From Bacillota bacterium (GTDB taxonomy: Bacteria > Bacillota > Dethiobacteria > DTU022 > UBA8154): a stretch of DNA of 58,383 nt. The stretch lies in assembly GCA_012798755.1 (NCBI GenBank), contig JAAZMP010000102.1:1-58383 (forward strand). The letters are read 5' to 3'. Positions 1 to 58,383 of the stretch are shown in pieces. The notes beneath the pieces are model-generated. The model was not told the DNA's origin and did no database searches. It saw only the letters and a list, made by a program, of their open reading frames with translations. The stretch's first letter is position 1; every line of letters starts with the position of its first letter. The translations under genes were made by a program, and so were the position numbers.

Positions 1-679
1 AGGATAGTGTAACTTTTTCACCGTTGCGGTAGGCGAAGAATATGTTTTGGCTGCGATCATAGAGAACGGCATTATAGGATTCTTTTTGTTCTTCCAGATA
101 GGATCGCAGAAAAGTTCTAGTTTGTTTGCTGTTGTCAGCAAGGCACCATAGGGCAAATGGTGCTTCAAAGACAGCCCATTTTCGATCAAGATCCAGGGCT
201 ATAAAATTATCATTGCTGTAATAAAGCTGGTTGTAAGCATGGTAAAAAAGGCTTTCAGGGAGCTTCCCGGGTTCTATAGGTTCCGGGCAGGGTGCTGCCT
301 CTGTCCCGAAAACCCGGCAGATCAGGGGGCGAGCCATGTAGATGCTGCAGTGTTCCTCGCTGGCTTCTTCCTGCAGGAAAGGGCAGAGCAGAGCATCGGC
401 GTTTTGTAAAATGCCCACCTTATCCCGGAACAACTTTTCAATCCTTTCCCGTGGCCAGTTTTCCTGGATATAAAGCATGATATAGGTAAATTCGGTATAA
501 GACATTAAAATAGAACCGTAACAGCACTGTTTACAACAAGAGGGGCAATTGTAAACTTCATAATCACGTAAGATTTGCCTGACATGTTCCATTTTTTCCC
601 GGGCAAAAGCGTTTAAGGTCTCCGGTCTTTGAAAAATACCCTCTAAGGATAAAAAATCGTAATTTATTTTCCCTTCCAT
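1..679 (-). CDS. YkgJ-type cysteine-cluster (zinc/iron-chelating) protein, C-terminus cut by window edge
   Basis: An open frame begins with ATG at 679 behind GAGGAGGCACACAGC and runs off the left edge without a stop, giving at least 226 residues. It shows the cysteine pattern of the YkgJ/CxxCxxCC family: C45-x2-CC-x2-CC (residues 45-53), then C99, C111 and C121, with the family signature CSIYMARPLICRVFG at 111-125. Such proteins are thought to bind zinc or an iron-sulfur cluster; their roles vary and are mostly unproven. It lies 100 bp downstream of the methyltransferase on the same strand and may be co-transcribed with it. The family call is firm; the substrate or partner is unknown, and the C-terminal part cannot be judged. 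Confidence 0.8.
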   Translation of the reverse strand, partial: MEGKINYDFLSLEGIFQRPETLNAFAREKMEHVRQILRDYEVYNCPSCCKQCCYGSILMSYTEFTYIMLYIQENWPRERIEKLFRDKVGILQNADALLCPFLQEEASEEHCSIYMARPLICRVFGTEAAPCPEPIEPGKLPESLFYHAYNQLYYSNDNFIALDLDRKWAVFEAPFALWCLADNSKQTRTFLRSYLEEQKESYNAVLYDRSQNIFFAYRNGEKVTLS

Positions 680-779
680 GCTGTGTGCCTCCTCATACAT
701 ACTTAAAAACTGCCTATGATTTTATTACAATAATTATATGGAAAATAAACCTGGCTGCCTGGAACTAAAACCCATGGGC

Positions 780-1565
780 CTAGCTAGGCTTTTGGAAAAT
801 CATGATATATTCATGAACTTTATTAACGCGGAAAACATAGGGGAAACCCAGCGGGCGCAAATTGTTATATTCTAAGCGGCGATCCCAGATGATAATATCA
901 TCCAGTAAAAAGCCCAGGGAAACCAGTTGCCGGCAAAGATCCATATGTAGCGGATAAAATTTGCTTCTCTTTCTTATGTCCATAACCACGACAATACAGT
1001 GGCGGCCTTTTTTTAAGGCTGCATAAACACCGGCAAAAATAGTCTTTAATTCTTCGAGAAAAAGATCATAATCTTCTATATTGCCAAGATCATCCACATT
1101 ATCACCGTAGTGCCTCCTGGATTTAAGATCGGCGGTGCGTTTTTCCCTCAAAATATCCCAGTAGGGAGGTGAGGTTATACAAAGGTCCAGTGAAAAGGGT
1201 TCTACATATTTCTGCAATTTGCGGGCATCTTCGTTGATAGCCTTAACCGTGGGCGTGTCGATCTTTTCATCCGACAAACGTTTTTCAAAAAGTTTGATAT
1301 AATCCTCAGATATATCCAGGCCCAGCCCCTTCATGCCTAGTCGCTGCGCCCCAATCAAAGTACTGCCGCTACCTAAAAAAGGATCCAAGATCATTTCGCC
1401 GGGATGTGCGTATATTTCTAACAGCCTTTCCACCAAGGCTACCGGAAACAGGGCCGGATGTTTTAATCGTCTTTCCACAGATGACTTTTGAATGTCATTC
1501 CAAACGCTTATGCTGTACCTTGTCCAGGTGCGTCCATCTAAATTAATACGTTTTTTCTTATCCAA
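780..1565 (-). CDS. Orphan DNA methyltransferase, N4-cytosine/N6-adenine class
   Basis: A 261-residue protein with the two hallmarks of amino-methylating DNA methyltransferases: the SAM-binding motif DPFLGSGST at residues 61-69 and the catalytic motif TSPPYWD at 131-137. SPPY rather than DPPY is more often seen in N4-cytosine enzymes. The SAM motif comes before the catalytic motif, the reverse of the common beta-class order. The start is TTG at 1565, preceded by AAAGGGGGAAGAAAG. No restriction endonuclease or specificity subunit lies nearby, so it is probably a solitary methylase used for regulation or replication timing, or a remnant of a restriction system. The target sequence cannot be read from the protein. 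Confidence 0.85.
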   Translation of the reverse strand: MDKKKRINLDGRTWTRYSISVWNDIQKSSVERRLKHPALFPVALVERLLEIYAHPGEMILDPFLGSGSTLIGAQRLGMKGLGLDISEDYIKLFEKRLSDEKIDTPTVKAINEDARKLQKYVEPFSLDLCITSPPYWDILREKRTADLKSRRHYGDNVDDLGNIEDYDLFLEELKTIFAGVYAALKKGRHCIVVVMDIRKRSKFYPLHMDLCRQLVSLGFLLDDIIIWDRRLEYNNLRPLGFPYVFRVNKVHEYIMIFQKPS

Positions 1566-1736
1566 TTTGTAACTTTCTTCCCCCTTTTTGCCTTTTTTAT
1601 CTTTCTATGATGATTTTTACACTAATCTTCTTGTTTTTCTGATCTGTTTATAGTAAAATAATATTAACAATAGGCTGAAAAGTCTTTTTTGCCCTTATAA
1701 TTTTTCTCCGGCAAAAAATGAGAGGATACATCTATT

Positions 1737-2555
1737 ATGCCTATAAATTATTTTTATGAACCCGACTGCCTGAATTTAAACCAAGAGGCACGGCTTAACT
1801 GTATCCCTCCAAACTGGCTGGCACATTGCATAAAAAAATTATTCCAAAAAAAACAAAGCAAAAATGCAGAAAAACACCGGGCAAATAAAGAAATTATAAA
1901 TCAAATTACAACAAAGCTACAGGATATCAAGGAACAAATAAACTGGAAACAGAACCTCTTGGAGGCCTCTTTCGTCATTTTTGATAGCGAAACGACAGGT
2001 TTAGACCCTTTAAGGGGAGATAAAGTGATCTCCCTATCAGGGGTGATCCTGGAAAACGGCGCTGTTAAAACTGATGCTGTTTTTGATAAATTGATCGACC
2101 CTATGCGTTCCGTCCCTCCCCGCTCCACCAGTATAACCGGAATAACTGATTCTATGGTTTCCAATGCCCCTACTTTGTTTGAGGTGCTTCCCGAATTTTT
2201 GGATTTTATCGATAATAAAATCCTGGTTGCCCATTATGCACCCTTTGATATGGCTTTTTTAAATATAGAGCTGGGACGGCATGCGCCACTGCGCATCCAT
2301 AATCCGGTAATAGACACATGCTTGCTTGCCCGGAACATCTTGCCCGGCATTCCCGGATACTCCCTGGATAGCCTGCTTAAAAAATTCAATATAAAAATAG
2401 AAGGAAGGCATACTGCCCTGGGCGATTCGCTAATGACTGCTCAGCTGTTTATAAAACTGCTGGAAAAGCTAGCTGAAAAAGAAATATTTACGCTTGAACA
2501 GCTCCGCTGTTTCCTGGCCGGCAGGGAAGGAAATGGCAAAGCGGCCCTTGATTGA
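1737..2555 (+). CDS. DnaQ-like 3'-5' exonuclease (DEDDh family)
   Basis: A 272-residue protein whose residues 78-245 form a DEDDh exonuclease domain: D83 and E85 in FDSETTGLD, D171 in HYAPFDMAFL, and H225 and D230 in GRHTALGDS. These are the four metal-binding acids plus the general-base histidine, so the enzyme should be active. This domain proofreads in DNA polymerase III epsilon and PolC, but free-standing copies also act in repair or RNA turnover. The first 75 residues are lysine-rich and without a recognised domain. It converges on a cNMP/CBS/DUF294 gene with 24 bp between stops. Such exonuclease domains are recurrent neighbours of, or fusions to, DUF294/CBS proteins in other bacteria (recalled, not checked). 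Confidence 0.88.
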   Translation: MPINYFYEPDCLNLNQEARLNCIPPNWLAHCIKKLFQKKQSKNAEKHRANKEIINQITTKLQDIKEQINWKQNLLEASFVIFDSETTGLDPLRGDKVISLSGVILENGAVKTDAVFDKLIDPMRSVPPRSTSITGITDSMVSNAPTLFEVLPEFLDFIDNKILVAHYAPFDMAFLNIELGRHAPLRIHNPVIDTCLLARNILPGIPGYSLDSLLKKFNIKIEGRHTALGDSLMTAQLFIKLLEKLAEKEIFTLEQLRCFLAGREGNGKAALD

Positions 2556-2579
2556 TGTTTTCCCTGGCAACGCCTGGTT

Positions 2580-4502
2580 CTAAGGAAGGAACCGGAAATG
2601 GCTTTCTGTAATTCCCTGCAGGCGCCTGACCATAACGAGCGCCTCCCGGAGCAAAGATTGCTCACGATTGGTCAGCTTCCGGGGGTCGACATAATTATCC
2701 GGCCTGATGTTTTTTCTCATTTTGGCCATAGCTTCCCTGATTCTAAACATCATCAGGGTTTCATAAGCTGATGATATGTATTCCACATCTTTTTTCTTGA
2801 GAATACCCCGCCGCCCTATCTCCTCCAGCCTCTCAAAGGTATTGGTAACAAGCAACCCCATCCTAAGGGCGAAAACCCTGACGCAACCCACAACGTGTAC
2901 AGAAGCTGCGGTTTTCAAATTCAACTGGTGGCGATATTTCCCGGAACGTTCCGTCTGAATTTGCCGGAAAATATTGATGGCTACTGCAGAATCTAGATTG
3001 TCCTGCAGTAAGAATTTCTGTGCCCTGGTGGAATCACGAAAGTTTCGCACAACAAAGTTGCGCAATAAAAGGTAAAGACTTTTTTTACCATACAAGTAGC
3101 GAAAATCGAGAAAGATGGTCATCAGGCGAATATTTTCCGGTAAAAGGTTATCGATCCATCCTTTTATATTATGGCGCCAGCTACGAAATGAACGGCACCA
3201 TTTTTCGTTGTTAGCCATAACCTTCCCTTTACAGCGTTCAAAACCGTACTGTTCCATCCCGGCAACCACCTTTTCGCCAAGGATGAGAAAATAATTTTTC
3301 ACCTCTTCGGCTTCATCCTCGGGGACATCTCCGTAGATTATGCCGTTATCTTGATCGGTGCGGGCATACTGTTCTTTTCTGCCGCTGCTTCCCATGGTTA
3401 TCCAACAATAGTCTACCGGCGGAGGACCGTAACCTTCCTCAACCATCTTTTCTTCGGAAATTTGGATAATCTTGCGTGTTATCCGATCATAAAACTCCGT
3501 TACCAAGGAGTTAATTTCCGTGACTGTGGCCCTTTCCACCAAAAGCGCCTGCAAAACCTGATCAACCTCATCCCTTAACATACTTACCTCTTCGATGGTA
3601 CGGCTGGATTCAATACCGTTAATGATTGCAAGTGATCCGGTCTTTCGCGATTTTATCACATCGTGCATAGTTACAATCCCGGCCAAGAAACCTTCTTCAT
3701 CCACTACCGCTACATGCTTGGCACGATGTTTGACCATGAGTAAAAAAGCTTGGTAAGAAAATTCCCGGGGGCTTATGGTAACTAAATCCGTGCCCATTAT
3801 ATCTTTGGCAGTACGGCTGGCGCGTACTTTAAAATCATCTTCCAATAATACTTTGGAAACAAGGTCCCTTTCTATAATGATCCCTTGGGGAACATTGTTG
3901 GCGGTAACGATAACGGAGCTGACATCATTTTCGGATATTATCGTCGCTATCCGCCTGATATCATCATCAGGTAAACAGGTAGCTACATTTCTTGTCATAA
4001 TATCGGATACACGCTTTTTAAACCCTTCCTCTTCTGACAGATCTTCCTCGTTAAAAAATTTTTGATACATGATGCGCAGTCTTTCCGTCAACAATTTGGT
4101 AAAATAGGCAGCAAAGTCAGGGTTTTCAATTAGAATTTCTTCAAAACTTTCCTGCGGCAGGGTATAACAGAGAGTATCGGTCACGGCTTTAGCAAAAGCA
4201 GGGTGTTCTTCGCCGGAAAAAAAGACGGCCTCTCCCATAAATTCATAAGGGCCCCGGTACCCGGTTACTACTGCATGGTCATTTTTGTCGCCTACCGTTA
4301 TCTCTATTCCTCCCTCAACAACCAGGTACAAAAGATGCTGCGAGGGTTCTCCTTGTTTAGCAATATAGGTGCCCGCCGGAAAAAATTCTTCATCCACAGA
4401 ACCTGCAATTTTATACAGCGTGATATTATCCAAAAAATTGAAGGCCTCAAACCTTTTTAGCGTTTCTACTTTATGCTGTAAATCAACTCTTTTTACGACC
4501 AT
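2580..4502 (-). CDS. cNMP-binding/CBS-pair/DUF294 putative nucleotidyltransferase
   Basis: A 640-residue multidomain protein. In order: a cyclic-nucleotide-binding fold (about residues 15-150), a pair of CBS domains (about 160-290), a DUF294 nucleotidyltransferase-like domain and a C-terminal DUF294 helical domain. The nucleotidyltransferase core shows GSSGRKEQYARTDQDNG, matching the GSxGRxE...TDQDN signature of GlnD-like nucleotidyltransferases. CBS pairs bind adenine nucleotides, so this looks like a nucleotide-sensing modifier; its target is unknown. The ATG at 4502 was preferred because AAGGAGGAGG lies 11 bp upstream; a TTG 13 codons earlier lacks a ribosome site. No membrane segments are visible. 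Domain calls are strong; the biological role is not established. Confidence 0.88.
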   Translation of the reverse strand: MVVKRVDLQHKVETLKRFEAFNFLDNITLYKIAGSVDEEFFPAGTYIAKQGEPSQHLLYLVVEGGIEITVGDKNDHAVVTGYRGPYEFMGEAVFFSGEEHPAFAKAVTDTLCYTLPQESFEEILIENPDFAAYFTKLLTERLRIMYQKFFNEEDLSEEEGFKKRVSDIMTRNVATCLPDDDIRRIATIISENDVSSVIVTANNVPQGIIIERDLVSKVLLEDDFKVRASRTAKDIMGTDLVTISPREFSYQAFLLMVKHRAKHVAVVDEEGFLAGIVTMHDVIKSRKTGSLAIINGIESSRTIEEVSMLRDEVDQVLQALLVERATVTEINSLVTEFYDRITRKIIQISEEKMVEEGYGPPPVDYCWITMGSSGRKEQYARTDQDNGIIYGDVPEDEAEEVKNYFLILGEKVVAGMEQYGFERCKGKVMANNEKWCRSFRSWRHNIKGWIDNLLPENIRLMTIFLDFRYLYGKKSLYLLLRNFVVRNFRDSTRAQKFLLQDNLDSAVAINIFRQIQTERSGKYRHQLNLKTAASVHVVGCVRVFALRMGLLVTNTFERLEEIGRRGILKKKDVEYISSAYETLMMFRIREAMAKMRKNIRPDNYVDPRKLTNREQSLLREALVMVRRLQGITESHFRFLP

Positions 4503-4608
4503 GATTCTTTCTTCCTCCTCCTTTCTACTTGTTTTTTTCAATTACTTATAATAAGATTTGATTGGTAACGCCACAATAGGGAGATGCTAAACAGACGGGG
4601 GTTTTGAA

Positions 4609-5913
4609 ATGACAACTGTATTGCCAATAAAAGGTCTACGTTTTAATAATGAAATGGGACTAAATCTTGCTCAAATCATCGCACCGCCTTATGACGTTAT
4701 AAGCGAAGAGCTTCAAAACGCTTACTACGAAAAAAACCCTTATAACGTTATACGTCTTGAATATTCAAAATCCCTTCCTGGGGATAATTACCGTGAAAAC
4801 AAATATACACGGGCGGCCGCACATTTTAAAGATTGGCTGGAGGAGGGCATCCTTTTAAAAGAGGAAAAACCCGCCTTTTATTTATATGAACAACATTTTA
4901 GTTCAAACCGGAAAAATTATATCAGAAAAGGATTTTACTGCGGCGTGGCTTTGTCGCCTTACAAGGAAGGCAAGATCATCCCCCATGAAGAAACCTTAAG
5001 CCAGCCCAAAGTCGACAGGTTAGAGCTTTTAAGACATTGCCAAACCAATTTTAGCCCCGTTTTTGGATTGTATAAAGACAAAAACGAATTATTAAACAAT
5101 TATACCGAAGGCTATAAGATAGAACAGGAGCCGGTTATTGATTTCACGGATGATGCTGGTCAGACGCACAAGATCTGGACGCTTACGGATGAACATTTAA
5201 TTGGGGTTATTAAAGACTTTTTTAAAGATAAAAGCATTTATATAGCTGATGGGCATCATCGTTATGAAACAGCTTTAAAATTTTACCTGGAAAAAAAAGA
5301 TTCGGGGCCCGATGCAGAAAAATATGGGCATGTGCTTATGTCCCTTGTCAACATCTACGATGAGGGGCTGCTCGCTTTTCCCACACACCGTATCCTCACA
5401 AACAGTGGGATTGACAGTGCCACATTGCAGGAGAAACTGGCGGCCCGTTTTACTATAAAAGAGCTGCCCCCGGCCGAAAGCCGTGATGAATTGAAATATG
5501 TTTTAGAAAAACATTTGACGGGAGCCGCGGAAGAAAATCTGCCTATCGGGCTTTATACCTCAGAGCAAAAGCTTTTTATCCTTACTTTAAAAAAGCTGGC
5601 GGAAACAGAAAAGCCCTACCCCTGGCTGGATGCAGTTATCCTTCAGAAACTCGTGTTATCCGATATATTTGGCCTTAGTGAAGCGGAAATAAAAAAAGAA
5701 TCGGGGTTATATTACCTTAGGGACGAATGGGAGGCAAAACAACAAGTTGATCGCCACCAAAACCAGGCACAGTTTGCTTTTTTTCTAAATGAACCCCCAA
5801 AGGAAAAGATATTTGCCCTGGCAGAAAAAGGTATCCGGCTACCCCAAAAATCCACATATTTCTTTCCCAAGTTTGTTACAGGCCTAATCATGCTGCAGCT
5901 GGGTAACGTTTAA
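4609..5913 (+). CDS. DUF1015 family protein
   Basis: A 434-residue soluble protein of the DUF1015 family. The N-terminus has the diagnostic APPYDVISEE stretch at about residues 25-35, and the centre has the conserved ADGHHRYETAL motif at about 214-224. The related archaeal enzyme SerK is an ADP-dependent serine kinase, but most bacterial members have no assigned function, so none is given here. The start is ATG behind GACGGGGGTTTTGAA. It diverges from the DUF294 gene and overlaps the convergent thioesterase gene by 30 bp at its 3' end. Confidence 0.85.
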   Translation: MTTVLPIKGLRFNNEMGLNLAQIIAPPYDVISEELQNAYYEKNPYNVIRLEYSKSLPGDNYRENKYTRAAAHFKDWLEEGILLKEEKPAFYLYEQHFSSNRKNYIRKGFYCGVALSPYKEGKIIPHEETLSQPKVDRLELLRHCQTNFSPVFGLYKDKNELLNNYTEGYKIEQEPVIDFTDDAGQTHKIWTLTDEHLIGVIKDFFKDKSIYIADGHHRYETALKFYLEKKDSGPDAEKYGHVLMSLVNIYDEGLLAFPTHRILTNSGIDSATLQEKLAARFTIKELPPAESRDELKYVLEKHLTGAAEENLPIGLYTSEQKLFILTLKKLAETEKPYPWLDAVILQKLVLSDIFGLSEAEIKKESGLYYLRDEWEAKQQVDRHQNQAQFAFFLNEPPKEKIFALAEKGIRLPQKSTYFFPKFVTGLIMLQLGNV

Positions 5914-6318
5914 CTCTTGCAAAATCCTCCAGAAAAAAGGATTTTGCTTGCGCAGCACAATCGGCCTGCCTTTTTGGTTTACAAAAGCATGAACTGTTTC
6001 GCCGGTTACCAATAAGGTATCCGTTTCTTTATTGAATATTTCATAATGGAAACCCAGTTTGACGTTTTTAAGAAAGCTGAGCCTGGTTGTAATCTGCAGT
6101 AGATCATCATAGCGGGCCGGGTGTTTGTATTTACAGAAAGCTTCAATCACCGGCAGAAATATTTTACTGCGCTCCATATCCTTGTAACTCATTTCCAGAT
6201 CGCGGAAAAATTCACACCGGCCTACTTCAAACCAAACAAAATAATTGGCATAGTAGGCCATTCCCATTTGATCGGTATCTTTGTAACGAACCCGCACGGT
6301 TGTATCAGATTGTTTCAT
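5884..6318 (-). CDS. Acyl-CoA thioesterase, YbgC/FadM-type hot-dog fold
   Basis: A 144-residue 4-hydroxybenzoyl-CoA thioesterase family protein. The active-site region reads YKDTDQMGMAYYANYFVWFE from residue 12, the YbgC-type pattern with the catalytic aspartate (D16) and the YYANY helix start. It would hydrolyse acyl-CoA or acyl-ACP thioesters in the cytosol; chain-length preference cannot be told. The ATG at 6318 was chosen because GGGGAGAGGG sits about 9 bp upstream; a TTG nine codons earlier has none. It follows pyk but in a separate position upstream on the same strand, and its 3' end overlaps the convergent DUF1015 gene. Confidence 0.87.
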   Translation of the reverse strand: MKQSDTTVRVRYKDTDQMGMAYYANYFVWFEVGRCEFFRDLEMSYKDMERSKIFLPVIEAFCKYKHPARYDDLLQITTRLSFLKNVKLGFHYEIFNKETDTLLVTGETVHAFVNQKGRPIVLRKQNPFFWRILQELNVTQLQHD

Positions 6319-6343
6319 AAAACCAAACCCTCTCCCCAAAACC

Positions 6344-6357
6344 AAGCTTTAAAGCTT
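6344..6357. repeat. 14-bp perfect palindrome upstream of the thioesterase gene
   Basis: AAGCTTTAAAGCTT reads the same on both strands. It lies 25 bp before the chosen thioesterase start, where a repressor could act. A chance palindrome in AT-rich spacer is quite possible. Confidence 0.35.
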
Positions 6358-6406
6358 TCCCAAGAACAATAATATATTACATCCCGTATACTGTCATATA
6401 GCTTTT

Positions 6407-8155
6407 TTAGTATACTGTAGCCCGCCCACGATAGATCAGGCCCCTTACCGTATCGACCGTTACGAGCTGACCGGAAGACAATTCCTTAGTAGCATCTGAG
6501 ACCCCTACCACTACCGGCTTGCCCAGATTCAACCCCACTATGGCTGCGTGGGAAGTAAGACCACCGGTTTCGGTAATAATAGCTCCGGCTTTTTCCATGG
6601 CCGGTAAAAATTCTTTATCGGTGAACGCACAGACCAATATCCAGCCTTCCTCGATCTTCAGCGCTTCCTCAGGCGTCTGTGCAACATGTACGATTCCTGT
6701 TACAGCCGTCTTGCCGATTCCCTGGCCTTGGACAATTACTTCCCCTATGGTATCAATTCGCATAAAATTTGTTGTCCCCGGCAATCCAACCGGCACTCCC
6801 GCTGTAAGAATCACCAGATCCCCACACTGGATCAGCTCTGACTCCAAAGCCACCTTAATGGCAGTATTAAATATTTCATCGGTGCTTGCGGTTGGCGGGC
6901 AAAGCAAGGGATAAACCCCCCAGGTAAGGGACAGCGCCGAGGCAACCCTTTCAGAAGGGGTAACAGCTATAATCGGTGCCTTGGGCTTGTATTTGGAAAC
7001 CATGCGCGCTGTATGCCCCGATTGGGTGGCAGAAATAATGGCTGAAGCCCCCAAATCTTGTGCCGCGCGGCAGGTCGCATAGCTGATGGCATCAGTTACG
7101 GTATTTTGGATGGCTGATTCCAGGTTTTGCATAATCGTTCTATATTTAAGCGCTTTTTCTGTTCTTTGGGCAATGCGGGCCATATTTTCCACAGCCTCTA
7201 CCGGAAAAGCCCCGGCAGCCGTCTCCCCGGAAAGCATCACGGCATCTGCGCCGTCAAAGATAGCATTGGCCACATCATTGGCTTCAGCCCTGGTAGGCCT
7301 AGGCCGGCGCATCATGGAATCAAGCATTTGTGTTGCAGTAATCACCGGCTTACCGACACGGTTGCAAGCGGCAATCAGATTCTTTTGCACTAAAGGAACA
7401 TCCTCGGCCGGGATCTCCACCCCCAGATCCCCCCTAGCAATCATGACCCCATCAGCCACCTCAAGGATTTCCTGAAAATTTCTTACCCCTTCACGGCTCT
7501 CTATTTTGGCAATAATCCCTGCAGAGGTTTTGTTCTTTTCCAGCAGACGCCTTATGGCAAAAACATCTTCCGCACTCCGTATGAACGAGGCAGCAATAAA
7601 ATCAACATTTTGCTGAAGTGCCGCCTCTATATCTCTTTCATCTTCTTCCGAAAGAATGGGAAGGTTGATGTGTACACCGGGCACGTTTATTCCTTTACGA
7701 TCGGAAAGCATGCCGCCATGGACTACCAGTGTTTCTATTTCCGTGGAAGTAACTTTTTCCACCTTAAGTTCGATTAGCCCGTCATCCACCAAGATTCGGG
7801 CACCCAAGGGCAGATCCTTGGGCAAATTTTTATAAGTAATACCAACCCTTTGGCTATCGCCCTCTACATTTTCAGTCGTCAGCACGAACCGTTCCCCATC
7901 CTTGAGTTCAACTTCTTTTTCCCGAAAGGTTTTTATTCTAACCTCCGGCCCACGGGTGTCGATCATTATACCTACTCTTTTATTCATCTGCCGGCTGGCT
8001 TCCTGAATCCTTTTGATCCTTTCCTCGTGCCCCTGTGGAGTGCCGTGAGATAAATTTATCCTGGCTACGTCCATACCGAGTTGGATAAATTCTTTGAGCA
8101 TCTCCAGATCCTCCGAAGCAGGCCCAACGGTACAGACTATTTTTGTTCGCCTCAT
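6407..8155 (-). CDS. pyk: Pyruvate kinase with C-terminal PEP-utilising mobile domain
   Basis: A 582-residue pyruvate kinase, which transfers phosphate from phosphoenolpyruvate to ADP in the last step of glycolysis. The N-terminus (MRRTKIVCTVGPAS), the NLSHG segment, the MIARGDLGVEIP active-site loop and the ATQMLDSM helix are all present. After about residue 475 there is an extra domain with ETGGLTSHAAIVG near residue 540, the phosphohistidine-domain fold seen in PEP synthase and PPDK. This extension is normal for Bacillus and clostridial pyruvate kinases. The start is ATG after CAGGGGGATCTATTA. It is the last gene of dnaE-pfkA-pyk, 17 bp after pfkA. Confidence 0.97.
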   Translation of the reverse strand: MRRTKIVCTVGPASEDLEMLKEFIQLGMDVARINLSHGTPQGHEERIKRIQEASRQMNKRVGIMIDTRGPEVRIKTFREKEVELKDGERFVLTTENVEGDSQRVGITYKNLPKDLPLGARILVDDGLIELKVEKVTSTEIETLVVHGGMLSDRKGINVPGVHINLPILSEEDERDIEAALQQNVDFIAASFIRSAEDVFAIRRLLEKNKTSAGIIAKIESREGVRNFQEILEVADGVMIARGDLGVEIPAEDVPLVQKNLIAACNRVGKPVITATQMLDSMMRRPRPTRAEANDVANAIFDGADAVMLSGETAAGAFPVEAVENMARIAQRTEKALKYRTIMQNLESAIQNTVTDAISYATCRAAQDLGASAIISATQSGHTARMVSKYKPKAPIIAVTPSERVASALSLTWGVYPLLCPPTASTDEIFNTAIKVALESELIQCGDLVILTAGVPVGLPGTTNFMRIDTIGEVIVQGQGIGKTAVTGIVHVAQTPEEALKIEEGWILVCAFTDKEFLPAMEKAGAIITETGGLTSHAAIVGLNLGKPVVVGVSDATKELSSGQLVTVDTVRGLIYRGRATVY

Positions 8156-8172
8156 TAATAGATCCCCCTGTT

Positions 8173-9132
8173 TTAAATAGCCAAAATACCGGCTAAGTCA
8201 TAGACATTCCATAAAAATTCCTTTTCACTGTTAAACAATTCCTCATAAGGTATCGCCTTTATTTCGCCTTTATGATAGCCAACAATATGGCCGCCCCATC
8301 CTTCCATGAGAAGATCTACAGCCTTGGAACCCATCCGGCTGGCCAGGATACGATCAAAGGCGGTAGGTGTACCGCCCCTTTGTATATGGCCCAGGATAGT
8401 GACCCTCACCTCTAACTGCGTAAGCCTTTCTATTTCCTCCCCTACATGCAGACCACTGGCCGCCCCTTCGGCCACAAGTATGATACTGTGCAGTTTGCCC
8501 CTTTGTACTCCTCTCATCAAACGGCTGCATACCTTCCCGAGATCAAAAGGGGCCTCGGGTACTATTATGGATTCGGCGCCACCGGCCAGGCCTGCAAACA
8601 AAGCTATCTGGCCTGAATCACGCCCCATAACTTCAATAACGTAGATCCGTTCATGCGATGTGGCTGTATCCCTTACTCTGTTAATAGCATCGGTTACCGT
8701 ATTAATAGCTGTATTAAAACCAATACAAAAATCTGTACAGGGAATATCATTGTCAATTGTTGCCGGAACACCAACGGTATTAAAACCGGCATCCTGCAAG
8801 ACCTTTGCCCCTTTAAAAGATCCATTCCCGCCGATGACAACAATGTTTTCAACGTCTTCTTTGCGGAGAAATGCAAACGCTTTTTCCTGCCCTTCCTGCG
8901 TCATGAATTCCGCACTTCTGGCCGTCTGTAAGATCGTGCCCCCCCTGTGGATGATATCCGCAACTGAACCAAGCTCCATAGGGCGAAGTTCCTTATTTAA
9001 CAATCCGGCAAAACCATGCCGTATCCCGTATATACCCAGACGATGATAGATACTTTTGCGCACCACGGCCCTGATAGCGGCATTCATTCCGGGGGCGTCA
9101 CCCCCGCTGGTCAAAACAGCAATTTTTTTCAA
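8173..9132 (-). CDS. pfkA: ATP-dependent 6-phosphofructokinase
   Basis: A 319-residue bacterial phosphofructokinase, converting fructose 6-phosphate to fructose 1,6-bisphosphate. It shows GGDAPGMNAAIR at residues 10-21, the catalytic TIDNDIPCTD stretch, and the EVMGRDSGQIA and ILGHIQRGG motifs of the PfkA family. Length is normal. The start is TTG at 9132 with GGAGGGGTGAAGGC upstream. It lies 92 bp downstream of dnaE and 17 bp upstream of pyk on the same strand, so glycolytic control and DNA polymerase III alpha are probably in one transcription unit, an order common in Bacillota. Confidence 0.97.
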   Translation of the reverse strand: MKKIAVLTSGGDAPGMNAAIRAVVRKSIYHRLGIYGIRHGFAGLLNKELRPMELGSVADIIHRGGTILQTARSAEFMTQEGQEKAFAFLRKEDVENIVVIGGNGSFKGAKVLQDAGFNTVGVPATIDNDIPCTDFCIGFNTAINTVTDAINRVRDTATSHERIYVIEVMGRDSGQIALFAGLAGGAESIIVPEAPFDLGKVCSRLMRGVQRGKLHSIILVAEGAASGLHVGEEIERLTQLEVRVTILGHIQRGGTPTAFDRILASRMGSKAVDLLMEGWGGHIVGYHKGEIKAIPYEELFNSEKEFLWNVYDLAGILAI

Positions 9133-9223
9133 GCCTTCACCCCTCCATGATTTCGAACCTGTCGGCTTGCCAATTACGTTTTCAGTATTGACAAAGAAGG
9201 AATTTTTAATCCATAATAATCTC

Positions 9224-12200
9224 TCAAACAGTTTCCAGCTGCCGGATCCTCAAAGAACCGGGACCAAGCAACTTTGTGATACGTGTATAAAGTTCTTTTT
9301 CGCTGTCCTTTACCCAGTATTCCTGGCCTGTAAGCAGCAACTTGCCGCTTTTTTCCAAATAAAGACAAACCGGGGTTCCACCGGGATAGGAGGCAAGTAT
9401 ATCCCTCAGGGAAAGCATCTCTTTAGGAGACTTTTCCCCTTCTATTTTGATAAACAGCTGCCTGGGCTCCTCCGGGAAAAAAATTATATCCCTGCAGATA
9501 ATTTTAACCTCTTCCTCTTCTTTATAATCAGTAGTCCCATAGATGAGGACGACTTTATCTTCTTTCAGTTCATTTTGATATTTTTCATGAATATCGCTAA
9601 AAACCACCACTTCGACTTCCCCCGTTAAGTCCTCCACTTTGAGAAAAGACATGGGGCGGTTTTTCTTGGTGTAGATCATCTTCAGAGAAACGATCATTCC
9701 GCTGAAAGCTACGCTACGCCTATCGCCTATTTCGCTGAGTTCGGCAGCGGGAACCACCCCGCTAAGATTTTCCAGGATCGGGCGGTACTGGTTTAAAGGA
9801 TGTCCGGAAATATAAAGGCCGACCATTTCTTTTTCCAGGAAAAGCTTTTCTTTAGAAGAAAATTCCGGTATGGGCGGAAGCACATCTTGGACCTCATTGG
9901 AACCTGGAGAATCATCCCCATCGCTTAGATAAGAAAACATGGAAATCTGGCCGTCTAACTTGTCTTTTTGCAGCTGATAGCCGCTGGCCAGAGCCTCTTC
10001 CATAATGTTGAGGTACTGCGAACGCAACCCGCCTAATGAATCGAAAGCACCGCTTTTTATCAAACTTTCCACTACTTTGCGGTTGCAAGTGCGCAAATCG
10101 ACTTTATTGCAAAAGTCCTGAAGACTGGAAAATTTGCCTTCCTTTTCCCTGGTTTCCATAATTGACTCTATGGCAGCCTTGCCCACATTCTTTACGGCGG
10201 CCAAGCCAAAACGGATGCGGTTTTCGCCAACTACAGTAAAGTTTACATCACTTTCGTTGACATCAGGCGGTAAAATTTCTATGTTCTGGCGACGGCAGTC
10301 CGCAATGTAAAGGGCCACTTTTTCACTGTTGGCCATGACCCCGGTTAAAAGTGCCGCCATGAATTCCAAGGGATAATTGGCTTTCAGGTAGGCCGTCTGG
10401 AAAGCTATGAGCGCATAGGCAGCGGCATGGGATTTATTAAAACCGTAGGAGGCAAACTTAACGATAAGATCATACAGATCTTCGCCCAGTTTTTTTTCGT
10501 AACCTTTCTTAACCACACCCTCTACGAAAGCTATTCTCTGCTCATCGAGGACTTTTTTTTCTTTTTTGCCAATAGCCCTACGCAACAGATCAGCTTGTCC
10601 CAGCGTAAATCCGGCCATTTTGGCGGCCACTTCCATGATCTGTTCCTGATATACCATCACCCCATAGGTTTCCTTAAGAATCTGTTCCAGATCGGGGTGT
10701 AAATATTTGATGGGGCTGTTCCCATGCTTGCTTTCAATAAATACAGGAATTTGTTCCATAGGGCCTGGACGGTACAGGGCTACTACAGCAATAATATCTT
10801 CGAATTTACTGGGTTTAAGATCACGCAGCACGGAACGCATACCGCTGCTTTCCAGCTGAAACACGCCAGCCGTTTCCCCCTGTGACAGCAGCTCATAGGT
10901 AGGTTCATCTTCCAAGGGGATATTCTCCAAAGATAGTTGTTCACTTTCTTTCCGTCGGCTGTTTACCTGCCGAAGGGCCTCCCCCATAATTGTCAACGTG
11001 CGCAAACCCAAAAAATCCATCTTCAGCAAACCCAATTCCTCTAATGTATCCATGGGAAATTGGGTAACCACTACCCCATCTGCTGTTTTTTGCAAAGGTA
11101 CATGTTCGACAAGGGGATCACCGGCAATGACCACGCCGGCAGCATGGGTGGAAGAATGCCTGGGCAACCCTTCCAAAGCCAAAGAAGTATCTAACAAAAA
11201 GCGAATTCGTTCATCGCCTTCATAAAGATCGGCTAGATCATTGTTCATTTCCAATGCTTTTTCGATAGTCATGCCCAGTTCCAGGGGAATCATTTTGGCA
11301 ATGCGATCTGTTTCCCCATAAGAAAAATTCAGGGCTCTTCCTACATCCCGGACTGCCATCCTCGCAGCCATGGTGCCAAAAGTTATGATTTGTGCTACTT
11401 TGTCTTCACCGTATTTATCTACGACATAGCGGATCACTTCATCGCGACGTTCGTAACAAAAGTCGATATCAATATCGGGCATCGACACTCTTTCCGGGTT
11501 CAAAAACCTTTCAAACAGCAGCCCATAGCGCAAGGGGTCAATGTTGGTTATAGATAAAGCGTAGGCTACAAGACTGCCCGCTGCCGAACCCCGGCCGGGG
11601 CCTACAATAATATCATTTTCGTGGGCAAAACGAACAAAGTCCCAGACGATCAGAAAATAACCGGCAAAGCCCATTTCGTTAATGAGATTCAGTTCATAAT
11701 CCAGCCGTTCTTTCAGTTCCGAAGTCACCTGCGGGTATTTCTTAACCAGTCCCTGATAGCAAAGATCTTTTAAAAAATCGGCGGCATCTTCATAAGAGGC
11801 AGGTATATCATAAGGCGGCAGGTACATTTTATCAAAAGAAAATTCTAGCTCTATCTCATCGGCTATTTTAAGAGTGTTCTTCAAGGCTTCGGCAGGCAGT
11901 GCGCCAAAGCTCTCCTTCATTTCCTGTGTATCCTTAAAATAAAATTCATCGCCTTCAAACTTGAGCCGGTTTTCGTCCTCCACGTTTTTACCCGTCTGTA
12001 TGCATAAAAGAACATCCTGGGCCGCTGCATCCTCACGTTCGAGGTAATGCACATCATTAGTGGCAACCAAGGGGATGCCAGTTTTTTCCGCTAACTCCAG
12101 CAGTTTGGGGTTGAGCTTTTTTTGATCGGCAAGCCCATGTTCCTGCAGCTCCAGGTAAAAGTTGCCCTTACCAAAAATATCCTGGTAGGCAAACGCAGTT

Positions 12201-12664
12201 TGCAAGGCCTTCTCTTCTTCTTCTGCCATCAACAGCTCCGGGATCTCCCCGGCCATGCAGCCGCTTAAAGCAATCAGCCCTTCGCTGTATTCGCTGAGCA
12301 ACTCCTTGTCCACACGAGGTTTGTAGTAAAATCCTTCCAGGTAGCTAGCGGTAACAATCTTCACGAGATTGCGGTACCCCAGCATGTTCTTAGCAAGGAG
12401 AACAAGGTGGTAGCGAACTTCATCACGCTTGGGTTCTTTTTGGAAGCGGCTTCTGGGAGCCACATAGACTTCACACCCTATAATGGGCTTTATTCCTCTG
12501 CGTTTGGCCGCCTTATAAAAGTCGATAACCCCGTACATGTTGCCGTGATCGGTAATGGCAACAGCCGGCATTCCCAGTTTATGTGCCTTGGCTACCACTT
12601 CCTCAATGCGTGCGGCACCATCAAGAAGGCTATATTCTGTATGGACATGCAAATGAACAAACAA
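9224..12664 (-). CDS. dnaE: DNA polymerase III alpha subunit (DnaE type)
   Basis: An 1146-residue replicative polymerase of the DnaE1 type. It begins with a PHP domain (FVHLHVHTEYSLLDG), contains the catalytic aspartates in MPDIDIDFCYERR near residue 395, and continues through the finger and tandem helix-hairpin-helix region to an OB-fold (about residues 990-1070). There is no internal exonuclease domain, as expected for DnaE rather than PolC. The TTG at 12664 was chosen: GGAGGA lies 6 bp upstream and the protein then starts at the PHP domain; an in-frame TTG six codons earlier would place the ribosome site inside the gene. It heads the dnaE-pfkA-pyk unit. Confidence 0.97.
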   Translation of the reverse strand: MFVHLHVHTEYSLLDGAARIEEVVAKAHKLGMPAVAITDHGNMYGVIDFYKAAKRRGIKPIIGCEVYVAPRSRFQKEPKRDEVRYHLVLLAKNMLGYRNLVKIVTASYLEGFYYKPRVDKELLSEYSEGLIALSGCMAGEIPELLMAEEEEKALQTAFAYQDIFGKGNFYLELQEHGLADQKKLNPKLLELAEKTGIPLVATNDVHYLEREDAAAQDVLLCIQTGKNVEDENRLKFEGDEFYFKDTQEMKESFGALPAEALKNTLKIADEIELEFSFDKMYLPPYDIPASYEDAADFLKDLCYQGLVKKYPQVTSELKERLDYELNLINEMGFAGYFLIVWDFVRFAHENDIIVGPGRGSAAGSLVAYALSITNIDPLRYGLLFERFLNPERVSMPDIDIDFCYERRDEVIRYVVDKYGEDKVAQIITFGTMAARMAVRDVGRALNFSYGETDRIAKMIPLELGMTIEKALEMNNDLADLYEGDERIRFLLDTSLALEGLPRHSSTHAAGVVIAGDPLVEHVPLQKTADGVVVTQFPMDTLEELGLLKMDFLGLRTLTIMGEALRQVNSRRKESEQLSLENIPLEDEPTYELLSQGETAGVFQLESSGMRSVLRDLKPSKFEDIIAVVALYRPGPMEQIPVFIESKHGNSPIKYLHPDLEQILKETYGVMVYQEQIMEVAAKMAGFTLGQADLLRRAIGKKEKKVLDEQRIAFVEGVVKKGYEKKLGEDLYDLIVKFASYGFNKSHAAAYALIAFQTAYLKANYPLEFMAALLTGVMANSEKVALYIADCRRQNIEILPPDVNESDVNFTVVGENRIRFGLAAVKNVGKAAIESIMETREKEGKFSSLQDFCNKVDLRTCNRKVVESLIKSGAFDSLGGLRSQYLNIMEEALASGYQLQKDKLDGQISMFSYLSDGDDSPGSNEVQDVLPPIPEFSSKEKLFLEKEMVGLYISGHPLNQYRPILENLSGVVPAAELSEIGDRRSVAFSGMIVSLKMIYTKKNRPMSFLKVEDLTGEVEVVVFSDIHEKYQNELKEDKVVLIYGTTDYKEEEEVKIICRDIIFFPEEPRQLFIKIEGEKSPKEMLSLRDILASYPGGTPVCLYLEKSGKLLLTGQEYWVKDSEKELYTRITKLLGPGSLRIRQLETV

Positions 12665-12747
12665 ATGTGTTCCTCCAACCAAATTTTTCTTTGTTTTTAT
12701 CTGGTATAGTATTCGACTTTTACTGGAAAAACCCTTTACTTTCCTTA

Positions 12748-12800
12748 TAAAAAAACAAGCTTCCCTTTCCGCCCGATCAGGCCGGAAGCAAAAGGAAGCC
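12748..12800 (-). terminator. Rho-independent terminator
   Basis: Arms at 12759-12768 and 12790-12799 pair with one mismatch (GCTTCCCTTT with AAAAGGAAGC). On the minus strand a run of seven T follows. It would end transcription of the small membrane-protein gene before dnaE. Confidence 0.7.
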
Positions 12801-12830
12801 CTAAAAAATGTTGCGGCAGCGTTGCTTTTT

Positions 12831-13004
12831 TTAACGTTTTGTATGAAAATTTTTCAAAAATGCAGCAGCCACCAGCACACAAAGTGTCGTCCAGGCTGCG
12901 GCAAAGATTCCTTCGATTGAATAAAAGCCAATTCTGGGCAACGTAAGCATGCCCACTGTTAAAAGAAGACAAGTTAAAATGGAACCCAATTCGTTGATCC
13001 TCAA
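12831..13004 (-). CDS. Small two-helix membrane protein resembling the start of GerAB-type spore permeases
   Basis: A 57-residue frame starts with TTG at 13004, seven bases after the strong ribosome site GGGGGGAAGG, and ends in TAA just before a rho-independent terminator. Residues 8-22 and 33-51 are two hydrophobic segments likely to cross the membrane. The first segment ends GMLTLPRIGF, like the first transmembrane helix of GerAB/endospore permeases (APC superfamily), whose start often has a Gxx(L/T)LPR pattern. It is far shorter than the roughly 365-residue family, so it is either a small protein in its own right or a preserved N-terminal remnant. The ribosome site and terminator favour a working gene. 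The longer overlapping frame in this stretch has no ribosome site and was not chosen. Confidence 0.55.
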   Translation of the reverse strand: MRINELGSILTCLLLTVGMLTLPRIGFYSIEGIFAAAWTTLCVLVAAAFLKNFHTKR

Positions 13005-13244
13005 TTTTCAGCCTTCCCCCCCTGCCATCCGTTATTTCAAAACATACATACAATATATAAATGTGACAGCTTAAATAATCTGTGACGGAATCAAACTTTT
13101 TTCTTGTAGATAAATCAAAACTAGTTTAAAATATATACGCCCTACTATAATATTTCTGCCTCCTGCTTACAGTACACCTGGTTCATGGTTCATTTTCCCC
13201 TCAGCGGCAATTTATAAAAAAATGCTTTGGAGTATAAAGAAAAC

Positions 13245-14297
13245 ATGGATGCAAAATTAAAATCAAACATGAAGCTGGTGCTTTTTACTTTCGCCCTAAT
13301 TTTGGGGCTTTGGTTTCTTAAAATAATTTTCCCCGTTATTTCTTTGGTTATCATTGCTTTATTGATTGTTTATCTGATTTTACCTTTGGTGGAAATACTG
13401 GTAAAACTTCATCTCCCCCGGACGATAGCAAGCATAATCATCTTCACTTTATTTATATTCATTATATTGCTTTTTTCCTACTTCATTCCCCCCTTAATTT
13501 TTCGGGAAATACGCTGGTTGGCTGTTTATATCGCCACCGATTTTCGCCAATATATTATTTTGCTGCTGGACCAGCTAAAACAAGCTGACCTCATACTGGG
13601 CACAAACATTGTCTCGACCCTAACCTCTGCCGCTATCTCTTATATCGAAAGCATCCCTTCTTATCTTATGCAGTGGATAGGCCGTGCCCATTACCTACAG
13701 GCTTCATTCCTGGGTGGAATATGGTCGCTGCTGGGGCTTTTTTTCCTTGTTTTATTCCTGCTTTTCGATATCGACGGGATCAAGGAAGCCCTGATCGGTC
13801 TTTTCCCCCCGCGCTATCGCAATAAAGCAGCCCACGTCGTCAGTGTTGTCGATGATAAGGTGGGTTCTTACCTGCGTGGTAACCTTGTCCGCTGCAGTCT
13901 GGTAGGTTTTGCTACAGGAATTGGGCTTTTGATCATTGGAATGCCTTTTGTTGTCATCTTGAGTCTTACCGCAGGTTTGCTAAATATTATCTATAATATA
14001 GGGCCTATTTTGGCTGCCATTCCGGCTATACTGATTAGCTTTACCCCAAGCACGCCCCATATCGCACTTATCATAATCCTTTATGCCGTTGTTCAGCTTA
14101 TTGATATTTTCCTTCTGGCACCGGTTTTTACAGGCAAAGCCGTTGATCTTAAACCGGTTACCATAGTCTTTGCCATACTTTGTGGGGCAAAGCTCATGGG
14201 TTTATTGGGTTTGATTTTGGCTATTCCCTTTACAGCAATTTTAAAAGTACTGCTCAACCATTATTATTTTTCCCAGATGAATGGGGAAAAAAAATAA
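13245..14297 (+). CDS. AI-2E family transporter (YtvI/PerM-like)
   Basis: A 350-residue polytopic membrane protein of the AI-2E/PF01594 family. Paired hydrophobic helices fill residues 10-75, a loop of about 70 residues follows, and five or more helices lie from about 150 to 345, with the conserved VDDKVGSYLRGN loop before the second half. Named for autoinducer-2 export in E. coli TqsA, the family also includes Na+/H+ antiporters and sporulation-linked YtvI, so the substrate is open. The ATG at 13245 has TTTGGAG 12 bp upstream; an in-frame TTG six codons earlier overlaps that site. It is followed by the stress-protein cluster, which has its own promoter. Confidence 0.88.
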   Translation: MDAKLKSNMKLVLFTFALILGLWFLKIIFPVISLVIIALLIVYLILPLVEILVKLHLPRTIASIIIFTLFIFIILLFSYFIPPLIFREIRWLAVYIATDFRQYIILLLDQLKQADLILGTNIVSTLTSAAISYIESIPSYLMQWIGRAHYLQASFLGGIWSLLGLFFLVLFLLFDIDGIKEALIGLFPPRYRNKAAHVVSVVDDKVGSYLRGNLVRCSLVGFATGIGLLIIGMPFVVILSLTAGLLNIIYNIGPILAAIPAILISFTPSTPHIALIIILYAVVQLIDIFLLAPVFTGKAVDLKPVTIVFAILCGAKLMGLLGLILAIPFTAILKVLLNHYYFSQMNGEKK

Positions 14298-14360
14298 ACA
14301 TAGTACAAATGGATGTTAGTAATATTTTTTAAAGCAAAAAAAGAAGGAAAATTTGATATA

Positions 14361-14389
14361 TTGGTTGAATAATTGTTTAACAATATAAT
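14361..14389 (+). promoter_or_regulatory. Sigma-A-like promoter with overlapping palindrome, upstream of usp cluster
   Basis: TTGGTT (14361-14366), a 17-bp spacer and TATAAT (14384-14389). The palindrome ATTGTTTAACAAT (14372-14384) overlaps the spacer and the first base of the -10 box, so a bound regulator would block polymerase. It resembles a contracted Rex-type site but lacks the usual four-base centre. Confidence 0.6.
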
Positions 14390-14409
14390 CTTTTAAAAGG
14401 AGGGGAAAA

Positions 14410-14820
14410 ATGTACAAGATCTTACTCGCTACGGATGGATCTGCAAATTCATTAAGAGCCGCCGAAGCAGCTGCAAAGCTGGCCGGCCCTTTAAAGGCCA
14501 AAGTTACAGTCATTTCCGTTGCCCAAGAAACATATTTGCCACCGGAGTTTGCTGAAACACTGCGCAAGTCCATAAAAGAAAATGCCCAAAAAGCAATTGA
14601 CAAAACAAAAGACCTGTTGGAGGAAAAAGGGATCAACACTGACACTCTTTTGCATCGTGGAAGTCCGGGAAATGTTATCTGTGAGGTTGCGGACAAAGAA
14701 GGCTATAACTTAATAATTTTAGGAAACAGTGGTTTGGGAAGTGTTGAAGAACTTTTCCTTGGCAGTGTTAGTAATACAGTCGTCCATCGCGCCAAAACAT
14801 CTGTAATGATTGTAAAGTAG
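14410..14820 (+). CDS. Universal stress protein, first of three tandem copies
   Basis: A 136-residue UspA-family protein beginning MYKILLATDGS, the usual beta-1 strand with its nucleotide-contacting aspartate. Near the end it has GNSGLGSVEELFLGS, which fits the G-x2-G-x9-G-S/T motif of ATP-binding Usp proteins. It would be a small cytosolic homodimer involved in stress or energy-limitation survival. The ribosome site is AAAAGGAGGGGAAAA. The next copy starts 16 bp after its stop, so the three genes are one operon. Confidence 0.93.
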   Translation: MYKILLATDGSANSLRAAEAAAKLAGPLKAKVTVISVAQETYLPPEFAETLRKSIKENAQKAIDKTKDLLEEKGINTDTLLHRGSPGNVICEVADKEGYNLIILGNSGLGSVEELFLGSVSNTVVHRAKTSVMIVK

Positions 14821-14836
14821 AGAAAAGGGGGAAAAA

Positions 14837-15235
14837 ATGTACAAAATCTTACTCGCCTCAGACGGATCGAAACATTCTTTTAAAGCTGCAGAAGAGGCTT
14901 ACAAATTGGCCAGCCCTTTGCAGGCAAAAATCACAGTTATAGCTGTTGTTCAACAAATGTCTGGCTTGCCTCTGGAAATTAATAAAACCTTAGAAGACAA
15001 TACACTGGAAGTATTAGAGAAAAACAAAGATTTTTTCGATAAAAAAGGAGTGGAGATCGAGACCCTCTTGGAACATGGTGACCCAGGAAATATCATTTGT
15101 GAAGTAGCAGATGAAGGCGGCTATGATCTGATAATTATTGGCAGCAGCGGACTGGGTAGTATCGAAGGTCTTTTCCTGGGAAGCGTAAGCAATAAAGTTG
15201 TCCACAGTGCAAAAACACCCGTAATGATTGTGTGA
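14837..15235 (+). CDS. Universal stress protein, second of three tandem copies
   Basis: A 132-residue Usp-family protein, very similar to its neighbours (MYKILLASDGSKHSF at the start; GSSGLGSIEGLFLGS near the end). The G-x2-G-x9-G-S ATP-binding pattern is kept. It shares more residues with the third copy than with the first, for example NKDFFDKKG in the middle, which suggests that copies two and three arose by the later duplication. The ribosome site is AAAAGGGGGAAAAA. Confidence 0.93.
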   Translation: MYKILLASDGSKHSFKAAEEAYKLASPLQAKITVIAVVQQMSGLPLEINKTLEDNTLEVLEKNKDFFDKKGVEIETLLEHGDPGNIICEVADEGGYDLIIIGSSGLGSIEGLFLGSVSNKVVHSAKTPVMIV

Positions 15236-15286
15236 TTGGATACTTAAAACAGAAATCTATTTCATAAAAAGAAAGGAGAAAAAGTA

Positions 15287-15688
15287 ATGTACAAAATCCT
15301 GCTTGCCTCAGACGGATCGACAAATTCTTTTAAAGCAGCGGAAAAAGCTTTTAGATTGGCCGGCCCTTTACAGGCAGAAGTCACGGTTATAGCTGTCGTT
15401 CCCAAAATATCCTCCATACCCCCGGAAGCAAATGAAACCATGAAAAGAAATGCAAACATAGTACTTGAAAAAAACAAGGATTTTTTTGATAAAAAAGGGT
15501 TAAAAGTCGGACTTCTATTAGAATATGGAGACCCGGGAAATATCATCTGCGAAACAGCGGACAAAGAAGACTATGATCTGATAATTTTAGGTAGCAGCGG
15601 TTTAGGGACCATAAAAGAACTTTTTTTGGGAAGTGTTTGCAATAAAGTCGTTCATTGTGCAAAAAAACCTGTAATTGTTGTAAGATAA
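15287..15688 (+). CDS. Universal stress protein, third of three tandem copies
   Basis: A 133-residue Usp-family protein with the same start (MYKILLASDGS) and the ATP-binding pattern GSSGLGTIKELFLGS. Ribosome site GAAAGGAGAAAAAGTA. It sits 51 bp after copy two and is followed by a clear terminator, which closes the operon. Confidence 0.93.
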   Translation: MYKILLASDGSTNSFKAAEKAFRLAGPLQAEVTVIAVVPKISSIPPEANETMKRNANIVLEKNKDFFDKKGLKVGLLLEYGDPGNIICETADKEDYDLIILGSSGLGTIKELFLGSVCNKVVHCAKKPVIVVR

Positions 15689-15716
15689 TATAAAGCTGTA
15701 TACGCACTATTGTTAC

Positions 15717-15741
15717 AAAGCCGCTATAACAGCGGCTTTTT
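15717..15741 (+). terminator. Rho-independent terminator of the usp operon
   Basis: AAAGCCGCT and AGCGGCTTT form a nine-pair stem with a five-base loop, followed by further T residues, 28 bp after the last usp stop. Confidence 0.85.
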
Positions 15742-15794
15742 CCTCTTAAATTTACTGAGCATAATTTTGTTCTTTGGTTCTTAAGGAGGTAAAT

Positions 15795-16550
15795 ATGCAA
15801 AAATCTTATAAAGGCCTGGCCCGCATCTATGATTATCTGTTAAGTGGGGTAAATTACCAGGAGTGGGCCGATTATCTGGAAAAATTATTCGAACATTTTA
15901 AGATAGAACCGAAGCAAAAAATTATAGACCTGGCCTGTGGAACCGGCAATTCAACCTTCCCCTGGGCGTTAAGAGGTTACACGGCCTGCGGAGTAGATAT
16001 TTCAGCGGAAATGTTAGCTGTGGCCCAAGAAAAGGCGGAGAAAAAGAATCTGAAACCCGGTTTTTACCGTCAGGATATGCGTAACCTTAAGCTTCCTTTC
16101 CAATCAGATATAGCCGTACTTTACCAAGATGGCCTCAATTATTTACTTACAAAGAAAGATTTGGAGAAAGCTTTCGTGAGCATATGCTCTGTTTTGCGTC
16201 CAGGAGGTTTTTTTATTTTTAATCTCAACCTGGTGGAAAAACTTCCGGCAAGTACTACCCCTGAAATTTCCTGGCTGGAAACCGAAGAATTTACCCTGAT
16301 TTGGGAAAGCTTTCTCGAACCGGAAAAAAAAATATGGCAGATCAAGCTAACCGCTTTTATATTAGAAGAAAATGGACTTTACACCAAAATTCAAGAAGAA
16401 CACAAAGAACGCTCTTACTCTTTACAAGAAATTGAACCCCTGCTAGCCCGGGCCGGATGGGAACTGAAATCTTGCTATAAAGCCTTTACCATGGAAAAAC
16501 CATCAGCGGAAGACAGAAACATATTCTGCATCGCCCGCCGAAAGGATTAA
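15795..16550 (+). CDS. Class I SAM-dependent methyltransferase
   Basis: A 251-residue Rossmann-fold methyltransferase. The SAM-binding motif I is IIDLACGTGNST (residues 44-55), the post-I acid is in VDISAEML, and FFIFNLNLVEK lies in the later strand. Proteins of this shape methylate small molecules or tRNA; the substrate cannot be inferred. The ATG at 15795 follows a near-perfect TTAAGGAGGTAAAT ribosome site, which excludes an earlier in-frame start. It lies just beyond the usp terminator, so it should have its own promoter. Confidence 0.85.
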   Translation: MQKSYKGLARIYDYLLSGVNYQEWADYLEKLFEHFKIEPKQKIIDLACGTGNSTFPWALRGYTACGVDISAEMLAVAQEKAEKKNLKPGFYRQDMRNLKLPFQSDIAVLYQDGLNYLLTKKDLEKAFVSICSVLRPGGFFIFNLNLVEKLPASTTPEISWLETEEFTLIWESFLEPEKKIWQIKLTAFILEENGLYTKIQEEHKERSYSLQEIEPLLARAGWELKSCYKAFTMEKPSAEDRNIFCIARRKD

Positions 16551-16660
16551 AGATAACATTCGCTGTACAATGACAGAAACAATATCGGAGGACCGGTATC
16601 AGTAAGTGGTGCCGGGGAAACGGGTGTCAAGGGGGGTGTCGGGGGGATGGTGTCAAGGGT

Positions 16661-16847
16661 GGTGTCAAGGGGACGGTTCTCTGTCACCTTGGTTAAGGTG
16701 TCAAGGGAACGGTTCTCTGTCACCTTGGTTAACCACTTTTTCTAACAGGCCGCAGCGTTGTTTAGGTGACAGAGAACCGTCCCCCCGACACCTTTTCTAA
16801 CAGGCCGCAGCGTTGTTTAGGTGACAGAGAACCGTCCCCCCGACACC
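16661..16847. repeat. Nested direct and inverted repeat cluster (REP-like)
   Basis: Two 36-bp direct copies at 16661-16696 and 16697-16732, differing at one base, each hold GGTGTCAAGGG(G/A)ACGGTT followed by CTCTGTCACC. Two identical 55-bp direct copies at 16738-16792 and 16793-16847 hold the inverse complement, GGTGACAGAGAACC then GTCCCCCCGACACC. The left pair can fold onto the right pair as a long hairpin. Shorter fragments (GGTGTCAAGG, GGTGTCGGGG) flank both sides at 16623-16660 and 16848-16860. It resembles dispersed palindromic elements found in many clostridial genomes. No transposase gene is present, so it would be mobilised in trans if at all. Confidence 0.85.
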
Positions 16848-16900
16848 ACCCCCCGACACCAGATCGTTTTGCTATCCTCTGGCATTCTCTTTTTAGCGCC

Positions 16901-19621
16901 CTATCGTAATGTTTGCTTTTGGTCCGGGGAAAGGATCAATTTCAATAGTTCGCCGAAAACCAGAGGAAGGAAAGAAAGTATAACAACGGCAATCCAATTT
17001 GCAGAAGTCAGTGCCATCACCTTGAAGATCAGCATAAGTTGAGGTACTAATAGCACAATTAGTTGAAGCCCTGCTGAAACAGCCACTCCTGCCAATAGCG
17101 ATCGGTTGCCAGCAAAACCTCGGCTAAAAATAGATTCGTGCAAGGAACGGAAATTAAACACATGCACAAGCTGGCTAAAAGCCAAGGTAGCAAAAGCCAT
17201 GGTCTGTCCTGTGGATATTGAATCTTGCTGGCCAAGATGGAAAGCAAAAAGCGCAATTGAAGCGATAAAAAGGCCGTAAAGCAACAGTATGGAACTGCTT
17301 CCCTGTTCAAAAATACCCTCCTGGGGCCGGCGCGGCGGTCGTTGCATAGCCCCCTTTTCCGGGGAATCCACTCCGATAGCCAATGCAGGCAAACTATCGG
17401 TTACCAGATTGATCCAGAGGATCTGGATAGGCAGCAAAGGCAATGGCCAACCTAACAATATTGCACCTAAAATGGTAAATATTTCCCCTACGTTGGTGGA
17501 AAGAAGGAAGTAGACGGCCTTTTTAATATTTTCAAAGATGATGCGGCCTTCCTGTACTGCTTGTACAATAGTGGCAAAATTATCATCGGCCAGGATCATA
17601 TCGGCTGCCCCCCGGGCCACATCTGTGCCCGTTAATCCCATTGCAGCTCCAATGTCTGCTTTTTTTAAAGCCGGGGCATCGTTGACACCATCACCGGTCA
17701 TGGCCACTATTTCGCCCCTGTTTTGCAATGCTTCCACAATGCGCACCTTGTGTTCCGGGGAAACGCGGGCAAAAATTGAAATTTGGTCAACTTTGCTTTG
17801 CAGTTCTTCGGGGCTAAGCTGATCCAGTTCTATTCCGCTGATTGCTTCCTCATCTGTATGAGCCAGGCCCATTTCCCGTGCAATTGCCAAAGCTGTTTTT
17901 TTATGATCGCCGGTGATCATCTTTACCTTAATTCCGGCACGGCGACAAGTTTTCAGCGCTTGCCCGGCTTCAGCCCGCGGTGGATCGATCAGGCCTGCCA
18001 GCCCTACGAATATCAAATCCCGTTCACTTTCCTTTGCTTCCTGTAATGGTTCTTTTAAGGGACGCAGAGCAAAGCCCAGTACGCGCAGGGCCTGTTCAGC
18101 CAAAGCCTGGCTTGTGCCTAAAAATTGTTCCCGCATGGGTTGATCCAGTTTACAGATACCTTCGGGGCCCAAAAAACGGCAACATCTTTCCAACAGCGGC
18201 CCGGGTGCACCTTTGGCCAGCAACAGATCCAAGCTATTGTTTTTACTATTTTTAAAAGGCCAATCTGCCGATGTCTGCCGGTGAATTGTGCTCATTATTT
18301 TACGATTCGAATCGAAAGGATATTCTTTTACACGTGGCAGCGTTTTTTCCAGCTCCTCTTTTTGCAGGCCGGCCTTGGCAGCCGCCGTGACAAGTGCTCC
18401 TTCGGTGGGATCGCCTACCATCCGGGCATCCCCGTTTTCTTCATTCAAAACAGCGTTACTGGTTAATAAGGCTATTTTCAGCAGAAGAAAAAGCCGCGGA
18501 ACGGAAGCAGGTTCGATTGCCTTTCCTTTGCAAAAAAATGAACCCTCCTGTTCATAACCTTCACCCGAAATGCGGAAATGGCCATCCCCTGTAACTATAT
18601 GTCGCACGGTCATGACGTTGCGGGTTAAAGTGCCTGTTTTATCGGAACAGATTACTGTTGCAGCCCCCAAGGTCTCCACTGCAGGAAGTTTGCGTATAAT
18701 GGCCTTGTGCCGGGCCATGCGCTGCACCCCAAGAGCAAGCACAATAGTCACAATCGCCGGCAGCCCTTCGGGGATGGCAGCTACAGCTAGGCTAACAGAA
18801 GTAAGAAACATTTCGTAGATGCTGTTCCCTTTTATCACACCTAAAACAAAGATCAACAGGCATAAAAGTAAGGCCAAAATGCCTAGCTGCCGCCCGAATT
18901 GTTCCAACTTTTTTTGTAAAGGGGTTTTATCGTCATCAGTTTTTTCGAGCATCTTGGCAATGCGGCCAATTTCAGTATCCATACCCGTAGCTGTAACAAG
19001 GGCCTTGGCCCTGCCGGAAACAACAGCGGTGCCCATATGTACAATATTTTCTTTTTCTGCCAGGGGAATGTCTTCCCCGGCGATAAAGGAGGCGTTCTTA
19101 CCTGCGGGTTCGGACTCACCTGTTAAAGCTGACTGATCCACCCTTAATTGGGACGATTCCAGCAAACGGCCATCAGCCGGTACAAAGTCTCCTGCTTCCA
19201 ACAGGACAATATCACCCCTAACAAGTTCTCGGGATGCTATTTCTGTAACTACTCCTGCACGGATCACCTTGGCGGTGGGAGCGGAAAGGGTTTTAAGAGC
19301 TTTCAGCGCTTTTTCGGCCCGGTATTCCTGGATTGTTCCCAAAACAGCGTTAATGCCGACCACTGTCAAAATAACTAGGGCATCGGTAACCCCACCCAAA
19401 AAAAGCGAGATAACAGCTGCCGCCACGAGAAGCAGTATCAGAAATTCAGCAAACTGGGTTAAAAAGCGGCGCCAAAAAGGTGTTGGTTGTAATTCGCGGA
19501 GCTGATTGCTACCATATTTTTGTTGCCGGCGTGCTGCTTCAACTGTAGAAAGCCCTAGGAGAGGATCTGTTTTAAAAGCTTTTAACGCTTCTTTTACGGT
19601 ACAAGTGGACCATTTAGTCAT
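16901..19621 (-). CDS. Calcium-type P-ATPase (P-IIA, cation-transporting)
   Basis: A 906-residue P-type ATPase with an N-terminal cation-ATPase domain, the phosphorylation motif CSDKTGTLT (aspartate near residue 325), the [11 protein letters not shown] nucleotide-binding segment and the [17 protein letters not shown] hinge. The fourth helix reads [10 protein letters not shown] and the sixth contains [14 protein letters not shown]; the glutamate, asparagine and aspartate at these places are the Ca2+ ligands of SERCA-like pumps. It should export Ca2+ (possibly Mn2+) across the cell membrane. Ten membrane helices are expected. The ATG at 19621 has GGAGG eight bases upstream. It stands alone behind a terminator. 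Confidence 0.93.
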
Positions 19622-19659
19622 CAACAGTACCTCCTGTTCTGATCTTTAGCTTTCCCAAT

Positions 19660-19706
19660 TAATAAAAAAGGAAAGACCTTTAACATGTTTTTATGTCAAA
19701 GGTCTT
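19660..19706 (-). terminator. Terminator downstream of the Lon-like gene
   Basis: Arms 19673-19685 and 19694-19706 (AAGACCTTTAACA with its near complement) form a stem of about 13 pairs with one wobble. Read on the minus strand it is followed by TTCCTTTTTTATT. A second perfect inverted repeat, GGCAGGT-A-ACCTGCC, lies at 19774-19788, closer to the stop codon. Confidence 0.65.
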
Positions 19707-19844
19707 GCTACTTGCAAATGCACAAATACAAGCGGTGGGCCAGGTATATCTACCGTGATTGTTGGCCTTGACCGGCAGGTAACCTGCCAGCTACTCCCCT
19801 TTTCGTCAATATTATATAATAACCGGCGTTGCGGGTCAACGGAT

Positions 19845-22301
19845 TCACCCGTGCAAGTTTTCCCCATTCTCGATCTCAGAGTTTGCGTTTTGCTCCTCCG
19901 CTTTTTCCTGTTCTTTAGCTTGTTTGCGCAGCGCTTCATGGTATTCTTTCAATTTCTGTTCTACAAGATAATTGATCGTCCCTTCAGGATATTTGCCGTC
20001 TTCATCCCGTTTCCCCACCGGTTTGCCCGTGAGTATGGCCATGCCTTCATCTACAGTTTTGACGGCATAAATATGGAATTTCCCTTCCCGAACGGCATCT
20101 ATAACCTCGTCGCCCAGCATCAGATTAATAACATTTTGGTGAGGAATGATAACGCCCTGATCCCCTGTCAAGCCTTTCAGTTTGCAGGCACTGAAAAAAC
20201 CCTCTATTTTCTGGGTGATACCTCCTACAGGCTGTATTTCGCCCTTTTGATTTACAGAGCCGCTCACGGCTATATTTTGTTTTAAGGGTACACCGCTGAG
20301 ACTGGAAAGTAAAGCATATAGTTCGGTGCTCGAGGCACTATCCCCATCCACTCCGTCGTACGACTGTTCAAAACCGATGCTGGCAGAAAGATTCAGCGGT
20401 ATATCCTGGGCATATTTTTGACCGAGATAGCCGCTGATGATAAGCACGCCTTTGTCGTGAATACGCCCACTCATCCTGCTTTCTCTTTCTATGTTGATAA
20501 TTCCCTTGCGCCCCAGGTAGGTAGAAGCAGTGATACGGGAAGGACGGCCAAAAACATAATCTCCCATGTTTATAACGGCAAGGCCATTTATCTGACCAAC
20601 CTTTTCCCCTTCCAGATCAAGCAGGATCTGCCCCTCCTCAACAAGTTCTAAAAGCCTTTTTTCATACTTATCGGAACGAAAAGTTTTTTCCTTGATGGCT
20701 TTTTCCACATGGCTCTTGCTTATATATTCGTCGCCCTGTATACCAGCCCAAGCATCGGCTTCATAAAGGATCTCTACGATGTCGTTGAAACGAGTGGACA
20801 ATTTTTTTTGGTGATCGGCAAGACGTGAACTGTACTCCATAATCTTGGCCACCCCCAGACGATCAAAATGTTTTAGCCCTTCTTCCTGACAATGCATGGA
20901 AATAAAATTAGTCATCTTGGAAATATTTTCCGCGGAACGCTCCATGACGGTGTCAAAATCAGCCTTTATTTTAAACAATTTCCTGAAATCTTCATCAAGA
21001 CGGTACAAAATTTGGTAGAGCATGGGGTTGCCGATCAAAATTATTTTTATATCCAGGGGAATGGGCTCCGGCTTCAAAGTGGTCATGGCCAAAGCCGCAT
21101 ACTGCTCCCCCATGGTTTCGATGCGCACCTCTTTTGTTTTCAAAACTCGTTTCAAAGCCTCCCAGGATTGGAAATTCATAAGAACATCGTTGGCCTGTAA
21201 AATCAGGTAACCTCCGTTAGCCTGATGCAAAGCGCCTCCTTTAATCATAGTAAAGTCAGTAGTCATCGCACCCAATCTGCTTTCATGTTCTACCCGGCCG
21301 ATGAGGTTATAATAAGTAGGGTTGGGTTCCATAACTACGGGGGCGCCTTTGGTTTCTTTGTTATCTATGAGAAGGTTAACAGTATATTTTTTGGAGACGG
21401 TATCAGGCCTTTGTGTCAACAAGGGAAAAGGAAATTGTTTGGCTTCATCATCTTCTTCTTTAAAAGCATTCAAATTTTCCAGAACATCCGCTTTTAAGGC
21501 TTTCAAATAATCAATGACACGGGGATATTCCTTATACTTGTCTTTTAGTGCAACAATGAGGTAGCCCACTGCATGCAAACCTGTTTCGTATTCCAGCTCC
21601 TTATAGCGATCCCTGGTTTTTTTCTCTTCCTGCTGGATAAGCCTGACGATCTCCATGGTTTTAAGCTGAATTTCGGTGGATTTTTTCTCCAGTTCTTCCC
21701 TTTCGGGCTGCTCCAGCTGGCTGAATTCCTTTTCACTCATTTCTTTTCCGTCTTTTAATGGTACGCTGACAAAGCCGGTACTGCTTCTTTTTAGCACGAA
21801 ACCGCTATCTTGAGCAGCCTTGTTTAGTTCTTCCATTAAAGAATTTCTTGTTTCTTGGAATTGTTTAAAAATCGTGGCTTTTTGCCGTTCATAATCTTCG
21901 GTTTTAAAGATCTTGGGAATCTCTTCTTTCAATTCTTCCAACAGACCATCTATTTCCCTGGCAAAAACGCTCCCCATACCGGCTGGCAAATTTAAGGCCA
22001 TGGGCTCGCCGGGGTTTTGGAAATTGTAAAGGTAACACCAGTCATCGGGAACAGGCTCCTTTTCAGCAATTTCCCGGATAATGGAACGAGCATAGCTTGT
22101 TTTCCCCGTCCCGGTAATTCCAGTCATAAAAATATTGTAGCCATGCCTTTTGATAGTTAAACCGAAATCCATGGCTTTAACGGCTCTTTCCTGGCCGATG
22201 ATATCTTCCATGGGTTTGACATCCTCCGTTGTTTCAAACTCAAACAGGGATGGATCGCATTTGTTGACCAATTTTTCCGGCTCCAGCCTGTTGTTGTACA
22301 T
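19845..22301 (-). CDS. Lon-family AAA+ protease (AAA_32/archaeal-Lon-like type)
   Basis: An 818-residue ATP-dependent protease that lacks the substrate-binding N-domain of classical LonA. The P-loop GITGTGKT is at residues 61-68, a long helical insertion (about 130-280) follows, and a C-terminal S16 protease domain carries the Ser-Lys dyad: serine in VDGDSASS near residue 654 and lysine in GGITQKIEGF near 697. The pattern fits the Lon-like family often annotated as a putative ATP-dependent protease in Bacillota, cytosolic or membrane-peripheral. The ATG is preceded by AAAGGAGGAAAACAAAAA. The C-terminal 40 residues are rich in Lys, Glu and Gln and probably coiled. Physiological substrates are unknown. 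Confidence 0.9.
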   Translation of the reverse strand: MYNNRLEPEKLVNKCDPSLFEFETTEDVKPMEDIIGQERAVKAMDFGLTIKRHGYNIFMTGITGTGKTSYARSIIREIAEKEPVPDDWCYLYNFQNPGEPMALNLPAGMGSVFAREIDGLLEELKEEIPKIFKTEDYERQKATIFKQFQETRNSLMEELNKAAQDSGFVLKRSSTGFVSVPLKDGKEMSEKEFSQLEQPEREELEKKSTEIQLKTMEIVRLIQQEEKKTRDRYKELEYETGLHAVGYLIVALKDKYKEYPRVIDYLKALKADVLENLNAFKEEDDEAKQFPFPLLTQRPDTVSKKYTVNLLIDNKETKGAPVVMEPNPTYYNLIGRVEHESRLGAMTTDFTMIKGGALHQANGGYLILQANDVLMNFQSWEALKRVLKTKEVRIETMGEQYAALAMTTLKPEPIPLDIKIILIGNPMLYQILYRLDEDFRKLFKIKADFDTVMERSAENISKMTNFISMHCQEEGLKHFDRLGVAKIMEYSSRLADHQKKLSTRFNDIVEILYEADAWAGIQGDEYISKSHVEKAIKEKTFRSDKYEKRLLELVEEGQILLDLEGEKVGQINGLAVINMGDYVFGRPSRITASTYLGRKGIINIERESRMSGRIHDKGVLIISGYLGQKYAQDIPLNLSASIGFEQSYDGVDGDSASSTELYALLSSLSGVPLKQNIAVSGSVNQKGEIQPVGGITQKIEGFFSACKLKGLTGDQGVIIPHQNVINLMLGDEVIDAVREGKFHIYAVKTVDEGMAILTGKPVGKRDEDGKYPEGTINYLVEQKLKEYHEALRKQAKEQEKAEEQNANSEIENGENLHG

Positions 22302-22482
22302 TTTTTGTTTTCCTCCTTTGTAAAATTTATATAATGAACATTAAAGGGGCAGCCGGGTACAGGGGACCGCCCCGTTGGGTAAACCTTGATATCAGTCAAT
22401 GCGTGTTGAATATGTGTCATAATGTTAGATTCTTTTTTGTTTCTCTTTTTCCTGTTTAAAGTCCAAATTTTTGCTAAAATGC

Positions 22483-22510
22483 TTGTCTTTTATTTTTTCA
22501 CTGATATACT
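22483..22510 (+). promoter_or_regulatory. Candidate promoter of the acyl-CoA synthetase gene
   Basis: TTGTCT (22483-22488), a 16-bp spacer and TATACT (22505-22510), 58 bp before the TTG start. The spacer and surrounding sequence are T-rich. Confidence 0.5.
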
Positions 22511-22568
22511 TTTAAATATAGGGAATACTTTTTGTTAGCAGGCATCACTGGAGCAAAGGAGCAGCTAA

Positions 22569-24815
22569 TTGTCGGAAAAAGCACAACATCTGAGCAAACT
22601 TTTTGCCCCGGGGAGCATCGCTGTAATCGGTGCTTCGCAAAACCCCGGCAAGGTTGGGTATGCCATTGTTAAAAACCTGCTGGAAAGCGGTTACCCCGGG
22701 AAAATTTATCCTGTTAATCCCCGAGAAAAAAAAATTCTGGGGCTGAAATGTTTCCAAAGCGTGAAAGATATCCCTCCTTCGGGGAAAAATGGAGAAAGTG
22801 TCGATTTGGCTGTCATTGCCATTCCTGCTGCCAGAGTGCTGGAGGCTGCAAGGGAATGCGCCCACAGCAATATTGGTTTTCTCATCGTTGTTTCGGCTGG
22901 TTTTAAAGAGGTTGGTTCCGAAGGCTTTGAACTGGAAAAGGAACTGGCGGCGTTTTGTCGCCAAAAAAACATTCGCCTTCTGGGGCCTAACTGCGTTGGC
23001 CTTATCCATACTCATACCCCTGTTAATGCTTCGTTTGCCAGGGGGTTCCCGCAAAAAGGGCATATCTCCTTCATTTCGCAAAGCGGTGCCATGCTTGTTT
23101 CAATCATCGACTGGAGCGAAATAGCCGGTCTAGGATTTTCCCACTTTGTAAGCATGGGGAATAAAGCTGATTTACATGAAACAGATTTTCTGGAATATGC
23201 CGGTGGGGATCCTTCTACCAAGGTAATTTTGTACTACCTGGAAGATATTGTGGATGGGCAAAAATTTTTGGAAAAAGCCCGCTTCATTTCCGCCGTCAAG
23301 CCCATTATTGTTTTGAAAGCAGGAGCCAGCCCCGCTGGAGCCAGGGCCGTCACCTCTCATACGGGTGCTTTGGCAGGTTCTGATGATGCCTATAACGCCG
23401 CCTTTAGGCAAAGCGGCGTGCTTAGGGTAGATAATATGGAAGAGCTGTTCGATATGGCCTTTGCTTTTGTTAACCAGCCCCTCCCCAAAGGAAACAGGAT
23501 AGCTATAGTAACTAATTCCGGGGGGCCGGCGATCTTGACTACGGATCAATTGGAAAAAGCAGGTCTGCAAATGGCCCGCTTTTCGCCGGAAACGTCTAAG
23601 GAACTAAGATCATATTTGCCGCCGGAGGCCAGTATCTACAACCCGGTGGATGTTTTAGGCGATGCCACGGCCGAGCGTTACAAGTTTGCCCTGGAAAAGG
23701 TCCTGCAAGATTCAGAAGTAGACGGCGTTATAACCTTATTATGCCCTACAGCCACAACGGATACAACCCATATAGCCCGGGCTGTCCTGGAAGTAAGAAA
23801 GCAATATCACCAAAAACCGCTCTTGGGCGTCTTTATGGGTGGAAAAGAAATCCAGGAAGGGCAAGCGCTTCTAAAGGAAGCGGGAATACCCTGCTATCTT
23901 TTCCCGGAAAGAGCCGTTGCCGCCATGGATGGCATGATTAAGTATTATAAAAATGCCACTGAAATACGGCAAAAAATTGCGCTTCAAAAAAGCGATCCCC
24001 GGAAATGGGAACCGGACAAAACTGAGGAATTATATGATACTGCTCCGGTTAAAGCTGCTTTCTATGATGCCTTAAGGGAAAGGAGACTGGTTCTTTTGGG
24101 ACATGAAGGAGCCAGGGTCCTTTCCGCCTTCAACATTCCGGCAGCACCGAGCCGGCTTGCCCGTGAGCCCCGGGAAGCAACGCGGATAGCGGAGGAAATA
24201 GGTTTCCCCATTGTCCTTAAAATAGCTTCCCCGAAAATCCTCCACAAAAGCGATATAGGCGGCGTAGTAACAGGGTTGGCGAACACATCTGAGGTGGAAA
24301 AACATTTTAAAGAAATAATGCTCAGGGCACAGCGCGTCACTCCCGATGCATCATTTTATGGCATAGAAGTGCAAAAAATGATGCCACCGGGCATGGAAGT
24401 AATCATCGGTTCCTCCTATGATGTACAGTTTGGCCATTTGCTGGTCTTTGGACTGGGAGGTATTTATGTAAATCTTTTTGAGGATGTATCACTGCGGCTG
24501 GCCCAAAATCTGGAAGAAGCAGATATTGAAGAAATGATCAGGGAAACAAAAGCTTATCATCTTTTAAGGGGATTTAGAGGAAGTAGCCCGCTGGATGTGC
24601 CCTCCTTAAAAGAAGCTATTCTAAATGCGGCGCGCCTTGTCACCATTTTCCCCGAAATAAGGGAAATGGATATAAATCCACTGCTTGTTTATGAAAAAGG
24701 AGTCTGCGCCGTCGATGTAAAAATTACCCTTTCCCACATTTTTATGAATGATACTCACCCTATATCTGAGCATGAAGAGCTTTTAGCCGGGCAATTTGCA
24801 GAAAGGAGAATTTGA
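22569..24815 (+). CDS. Acetate/acyl-CoA synthetase (ADP-forming), fused alpha-beta type
   Basis: A 748-residue NDP-forming acyl-CoA synthetase, which makes ATP from acyl-CoA, ADP and phosphate (or runs in reverse). The CoA-binding domain opens with GASQNPGKVG (residues 21-30). The succinyl-CoA-ligase-like domains contain TSHTGALAG, with the phosphorylated histidine at residue 264. The C-terminal third is an ATP-grasp domain (GFPIVLKIASPKILHKSD region). Alpha and beta subunits of archaeal Acd are fused here, as in many bacteria. The start is TTG with AAAGGAGCAGCTAA upstream. It is translated just ahead of the DRTGG gene, one base apart. The acyl substrate (acetate or a branched or aromatic acid) cannot be told. 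Confidence 0.92.
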   Translation: MSEKAQHLSKLFAPGSIAVIGASQNPGKVGYAIVKNLLESGYPGKIYPVNPREKKILGLKCFQSVKDIPPSGKNGESVDLAVIAIPAARVLEAARECAHSNIGFLIVVSAGFKEVGSEGFELEKELAAFCRQKNIRLLGPNCVGLIHTHTPVNASFARGFPQKGHISFISQSGAMLVSIIDWSEIAGLGFSHFVSMGNKADLHETDFLEYAGGDPSTKVILYYLEDIVDGQKFLEKARFISAVKPIIVLKAGASPAGARAVTSHTGALAGSDDAYNAAFRQSGVLRVDNMEELFDMAFAFVNQPLPKGNRIAIVTNSGGPAILTTDQLEKAGLQMARFSPETSKELRSYLPPEASIYNPVDVLGDATAERYKFALEKVLQDSEVDGVITLLCPTATTDTTHIARAVLEVRKQYHQKPLLGVFMGGKEIQEGQALLKEAGIPCYLFPERAVAAMDGMIKYYKNATEIRQKIALQKSDPRKWEPDKTEELYDTAPVKAAFYDALRERRLVLLGHEGARVLSAFNIPAAPSRLAREPREATRIAEEIGFPIVLKIASPKILHKSDIGGVVTGLANTSEVEKHFKEIMLRAQRVTPDASFYGIEVQKMMPPGMEVIIGSSYDVQFGHLLVFGLGGIYVNLFEDVSLRLAQNLEEADIEEMIRETKAYHLLRGFRGSSPLDVPSLKEAILNAARLVTIFPEIREMDINPLLVYEKGVCAVDVKITLSHIFMNDTHPISEHEELLAGQFAERRI

Positions 24816-24816
24816 A

Positions 24817-25887
24817 TTGCTTAAAAAAATATACATCATGGGCCGTGCCGGTTCCGGCAAGACCGCTGTCGCTTTGGGGCTATCGCTGCTCTGGCAAGAA
24901 AAAGGGCTAAAAATTGCCTATTTTAAACCCAAATCAACAGGAAAAGATCTGCACCGCAAACATGATGCCGACGCTTTACTTTTTAAACAAGTGCTGGAGC
25001 TGCCTTGGGGGCCGGAGCAAATTGCACCGCTAAATTTCGATCCCACCTACATTTTTGGCACCCCTGACTACAATCGGCCCACAATAGAAAAAGCAGATGC
25101 CATGCTGGAGGAAAGTTTCAAAGTCATTGCAGGTAACGATGAAGGAATCATGGTTGTAGAAGGCGGGAGATCCCCTTGTGCCGGAATGTCCTACTCCCTC
25201 GACGATTTTAGCCTGGCTGAAAAGTGGGATATCCCTGTTCTTTTCATTTCCACTCTGGAAAAGGATGATGATCTGGATCAAATAATTTTCTATAATAATT
25301 TCCTGCAAGCCAAAGGGCTTAACATGCTAGGAAACATCTTCAATAATGTCCCCGCAGCTATCCTCGACAAGGTCAGAAATACCTATCACCCCTTGTTGGA
25401 AGAAAGAAACTGCAGTGTCAGGGGTATAATCCCGGCCCATCCCGATGTAACCTTTCCTACAGTAGCTGAATTCCAAGAAGCTCTTAAAGGAGAAATTCTA
25501 TGCGGGGAAGAAAACATGGGGCTGCCGGTGGAAGAAATAGTGGTTGGAACGATGACCACGGAAAGGGCATTGCGCTACCTGCGCAGGGCTCTTAACAAGG
25601 CAGTTATCACCGGCGGGGATCGAAGCGACATGGCGCTAACGGCCTTAGAAACCAGCACCTCAGTCATTATTCTCACCGGCGGCTTGCATCCCGATATTCG
25701 CGTGATCTCCCGTGCCCGGGAAAAAGGCATCCCTGTAATTCTCGTTCCTTCTGATACCTATGCTACCATTGGAGCACTGCAAGGCGTCGTCAGGCAGATC
25801 CGTCCTCAAGATAGCAGTACTGTAGCACTGGTCAAAAAAGAAGTGGCGCGCTATTGCTCTTGGGAAGAAATTGAAGAAGAACTTTAA
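24817..25887 (+). CDS. P-loop/DRTGG-domain protein (N-terminal phosphotransacetylase-like, BioD-like)
   Basis: A 356-residue protein that starts with a BioD-like P-loop NTPase domain (GRAGSGKTA at residues 9-17) and continues with a DRTGG domain (VGTMTTERALRYL onward, about residues 235-335). This arrangement matches the N-terminal half of long phosphotransacetylases such as E. coli Pta, without the catalytic PTA domain. The usual role of that half is allosteric sensing. Start: TTG at 24817, eight bases after AAAGGAG and one base after the synthetase stop, so the two are translationally coupled. It probably senses a metabolite and regulates the acyl-CoA synthetase; this is inference. Confidence 0.85.
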   Translation: MLKKIYIMGRAGSGKTAVALGLSLLWQEKGLKIAYFKPKSTGKDLHRKHDADALLFKQVLELPWGPEQIAPLNFDPTYIFGTPDYNRPTIEKADAMLEESFKVIAGNDEGIMVVEGGRSPCAGMSYSLDDFSLAEKWDIPVLFISTLEKDDDLDQIIFYNNFLQAKGLNMLGNIFNNVPAAILDKVRNTYHPLLEERNCSVRGIIPAHPDVTFPTVAEFQEALKGEILCGEENMGLPVEEIVVGTMTTERALRYLRRALNKAVITGGDRSDMALTALETSTSVIILTGGLHPDIRVISRAREKGIPVILVPSDTYATIGALQGVVRQIRPQDSSTVALVKKEVARYCSWEEIEEEL

Positions 25888-26026
25888 ACCGCCAAAACTG
25901 CAAAAGAACTTAAAAAAACATTGAGAGCGCTGAAAACAGACTTTATGGCATCCGGCTTTCAACTATCGGGGCAGCAGCCGTATGATACCGTTTTCCATAA
26001 ACAAACGGGCCTGTTCCTACGCCCCC

Positions 26027-26244
26027 TTAATTTTTCCGGCAGTAGTCTGGTACACCCGTTTTGCGATCCAATTTCAAGCAGGCTACCTCTTCTTCTATGT
26101 CCTGCCCGGCTGTAGCTGCAGCTATCCAGAACACCTTCCTCATCCATGGTCGTGAAGTATTTTTTCCGCACTTAGGCCTTTTCCGGCAGCACATGCAGCC
26201 GGTTCAGCCGGCTCCTCCGCAGTTTTCAAGTAATACAAGCACAT
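26027..26244 (-). other. Two overlapping short frames, possible small genes or a frameshifted remnant
   Basis: In the 423-bp gap between the DRTGG gene and gatB, the minus strand holds a 34-codon frame (ATG at 26244, TGA at 26140-26142) and a 38-codon frame (ATG at 26143, TAA at 26027-26029). They overlap as ATGA, the usual form of translational coupling. The first ends ...AEKILHDHG; the second starts MRKVFWIAAATAGQDIEEE. Both have a protein-like composition, but neither has a good ribosome site and neither is recognised. They may be a single degraded gene broken by a frameshift. The rest of the gap shows nothing else. Confidence 0.3.
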
Positions 26245-26310
26245 AGTACCAGAAATAGTGTTGGTTTTGAACACCCAGCATAAACCTATTCTTTTACATG
26301 TTCTTGCCGG

Positions 26311-27762
26311 CTATTTTTCCAGCTGTTTCAGTTTTTTTTGCAAAAGTTTAGTGGCCAATTGGGGATTGGCCTGCCCCTTGGTTCGTTTCATTACCTGCCC
26401 CATAAGAAAACCTACCGCCTTCTTGTTTCCGGCGAAATAATCATTTACAGCATTGGGGGTATCTTCTATGACTTCGTCAACAATACGAAGAAGTTCCTGT
26501 TCGTCGCTGATCTGGACTAAACCTTTTTTTTGAACTATTTCCTTGGGGTGCCTACCGCTTTGGAATGATTCTTCCAGCACATCCTTGGCCAACCTTCCAC
26601 TTAAAGTTCCCGCAGCCAAAAGTTCCAGCAGTGCAGCAAAATGCTGCGGGGTAAAGGCTACCTCATCTATTTCCTTCCCCATGCTGTTCAAAAGTCCCGA
26701 AACATCGCCCAGCAGCCAGTTACTCACTGTTTGAGGCTGAGGAAATATTTTAAGCGTTTCCTCAAAAAAATCTGCCATTTCCCTGGATGAGGTAATAATC
26801 TCTGCTTGGTAGGGTGAGATCCCTTGTTCTTCCATGAGTCGAAAATAACGGTCCACCGGCAGTTCCGGAAGTTTACTTTTTACCGCGCCGATAAACTCTT
26901 CGCTTAATATAAGGGGCGGAAGATCCGGTTCGGGGAAAAAGAGGTAGTCGTGTTCATCTTCTTCCTTACTGCGCATCTCTATTGTGGCTCCATCCTCTTC
27001 ACTCCACCTTCTGGTTTCCAAAGCCACTGTTCCCCCTGCTTTCAAGATTTCCTTTTGGCGGCCGACCTCATATTCCAGGCCTCTTTGTACGGCCCTGAAA
27101 GAATTCATGTTTTTTATTTCCACCTTACGGCCCAAAGATTTCGTGCCAGCCGGCCTTAATGAAATGTTGGCATCGCAACGCAGGCTGCCTTCCTCCATTT
27201 TGCAGTCCGAAACGCCTGTATATAAGAGAGTTTTCCGCAATGATTCCAAAAAAAGATGCGCCTCCTCCGGGGAGTGTATATCCGGAGCCGTAACGATCTC
27301 AATTAAAGGAACGCCGCTGCGGTTATAATCTACATAAGAACGCTCCCCGGCTTCGTCATGCATGAGTTTTCCGGCATCCTCCTCCAAATGCAAACGTTCT
27401 ATGCGCACTTTCCGGATCAATTTGCCGTCTTTTACAAGTTCCAAATATCCATCGCGGGCCAGGGGCCTGTCGTGCTGGGAAATCTGGTAAGCTTTTGGCA
27501 GATCGGGGTAGAAATAGTTTTTCCGATCAAACTTGCTATAGTGTGCAATTGTGCAGTTTAAAGCCAAGGCGGCCTCCAAAGCTAATTTTAGGACGTTTTC
27601 ATTGAAAATAGGCAGAGAGCCCGGCAGTCCCAGGCAGACGGGGCAAACATTTGTATTGGGAGCCTCCCCAAAGCGGTTAGGGCATGCACAAAATATTTTG
27701 CTTTCCGTCAGTAATTCGACATGCGTTTCCAGCCCAATAACAACTTCATATTCAAAAGACAT
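26311..27762 (-). CDS. gatB: Asp-tRNA(Asn)/Glu-tRNA(Gln) amidotransferase subunit B
   Basis: A 483-residue GatB. The N-terminal catalytic domain has YEVVIGLETHVEL and the glycine-rich VCLGLPGSLP segment; the motif KNYFYPDLPKAYQISQ that contacts the tRNA and the ATP site is intact; the C-terminal YqeY-like helical domain (about 330-480) contacts the tRNA. GatB activates the Glu or Asp on mischarged tRNA and accepts ammonia from GatA. The gene starts four bases after the gatA stop, with the ribosome site inside the gatA end. It completes gatC-gatA-gatB. Confidence 0.97.
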   Translation of the reverse strand: MSFEYEVVIGLETHVELLTESKIFCACPNRFGEAPNTNVCPVCLGLPGSLPIFNENVLKLALEAALALNCTIAHYSKFDRKNYFYPDLPKAYQISQHDRPLARDGYLELVKDGKLIRKVRIERLHLEEDAGKLMHDEAGERSYVDYNRSGVPLIEIVTAPDIHSPEEAHLFLESLRKTLLYTGVSDCKMEEGSLRCDANISLRPAGTKSLGRKVEIKNMNSFRAVQRGLEYEVGRQKEILKAGGTVALETRRWSEEDGATIEMRSKEEDEHDYLFFPEPDLPPLILSEEFIGAVKSKLPELPVDRYFRLMEEQGISPYQAEIITSSREMADFFEETLKIFPQPQTVSNWLLGDVSGLLNSMGKEIDEVAFTPQHFAALLELLAAGTLSGRLAKDVLEESFQSGRHPKEIVQKKGLVQISDEQELLRIVDEVIEDTPNAVNDYFAGNKKAVGFLMGQVMKRTKGQANPQLATKLLQKKLKQLEK

Positions 27763-27766
27763 CCTT

Positions 27767-29242
27767 TTAATGTCCCCCTTCTACAGATATTTCCGGTTTA
27801 TACCCTTTTACCCCCAGCATGTCTTCCAGGGCATAACAAAACTGCAACATGCGCCCCTCCTCAAAAGGACGCCCCATGATCTGTAAGCCCACCGGCAGGC
27901 CTTCTACAAAACCGCAAGGAATAGATATGGCCGGAATGCCGGTAAGGTTGGCCGCTCTGGTATAATTATCGCGGCTATGCACAGTTTGGGGATCATCATT
28001 TTTTGCCCCGAGCTTAAAAGCAGTAGTGGGAGAAGTCGGCGTCGCGATCAGATCATAATCACGAAATACCTTTTCAAAATCCTGCTTGATAAGAGTGCGC
28101 ACTTTGAGTGCTTTCCAATAATAATCATCATAATGTTCAGTACGCAGAACATGCGTTCCTAAAATGATGCGTTTTTTCACCTCTGAACCAAATCCCCGGC
28201 TTCTCGTTTGCCGGTAAAGTTCGGAAAGGGTATCCCCTTCCCGCGCACGAAAACCGTACCGAACACCATCATAACGAGCCAAAGCGGAAGAAATTTCCGC
28301 TGAAACTACAAGATGATAACAAGGCAGAACATAAGGGGTTTTGGGCAAGGAAATTTCATCCACCTCCGCCCCCAATTGTTCACTTTTTGCCAACGCCTCC
28401 ATGATAACTTTTTTTACAGGTTCCTCCAGCCCTTCCCCAAAAAATTCTTTGGGAAAACCAATTTTAAAACCCTTTACCTCCCGCCCCAGATAATCCACAT
28501 AATTATCTTTGCTTTTAGCAGATGTGGAATCCCGGGGATCATGCCCGGCGATAATATCCAGCACCATGGCGCAATCTCTGACGTCTTTGGAAAGTGGGCC
28601 GACTTGATCTAGGGAAGGAGCCAAGGCAGCCAGGCCATAGCGTGAAACCAACCCATAAGTTGGCTTCAAACCAACCACACCGCACATTGAGGCAGGTTGG
28701 CGCACAGACCCCCCGGTATCGGATCCTAAAGAGAAAAATATTTCGTCTGCAGCCACCAAAGCAGCTGAACCACCGCTTGAGCCCCCCGGAACCCGGCTGA
28801 TATCCCAGGGATTGCGTGTAGGGTGAAAAAACGATCTTTCAGTGGAAGAGCCCATGGCAAATTCATCCATATTGGCTTTTCCCATGAGGACAGTTCCGGC
28901 CTCTTTTAGTTTTTCTGTAACATGGGCATCATAAGAAGGACGATAATTTTCCAACATTTTGGATGCGTACGTGGTGGGAATACCTTGTGTACAAATGTTG
29001 TCTTTGAGTGCCATAGGGATGCCGGCCAAAGGTGATAGTTTTTTGCCTTCGGCCAAAAGTTTATCGATTTTTTTAGCTTCCTGCAAAATTTTTTCACTTT
29101 CAAGAATAGTTATAAAACCTTTAATAATGCCTTCAACTCCCGAAATACGTTCCAGCACCGATTCCGTTAGTTCCTGGGATGTTACTTCTTTTTTTCGTAG
29201 GGCTGCAGCTGCCTCGCAAGCAGTCATCTCATAAAGCTTCAT
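27767..29242 (-). CDS. gatA: Asp-tRNA(Asn)/Glu-tRNA(Gln) amidotransferase subunit A
   Basis: A 491-residue amidase-signature protein that releases ammonia from glutamine and channels it to GatB. The Ser-cisSer-Lys triad is present: K80 in MALKDNI, S155 in PGGSSGGSA and S179 in GSDTGGSVRQPA. ANMDEFAMGSS, conserved in GatA, is at 123-133. Length is normal. It follows gatC by 22 bp. The presence of gatCAB implies that Gln-tRNA and perhaps Asn-tRNA are made by the indirect route in this organism. Confidence 0.97.
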   Translation of the reverse strand: MKLYEMTACEAAAALRKKEVTSQELTESVLERISGVEGIIKGFITILESEKILQEAKKIDKLLAEGKKLSPLAGIPMALKDNICTQGIPTTYASKMLENYRPSYDAHVTEKLKEAGTVLMGKANMDEFAMGSSTERSFFHPTRNPWDISRVPGGSSGGSAALVAADEIFFSLGSDTGGSVRQPASMCGVVGLKPTYGLVSRYGLAALAPSLDQVGPLSKDVRDCAMVLDIIAGHDPRDSTSAKSKDNYVDYLGREVKGFKIGFPKEFFGEGLEEPVKKVIMEALAKSEQLGAEVDEISLPKTPYVLPCYHLVVSAEISSALARYDGVRYGFRAREGDTLSELYRQTRSRGFGSEVKKRIILGTHVLRTEHYDDYYWKALKVRTLIKQDFEKVFRDYDLIATPTSPTTAFKLGAKNDDPQTVHSRDNYTRAANLTGIPAISIPCGFVEGLPVGLQIMGRPFEEGRMLQFCYALEDMLGVKGYKPEISVEGGH

Positions 29243-29264
29243 ATGTCATACCCCTCCGTTTAAA

Positions 29265-29558
29265 CTAATCAATTATCAGCGGCACCAAAAAGTAGCCCTC
29301 TTCTTGATCGGGTGCTTCTTGTAGAACGTTATGCAAAAAAGCGCTGTCGCTGGAAACAGCGCGATCTTCTCTTAAAACATTTTTTAACTGCCAAACATTG
29401 ATGGTAGGTTCAACATCTTCAAGTTCCAGCTCCTCGAAGAGACGACTATATTCCAGTATAAGATCGATCTGTTCCCTATACAAGGTCTTTTCTTCCTCGG
29501 TAAGATCCAACATCGACAATGCAGCCGCCTGTTCAACGTCTTTTTTACTAATGTTCAA
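29265..29558 (-). CDS. gatC: Asp-tRNA(Asn)/Glu-tRNA(Gln) amidotransferase subunit C
   Basis: A 97-residue GatC, the belt protein that holds GatA and GatB together. It opens MNISKKDVEQAAALSMLDL and ends with the conserved LREDRA...AFLHNVLQEAPDQEEGYFLVP region. The start is TTG after GAGGTGATAAAAT. It is the first gene of the operon; the preceding 70 bp must hold its promoter. Confidence 0.95.
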   Translation of the reverse strand: MNISKKDVEQAAALSMLDLTEEEKTLYREQIDLILEYSRLFEELELEDVEPTINVWQLKNVLREDRAVSSDSAFLHNVLQEAPDQEEGYFLVPLIID

Positions 29559-29658
29559 ATTTTATCACCTCTTCAAAAAATGGTAGCAGGAGAGAGAAAC
29601 GCAGCTGTCGAATATAGCAGGTAATGGTTTGCAATATAACTTAGGAGGGAAAACGACT

Positions 29659-31957
<2,299 letters not shown>

Positions 31958-32005
31958 TTACGCTTTTATTATACCTCATATTTCCAACAAATACGCTTGT
32001 TATGT

Positions 32006-33289
32006 TTATTCTGTCCGGCGCAAGGCGCGATGGCCTATGTCCTTGCGGAAATATTTACCTTCAAAATCAATTAGATCGGCCATTTTATAAGCTTTAGCCA
32101 AGGCATCCTTAAGTGAGGGATCCCAAGTTGTCAGCCCCAGCACCCTTCCCCCGGCTGTAAGCGTCCGGTTGCCTTCAAACGACGTTCCGGCATGGAAAAC
32201 AGCGGCATTTTCAAATTGCGATACTTTTTCCAGCCCGCTTATTTCTTTACCTTTTTCATATTTACCCGGATAGCCCTGTGAAGCAAGTATCACACAAACA
32301 GCGGCGTATGAAGACCATTTTGGAGGCGATACAGATTGCAAGTTTCCCCGGGCCGCCTCATAAAGAAGCGGGCATAGATCAGATTCTATAAGTGGTAGCA
32401 GGACCTGTGTCTCCGGATCGCCAAAACGGACGTTGAATTCCAAAACCTTAAGCTTTTCCTCCGGAGTGATCATCAGCCCCCCGAAAATAACCCCTCTGTA
32501 ATTTATGCCTTCATTTTTTAGTCCTGCCAGCAGCGGTTCAAAAATGTCCCGGATAACTTTTGCAGCCAACTGTTCCGATAAAATTGGGGCCGGGGAGTAT
32601 GCGCCCATGCCTCCTGTGTTAGGACCGCGATCTTGTTCATAGATCGCTTTATGATCCTGTACCGAGGCCAAGGGATAGTAAGTTTCACCATCAGTGATAG
32701 CAAATACTGAAACTTCTTCGCCCCGCAGAAATTCCTCGATGACAATAGAATCGCCGGCCGCACCAAAAGCCCTGTCTTCCATTATGTAATGTACAGCTTC
32801 GGCCGCTTCCCGGGCATCTTCAGCTATTATGACACCTTTTCCGGCCGCAAGCCCGTCTGCTTTAACGACTGCCGGATAAGAAACATCTTTTAGGTAACGA
32901 TATGCTTCCCGGGGTTTTTTGAATATTTCATACTGTGCCGTGGGAATGTTGTATTTTGTCATAAATTCTTTAGCCCAGGCTTTGCTTCCTTCGAGGCGGG
33001 CACCCCGGGAGCAAGGCCCAAAGATTAATTGGCCGTTTTCCTGAAATAGATCCGTTATGCCAATCGACAGCGGCGCCTCCGGGCCTACTACAGTAAGATG
33101 AATTTCTTTTTCACGGGCAAATTTCTGTAGCTTTTCAGTTTCTTCTGCTTTTACGGGAATGCATTCCGCCAACGAAGAAATACCGGCGTTGCCCGGGGCG
33201 CAATATATTTTTTTTACTGCGGGGCTTTGGGATAATTTCCAGATAAGAGCATGCTCTCTGCCTCCTCCACCCACCACCAAAACGCGCAA
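32006..33289 (-). CDS. purD: Phosphoribosylamine-glycine ligase (GARS)
   Basis: A 427-residue ATP-grasp enzyme that joins glycine to phosphoribosylamine. The N-terminal MRVLVVGGGGREHALIWKL is diagnostic, and GPNTGGMGAYSPAP and GVIFGGLMIT of the ATP-grasp core are present. Last gene of the purine operon, 12 bp after purH. Confidence 0.97.
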   Translation of the reverse strand: MRVLVVGGGGREHALIWKLSQSPAVKKIYCAPGNAGISSLAECIPVKAEETEKLQKFAREKEIHLTVVGPEAPLSIGITDLFQENGQLIFGPCSRGARLEGSKAWAKEFMTKYNIPTAQYEIFKKPREAYRYLKDVSYPAVVKADGLAAGKGVIIAEDAREAAEAVHYIMEDRAFGAAGDSIVIEEFLRGEEVSVFAITDGETYYPLASVQDHKAIYEQDRGPNTGGMGAYSPAPILSEQLAAKVIRDIFEPLLAGLKNEGINYRGVIFGGLMITPEEKLKVLEFNVRFGDPETQVLLPLIESDLCPLLYEAARGNLQSVSPPKWSSYAAVCVILASQGYPGKYEKGKEISGLEKVSQFENAAVFHAGTSFEGNRTLTAGGRVLGLTTWDPSLKDALAKAYKMADLIDFEGKYFRKDIGHRALRRTE

Positions 33290-33301
33290 TTCTTATCACC
33301 T

Positions 33302-34855
33302 CTAGTGCTTGAAATAACGTTTTCCTGTAAACAACATAGCTACATTATACTTTTCACATGCCTCTATAACTTCCCCGTCACGGGCTGAACCCCCCGGCTG
33401 AATGACGGCTGTAACCCCTTCTTCCGCAGCAGCTTCCACGCCATCTTTAAAAGGAAAAAAAGCATCGGAGGCCATGACACTTCCTTTAACACTTTCGCCG
33501 GCCTGTTTAACGGCAATTTTAACTGCTCCTACGCGGCTCATCTGACCGGCGCCAATGCCCAAAGTTTGCCGCCTTTTGGCAATCACGATTGCATTTGATT
33601 TGACGTGTTTGACCACTTTCAGGGCAAAAAGGAGATCCTCCTCTTCCTGCTTTGTTGCTTTCCTGCCGGTTACGTTACGCCATTTATCAGGAAAATATTT
33701 TTCTGTTAGATCATCCTGTAAAAGAAGCCCGCCACTGACTTTTTTAAAGTCAAGCCCCTTTTCCTGATTTTCCGGAGAATCGAGATCTATCTCCAGCAAG
33801 CGCACATCTTTTTTTTGTGAAAGCACCTCCAGGGCCTCCTTGGAAAAGGAAGGGGCAGCGATCACCTCTAAAAATATTTTGGCCATCATCCGTGCTGTTT
33901 CCCCGTCAACCTCCCGGTTTAAGGCAACTATTCCTCCGAAAATAGATACGGGATCAGAATCATAGGCTTTGCGATAGGCCTCCTCGATATTGTCAGCAGA
34001 TCCGACACCGCAGGGATTAGTATGTTTTACGGCTACGGCAGTCGGTTCCGAAAATTCTTTAAGAAGTTCCCAGGCCGCGTTCAAGTCGTTGATATTGTTG
34101 AAAGAAAGTTCTTTGCCTTGAAGTTGTTTGGCAACGGCTACAGAACTTTTTTCCGGCAAAGGATCGCTGTAAAATGAAGCCCTTTGGTGGGGGTTTTCCC
34201 CATAACGCAGGTCCTGGATTTTTGTAAAAGGCAGTGCAAACCTAATTGGAAATTGCGCATCGTTTTCCTCCCTCAGCCCCCGCAGGTAGTTGCTGATAAT
34301 ACTATCATAGTAGGCAGTGTGTGAAAAAGCCTCCACAGCAAGGTTGTAGCGTTTAGAAAGGGATACATCTCCCAGGTTGCGCAGTTCTTCAATAATCATA
34401 CTGTAATCGGCCGGTTCCACGACAACAATTACATCTTTATAGTTTTTGGCCGAGGATCTCAGCATAGCGGGTCCTCCGATATCAATGTTTTCGATAGCCT
34501 CTTCCAAAGTAGCATCATCTCTTGCCACAACTTCCGGAAAGGGATACAGGTTGACAGCAACAAGGTCAATAGCTTCGATGCCATGTCTTTGCATCTGTTC
34601 CAGATGTTGCGAAGAATCCCTCCGGCCTAAAATCCCACCGTGTACCAAAGGGTGGAGGGTTTTCAGACGCCCCCCGAGAATCTCCGGAAAGCCGGTAAGA
34701 TCGCTTACATCTTTAACCTTGATTCCCGCTTCCCTCAAAGTTTTTGCTGTACCCCCCGTGGAAATTATTTCCCAGCCCATAGCTTCCAGTTCCTGAGCAA
34801 AAATTACCACCCCGGTTTTGTCAGACACGCTGATAAGAGCCTTTTTAGCCTTCAT
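33302..34855 (-). CDS. purH: Bifunctional AICAR transformylase/IMP cyclohydrolase
   Basis: A 517-residue enzyme catalysing the last two steps to IMP. The cyclohydrolase half opens with ALISVSDKTGVV and carries ISTGGTAKTL; the transformylase half has AVKHTNPCGVGSADN with the catalytic Lys-His pair. Its first 11 bases overlap the end of purN, typical of coupled translation. Formyl-tetrahydrofolate is the one-carbon donor, as in PurN. Confidence 0.97.
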   Translation of the reverse strand: MKAKKALISVSDKTGVVIFAQELEAMGWEIISTGGTAKTLREAGIKVKDVSDLTGFPEILGGRLKTLHPLVHGGILGRRDSSQHLEQMQRHGIEAIDLVAVNLYPFPEVVARDDATLEEAIENIDIGGPAMLRSSAKNYKDVIVVVEPADYSMIIEELRNLGDVSLSKRYNLAVEAFSHTAYYDSIISNYLRGLREENDAQFPIRFALPFTKIQDLRYGENPHQRASFYSDPLPEKSSVAVAKQLQGKELSFNNINDLNAAWELLKEFSEPTAVAVKHTNPCGVGSADNIEEAYRKAYDSDPVSIFGGIVALNREVDGETARMMAKIFLEVIAAPSFSKEALEVLSQKKDVRLLEIDLDSPENQEKGLDFKKVSGGLLLQDDLTEKYFPDKWRNVTGRKATKQEEEDLLFALKVVKHVKSNAIVIAKRRQTLGIGAGQMSRVGAVKIAVKQAGESVKGSVMASDAFFPFKDGVEAAAEEGVTAVIQPGGSARDGEVIEACEKYNVAMLFTGKRYFKH

Positions 34856-35450
34856 TTCTGAAACATTTTCTCCCTTCTATGCTTAATTTACCCTGGATAA
34901 AGAGTTGTATAGCCCGGGGGTAAAGACGGTGTTCAACTTTGTGAATGCGGTTTTGTAAAGATTCCACCGTATCATCGTCATAAACAGGAACGGATTCCTG
35001 TAAAATAATAGGGCCCGTGTCCAGTCCTTCATCGACTAAATGAACGGTACAACCGCTGACCTTTACCCCATAATCCAGAGCCTGTTTGATACCCTCCAGG
35101 CCGGGAAAGGATGGCAATAGCGAGGGATGTATGTTCATTATCCTGCCCCGGAATTTATTAATAATAAGCGGTGAAACGAGGCGCATATAGCCTGCAAGAA
35201 CGATAAGTTCAACCTTTCTTTTTTCCAGCACGGCAGCAATAGCCTCATTGTAAGCCTCCCGCCCGGAATAATCTTTTATATCAATAAAGACGGCCTCAAT
35301 GCCATGCCGCCTGGCCCTCTGTAAAGCATAAGCATCCTTTACATCGCTGATTACAACCTTTATGTGGCCCTCTATTTCGCCTTTATCCACAGCATCAATT
35401 ATAGCTTGCAGGTTGCTCCCATAACCTGAAGCAAGCACAGCGAGGTTCAT
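34845..35450 (-). CDS. purN: Phosphoribosylglycinamide formyltransferase (GAR transformylase)
   Basis: A 201-residue folate-dependent GAR transformylase. It has LASGYGSNLQAI for phosphate binding, NIHPSLLPSFPG with the catalytic Asn and His, and HLVDEGLDTGPII with the catalytic Asp. The folate-dependent PurN, not formate-dependent PurT, is used here. It overlaps purH by 11 bp and follows purM by 17 bp. Confidence 0.97.
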   Translation of the reverse strand: MNLAVLASGYGSNLQAIIDAVDKGEIEGHIKVVISDVKDAYALQRARRHGIEAVFIDIKDYSGREAYNEAIAAVLEKRKVELIVLAGYMRLVSPLIINKFRGRIMNIHPSLLPSFPGLEGIKQALDYGVKVSGCTVHLVDEGLDTGPIILQESVPVYDDDTVESLQNRIHKVEHRLYPRAIQLFIQGKLSIEGRKCFRNEG

Positions 35451-35467
35451 TTTACCTACACCCCCGG

Positions 35468-36508
35468 TTATAAGATATCCAAAGCAGAATCCTTACCTGT
35501 TTTTTCCACCACCGAGCCGATTTCCCAGGCCTTTGCCCCTTTAGCTTCGCACTGTTTCAACAGCGAAGCAGATATTTCCGGCGCAACTGCCAAAACCAGG
35601 CCAATTCCCATGTTGAAAGTACGGAACATTTCCTTTTCCTTTATACGGCCACGTTCTTGAATGAAAGGGAAAATGGGTGGCACTTCCCAGTTTTTTTTCC
35701 GGATGAGCGCTTTTAGTCCTGCAGGTAAAATACGCGGAAGGTTTAACACCAAGCCGCCCCCGGTAATGTGGGCTGCTCCTTTAAGTTCATTTTGGCGCAA
35801 CAAAGACATAAGCAGGGGAACATAAATGTTAGTCGGTTTTAACAGTTCTTCGCCAAGAGTACAGCCAAGTTGGGGCCAAAAGGTTTCCAAGTCCAGGCCG
35901 GCATGTTCCAGCAAAACTTTTCGGACCAAGGAAAAACCGTTGCTATGCAGACCATTGGAGGATATACCGATGAGGACATCTCCGGAGGTGATGTTTTTAC
36001 CGGTAATGATTTTTTCCCTATCGGCTATGCCCACGGCAAAGCCCGCCAGATCGTATTCCCCCGGTGGATAAAAACCGGGCATTTCCGCCGTTTCGCCGCC
36101 CAAAAGGGCACAACCGGCCCGGCGGCACCCCTCCACTACTCCGGACACTATTTCCGTGACACTTCCGGCATCGAGTTTTCCCACAGCCAGGTAATCCAGA
36201 AAAAAGAGTGGTTCAGCGCCTTGCACTGCCAGATCGTTTACGCACATGGCCACAGCATCTATGCCGATCGTATCATGCTTTCCCAGCTTAAAAGCAATCT
36301 TCAATTTCGTACCCACGCCATCGGTGGCAGCCGCAAAAACAGGCTCTTTATAATGACCAAGTTCGGGGCGGAAAAAACCGGCAAAACCTCCGATATCCGT
36401 TAGCACCTCCGGCCGAAAAGTGGTACGGACCATTTCTTTAATCCCCTGAACCACCCTCTCGCCGGCGTCAATATCAACTCCTGCTTTTTTATAATCAAAA
36501 CTTTCCAC
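35468..36508 (-). CDS. purM: Phosphoribosylformylglycinamidine cyclo-ligase (AIRS)
   Basis: A 346-residue AIR synthetase with [16 protein letters not shown] at the start, [19 protein letters not shown] in the middle and [16 protein letters not shown] later. The GTG at 36508 (12 bp after AAGGAG) was preferred over a longer frame reaching into purF, because the family starts here. It lies 16 bp after purF. Confidence 0.96.
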
Positions 36509-36524
36509 AGCAACTGAACACTCC

Positions 36525-37910
36525 TTATACCGGATATTCACCGGAAAAGCAGGCCAAGCAAAAGCCGTCCGGCGGAAGGCCCACTGCATCTAGCATGCCC
36601 TGGGGGCTCAGATACTTCAAGGAGGTGGCTCCAATTTCCCGGCAAATTTCTTCTATTTTCATTCGTGAACCCACCAGCTCTTCGCGGGTCTGCATATCTA
36701 TGCCGTAATAGCAAGGTGAAATTATAGGTGAAGAACTGATACGCAGGTGGACCTCCTTGGCCCCCGCTTTAAAAAACATATTAACCAGATTTTTGCTCGT
36801 CGTCCCTCTGACGATAGAATCGTCCACAACCACAATTCTTTTACCTTCCACTACTTTTTTGACAGGGTTTAGCTTCAATTGCACCCCAACATTGCGACTG
36901 TCCTGCCAGGGCTGGATAAAGGTACGTCCGATATAGCGGTTTTTGACCAATCCCATTTCGTAGGGAAGGCCCATTTCTTCGGCAAAACCTGAAGCAGCGG
37001 TAATGCTGGAATCCGGAACTCCCGTGACGATATCCGCCTCCACGGGGTGTTCGCGAGCCAGCAGATTGCCGAGTTTTTTACGCACCGAATGAACATTTTT
37101 CCCGCCAATATTGCTGTCGGGCCGGGAAAAATATATAAATTCAAAGATGCAAAGTGCAGAGCGATGTGAAGGCAAAACTTGAAGGCTTTTAATACCTTCC
37201 TTTGTAATAATAATCATTTCCCCGGGAGCGATATCCCTTAACATTTCCGCTCCAATAGCATCGAAAGCACAGGTTTCCGAGGCCAGCACATAACGATCCC
37301 CCCAGCGCCCCAAAGAAAGGGGCCTCATTCCGAAAGGATCCCGCAATCCCACAAGTTTATCTTCCGCTAAAAAGAGAAAAGAAAAGGCACCGTGAAGATG
37401 CGGCAGAACACTCTTAAGGGAAGATTCGAAATCATCACAGCCATAGCGGGCTATGAGATGGGCAACAAGTTCGCTATCAGTCGTTGTTTGGAAAATAGAG
37501 CCTTCCTTTTCCAAATTACCCCGCAATTCATCGGCATTCACCAGGTTGCCGTTGTGGGCTACCGCCAGGTTGCCATGACGGTAACGGACTAAAAGCGGCT
37601 GTGCATTTTCCGGGCTGTCTTTCCCAGCAATGGAATGGCGAACATGCCCGACAGCTGCCAGGGCCGAAACATTTTTTAGGCTCTTAAAATGGGGAAAGAC
37701 TTCGGAAACCAATCCTGCTTCCTTTTTTAAATGAATGTTATGGCCATCGCTTATGGCTATTCCGGCGCTCTCCTGTCCACGATGCTGCAGAGCATACAAG
37801 GCATAGTTTGTCAAACGCAGCAAGTCCTGTCCCGGAGCAAAAATGCCAAATATTCCACAGGCTTCCTTCATTTTACTACAGCGCATCCCGGTTGGTTTTT
37901 TATTTTTCAT
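36525..37910 (-). CDS. purF: Amidophosphoribosyltransferase, iron-sulfur type
   Basis: A 461-residue committed-step enzyme of purine synthesis, making phosphoribosylamine from PRPP and glutamine. The catalytic Cys is C18 in [11 protein letters not shown]; the first 17 residues form a propeptide, as in B. subtilis PurF, which must be cleaved. The PRPP loop is [13 protein letters not shown]. Cysteines in [14 protein letters not shown] and FCLACFSG are at the positions that bind a [4Fe-4S] cluster in the Bacillus enzyme, so oxygen sensitivity is expected. The gene overlaps the end of purE by 11 bp. Confidence 0.97.
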
Positions 37911-38424
37911 TTAATCGCATCCTTAAAACCTCTTCATAGCCAATTTGCTGCAATTGTTGATTTTTGGCTTTTACCCGGGTGGCAAGCTCTTCTTTGTAGG
38001 CAATGATCTTTTTCCTAATCGACGGATCCTTGATACCAATGATTTGCGCGGCCAAAACCCCGGCATTGTAGGCACCGTCAACAGCAACCGTCGCTACGGG
38101 GATACCTCTGGGCATCTGCACTGCGGCAAAAAGAGCATCGACCCCCTGCAGGGGGGAACTACACAGCGGAACAGCGATAACCGGCAGCGGGGTTAAAGCT
38201 GCAATAATCCCGGCAAGATGGGCAGCACCACCGGCCCCGGCAATGATCACATCAATGCCTTTAGCAGCAGCATTTTTGGCAAAATCCGCAGTTTCTTCCG
38301 GTAAACGATGGGCCGAAGAGATAAGCACTTCAAAAGGGAGTTGAAATTTTTCCAGCGCATGAAAGCACTGTGACATTACAGGCAGATCCGAATCACTACC
38401 CAAAACAACGCTTACCTTAACCAT
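37900..38424 (-). CDS. purE: N5-carboxyaminoimidazole ribonucleotide mutase, class I PurE
   Basis: A 174-residue PurE with GSDSDLPVM at residues 9-17, SAHRLPEET with the catalytic histidine, and GGAAHLAGI. The sequence fits class I, which works with PurK; no purK is in the window. The ribosome site is CAAGGGGGGATTCT. The unit continues into purF. Confidence 0.96.
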   Translation of the reverse strand: MVKVSVVLGSDSDLPVMSQCFHALEKFQLPFEVLISSAHRLPEETADFAKNAAAKGIDVIIAGAGGAAHLAGIIAALTPLPVIAVPLCSSPLQGVDALFAAVQMPRGIPVATVAVDGAYNAGVLAAQIIGIKDPSIRKKIIAYKEELATRVKAKNQQLQQIGYEEVLRMRLNEK

Positions 38425-38512
38425 AGAATCCCCCCTTGGGATTTTTAGTATGATTTGTTTTTAATGACTGACGCTACACTCTCGGAGTTTTTCGGTAAAA
38501 TCGAACCTTCAT

Positions 38513-39457
38513 TTATTCCCACTCAATCGTTGCCGGAGGTTTAGGGGTGAGATCATAAACAAAACGGTTGATTTCGGGAATTTCGCTTACCAACCTATTG
38601 GAAATCGCCCCCAGCACTTCGTAAGGCAAGGGATACCAATCGGCGGTCATGCCATCCCGGCTTACTACCGCCCGCAAAACTATGGTATGGACATAGGTGC
38701 GCCGGCCGTCTTTCACCCCTACGCTTAAAATGTTGGGCAGCACGGCAAAAACCTGCCATATCTCATTATACAGGCCAGCTTTTTTGATTTCTTCTATAAT
38801 AATGTGATCAGCCTCTCTGAGAATGGAAAGTTTTTCAGGGGTGACTTCGCCAAGAATGCGCACGGCCAAACCCGGTCCGGGGAAAGGATGTCTTTGGATT
38901 ATTTCTGCCGGCAATCCCAATTCCCTGCCTACTTGGCGGGCTTCATCCTTATAAAGTTTTTTTAAAGGTTCGATCAACGATAGCTGCATATCTTCCGGAA
39001 GCCCTCCCACATTGTGATGTGATTTAACCACCACGGCCTCAGCTGTGCCGCTTTCGATCACATCGGAACGAAGGGTGCCTTGGACAAGAAAATCAACATC
39101 CCCTATTTTTGCTGCCTCACGTTCAAAGAGACGGACGAAAAGGTTGCCGATTATTTTTCTTTTTTCTTCGGGATCGGCAACGCCCCTAAGAAGATCTAAA
39201 AATTCTTTTTCGGCATCTACAGCGATAATCTTCATAGCAAACTTATCCCGAAAAATGGAAAGGATCTGTTCTTTTTCTCCTTTGCGCATCAACCCGTTGT
39301 CTACAAAAATACAGGTCAATCTTGAGCCGATCGCCTTGTGCACCAGCATCGCCGCAACTGAAGAATCGACACCGCCGCTTAAGCCGCAAACAGCCTTGCC
39401 GTAAGAACCGGTTGTTTCCCGGATATCCCGGATCGTTTTTTCTATAAAATTTTTCAT
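38513..39457 (-). CDS. guaA: GMP synthetase ATP-pyrophosphatase subunit, without glutaminase domain
   Basis: A 314-residue protein containing only the ATP-PPase and dimerisation domains of GMP synthetase. It has [15 protein letters not shown] (P-loop SGGVDSS at 27-33), [14 protein letters not shown] and the C-terminal KPPATIEWE signature. The usual bacterial GuaA is about 510 residues with an N-terminal class I glutaminase; that domain is absent here. The ATG at 39457 has GCGGAGGGTAGCC upstream and no coding sequence precedes it, so this is a real split, as in archaea. A separate glutaminase subunit (GuaAA) would have to be encoded elsewhere, or free ammonia is used. It is first in the purine operon, 88 bp before purE. 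Confidence 0.93.
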
Positions 39458-39550
39458 GGCTACCCTCCGCAGCATAGAAATGGTTATTTTGTTTTGCCTG
39501 GCTTTCCTTTTATTTTTGTTTCACTGTCAATATCTTATCCTGTCTGTGCT

Positions 39551-39568
39551 ACGAATCTTCATATTCGT
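39551..39568. promoter_or_regulatory. Hairpin or operator candidate upstream of guaA
   Basis: ACGAAT-CTTCAT-ATTCGT is a perfect inverted repeat 94 bp upstream of guaA and 150 bp upstream of the divergent glycosyltransferase. CGAA/TTCG half-sites occur in Bacillus PurR boxes, but their spacing there differs. No purine riboswitch consensus was found in this spacer. Confidence 0.3.
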
Positions 39569-39717
39569 CAAACCCCAACATATTCCCTGCCATTTGCTAT
39601 CAAATTTCGAAAACGATTTAACTAGAAACCCAGGTTTGGGTTTTGCTATTCTTGCCAGTAAACGCCACTTATGGTAATGTTTATCCAAGTGCATATTTTA
39701 TTTTAAGGAGAATACAA

Positions 39718-40731
39718 ATGCGAATTGCCATGCTCGGACCCATTGCCTGGAGAACACCTCCTCGTCACTACGGGCCCTGGGAAAGGGTTACCTCCCTGCT
39801 CACCGAAGGGCTGGTGGAAAAGGGAACCGATGTAACCCTTTTTGCCACAGCTGATTCTCAAACAAAAGGAAAGCTTAGGGCTGTCAGCCCCAGCGGCTAT
39901 GAAGAAGATCGTAGTCTGGATCCCAAAGTCTGGGAATGCCTGCACATTGCCGAAGTTTTTGAAGCGGCTAAAGATTTCGATCTTATCCACAACAATTTTG
40001 ACTTCTTGCCGCTAAGCTACAGCGGACTTGTCGATACGCCGGTCGTTACCACCATCCACGGTTTTTCTTCCCCCCGCATTTTGCCGGTATACCGGAAGTA
40101 CAACAAGCGCACTTTTTACGTTTCCATAAGCGATGCTGATCGCTCGCCGGAACTGGATTATATTGCTACCGTCTACCATGGCATAGACCTTGAAAACTTT
40201 ACTTTACGCTTCGAACCGGGGGAATACCTGCTCTTTTTTGGCAGAATCCACCACGATAAAGGCGCAAAAGAAGCAATTGAAATTGCCCGCCGTACAAACA
40301 TGAAGCTAGTCATGGCTGGAATTATCCAGGATAACGCCTACTACGAACAAGAAATAGAACCTTTCGTAGACGGCAAAAAAATACAATACATTGGAAGCGT
40401 AGGACCTGAAGAGCGCGACAAGGTTTTAGGAAGGGCTTATGCCTTGCTTCATCCTATTAATTTTAACGAGCCTTTCGGACTTTCCGTAGTAGAATCCATG
40501 GCCTGCGGAACACCGGTAATCGCCTTTCCCCGCGGCAGCATGCCTGAGATCATTGAAAATGGTGTAAATGGGCTGCTCGTTTCCAACATCGATGAAGCTG
40601 TTGCTGCTGTAGGAAATATAAAGGATATTGATCGCCGTGGATGCCGCCAAAACGTGGAGGAGCGCTTTTCCACGGAGAGGATGGTTGAAGACTATCTAAA
40701 AGTTTACCGCCGCATACTTGGCCGTGGCTGA
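39718..40731 (+). CDS. GT4 family glycosyltransferase
   Basis: A 337-residue retaining GT-B glycosyltransferase. The C-terminal half carries YLLFFGRIHHDKGAKEAIE and the nucleotide-sugar motif EPFGLSVVESMACGTPVIAF (from about residue 251) with its E-x7-E pair. The N-terminus MRIAMLGPIAWRTPPRHYGP is of the type seen in group 1 transferases of unknown acceptor. The ATG at 39718 follows TTAAGGAGAATACAA. A possible promoter, TTGCCA-16-TAATGT, lies at 39653-39680. It is close to a GH130 gene, and such pairs are recurrent in bacteria, perhaps making and recycling a mannose-containing glycan; the product is unknown. Confidence 0.88.
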   Translation: MRIAMLGPIAWRTPPRHYGPWERVTSLLTEGLVEKGTDVTLFATADSQTKGKLRAVSPSGYEEDRSLDPKVWECLHIAEVFEAAKDFDLIHNNFDFLPLSYSGLVDTPVVTTIHGFSSPRILPVYRKYNKRTFYVSISDADRSPELDYIATVYHGIDLENFTLRFEPGEYLLFFGRIHHDKGAKEAIEIARRTNMKLVMAGIIQDNAYYEQEIEPFVDGKKIQYIGSVGPEERDKVLGRAYALLHPINFNEPFGLSVVESMACGTPVIAFPRGSMPEIIENGVNGLLVSNIDEAVAAVGNIKDIDRRGCRQNVEERFSTERMVEDYLKVYRRILGRG

Positions 40732-40847
40732 AAAAATCCGGGTACCGAAAGTGCAACTACGATAATGATTACATATGCTTACTTATGTGTACAGCTACAT
40801 GTTATACTAATGAATAGTCCTTTATCGTATGGGTGGTGCAAAAAGCC

Positions 40848-41045
40848 ATGAAAAATATTTTAGCTAAAAAAGTCATGACCTCTCCGGTCGTTAGCGTAAA
40901 CCATGATACATCGCTTAAAGAGCTGGTGAGAATCCTGGATGATAATATTTTTAGCGGCCTTCCGGTGGTAAATGAAGAAAAAAGATTGGTGGGCATCATT
41001 TCCCAAGAAGATGTAATGAAATATACCCAGTGGATCATCGGCTAA
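40848..41045 (+). CDS. Single CBS-domain protein
   Basis: A 65-residue protein made of one CBS domain: VMTSPVVSVNHDTSLKEL, then SGLPVVNEEKRLVGIISQED. CBS domains normally occur in pairs, so this must dimerise to make the nucleotide-binding cleft, or it is a fragment. ATG at 40848 was taken as start; GTG codons at 40833 and 40836 are possible. It ends nine bases before the convergent RACo-like gene. Adenine-nucleotide binding is the expected property. Confidence 0.7.
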   Translation: MKNILAKKVMTSPVVSVNHDTSLKELVRILDDNIFSGLPVVNEEKRLVGIISQEDVMKYTQWIIG

Positions 41046-41054
41046 ATCCATATA

Positions 41055-43013
41055 TTAGTCGCCGTCCTTTTCCCCTGCTCGATCCAAGAGATAGTCAACA
41101 CTGGGAAATTTATGTTTTTTATGTGGAAATGCCAAAGCTTCGGCAAAACGAATCTGGAAATCGGGCTCACTTGCCATTTCCACGAATCCAACTTTTTGGG
41201 CTACCCCTTCCGCTTCCCTGCGTTTTTTCATGCTCAAAAGCGCCAGTTTAGCCCCGTCACCGGCCGCATTGCCCACCGCCTGAACCTTTTTCAAACTGCA
41301 GTCAGGAACCATCCCGATCACCATGGCACTTTCTTTGTTGATATAGCTGCCAAAGGCCCCGGCAAAAACAATCCTGTCCGGGCTGGTCGCACCAAATTTT
41401 TCCAACAAATATTCTGCGCCGCAGTAAAGGGCCGCTTTGGCCAGCTGGATAGCACGAATATCTTCCTGGGTAATTACAATATCTTTACCAATGGAAGTGT
41501 CTTCTGCATAGCAAAGCACATATTCCATTTTCCCATCAGCATCACGGCGTACCCTGGGGCTGGCAGATTGTTGGTTGAAACGCCCGGTGCTGTCTATAAT
41601 TCCCGTTTTAAACAGTTCGGCACAAACATCGATTATTGCCGAACCGCAGATCCCTTTGGCCAGAGGTTCATCACCTTTTTTAAACCAGCCCTCCCGGCCA
41701 ATAATTTTTATTCGGGGGTCCTTAGTCTCCGGATCTATTATTACCTTTTCAATAGCACCAAAAGCTGCCCTCATGCCATATTTGATCTGTGCACCTTCCA
41801 GCGCCGGCCCGGTTGCACAGGATGTGGAAAATAATTTTTCCCTATCACCAAATACTATTTCCCCGTTGGTACCAATATCAACTATAAGCATCTTTTCATC
41901 CTGCCGGTACGGCTCCTCGGCAATGAGAACAGCAACATTATCTGCGCCGACAAAACCGGCCTCTAAAGGAAGCCAGTGCACATAAGAACCACTGTTGATT
42001 TTTAAACCAAGATCCCTGGCTTTAAAATTCATGCCGCCTTTGAACGCCGGAGCGAAAGGAGAACGCCCCACATATTGCGGATCGATCGAAAGCATGATAT
42101 GGTGCATAACCGTATTGCCTACCAACACCAGATCGACTATCTCCGCGGTAACCAATCCAGCCTCTCCTGCCAGCGCTTCCAAAAGCGAATTGATCGCCTC
42201 CACAATGGCCCTGTGTAACTTAGCCAATCCTTCTTCATTCATTATAGAATAAGTAATACGGGAAAGAATATCTTCACCGTAAACGATCTGTGGATTCATC
42301 ATGGACTTTTTAGCAACAGTTTCCCCGGTTCTCAGGTTACACAAATAGGCTGCCAGCGTAGTACTGCCTACATCAATAGCAACCCCCCAGATGTTTTCCG
42401 CAAACCCCGGGGAAACCTTAATGATTTCTTTTTCGTTCCAGATACTAACGGTCACTTTCCAGCCCGAGCGGCGGATTATCCCGGAAAGATCCTTTACCAC
42501 GGGGTAATCTAAAATAATATCCCTTTGAAAACCGTATTTTTGCTCCAGCATATCTTTGATGCGTCTGAAGTCATCTCTTTGATCTTTCAGCGTAGCAGGA
42601 CACATTTCAAGATAGTAATTTTTTACAACCGGGTCGATAAAAAATTCTCTTTCCCTTCCCGTTTCCAAGATTATTTGTTTGCCGGCGCGGGATTCTTCGG
42701 GGACGTAAACCATAACATCTCCCTTTATGGCTGCACAGCAGGCCAGGCGGTAATTTTTACTTATTTCCTTTTCCCCGAGTTTTTCTATTTCTTCTTCAGT
42801 AGCCGGTGAAAGATGATCTGTCTTCGATTCGATACCAAGTCTTTGGAAACTGCCTTCCTCAACCCTTACCTTACACTTGCCGCATATTCCCGCCCCCCCG
42901 CAGGGCGATTCAATATCTGCACCAAATTCCCTGGCTGCAGCAAGAAGGGTCATTTCCGTATCTACAATCCCGCGCCGTCCCGAAGGTTGAAAGATGACGG
43001 TGCACTTCATCAT
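41055..43013 (-). CDS. RACo-like corrinoid protein reductive activator (2Fe-2S ferredoxin + ASKHA domain)
   Basis: A 652-residue protein with a plant-type 2Fe-2S domain at the N-terminus (C38, C44, C47 in SPCGGAGICGKCKV, last ligand C92 or C93), a linker, and from about residue 205 an ASKHA-fold ATPase domain (WGVAIDVGSTTLAAYL; LIVDIGTNGEIVFGDRE). This is the architecture of RACo, which reduces Co(II) corrinoid proteins at the cost of ATP so that they can re-enter methyl transfer, for example in the Wood-Ljungdahl pathway or O-demethylase systems. No corrinoid protein or methyltransferase gene is adjacent. Ribosome site GGGAGGAATAA; ATG at 43013 or the next codon. Confidence 0.9.
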   Translation of the reverse strand: MMKCTVIFQPSGRRGIVDTEMTLLAAAREFGADIESPCGGAGICGKCKVRVEEGSFQRLGIESKTDHLSPATEEEIEKLGEKEISKNYRLACCAAIKGDVMVYVPEESRAGKQIILETGREREFFIDPVVKNYYLEMCPATLKDQRDDFRRIKDMLEQKYGFQRDIILDYPVVKDLSGIIRRSGWKVTVSIWNEKEIIKVSPGFAENIWGVAIDVGSTTLAAYLCNLRTGETVAKKSMMNPQIVYGEDILSRITYSIMNEEGLAKLHRAIVEAINSLLEALAGEAGLVTAEIVDLVLVGNTVMHHIMLSIDPQYVGRSPFAPAFKGGMNFKARDLGLKINSGSYVHWLPLEAGFVGADNVAVLIAEEPYRQDEKMLIVDIGTNGEIVFGDREKLFSTSCATGPALEGAQIKYGMRAAFGAIEKVIIDPETKDPRIKIIGREGWFKKGDEPLAKGICGSAIIDVCAELFKTGIIDSTGRFNQQSASPRVRRDADGKMEYVLCYAEDTSIGKDIVITQEDIRAIQLAKAALYCGAEYLLEKFGATSPDRIVFAGAFGSYINKESAMVIGMVPDCSLKKVQAVGNAAGDGAKLALLSMKKRREAEGVAQKVGFVEMASEPDFQIRFAEALAFPHKKHKFPSVDYLLDRAGEKDGD

Positions 43014-43147
43014 TTATTCCTCCCATCCAGCCCCATTACTTAATAGCGGGCAAGTTTTCGGGCCGCACTGTACATATTTATAGTTTTAGGCCCCCTGTTA
43101 TAGTATTTTTACCTAACATAGAAATATATCTTTTGGTATTCATCTTT

Positions 43148-43369
43148 TTATTTAAAAGGATCCCAACGGTTAGTAAGCCCCTCGTACCCCGAAGGGAAAT
43201 GTTCCTGGAAAAGCCTGTAGTAATAAAGTTCCTTAGGAGACTGCAGGGAAATATCGCCAGGTATCGCCTGGTTAATTCTACAATATTTATTAGCAGAGAT
43301 CATACCACAATTTGGGAAAGGGGGCAACTTTTTTTCAGATTTACCCCGGGCAAGCAGCTGGAAAAACAT
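43148..43369 (-). CDS. Possible small protein of unknown function, 73 residues
   Basis: In the 444-bp gap between the RACo-like and GH130 genes, a minus-strand frame from ATG at 43369 to TAA at 43148 has a protein-like make-up: basic start, a QAIPGDISLQSPKEL stretch and a YYYRLFQEHFPSGYEG stretch ending NRWDPFK. The start has no clear ribosome site and the open frame continues upstream, so the true start is uncertain. A plus-strand frame of 82 codons (43133-43381) overlaps and is less convincing. No family is recognised. Apart from this the gap holds the promoter region of both neighbours. Confidence 0.35.
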   Translation of the reverse strand: MFFQLLARGKSEKKLPPFPNCGMISANKYCRINQAIPGDISLQSPKELYYYRLFQEHFPSGYEGLTNRWDPFK

Positions 43370-43457
43370 TTTAGGGTTTAGGAATTCTTGCCTGGAAGCA
43401 CCCCTTATGGTAGCATTTGCTGTAGAGCATACTTTTTGGAAACCTGGAGGTTAAAAA

Positions 43458-44399
43458 ATGAAAACGCCCCTTGTAAAAAGATACCCCGGCAATCCGATCT
43501 TGACCAAGAAAGACGTACCCTACCCTGTGGCAACAGTGCATAACGCCGGCGTAGTAAAACACAAAGGCCGCTACATCATGCTTTTCCGTTCGCATCGCTA
43601 TAACGGAAGGTCGATCATCGGACGGGCCGACAGTGAGGACGGTTTTAATTTTACCGTGCATCCGGAGCCGTTCCTGGAGCCGGCCAAAGAAGGACCCTTT
43701 GCTTTGTATGAAGAATTTGGGGTGGAAGATATGCGCATCTGCCCCCTGGAGGGAGAATATTTGCTGACTTACAGCGCCTACTCCAGACATGGAGTAAGAG
43801 TGGCCCTGGCCAAAACAAAGGGTTTTGGGCAGGTCAAACGCATTGCCCTTATTACTGCCGCGGATTATCGCAATATCGTCATCTTCCCGGAACGTTTCGG
43901 CGGACGTTTTGTACGGCTGGAAAGACCGCATTCGGAGATTTCGCCCTGGTCTGTCTGGATCTCTTATTCCCCGGATCTGATCCACTGGGGAAATGCCCGC
44001 CTGCTGATGAAACCTTTGCCCTACCACTGGGATGAAATGAAAATAGGGCCCGGAGCCACTCCGCTAAAAACCCGCTGGGGCTGGCTGCATATCTACCACG
44101 GGGTCTTTTCCACCATGGATGGCGCGATCTACAGGTTAGGCGCTGCCCTCCACGATCTGGAAGATCCTGCCAAACTTTTAGGAATTGCAGATGACTGGAT
44201 CTTGCAGCCGGAAGATCCCTGGGAGATTACCGGCTATGTGCATAACGTAGTTTTTACATGTGGGGCTGTAGCCGAAGAAGATGGTACTCTCAAACTTTAC
44301 TGGGGCGGTGCTGACAGTGTGATGTGCGCCGGAACGGCAAATGTAGAAGAACTGGCCATGCTCTGCCTGCAGCACCCCCGGCCTGCAGTTTTAAGTTGA
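43458..44399 (+). CDS. Glycoside hydrolase family 130 protein (phosphorylase/glycosidase)
   Basis: A 313-residue five-bladed propeller enzyme of the GH130 kind, which cleaves beta-mannosides, usually by phosphorolysis. The conserved FGVEDMRICP stretch holds D91, the general-acid position (VEDPRI in most members; proline is methionine here). YSRHGVRVALAKTKGF and GPGATPLKTRWGWLHIYHG match the other conserved blades. The ribosome site is CTGGAGGTTAAAAA. No signal peptide, so it acts in the cytosol. Together with the GT4 gene 2.7 kb upstream it suggests turnover of an intracellular mannoside; substrate is inferred from family only. Confidence 0.87.
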   Translation: MKTPLVKRYPGNPILTKKDVPYPVATVHNAGVVKHKGRYIMLFRSHRYNGRSIIGRADSEDGFNFTVHPEPFLEPAKEGPFALYEEFGVEDMRICPLEGEYLLTYSAYSRHGVRVALAKTKGFGQVKRIALITAADYRNIVIFPERFGGRFVRLERPHSEISPWSVWISYSPDLIHWGNARLLMKPLPYHWDEMKIGPGATPLKTRWGWLHIYHGVFSTMDGAIYRLGAALHDLEDPAKLLGIADDWILQPEDPWEITGYVHNVVFTCGAVAEEDGTLKLYWGGADSVMCAGTANVEELAMLCLQHPRPAVLS

Positions 44400-44575
44400 A
44401 AGCCGTTGAAACCCATAAGAAAAAATCTCCAACTGCAAATGGTTGCAAAAAGACTGACAGGAGATCCCTAAAAAATCCGTGAAAAAGAATTTTCCGCCTC
44501 TCTATTCTTAAATTCGAATGCCTCTGTCATCGATCCTCCGTTTTTTACTGTAAGCCAATGCAGCAAACCCGCTTA

Positions 44576-44604
44576 TTGCCATTGTTCGCCCTAGATGATA
44601 TAAT
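44576..44604 (+). promoter_or_regulatory. Strong sigma-A promoter of lepA
   Basis: TTGCCA (44576-44581), a 17-bp spacer and a perfect TATAAT (44599-44604), 103 bp before the GTG start. The remaining part of the 308-bp gap between the GH130 gene and lepA (44400-44575) shows nothing recognisable. Confidence 0.75.
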
Positions 44605-44707
44605 TTTGATGATCATTCAGTTTTGCGCATATACTTAGGATCGTTTGCATCTGCCCAAGGCAGTTACTATATTTGTATGATTATCAAATTGCAATTTGGA
44701 GGTCAAG

Positions 44708-46507
44708 GTGAAACCACAAAACATAAGAAACTTTTGCATCATTGCTCATATCGATCACGGGAAATCCACCCTGGCGGATCGCCTCCTGGAGGTAACAGGA
44801 ACACTGTCTGCCCGACAAATGAAAGAGCAAGTGCTCGATCAAATGGATTTGGAAAGAGAACGGGGCATTACCATAAAGCTGCAAGCTGTGAGGCTGAAAT
44901 ATGAGGCCAAAAACGGGGAAAAGTATATCCTTAACTTAATAGATACTCCGGGCCATGTTGATTTCAGCTATGAAGTATCCCGCAGCCTGGCGGCCTGCGA
45001 AGGCGCCATTTTGATCGTTGATGCCGTTCAGGGAATAGAAGCCCAAACTCTGGCCAACACCTACCTTGCCCTGGAACAAAATCTGAAGATCATACCGGTT
45101 ATCAACAAAATTGATCTCGAAAACGCCGATCCGAAAAGAATAAAAAATGAAATTGCCGAAATCCCCGGCATAAATGCACAGGAAACACTTTTAATTTCTG
45201 CCAAAGAAGGCCTGGGGATTGAAGCAGTTCTGGAGGCTGTCGTTGAAAAAGTGCCCGCTCCCGATCCGAGTAGCCCCGATACACCCTTGAAGGCTTTAAT
45301 TTTTGACTCTCATTACGATGCCTACCGCGGTGTTATAGCTTATATCCGGATCGTAGAAGGCCGTATCCGTATAGGTGAAAAAATAAAACTTATGCATACC
45401 GGAAATGTTTTTGAAGTAATAGAAACAGGCATCTTTCGCCCGGATATGGAACCTACCAACGGTTTGGCCGCTGGTGAGGTGGGGTATCTAATCGCCTCCA
45501 TAAAAAACGTTGAAGACGCCCGCGTCGGCGATACAATCACCCAAGAAGACAATCCTTCGGCAAAGCCTTTACCCGGCTATCGTCAAGTAACACCTATGGT
45601 CTTTTGCGGGCTTTTTCCCCAAGACAACAATGACTTTGTAACACTTAGAGAAGCTATCGAAAAGCTTAAGCTCAACGATTCCTCACTTGTGTATGAACCG
45701 GAAAAATCCACGGCTTTGGGGCTTGGTTTTCGCTGTGGCTTTCTGGGGCTTTTGCACATGGATATTGTCAAAGAGAGGTTGGAAAGGGAATACGGTTTGG
45801 ACCTGATTATTTCCGCGCCCAGTGTAATCTACAAGGTTTATAAAAAAGACGGCAGCGTGGTAAAACTGGACAACCCATCCCTGCTGCCGCCGCTGGAAGA
45901 AAGGGTTGCGATAGAGGAGCCCTATGTAGAAGCTTCAATCTTTTTGCCTGACGATTATGTGGGACCCGTCATGGAACTTTGCCAAGAAAAAAGAGGGGAG
46001 TTTATCAACATGGAGTATTTGGAATCCGGGCGGGTAAAGCTGTCCTACCTCCTCCCTTTGGCAGAAATCATCTATGATTTTTTTGATGCTTTAAAATCCC
46101 GAACCCGCGGTTATGCTTCCCTTGATTACACCTTGTACGGTTATGAAGGATCCGATTTGGTACTGGTAGATATACTTGTAAACGCTGAAAAAATAGATGC
46201 TCTTTCTTTCATAATTCACCGGGACAGGGCCTATCAGCGGGGCAGGGATATGGTAGAAAAACTAAGAAAAATTATTCCCCGGCAGCTGTTTGACGTACCC
46301 ATACAAGCTGCTATAGAAAACAAAGTCATTGCCCGGGAAACCGTGAAGGCCCTGCGCAAAAACGTTACCGAAAAACTTTATGGCGGAGATGTAACGCGTA
46401 AAAGGAAGCTGCTGGAAAAACAAAAAGAAGGTAAAAAAAGGATGAAGCAGGTAGGCCGTGTGGAAATTCCCCAGGAAGCCTTTACCGCTGTGCTAAAAAC
46501 AAATTAG
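44708..46507 (+). CDS. lepA: Elongation factor 4 (LepA)
   Basis: A 599-residue translational GTPase that back-translocates stalled ribosomes. The G1 motif is AHIDHGKST (13-21), G3 is DTPGHVDF, G4 is NKID; the C-terminal LepA domain ([21 protein letters not shown]) and the basic tail [20 protein letters not shown] are present. The GTG at 44708 was chosen: TTGGAGGTCAAG lies upstream and the protein then starts as [18 protein letters not shown]. An earlier TTG would put the ribosome site inside the gene. It has its own promoter and is not followed by hemW or the heat-shock genes often found after it. Confidence 0.97.
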
Positions 46508-46795
46508 AATCAAACTGCCGATAATTTTCATTTTTACGTGGCTGCCGGGCTGGCAATTTAGACTTGATCACCGCTGTAATAATATTAATATATAGGATAC
46601 AGGTATAACGAACAGGTTTCTTAATAGCTGACCGAAGACAACAGAATGACCCTTTGCATATGAATAAGAGAACTGGTCTATCATGCCCTGATGAACAACG
46701 GTTTTAAAGCCATTGTTAAGTCCTATATGTGGATCGCCTAACAACAGTGCTTTGAAGCTAAAAAGACGTTCTTTTTAAAAATTACGGCCTATTTC
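46508..46795 (+). other. Gap between lepA and the thiamine promoter
   Basis: No gene. A 23-codon open stretch at about 46660-46741, ending NGFKAIVKSYMWIA before a TAA, resembles the KSYMW segment of IS66-type transposases, but it is too short and isolated for a firm call. No strong lepA terminator was found. Confidence 0.3.
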
Positions 46796-46824
46796 TTGCC
46801 AAAACGAAACCTATCATATATAAT
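46796..46824 (+). promoter_or_regulatory. Sigma-A promoter of the thi4-thiC unit
   Basis: TTGCCA (46796-46801), a 17-bp spacer and TATAAT (46819-46824). The expected start of transcription, near 46831, falls just ahead of the TPP riboswitch. Confidence 0.8.
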
Positions 46825-46842
46825 GCAATAAAATAGAATATT

Positions 46843-46959
46843 ACAGGGGGTGCTCCCGAGCGGGGGCTGAGAGAAGAACGCCATGAAGTTCTTAAACCCT
46901 TTGAACCTGTTTTGCGGGCCGGTATCACGGTCTGTCTGGGTAATACCAGCGTAGGAATG
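46843..46959 (+). promoter_or_regulatory. TPP riboswitch (THI element)
   Basis: The aptamer core is intact: GGGGGTGCTCC, then GGGGCTGAGA, then ACCCTTTGAACCTG, then TGGGTAATACCAGCGTAGGAA. These are the conserved J2/3 (CTGAGA), P4/J4 and J5 segments that bind thiamine pyrophosphate. A variable P3-like arm (AGAAGAACG...AAGTTCTT) lies between them. A terminator follows 27 bp on, so regulation is most likely by transcription attenuation: high TPP switches off thi4-thiC. Confidence 0.95.
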
Positions 46960-46985
46960 TTTGTAAAGCTTAATCTGCTTACACA

Positions 46986-47015
46986 ACAAAGCGGGCCCGC
47001 AGCGGCCCGTTTTGT
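46986..47015 (+). terminator. Terminator arm of the TPP riboswitch expression platform
   Basis: ACAAAGCGGGCC and GGCCCGTTTTGT form a 12-pair stem (one wobble) around a six-base loop; the descending arm is T-rich and is followed by ATTACTAAATTGTTTTTG. It lies 78 bp before thi4. Confidence 0.75.
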
Positions 47016-47092
47016 ATTACTAAATTGTTTTTGTATATTACTAGATCAAAGGATCTATCAGCGCCACAAAAAATGTTGGGGAGGTATAAAAA

Positions 47093-47875
47093 ATGTTAAA
47101 GGATACACAAATTTCCAAAATTATTATCAACAGATACCTGGAAGAATTAGATTCATACTTAAAGTCAGACGTTGCTATCGTCGGCGCGGGGCCGGCCGGT
47201 TTGGCTGCAGCTTATTATTTGGCCAAAAGTGGGCACAAGGTAGCTATTTTTGAAAAAAATCTTAGCATTGGTGGAGGTATGTGGGGTGGCGGGATCATGT
47301 TTAACGCCATCGTATTCCAGGAAAAAGCAAAAGCATTATTCGAGGAATTTGGGATCAAATACCGCGGCCATGATGACGGCTACTATTCGGCAGATTCGGT
47401 TCTGGCAGTTACTGCTATGGGAGCTGAAACGATCCGCGCCGGGGCAAAAATATTTAACCTTATGTCAGCTGAAGATGTTCTTACCGAAGGCGGCAACAGG
47501 GTAACAGGCCTGGTCCTTAACTGGACTACCACCCATATGACAGGACTGCACATCGATCCGATAACCGTTGAAGCTTCATATGTTATTGATGCCACCGGCC
47601 ACGATTCCCAAGTAGCAAGCTATGTACAAAATAATTTAAAAGGAAAACTATCCTCTAAAACAGGAGAAATTATGGGTGAACGCACCATGTGGGCGGAATC
47701 GGGAGAAAATTTTATAGTGGAACATACTAAAGAGGTTTACCCGGGTCTTTTTGTAGCAGGAATGTCTGCTACTGCCGTATTTGGCGGTCACCGCATGGGG
47801 CCTATCTTTGGCGGTATGTTACTTTCTGGAAAAGAAGCAGCCCGTAAAATTGATATTCTTCTTAAAAACAAATAG
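47093..47875 (+). CDS. thi4: Thi4 family thiazole synthase, cysteine-free (probably sulfide-dependent)
   Basis: A 260-residue FAD/NAD-fold protein with the Rossmann motif [14 protein letters not shown] (from residue 30) and [15 protein letters not shown]. It makes adenylated thiazole carboxylate from NAD, glycine and sulfur. Yeast Thi4 gives up the sulfur of one of its own cysteines and dies in one turnover; this protein has no cysteine anywhere, and reads [12 protein letters not shown] where yeast has its donor cysteine. It should therefore use free sulfide and turn over many times, as shown for methanogen relatives. The start ATG follows GGGGAGGTATAAAAA. It replaces the usual ThiG/ThiH/ThiS route in this locus. 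Confidence 0.93.
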
Positions 47876-47889
47876 CATACGCCATGCCT

Positions 47890-47930
47890 GGGACAGGGGC
47901 CCATTTTAACCGGGCACCTGTGCCTGTCTC
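47890..47930. repeat. Imperfect hairpin between thi4 and thiC
   Basis: GGGACAGG (47890-47897) and CCTGTCTC (47923-47930) form an eight-pair stem, with an inner GGCCC/GGGC stem. No T run follows, so it is not a standard terminator. It could be a processing or mRNA-stability element, or a copy of a dispersed repeat. Confidence 0.4.
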
Positions 47931-48002
47931 AATTGAACCAGGATCAGGCTTTTTTAAGTGTAGAATATATTTGGGTTGTATAGTATCGAGGAGGGTATGG
48001 TA

Positions 48003-49295
48003 ATGACTCAATTAATAAGAGCACGTTCAGGAGAAATAACACCTGAAATGCAACAAGTTGCACTCCAGGAAAAACTGGAGGCGGAAAAAATAAAGGATTT
48101 GCTTGCCAAAGGTTTAGTGGTTATCCCTGCCAATAAGAACCATCAAAATTTAAATCCCATCGGGATTGGCCGGGGATTGAGAACCAAGGTCAATGCAAAC
48201 CTGGGAACATCGCCAACCTTTCCCGATTGGGAAAATGAAATAGAAAAACTAAAGGTTTCTTTAGCCTGCAAGGTGGATGCTGTTATGGACCTAAGCACCG
48301 GCGGAGAAATTCAAACCTGCCGCCAAAAAATAATAGCCCATTCCCCCGTACCGGTAGGGACAGTTCCTATTTATGAAGCCGCAGTAAAGGCCCGGGAAAC
48401 ACATGGCGCAGTGGTGGAAATGGATCCCGATGATCTTTTTGCTGTTATTGCCAGCCAGGCCAAACAGGGAGTCGATTTTGTTACGGTGCATTGTGGCGTA
48501 ACACAGCGCATAGTTGAAAAGTTAAAAAACAAACCCCGTGTACTGGGAATTGTCAGCCGGGGAGGTTCAATGATGGCTGGTTGGATACTGCATAACCAAA
48601 AAGAAAATCCTTTGTACGAGCAGTTCGATCGGCTTTTGGAAATTTGTTTATCCTATGATGTTACATTAAGTTTGGGCGATGGGCTAAGGCCCGGCTGCCT
48701 CGATGATGCAACCGATGATGCCCAGATCGAAGAGTTGATGGTTCTGGGAGAACTTGTCGAGAGATCCCGCGCAGCCGGGGTTCAAGTCATGGTGGAAGGT
48801 CCCGGGCATGTTCCCTTTGACCAGATTGCAGCCAACGTTGTACTCCAAAAAAGGCTTTGCCATGATGCTCCCTTTTATGTTTTGGGACCTCTGGTTACCG
48901 ATATTGCTGCCGGTTATGATCATATTGCTGCAGCAATCGGCGGGACGGCAGCAGCCGTGGCTGGAGCAGATTTTCTCTGTTATGTAACCCCTGCTGAACA
49001 TCTGGGGCTTCCCACGATTGATGATGTGCGGGAAGGAATTATGGCTTCCCGGGTTGCCGCCCATGCAGCTGATATAGTCAAAGGTTCCCCCTACATCAAG
49101 GAAAAAGATAGCGCCATGGCCGTAGCCAGGCGCGATCTGGACTGGAACGAACAAATGAATCTGGCCTTAAATCCCCAAAAAGCCAGGGAAATTCGCCGGG
49201 ATCTTAATCCCGTGGAACAAGAGGTCTGCTCCATGTGTGGCGAATTTTGTGCCATCGAAATGGTAAACAAATATCTGGGCGAACTGGATAACTGA
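48003..49295 (+). CDS. thiC: Phosphomethylpyrimidine synthase
   Basis: A 430-residue radical-SAM-like enzyme that rearranges 5-aminoimidazole ribotide to the thiamine pyrimidine. It links to the purine pathway: its substrate is the product of Pur[40 protein letters not shown] and [11 protein letters not shown] are present, and the C-terminal cluster motif CSMCGEFCA (C-x2-C-x4-C) is intact. It is the shorter form without the extra N-terminal domain. The ATG at 48003 follows GAGGAGGGTATGGTA. It is in the same transcription unit as thi4. Confidence 0.97.
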
Positions 49296-49657
49296 AACGG
49301 TCGACAACAAACTGCCACAATCCCCGGCGGGGCAGGATAGAAGAAAAATTTTTGGCATTTAGCCAAAAACTGTTCTAAAAACCCCGCCTGGGATTTAAGC
49401 AGTTTAGATAAAACAGGTATTTTCATACAAGTCTTTCAACTGGCTATCTCACATAATATAAAATAATGCATCGCTTGCGGGGAGGCATGAAAACCGGCCC
49501 CTGCAATGTCAGACCATATTTTGCTTCTATTTTTGGTGCATATAGTGCACTGGAAAACCGTCCCTAATGCACGAAATAAAAGGAGCCCCCTAAAAGGACC
49601 CCTTTTCGCTTACCTACCAGTAAATAGTAATATAATTATTTCATCTCTCTGTCCCGA
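49296..49657. other. Gap between thiC and the amidohydrolase
   Basis: No convincing gene. It holds an inverted repeat GTGCA-TATAG-TGCAC (49536-49550) and a short stem AAAAGG-ACC-CCTTTT (49594-49608) usable as a weak terminator from either side. Confidence 0.35.
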
Positions 49658-50587
49658 TTAACCATCATAAAGATGCAAAAGACGCGCAGAGTTTTTAAAT
49701 AATACCTTATCCAATACCTCCGGTTCACTTGCAAAAGCTTTTTCACATTGTTCCAAGGAATGTTTAAATGAAAAGAAAGGATAGTCAGTTGCAAACATCA
49801 CCCTGTCTTCCCCGAACAGTTCCACTGCCTTATACATATATTCTGCATTTCTAATGCTGGTGTCGGTATAAACGTTTTTTAACCCCTTGGTTTCTTCGGC
49901 CAGGATCTCCATTTCCCCTCCCGTGGTTCCTCCCCCGTGGGCTGCCACGATGATATAGTCCGGGTATTCATGAAACAATTCTATAACATATTTGACATCA
50001 CCGTATTCTGCATTGGTTTCATAAGGTTTATCAGGAGTGTAATATTCATTTACACCACAATGGGGCGTAACAGGAAGTCCAGCTTCTCCAAACACCTCAA
50101 CTGCTGCATGAACCCTGGGGTCACTCAAGCTGGTATTTTGTAAAACCGGATGAATTTTTAGCCCTTTTGCTCCCCTTCCAATATCTTTTTTCAATTTTGC
50201 AACCATTTCCTCTATCGGAAGTGTAAAATCAGCACAGGTAAAAGGAATTATTCTTTTATCCAACATGGATGCGGCAAGATACTCTTCAAAGGTAGTATTG
50301 GGGAGAATAGGTAATAGGCATACATAATCAAGTTGGGATTCATCAATATCTTTTGATAACTTGGCCAATGTGGATTCCCAAACCTTATATTGTCCTGCTT
50401 CTATTAAAACCGCATGTTGCTTTTCATCCTGCACTATTACAGGCCTATCAAAACCAGATTCCTCCAAATCGGCAAAAGGGTCCATGTACTCGTATTTTTT
50501 TACGTTGGTCTTAAAAGTTATGTTTTTGTTTTCATGAAAGATATCACCAACATGTGCATGAAAATCAATCACTCTTCTTTTTTTCAT
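49658..50587 (-). CDS. Amidohydrolase-family metal-dependent hydrolase
   Basis: A 309-residue TIM-barrel protein of the amidohydrolase superfamily (COG2159-like, the group of aminocarboxymuconate-semialdehyde decarboxylase and relatives). The metal site is visible: H10 and H12 in DFHAHVGD, H176 in TPHCG, H217 in AAHGGG and D268 in FATDYP. It would hydrolyse or decarboxylate a small carboxylated molecule; the substrate is not evident. The ribosome site GGGGAAAAAAGGA is unusually close to the ATG. It stands alone, with AT-rich spacers on both sides, so it may have been acquired. Confidence 0.8.
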   Translation of the reverse strand: MKKRRVIDFHAHVGDIFHENKNITFKTNVKKYEYMDPFADLEESGFDRPVIVQDEKQHAVLIEAGQYKVWESTLAKLSKDIDESQLDYVCLLPILPNTTFEEYLAASMLDKRIIPFTCADFTLPIEEMVAKLKKDIGRGAKGLKIHPVLQNTSLSDPRVHAAVEVFGEAGLPVTPHCGVNEYYTPDKPYETNAEYGDVKYVIELFHEYPDYIIVAAHGGGTTGGEMEILAEETKGLKNVYTDTSIRNAEYMYKAVELFGEDRVMFATDYPFFSFKHSLEQCEKAFASEPEVLDKVLFKNSARLLHLYDG

Positions 50588-51032
50588 TCCTTTTTTCCCC
50601 TTTCCACATTTTTAATAATCGTTGTTACCCTGAACAAACAAATACAATATTTCAACCATTCAAACCATTAAAGTTGAAAACTGCAGGTAATATTTTCACT
50701 TTTGTTTTCCACTAAAAATTTTTAACCAAAAGCCACCTCCCTCTTCAAAATGCTTGGCAATATTTTCACCATTAGCATTCTTTGGCATAGGAGACCTATT
50801 AAAAGATTTCTAACAATGTTAATTGTATCACAATATTTCATTATGTGCTACAAAAATGTTTGCTTTTTTTGCTCCGGCTATTCTAAAGCCCCGTTCATTT
50901 TTAAAAAAGGCCCCTGGCATCAAAGCCGGGGGCATCTCTTCGGATTTTTTTTCAAATTCACCATATCATTGGAATCACTTTGATTTTTTAAAAAAAAGGT
51001 TGGAATGTAATTTTATTTAAGGATCATTTATA
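50588..51032. other. AT-rich gap between the amidohydrolase and SIMPL genes
   Basis: A 445-bp AT-rich spacer with no convincing gene. The only strong feature is the terminator at 50901-50933, listed separately. The promoter of the minus-strand amidohydrolase must lie in the left part. Confidence 0.5.
50901..50933 (-). terminator. Terminator of the SIMPL-domain gene
   Basis: GCCCCTGGC and GCCGGGGGC form a nine-pair stem with one G-T wobble and a six-base loop; on the minus strand it is followed by a C and six T. It is 100 bp downstream of the SIMPL stop. Confidence 0.85.
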
Positions 51033-51779
51033 TTAAAAATAGTACTCTGCTTTAATCCGGGCCGTTATTTCAACATCGTCCGGAAGGATTGGTGTAGGAG
51101 CCATTCCTTTTGCTCCTTCGTTGAAGGCGGCCATGTCCATGGTGGCACGATAGGGGGAATAGCCGGTCATTTCTTCTTGTATGACTTTGATGCCTTTAAT
51201 CGTCACCCCCGCACTGGAGGCGATCGCTTCCGCTTTTGTTTTGGCCTGGGTTGTAGCATTTTGCAAAGCCTGCAACTTCAAACTTTCGGCATCTTTTATT
51301 TCAAAAAGAACGCCTAGCACCCTGTTGGCTCCGGCCTTAACAGCTACATCAATTACATTTCCCACCCCATCTAAATCGTAAAGGTTTATGTTTAGTTCAT
51401 TATATGCCCTGTATTTGGTAATATATTTTTCCTCTTGGCGCGGATCGACCGGCTCAGAAAAACTATATAGACGGTAACCGCTTGTTTTGATCTGTTTTTC
51501 CTCAAGACCTGTTTTAGCCAACGCTTCTATCACTGTGTTTGTTAAACGGGCATTTTCTTCTGCCGCTTTTTGGGCTAGTTCGTGTGTCGTTTCCACCGCC
51601 AGCATTACCCGGGCCAAATCCGGCTGCGCTGTTATCTCTGCCTCTCCATAGACGCTGATAATACCATAACCCTCGCCAGAGTTCGCTTCAGCAACAGTGG
51701 GAATGGCTAGTACCGGCAAAAACGCTACCGATAAGAACATCAACCCCACAAGCACTATTGTTATATTTTTCCGTTTCAT
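51033..51779 (-). CDS. Secreted SIMPL-domain (DUF541) protein
   Basis: A 248-residue protein with an N-terminal signal peptide: basic MKRKN, a hydrophobic core to about residue 27 and a likely cleavage after VAEA. The rest is the SIMPL/DUF541 fold (ISVYGEAEITAQPDLARVMLAVET, then RVLGVLFEI and AQTKAEAIASSAGV). Related E. coli YggE and Brucella BP26 form ring-shaped channel-like oligomers outside the inner membrane and have been linked to oxidative stress; the role here is unknown. Ribosome site CAGGAGGGTTTTTC. It is a single-gene unit with a good terminator. Confidence 0.88.
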   Translation of the reverse strand: MKRKNITIVLVGLMFLSVAFLPVLAIPTVAEANSGEGYGIISVYGEAEITAQPDLARVMLAVETTHELAQKAAEENARLTNTVIEALAKTGLEEKQIKTSGYRLYSFSEPVDPRQEEKYITKYRAYNELNINLYDLDGVGNVIDVAVKAGANRVLGVLFEIKDAESLKLQALQNATTQAKTKAEAIASSAGVTIKGIKVIQEEMTGYSPYRATMDMAAFNEGAKGMAPTPILPDDVEITARIKAEYYF

Positions 51780-51877
51780 GAAAAACCCTCCTGTAATTAA
51801 TGTTTACCCTTTAGACGGTAGAAGGCAAGACAGGGTTCCCGAACCATTAAAAGATCGTTGTTAAAGTTTTAAAAAGG

Positions 51878-53809
51878 CTAAAGCCGGTAAGCACAGTCAA
51901 AGCCTTCATGAATAGCCTCCAATATTTTACGTACTTCCTTGCAATCGCCAACAGAAAAAACTTCATATTTTCCGCTAAGCCGGGCAAATAAATCATTGTT
52001 GGATTCATAACCGGCAGCAATAACTACCGTATCAATGTTTCTAAATTCTTTTTTTTCTCCATCATGTTCGGTAATCACCGCTTCTTCTTTTATTTCTTTA
52101 AGGGTGGTTTTCGGGTAAAATTCAATGCCCTTCTTTTGCATCTCCGCCATAAGTAATATTTTGTAAAAAATGCCAATATCGGTTCCTATTTCGGCAAGCA
52201 TTTCCACCAAAATAACTTCTTTCCCCTTTTTGGCAGCAAAATATGCGGTTTCGCAACCGACAAGGCCACCGCCTACAACCAGTACTTTTTCACCAAGCTG
52301 CGTTTTTTCGGATAGGACATCTTCCGCCAAAACTACGTTTTTTTGTTCTATGCCGGGCACTTTTGGCAGAAGCGGTTTGCTGCCCGTAGCCAGAATCACC
52401 GCATCAGGGGCGACTTCTTCTACAGTTTGCAGATCAGCCTCGTGGCCGGTCATGATCTTCACAGGCAGCTTTTGTAATTGAATGCTTAAAAATTTTATTA
52501 GATCTTCTACCTCTTTTTTGCCAGGAGGCACCGCAGCTAAAGACATAGTTCCCCCCAACCTGTTTTCACGTTCGTACAGCAAAACCTCATGCCCGCGCAA
52601 GGATGCGCAACGTGCTGCCTCCATCCCTGCAGGCCCGCCTCCTATAACCATAACTTTTTTCTTTACAACCGCTTCTTTCATTTCGTAATCGCCTTCGTAC
52701 CCACAAAGCGGATTGCCCAGGCAAGTGATATCCTTTTGCATGAGCAGGCGATCCATGCAGCCCTGGTTACAACTTATACATTTTCTAATCTCGTCTATTT
52801 TACCTTCTTTAACCTTGTGGGGAAATTCCGGATCAGCCAGCAAGGGCCGTCCCAGGGCCACGAGATCAGCTTTACCTTCCGTTAGCACTTTTTCCGCTTC
52901 AAAAGGATCTTTTATGCGGCCGGTTGCCGCTATGGGAACACGTCCTTCCAGAGCCTTTTTTATTTCCCAGGCATCTTCCACATGGAAGTTTTGGGGAAGG
53001 AGCATGGTAGGAACCATCATGGGGCCGGATTCATAGATGGCCCCGGAAACACTTAGCAGCTCTATGCCTTCTTCTATAAGCCGCCGGGCAAAAATTATGG
53101 ATTCTGGAAGATCCAGTCCACCTTCTACAAATTCCCGGGCACTTATGCGGCAGGATACAGGATAATCTTTTCCCACAGCTTTTCTTATTTTAGAAAGAAC
53201 CATCAAGGGAAAGCGCATCCTATTTTCCAGGCTGCCGCCGTATTCATCTTCTCTTTTGTTGGTATATGGGGATAAAAATTGGTTTATGAGTTGTCCATGG
53301 CCGGCTAAAAGCTCCACTCCGTCAAAACCGGCTTCTTTGGCCCGCCTCGCTGCCTGACCAAAAGCATCCGCCAACTGTGCTATTTCAGTCTCCGTTAGTT
53401 GGCGGGGCGTTTCCTGCATCGTCATACAGGGTATAGGTGAAGGGGCCACGATATCCTGGCCGGTTAAAACAGAAAGGGTCTGGCGACCGGCATGAAAAAG
53501 CTGTATAAATACTTTAGCTCCTTCTTCATGAATCTCATCGGCCAGCTCTTTTAATCCCGGAAGAAGCTCGTCATTATGTATCCCCAATTGGTGCGGGCAT
53601 TCTTTTCCGTTTTGGGAAACATAGGCTCCTTCCGTAATAATAAGACCCGTCCCCCCCTTGGCCCTCGCCTTAAAAAAAGCCTTCAGGCGTTCGGTAACCT
53701 CGCCTTCGGGGGTACAAAAGTTTGTCCCTATAGCAGCCATCATGATCCTGTTTTCCACCTGCAGTTGTCCGATTTGTAAAGGTTTGAACAAATTTTCAAA
53801 AGAGTCCAC
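51878..53809 (-). CDS. NADH:flavin oxidoreductase (old-yellow-enzyme/4Fe-4S/FAD type)
   Basis: A 643-residue three-part enzyme like 2,4-dienoyl-CoA reductase, bile-acid BaiCD and trimethylamine dehydrogenase. The FMN TIM barrel fills about residues 1-350 (GHGQLINQFLSPYTNKREDEYGG). A 4Fe-4S cluster motif follows, CISCNQGCMDR then CLGNP about 9 residues on. The FAD and NAD(P) domains follow (VMVIGGGPAGMEAAR; VLVVGGGLVGCETAYF). It reduces an activated C=C bond in the cytosol, using NAD(P)H through FAD, Fe-S and FMN. The GTG at 53809 was chosen because AGGAGGATTTTTAGCA lies upstream; the open frame extends 36 codons further without a ribosome site. Confidence 0.92.
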   Translation of the reverse strand: MDSFENLFKPLQIGQLQVENRIMMAAIGTNFCTPEGEVTERLKAFFKARAKGGTGLIITEGAYVSQNGKECPHQLGIHNDELLPGLKELADEIHEEGAKVFIQLFHAGRQTLSVLTGQDIVAPSPIPCMTMQETPRQLTETEIAQLADAFGQAARRAKEAGFDGVELLAGHGQLINQFLSPYTNKREDEYGGSLENRMRFPLMVLSKIRKAVGKDYPVSCRISAREFVEGGLDLPESIIFARRLIEEGIELLSVSGAIYESGPMMVPTMLLPQNFHVEDAWEIKKALEGRVPIAATGRIKDPFEAEKVLTEGKADLVALGRPLLADPEFPHKVKEGKIDEIRKCISCNQGCMDRLLMQKDITCLGNPLCGYEGDYEMKEAVVKKKVMVIGGGPAGMEAARCASLRGHEVLLYERENRLGGTMSLAAVPPGKKEVEDLIKFLSIQLQKLPVKIMTGHEADLQTVEEVAPDAVILATGSKPLLPKVPGIEQKNVVLAEDVLSEKTQLGEKVLVVGGGLVGCETAYFAAKKGKEVILVEMLAEIGTDIGIFYKILLMAEMQKKGIEFYPKTTLKEIKEEAVITEHDGEKKEFRNIDTVVIAAGYESNNDLFARLSGKYEVFSVGDCKEVRKILEAIHEGFDCAYRL

Positions 53810-53948
53810 TGCTAAAAATCCTCCTTCCAATCTAGGAAAGCAAATATTTGCAACGTCTTTATCTTTTTTCAACGCCAAGGCACTTATTACCTTCCGAAAT
53901 TGACATTTATTCGACACTGTTTACAGATCAGATTTAGTCAAAGCTCAA

Positions 53949-53978
53949 TTGCCAAAGCCCGAAATTTCATAGTATAAT
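53949..53978 (+). promoter_or_regulatory. Promoter and long leader of the DHA2-GRxGG-MetE-DUF1786 group
   Basis: TTGCCA (53949-53954), an 18-bp spacer and TATAAT (53973-53978). It would give a leader of about 150 bases before the exporter start at 54136. No known riboswitch was recognised in that leader. The remaining spacer (53810-53948) shows nothing else. Confidence 0.65.
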
Positions 53979-54135
53979 ACCGATAAACAATAAAATATTT
54001 TTCGCCGGAAATTGAAGAGCCCATAAAATGACAGAGTAACCTTTAAAAGTTTTCGGGATATTTTAAACATTTTTTTATCAACGCGGAAAAAGTTTTGGTT
54101 TGTCGAAACTGCTCGGGAAGGAGCGAATAAATGAT

Positions 54136-55548
54136 ATGCCTTCACAGTCAACGGAAACATCCTCTGTTACCGCACGGCGATATATGGTACTTGCCGCTGT
54201 CATGCTAGGGGGAATCATGGGCCCCATAGATGCCAGCATCGTCAATGTCATTTTGCCGACTATTACCGGATTTTTTGGCACTTCAATTGCAACGGCGCAG
54301 TGGGTTCCGCTGATTTATCTGCTCACGATCAGCAGCCTACTTCTGTTTTATGGCCGCCTGGGAGATATTTTTGGCTATAAACGGGTCTATCTTGCGGGGC
54401 TGGCTTGTTTTACCATTACCTCCGGCCTCTGCGGTTTATCACCTACTATCCACTGGCTGATAGTTTTTCGTGCCGTGCAAGGAATTGGCGCCGGTATGAT
54501 GATGTCTGTTCCTTTTGCCATCCTCACCGCTGTCTTTAAACCACAGGAACGTGGCCGAGCTTTGGGCATCAACGCGATTAGCATCTCCGCGGGGTTGGCT
54601 CTTGGCCCCACCCTGGGTGGGTTGCTCACTTCGTTATGGTCCTGGCGCCTGATTTTTTTGATCAATATTCCTATCGGCATTGTCGCATTACTTTGGGCTA
54701 TAAAGATCATCCCCGATTTAAAAGGACAGCCGGGCCGCATTGACACTGCCGGTGCTGTATCTGCCTTTGTATGTCTTTTTTCCTTCCTTTTTTTTATCAA
54801 CCAGGTGCAAACAGCGGGGATGGGGTTTATTACCGTTACGGCCATAACAATAGCTGTTATAGCCGGGATCTGTTTCTTTTATATCGAAACACATGCACCT
54901 CAACCTATGGTTAACCTGGCACTTTTTAAAAACCGCACTTTTGCACTGGGTACTATCAGTTCCCTGCTTAATTTCTCTTCACAGTACATTATGGTTTTCC
55001 TTACACCCTTTTACCTACAACGGGTTATCCATTTTTCCCCGGATAAAATCGGTTTCCTTATGACTTGCTTTCCCCTGGCAGTGATGGCAGTAGCACCATT
55101 TAGCGGTGCTGCCTCTGATCGCTTGGGCACTAGGGGATTGGCCGTTGCTGGGGCCTCACTGTGCGCTGCAGCCCTAGTGACAATGTCCTTTTTACCTGTA
55201 GAAGCAACCCCCTTGACCGTGGGATGGCGCCTGGCTTTTTTTGGCCTGGGTACCGGAATATTTCAATCCCCTAACAACAGCGCCGTTATGGGCAGCTCGC
55301 CTCGCCCCTATTTGGGAGTTGCTTCCGGCATTTTAAGCACAGCGCGAAATACGGGAATGGCCGTAGGAATTGCCGCAGCCGGACTAATTCTTTATTCCCT
55401 GGTACCGCCGGCCAGCATGGCCTTGGATTACCTAAGCGGAGCGGATGCAGTATCCTTCCTTGGTGGCCTGAAATACGCCTACCTTTTCGGGGCCCTGCTC
55501 TCCGTTTTGGCTGCAATATTTTCCTTTGTGCCTGATTTTAACCATTAA
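54136..55548 (+). CDS. MFS drug-exporter-like transporter, DHA2 family
   Basis: A 470-residue integral membrane protein of the major facilitator superfamily. The first helix ends in GPIDASIVNVILPTI, matching the LDxTIVNVALP motif of DHA2 exporters (EmrB, QacA); GRLGDIFGYKRV is MFS motif A; GLALGPTLGGLL is motif C. About 14 hydrophobic segments can be counted by eye. It exports a small molecule in exchange for protons; the substrate is not known. The ATG at 54136 has GGAAGGAG about 12 bp upstream. It is the first gene of a close-packed group of four. Confidence 0.88.
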   Translation: MPSQSTETSSVTARRYMVLAAVMLGGIMGPIDASIVNVILPTITGFFGTSIATAQWVPLIYLLTISSLLLFYGRLGDIFGYKRVYLAGLACFTITSGLCGLSPTIHWLIVFRAVQGIGAGMMMSVPFAILTAVFKPQERGRALGINAISISAGLALGPTLGGLLTSLWSWRLIFLINIPIGIVALLWAIKIIPDLKGQPGRIDTAGAVSAFVCLFSFLFFINQVQTAGMGFITVTAITIAVIAGICFFYIETHAPQPMVNLALFKNRTFALGTISSLLNFSSQYIMVFLTPFYLQRVIHFSPDKIGFLMTCFPLAVMAVAPFSGAASDRLGTRGLAVAGASLCAAALVTMSFLPVEATPLTVGWRLAFFGLGTGIFQSPNNSAVMGSSPRPYLGVASGILSTARNTGMAVGIAAAGLILYSLVPPASMALDYLSGADAVSFLGGLKYAYLFGALLSVLAAIFSFVPDFNH

Positions 55549-55562
55549 AAAGGAGAAAGCTG

Positions 55563-56072
55563 ATGGGTAAAGTTTTTGGCAGAATTGGAGGATCATTGGG
55601 AGGGTATTCCCTGGAATGCATTCTTGAAGAAGATCGTATTCATGGCCGTTTGGGAGGAGCGGTTGTGGGAAATGACATCAACCTTTGGCTTTCACCGGAA
55701 AAGGATCACTTGTGGGGCCGGATCGGTGGAGATGTTTTAGGCAAAGATTTGAACATTGCGTTTGAAAAAAACCGTGCCTATGGCCGTCTGGGCGGCAAAA
55801 CAATCGGAAATGACATTTCGCTGAAAGAAACCGCGGGGATAATCATAGGAAGAGTAGGGGGCCCCGTGCTGGGATTTAGCTGCCGTGTCAGGGTATCCGC
55901 TGATCTTTCGAAGCTGTCCGGTCGCCTTGGCGGATCTTTTATTGGAGCCAACGTTGACCTTACGCTTAAAGATTTCCCCCCGCTGATAGCCTCCGTAATG
56001 GCGGCTACAGTGTATAAAATCTATCAGGAACATTCTAGGAGCAAAGGGGTTGGAGCAAAAACAAATCCCTAG
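55563..56072 (+). CDS. Six-fold GR(I/L/V)GG repeat protein of unknown function
   Basis: A 169-residue protein made almost entirely of a 22-24-residue repeat. GRxGG occurs six times, at residues 6-10, 28-32, 52-56, 74-78, 96-100 and 120-124. Each is followed by a small residue, a G and a strand-like stretch such as NDINLWL, KDLNIAF or ANVDLTL. Regular spacing and alternating polar and hydrophobic residues suggest a beta-solenoid or beta-roll. The last 30 residues form one hydrophobic helix (LIASVMAATVYKIY) and a polar tail. No signal peptide. Ribosome site AAAGGAGAAAGCTG; it starts 14 bp after the exporter and 21 bp before the MetE-like gene, so they are co-transcribed. No family name is recognised and no function is proposed. 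Confidence 0.85.
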   Translation: MGKVFGRIGGSLGGYSLECILEEDRIHGRLGGAVVGNDINLWLSPEKDHLWGRIGGDVLGKDLNIAFEKNRAYGRLGGKTIGNDISLKETAGIIIGRVGGPVLGFSCRVRVSADLSKLSGRLGGSFIGANVDLTLKDFPPLIASVMAATVYKIYQEHSRSKGVGAKTNP

Positions 56073-56093
56073 CATTATAAAGGAGGAAGAACA

Positions 56094-57122
56094 ATGACTA
56101 GAATGCCGGGTAATTGTTTGACGACTGCCATGGGTATCATGCCTCATGAAAATATGGAAGAGGCGCTACAGGTTTCTTTGTCGGTGGATATAGCTTTTTG
56201 GCCACAGCTGCCCCGGTATAGTTTTTTTGAGGACATGTATGTGCAAGTAAGTGAAAACTTCCCCGGCATCCAATTAGATCTGGAAAATAGAAAAATTGCC
56301 CTGGATACAGCAAGTTTTTACCAACAGTTGCCCGATTATGCCATGCACAGTGAAGATGAAAATACCTTTAAACTGTCCGGACAATATGCTGTAGCTTTAG
56401 ATAGTTTTTTGCAGAAGGACCTAAGCAAGTATGAGTTGATACGCGGGCAAAGTATAGGTCCGATCAGCTACGGGTTAAAAATTGCGGATGAAAATTTAAG
56501 GCCAATTATCTACAATGATGATTTACGCTTGTTTTTGTTTGACTTTATTGCACGCAAGGTAAACAGGCAGTACCAACAGCTACAAGAGGTACACCCCCGT
56601 TCCTTCGTCTGGGTTGATGAACCGGGCTTGCAGTTTTTGTTTGGTTCCTTTACCGGTTATTCCAGCGAAAGAGCACATAGGGATTTCCAAGCTTTCCTGG
56701 ATATGCTGGACGGGCCCCGCAGCGTGCATCTCTGCGGCAACCCTGACTGGTCTTTTTTGTTAAGTGGACTTGATCTCGATATTCTATCCGTGGATATTTT
56801 CGGCAATGGGCATATTTTTACCCGTTATGTTGATGAAATTAAAGCTTTCCTAAAAAGGGGTGCCATTATTTCCTGGGGAATTGTGCCCACCCTGACTGAA
56901 GAGTTGGATACTGCCGGCGTTCGTTATCTAACGGCTAAATTAGAGGAATATTGGCGTTATCTGGATTCCAGGGGTGTTGATATGGAAATGATTTTGGATC
57001 GGGCCTGGCTCGCACCAGCACGCTGTTGTTTGATTAACACCGATGGCACCAAGACGGTGGAAGAAGCCTTCCGATCTCTTGACAAAATATCCGCTTTACT
57101 GCGGCAAAAATACAACCTGTAA
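56094..57122 (+). CDS. MetE-like zinc methyltransferase, catalytic domain only
   Basis: A 342-residue protein of the UROD/MetE superfamily, matching only the C-terminal catalytic domain of cobalamin-independent methionine synthase; the folate-binding N-terminal domain of full MetE (about 750 residues) is missing. It has PQLPR near residue 37, VDEPGLQF at 174-181, HLCGNPDW at 212-219 with the zinc ligands H212 and C214, and APARCC at 307-312 with the third thiolate. Core-MetE proteins in archaea and some anaerobes take the methyl group from a methyl-corrinoid protein. Whether it methylates homocysteine is not proven by sequence. Ribosome site AAAGGAGGAAGAAC. Confidence 0.85.
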   Translation: MTRMPGNCLTTAMGIMPHENMEEALQVSLSVDIAFWPQLPRYSFFEDMYVQVSENFPGIQLDLENRKIALDTASFYQQLPDYAMHSEDENTFKLSGQYAVALDSFLQKDLSKYELIRGQSIGPISYGLKIADENLRPIIYNDDLRLFLFDFIARKVNRQYQQLQEVHPRSFVWVDEPGLQFLFGSFTGYSSERAHRDFQAFLDMLDGPRSVHLCGNPDWSFLLSGLDLDILSVDIFGNGHIFTRYVDEIKAFLKRGAIISWGIVPTLTEELDTAGVRYLTAKLEEYWRYLDSRGVDMEMILDRAWLAPARCCLINTDGTKTVEEAFRSLDKISALLRQKYNL

Positions 57123-57186
57123 TTATTATGAACGCATAATTCATATGGAATTGAACAAGTTCATTAGAAAAAGGGGGCAAAAATCA

Positions 57187-58224
57187 TTGCAGGACAAACA
57201 ACCCAGGAAAATACTGGCTATTGATATTGGAGGCGGTACCCAGGACATAGTAATCTATGAAGAAGGAGAGAGCCCGGAAAATTTTATACAAATGGTACTT
57301 CCTTCCCCTACCGCTATTATTGCCGAGAAAATAAAAAAAGTAACTGCAAAACAAAAAGGATTGCATCTTACAGGCACAATCATGGGCGGCGGCAGATCTG
57401 TTAGGGCCATATACAATCATTTGAAAGCCGGCCTTCCGGTAACCGCCACGGAAGAAGCTGCCAAAACCATAGACGATGACCTGGAAAAAGTAGAAAAAGA
57501 CGGCATTCAAATAAAAGGGTCACCCCCCCAAGGATACAAAGTTATAGAAACAAAGGATATCGATCTGGAAATGTATAGAAAAACCCTGGCTTTGTACCAT
57601 GTCGATCTGCCTCAGGAATTGGCTGTTGCCATTCAGGACCATGGTCATTCACCCGGGGTAAGCGATCGTCATTTTCGCTTTCAGCACTGGAAAAAATTTA
57701 TTCAAGATGGAGGAAATATTACCGATCTTGCCTATGTAAATCCCCCGGAATATCTGACCAGAATGAAAGCTCTTAAAAAAACTGTTCCCCATGCTCTGAT
57801 CATGGACACCTGTGCAGCTGCTATTTGGGGATCTTTTGAAGATGAGTTGGTCCAAAGCAAACAAAAAGAAAACATCGTGCTTGTTAATGTCGGGAACCAA
57901 CATACTTTCGCCGTCCTAATAAAGGGGGAAAGGATCTATGGTTTATTTGAACATCACACACGCTTATTAAATCCCGAAAAGCTTTTAATGTTGATTGAAA
58001 AACTACGCCGCAAAGAACTGACACATGAGGAAGTGTTCGAAGATCGGGGGCACGGCTGTTATATAGCGCCGGATACGCCGGAGGGTTTTGGGTTTACGGG
58101 GATTACAGGCCCCAGGCGCTCCTTGGCACAAAAACTCGGCTACCACATGATTAACCCGCACGGCAACATGATGGTGACAGGTTGTTTCGGGCTGATCGAG
58201 GCAGCTAAAACCAGAACAAGATAA
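57187..58224 (+). CDS. DUF1786 protein, ASKHA-fold putative ATPase
   Basis: A 345-residue protein of the DUF1786/COG4012 family. The N-terminal AIDIGGGTQDIVIY (residues 11-24) is a phosphate-1 loop of the actin/Hsp70/sugar-kinase fold, and VLVNVGNQHTFAVLIKG is its phosphate-2 loop, so ATP binding is likely. The family is sometimes labelled as linked to pyruvate formate-lyase activation, with no experimental support known to me. Start: TTG at 57187, nine bases after AAAAAGGGGG; an ATG at 57145 lacks a ribosome site. It lies 64 bp after the MetE-like gene. By analogy to RACo and other ASKHA activators, it could reactivate a partner enzyme. Confidence 0.83.
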   Translation: MQDKQPRKILAIDIGGGTQDIVIYEEGESPENFIQMVLPSPTAIIAEKIKKVTAKQKGLHLTGTIMGGGRSVRAIYNHLKAGLPVTATEEAAKTIDDDLEKVEKDGIQIKGSPPQGYKVIETKDIDLEMYRKTLALYHVDLPQELAVAIQDHGHSPGVSDRHFRFQHWKKFIQDGGNITDLAYVNPPEYLTRMKALKKTVPHALIMDTCAAAIWGSFEDELVQSKQKENIVLVNVGNQHTFAVLIKGERIYGLFEHHTRLLNPEKLLMLIEKLRRKELTHEEVFEDRGHGCYIAPDTPEGFGFTGITGPRRSLAQKLGYHMINPHGNMMVTGCFGLIEAAKTRTR

Positions 58225-58248
58225 TAATATAATAATAATATAAAGATT

Positions 58249-58383
58249 GGGTTACATGCAGGAGCTACAGGAGCTACATGTAGTGGTCATATGTAAGGAC
58301 CACATGCAAGGGTTACATGCAGAAGCTACATGTAGTGGTTATTTATGTAAGGGCCACATGCAAAGGGTTAGGGGTTATATGTA
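58249..58383. repeat. Tandem repeats running off the window end
   Basis: Two units, 58249-58309 and 58310-58363, share GGGTTACATGCAG, then AGCTACATGTAGTGGT and ATGTAAGG(A/G)CCACATGCAA; a third partial start follows at about 58364. Each unit contains the palindrome CTACATGTAG, and TGGTC/GGACCA can pair. An AT-rich AATAAT run lies just before (58222-58241). The array continues beyond the window. Confidence 0.8.

Follow-up and report, generated by a model that had tools for sequence, protein, structure and literature searches.

A small MetE-like protein encoded near the end of this contig belongs to a distinct and widespread subfamily of zinc methyltransferases that is kin to the core methionine synthases and has apparently gone undescribed. 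Its gene stands third in a run of four. We propose that the protein is a zinc-dependent, probably corrinoid-linked thiol methyltransferase that has been recruited to nitrosative-stress physiology, and that the run around it is not a module; we give this reading, which is drawn from sequence comparison and gene neighbourhoods, a probability of about one half. If the link to nitrosative stress holds, the corresponding regulons of strict anaerobes include a methyl-transfer step that is undescribed in the searchable literature, and the toxicity of NO and N2O is joined to corrinoid one-carbon metabolism, the energy core of acetogens. Such a link would be a caution, too, against labelling every short MetE-like protein a methionine synthase.

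Organisation of the four-gene run

The window, by which we mean the whole stretch analysed, is the entire contig C36 (58,383 bases) of a 2.33 Mb genome in 225 contigs. A preliminary description of this DNA placed three genes on the forward strand at 55563-58224, and all of them were found with these coordinates and on this strand (Table 1). The close spacing and strong ribosome sites that it reported were also recovered: AAGGAG precedes the repeat gene, AAGGAGG the MetE-like gene and AAGGGGGC the TTG start of the DUF1786 gene. The gaps are 14 nt between the DHA2 and repeat genes, 21 nt between the repeat and MetE-like genes, and 64 nt between the MetE-like and DUF1786 genes (22 nt if the latter is read from an ATG at 57145). 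Since the ATG at 57145 lacks a ribosome site and the TTG at 57187 lies behind AAGGGGGC, the DUF1786 protein probably starts at the TTG. The DHA2 reading frame opens at 54100, and its likelier start is the ATG at 54136, which is preceded by GGAAGGAG.

Table 1. Features of the four-gene run and one context gene in the window.
Feature	Coordinates	Strand	Basis and remarks
Candidate sigma-70-like promoter, TTGCCA-18-TATAAT	53949..53978	+	11/12 consensus match only; probably serves the whole run
DHA2-family MFS exporter	54136..55548	+	TIGR00711, 240 bits against a cut-off of 230
GRxGG repeat protein, 169 aa	55563..56072	+	Six repeats of 22-24 aa and a C-terminal stretch
MetE-like protein, 342 aa, single domain	56094..57122	+	Orthologues, zinc ligands
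DUF1786 ASKHA protein, phosphate-1 motif DIGGGTQD	57187..58224	+	PF08735, 300 bits against a cut-off of 25
RACo/RamA-type corrinoid reductive activase (context, outside the run)	41055..43013	-	PF14574 (310 bits), PF17651, PF17650, PF00111

It had been suggested that the DHA2 exporter lies upstream under a promoter common to all four genes. The window agrees with this, as a promoter-like site precedes the DHA2 gene and no convincing terminator is found within the run; the spacing and ribosome sites would fit a single transcript. Riboswitch control of the run was considered and rejected, because no Rfam match was obtained anywhere in the window. The contig stops 159 nt past the DUF1786 gene, so that any further genes on the 3' side are invisible.

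Do the MetE-like and repeat genes serve the exporter? The methyltransferase might modify a small molecule for export, and the single promoter-like site and the position of DHA2 directly upstream, both here and in a second genome (G008), would be consistent with this. However, in the neighbourhoods surveyed DHA2 was not seen beside the MetE-like family outside the two genera to which these genomes belong, and we regard an accessory role as very unlikely.

A distinct family with an intact zinc site

The MetE-like reading frame is a real gene, with orthologues of 53-79% identity within the family. Pfam has no model that matches the window protein at E<=1, and neither sequence nor profile searches found a counterpart in the PDB. 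With a wider alignment, the NCBIfam methionine-synthase models gave a best E-value of 6.7e-7 for the paralogue group and of 0.026 for an orthologue; the kinship with MetE thus rests on these weak matches together with the motifs described below. A single-sequence AlphaFold model (pLDDT 42) gave no reliable fold. The family stands far from the characterised MetE and MesB proteins.

The protein consists of one domain and lacks the folate domain; its orthologues have about 338-392 residues. The zinc ligands of E. coli MetE, H641, C643, E/D665 and C726, correspond to H212, C214, D234 and C311, each of which is present in 34/34 aligned orthologues, C311 being placed by motif conservation in the alignment and not by structure. 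The alignment itself put the last ligand at the adjoining C312, which is found in 30 of the 34 proteins and replaced by Asn in the other four; as the RCCL motif lines up with DCGL of MetE, the last ligand is read as the invariant C311. The four ligands also hold when a Desulfosarcina protein is included, and the position of Asp599, the ligand of the amino group, is occupied by D175 in all 34 orthologues. The claim of a folate-less, MetE-related protein with a zinc site is therefore upheld, with the H/C/D/C set intact.

The substrate side of the site is different. The position of Ser433, the residue that in MetE holds the carboxylate group of homocysteine, was again placed by motif conservation and not by structure; it is Ile15 in the window protein and Ile in 34/34 orthologues, whereas it is Ser in 21/21 paralogues. 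The earlier name 'core-MetE' is thus apt as regards the zinc site and the absent folate domain, and doubtful in the sense of a methionine synthase. In a tree of 55 proteins (unrooted, with long branches), the 34 orthologues separate from the 21 MesB-like paralogues with 100/100 support; identity between the two groups is 22-27%. The genome under study has both, the window copy and a Ser-bearing paralogue on contig C225, where the latter runs with panB, panC, panD-like and citramalate synthase-like genes (named by inspection).

How does the family compare with known systems? MesB, the core-MetE of Dehalococcoides mccartyi (cbdbA481; Price et al. 2021), is likewise a single C-terminal-type domain of about 340 residues without a folate domain, has an H-x-C ... 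D ... C zinc pattern with similar spacing, and comes from an organism with the corrinoid protein CoFeSP. The genome studied here also has CODH/ACS with CoFeSP (AcsC/AcsD on contig C221, together with CODH; 379 bits for CdhD and 141 bits for a second match). Proteins are assigned to MesB at or above about 29% identity/130 bits to a characterised MesB, which has the zinc pattern HCDC and a mostly conserved Ser433 (PMC7857596). By contrast, the MetE-like family has Ile throughout at this position and an extra Cys after the last ligand, and its context is one of nitrosative stress instead of methionine synthesis or the Wood-Ljungdahl pathway. MesD/MesX, MesA, MesC and split MetE have the superfamily and the zinc chemistry in common with the MetE-like family, and no close similarity to them was detected; MesD works with DUF1852 in aerobes, while MesA and MesC are archaeal (PMC7857596).

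Neighbours of the family

Within the class, Hcp is encoded within 8 kb of the MetE-like gene in 17/41 genomes from three families, compared to about 0.6 expected by uniform placement and without correction for ancestry. An Rrf2 regulator is usually present at these loci; its best specific NCBIfam matches, to RirA and NsrR, both fall below the cut-off. Often there is also a cupin, DUF1638 or a DUF438-hemerythrin-PAS protein. The corrinoid-linked gene that recurs beside the family is DUF1638 rather than DUF1786; it adjoins the MetE-like gene in eight genomes, all of one related order. In Phaeobacter, DUF1638 has been genetically tied to B12 reactivation (PMC5764234).

Outside the class, the MetE-like gene is found with Hcp in four genomes (G143, G253, G162 and G130); the order is Crp/Fnr - ferredoxin - Hcp - MetE-like in G253 and Crp/Fnr - Hcp - MetE-like in G162. 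NrfHA lies beside it in two others (G185 and G182), and a rubrerythrin-RIC-hemerythrin group in a third (G248). In another phylum, a plasmid of Desulfosarcina ovata encodes a 44%-identical 'hypothetical protein' with norR, a NapC/NirT cytochrome, DUF1858, FprA and hcp within 8 kb. Many relatives have neighbours other than nitrosative-stress genes, and methionine genes were not seen to recur in the neighbourhoods surveyed.

The regulatory sequences point in the same direction. An operator of the form TGTGA-N6-TCACA (at most one mismatch, scanned from 200 bases upstream to 60 bases inside the annotated start) is found near the start of 17/38 MetE-like relatives compared to 9/296 other genes in the same stretches, and permuted half-sites gave at most 1. 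This is the published HcpR site of Desulfovibrio (PMC1274295), but since it is also a generic CRP site, the operator does not prove control by NO.

The loci resemble the Hcp/NsrR/HcpR regulons (Rodionov et al. 2005) in containing hcp, ferredoxin, nrfHA, hemerythrin proteins and a Crp/Fnr or Rrf2 regulator, and in the identical CRP-like operator upstream of the MetE-like relatives. The word methionine is absent from the main text of that paper. In the open-access literature, nothing was found that joins hybrid cluster protein to methionine synthase and Rrf2, or hydroxylamine reductase to methionine synthase and nitrosative stress. The window copy differs from these regulons in having neither the operator upstream nor hcp nearby; its inclusion in the link to nitrosative stress therefore rests on family membership. 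The hcp gene of this genome lies on contig C123, in an Rrf2-cupin-Hcp set without a MetE-like gene (Rrf2 and cupin named by inspection).

Proposed function and alternatives

What might such a protein do? For the MetE-like family we infer methyl transfer, the choice of acceptor and use under NO or nitrite stress. The zinc would bind a thiol or thiolate substrate, which would take a methyl group from a methyl-corrinoid; in this genome, the most plausible donor is CoFeSP of the Wood-Ljungdahl pathway. The acceptor thiol may not be homocysteine, or homocysteine may be bound differently. Such an enzyme would be needed whenever corrinoid and Fe-S chemistry is upset by NO, by nitrite or by N2O formed from them, and the methyl transfer would serve as a bypass or in repair.

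A more specific version can be offered tentatively. It takes the family to be a corrinoid-dependent zinc methyltransferase subfamily that is not a methionine synthase and acts in anaerobic nitrosative-stress defence, with DUF1638, or DUF1786 in some lineages, supplying reactivation. The enzyme might then, for example, methylate or clear a thiol, or rescue corrinoid methyl transfer that is blocked by NO or N2O.

The main rival is a methionine synthase that tolerates NO or N2O. In this account, which is possible and rather doubtful, the protein is an ordinary MesB-type enzyme that is induced as nitrosative stress disables the other methionine synthases or corrinoid enzymes, and Ile has replaced Ser433 with no change of substrate. 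The conserved zinc ligands and Asp599-equivalent would be expected of such an enzyme. NO reductases make N2O, as would the activity proposed for Hcp, and this also counts in its favour. Moreover, N2O is reported to inactivate cobalamin-dependent methionine synthase (PMC13059711), and HCDC is the pattern of characterised MesB proteins (PMC7857596, PMC7005905). However, Ser433 is mostly conserved in MesB (PMC7857596) and lost in every orthologue here, a Ser-bearing MesB-like copy is already present in the genome, and the neighbourhoods surveyed show no recurrent methionine genes.

It is also conceivable, if improbable, that catalysis has been lost and the MetE-like protein has become a zinc-thiolate sensor of NO, or a metal- or thiol-binding protein. 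Zinc thiolates react with NO, the substrate residue is gone, and an extra cysteine stands beside the last ligand in most orthologues. By contrast, the strict conservation of the zinc ligands, of the Asp599-equivalent and of much of the domain is what an enzyme would show. The corrinoid-linked thiol methyltransferase is the reading that we prefer.

Is the run a conserved module?

The preliminary description proposed a methyl-transfer unit in which the core-MetE protein is joined by an ASKHA reactivator, DUF1786, and by the repeat protein as a scaffold, and named a gene-neighbourhood survey as the test. We searched for each gene separately in 98 genomes of the class, many of them fragmented. A MetE-like orthologue is present in 41 genomes, DUF1786 in 31 and the repeat protein in 4. 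The MetE-like and DUF1786 genes occur together in 17/98 genomes, an overlap that exceeds chance weakly at best (Fisher p 0.08). In three of these 17, the window genome and G061 and G063, the two genes are no more than 8 kb apart, compared to 0.12 expected, a figure that assumes uniform gene placement and, like the counts, is uncorrected for shared ancestry; G061 and G063 represent one genus. The neighbourhood is thus not wholly random, yet it is rare.

In a wider sample of Bacillota, DUF1786 was found in 249 genomes and the MetE-like gene in 398. Both occur in 14 further genomes and are linked in none; in four of these a single large contig carries both, at a distance of 0.3-2 Mb. Among the genomes surveyed, all three genes come together only in the window. 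The four genes look like an operon-like grouping of local origin and not like a conserved module. The common strand and the short gaps would speak for a functional unit, as would the three linked genomes, the presence of DUF1638, a B12-reactivation gene family, beside DUF1786 in G061 and G063, and the repeat gene that adjoins the MetE-like gene in some genomes. Against this stand the complete lack of linkage in the other Bacillota, the properties of DUF1786 itself and the loss of the repeat gene where the MetE-like gene is retained. A three-gene module seems quite unlikely, and the repeat and DUF1786 genes are most likely chance neighbours or lineage-specific additions.

Could DUF1786 reactivate a corrinoid? 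The window protein is a full-length member of its family (PF08735), from which it differs in nothing but its unusual neighbourhood, and it has weak FtsA and EutA matches as well. Its ASKHA features are well conserved: among 50 DUF1786 sequences, G29, G31, T32, Q33, D34, N248, G250 and N251 are invariant, and D27 is present in 98%. The N-terminal phosphate motif makes it ASKHA-type, as are the RACo/RamA (DUF4445) activases. In contrast to these, the DUF1786 protein has no 2Fe-2S ferredoxin domain and no match to PF14574, PF17651 or PF00111. None of its cysteines (223, 305 and 347) is invariant in the 50 sequences, and a role as an Fe-S reductase was rejected on that ground; five histidines are among the invariant residues. 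This genome has its RACo in a different gene, complete with 2Fe-2S, linker, middle and ASKHA domains, which lies in the window separately from the run (Table 1). The missing ferredoxin and RACo domains, the lack of invariant cysteines and this complete RACo leave the role of reactivator unsupported, and the survey strikes out an idea that was attractive.

Elsewhere, DUF1786 mostly keeps the company of unrelated housekeeping genes, namely pyrR-pyrB-pyrC, trpE/pabC, comEC/holA (identified by Pfam) and nfo, the names other than comEC/holA being given by sequence inspection. From its neighbourhoods, it appears to behave like a free-standing gene. No account of DUF1786 or COG4012 was found in the open-access literature, and a search of genome contigs found a close relative of the window protein in one Bacillota MAG.

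The repeat protein carries six GR[ILV]GG motifs, at residues 6, 28, 52, 74, 96 and 120 (period 22-24), whereas 20,000 composition-preserving shuffles of its sequence gave at most two. It has no Pfam match and no NCBIfam match better than E 0.14, and its single-sequence AlphaFold model (pLDDT 41) is not trustworthy. The repeat gene adjoins the MetE-like gene in two of its four genomes, which belong to two genera, and lies 8.5 kb off in a third. In G009 it has decayed by a frameshift and a stop codon, with the MetE-like gene kept; in G008 it is absent from between DHA2 and the MetE-like gene; and in G005 it is present where the MetE-like orthologue is not. The link between the two genes is therefore only suggestive. 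The suggestion that the repeat protein is a carrier or scaffold fares no better, given a family that is confined to four of the 98 genomes, one of them with a pseudogene, and that has its distant relatives on Deinococcus plasmids. There, the relatives adjoin a gene of the cyclase family or lie near sugar transporters.

MetE-like genes in the source genome and elsewhere

The source genome encodes a second MetE-like protein, which bears a serine at the position of the homocysteine-binding Ser433 of MetE. Its gene lies in a conserved run that also contains panBCD, genes for M42-type peptidases, and one resembling citramalate synthase; this protein is a good candidate for the housekeeping MesB of the genome. 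On a mobilizable plasmid of Desulfosarcina ovata, a 44% relative of the window MetE-like protein (WP_155326286.1) is encoded within a norR/FprA/hcp cluster.

Perfect or near-perfect TGTGA-N6-TCACA palindromes are found 5' of MetE-like genes in L270, L271, L272, L274, and 13 further stretches, often about 60 bases upstream of the annotated start. A perfect HcpR2-type site, GTAACaaatGTTAC, lies upstream of the MetE-like gene in L276 (genome G130).

The repeat gene adjoining the MetE-like gene in genome G009 (L032 9523-9787) is a remnant with a frameshift and a stop. In genome G010, an Hcp remnant is found immediately 5' of a MetE-like gene that is shortened and carries an in-frame stop (L040 8553-8675 and 8808).

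In family f6 (L124 8909-18968, L134, L135, and L136), the MetE-like gene is part of a conserved cluster that also encodes DUF2600, a polyprenyl synthetase, a pyridine nucleotide-disulphide oxidoreductase, and a TPR protein. DUF1786 is flanked by comEC and holA in L191 (G148), L196 (G186), and L203 (G102), with a MutL-type ASKHA gene close by.

Surroundings of the window run

The window encodes a RACo/RamA-type activase; tblastn found no further RACo within the ACS contig stretch L231. Genome G008 repeats the window neighbour order around the BaiCD/2-enoate-reductase-like gene, which adjoins DUF1786 in G009. From 3' of DUF1786 to the contig end (58240-58383), the window has a palindromic, repeat-rich tail of ACATGCAG/CTACATGTAG units, which may have caused the assembly to stop there.

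Coordinates and annotation of the features discussed
Feature	Location	Strand	Remarks
Second MetE-like protein	L041 8753-9850 (G000:C225, source genome)		Ser at Ser433 position
WP_155326286.1	L239 7989-9017 (D. ovata plasmid Do28_1)		annotated 'hypothetical protein'
RACo/RamA-type corrinoid reductive activase	window 41055-43013	-	652 aa; PF14574, 310 bits; 2Fe-2S domain
BaiCD/2-enoate-reductase-like flavoenzyme	window 51878-53917	-	divergent from DHA2
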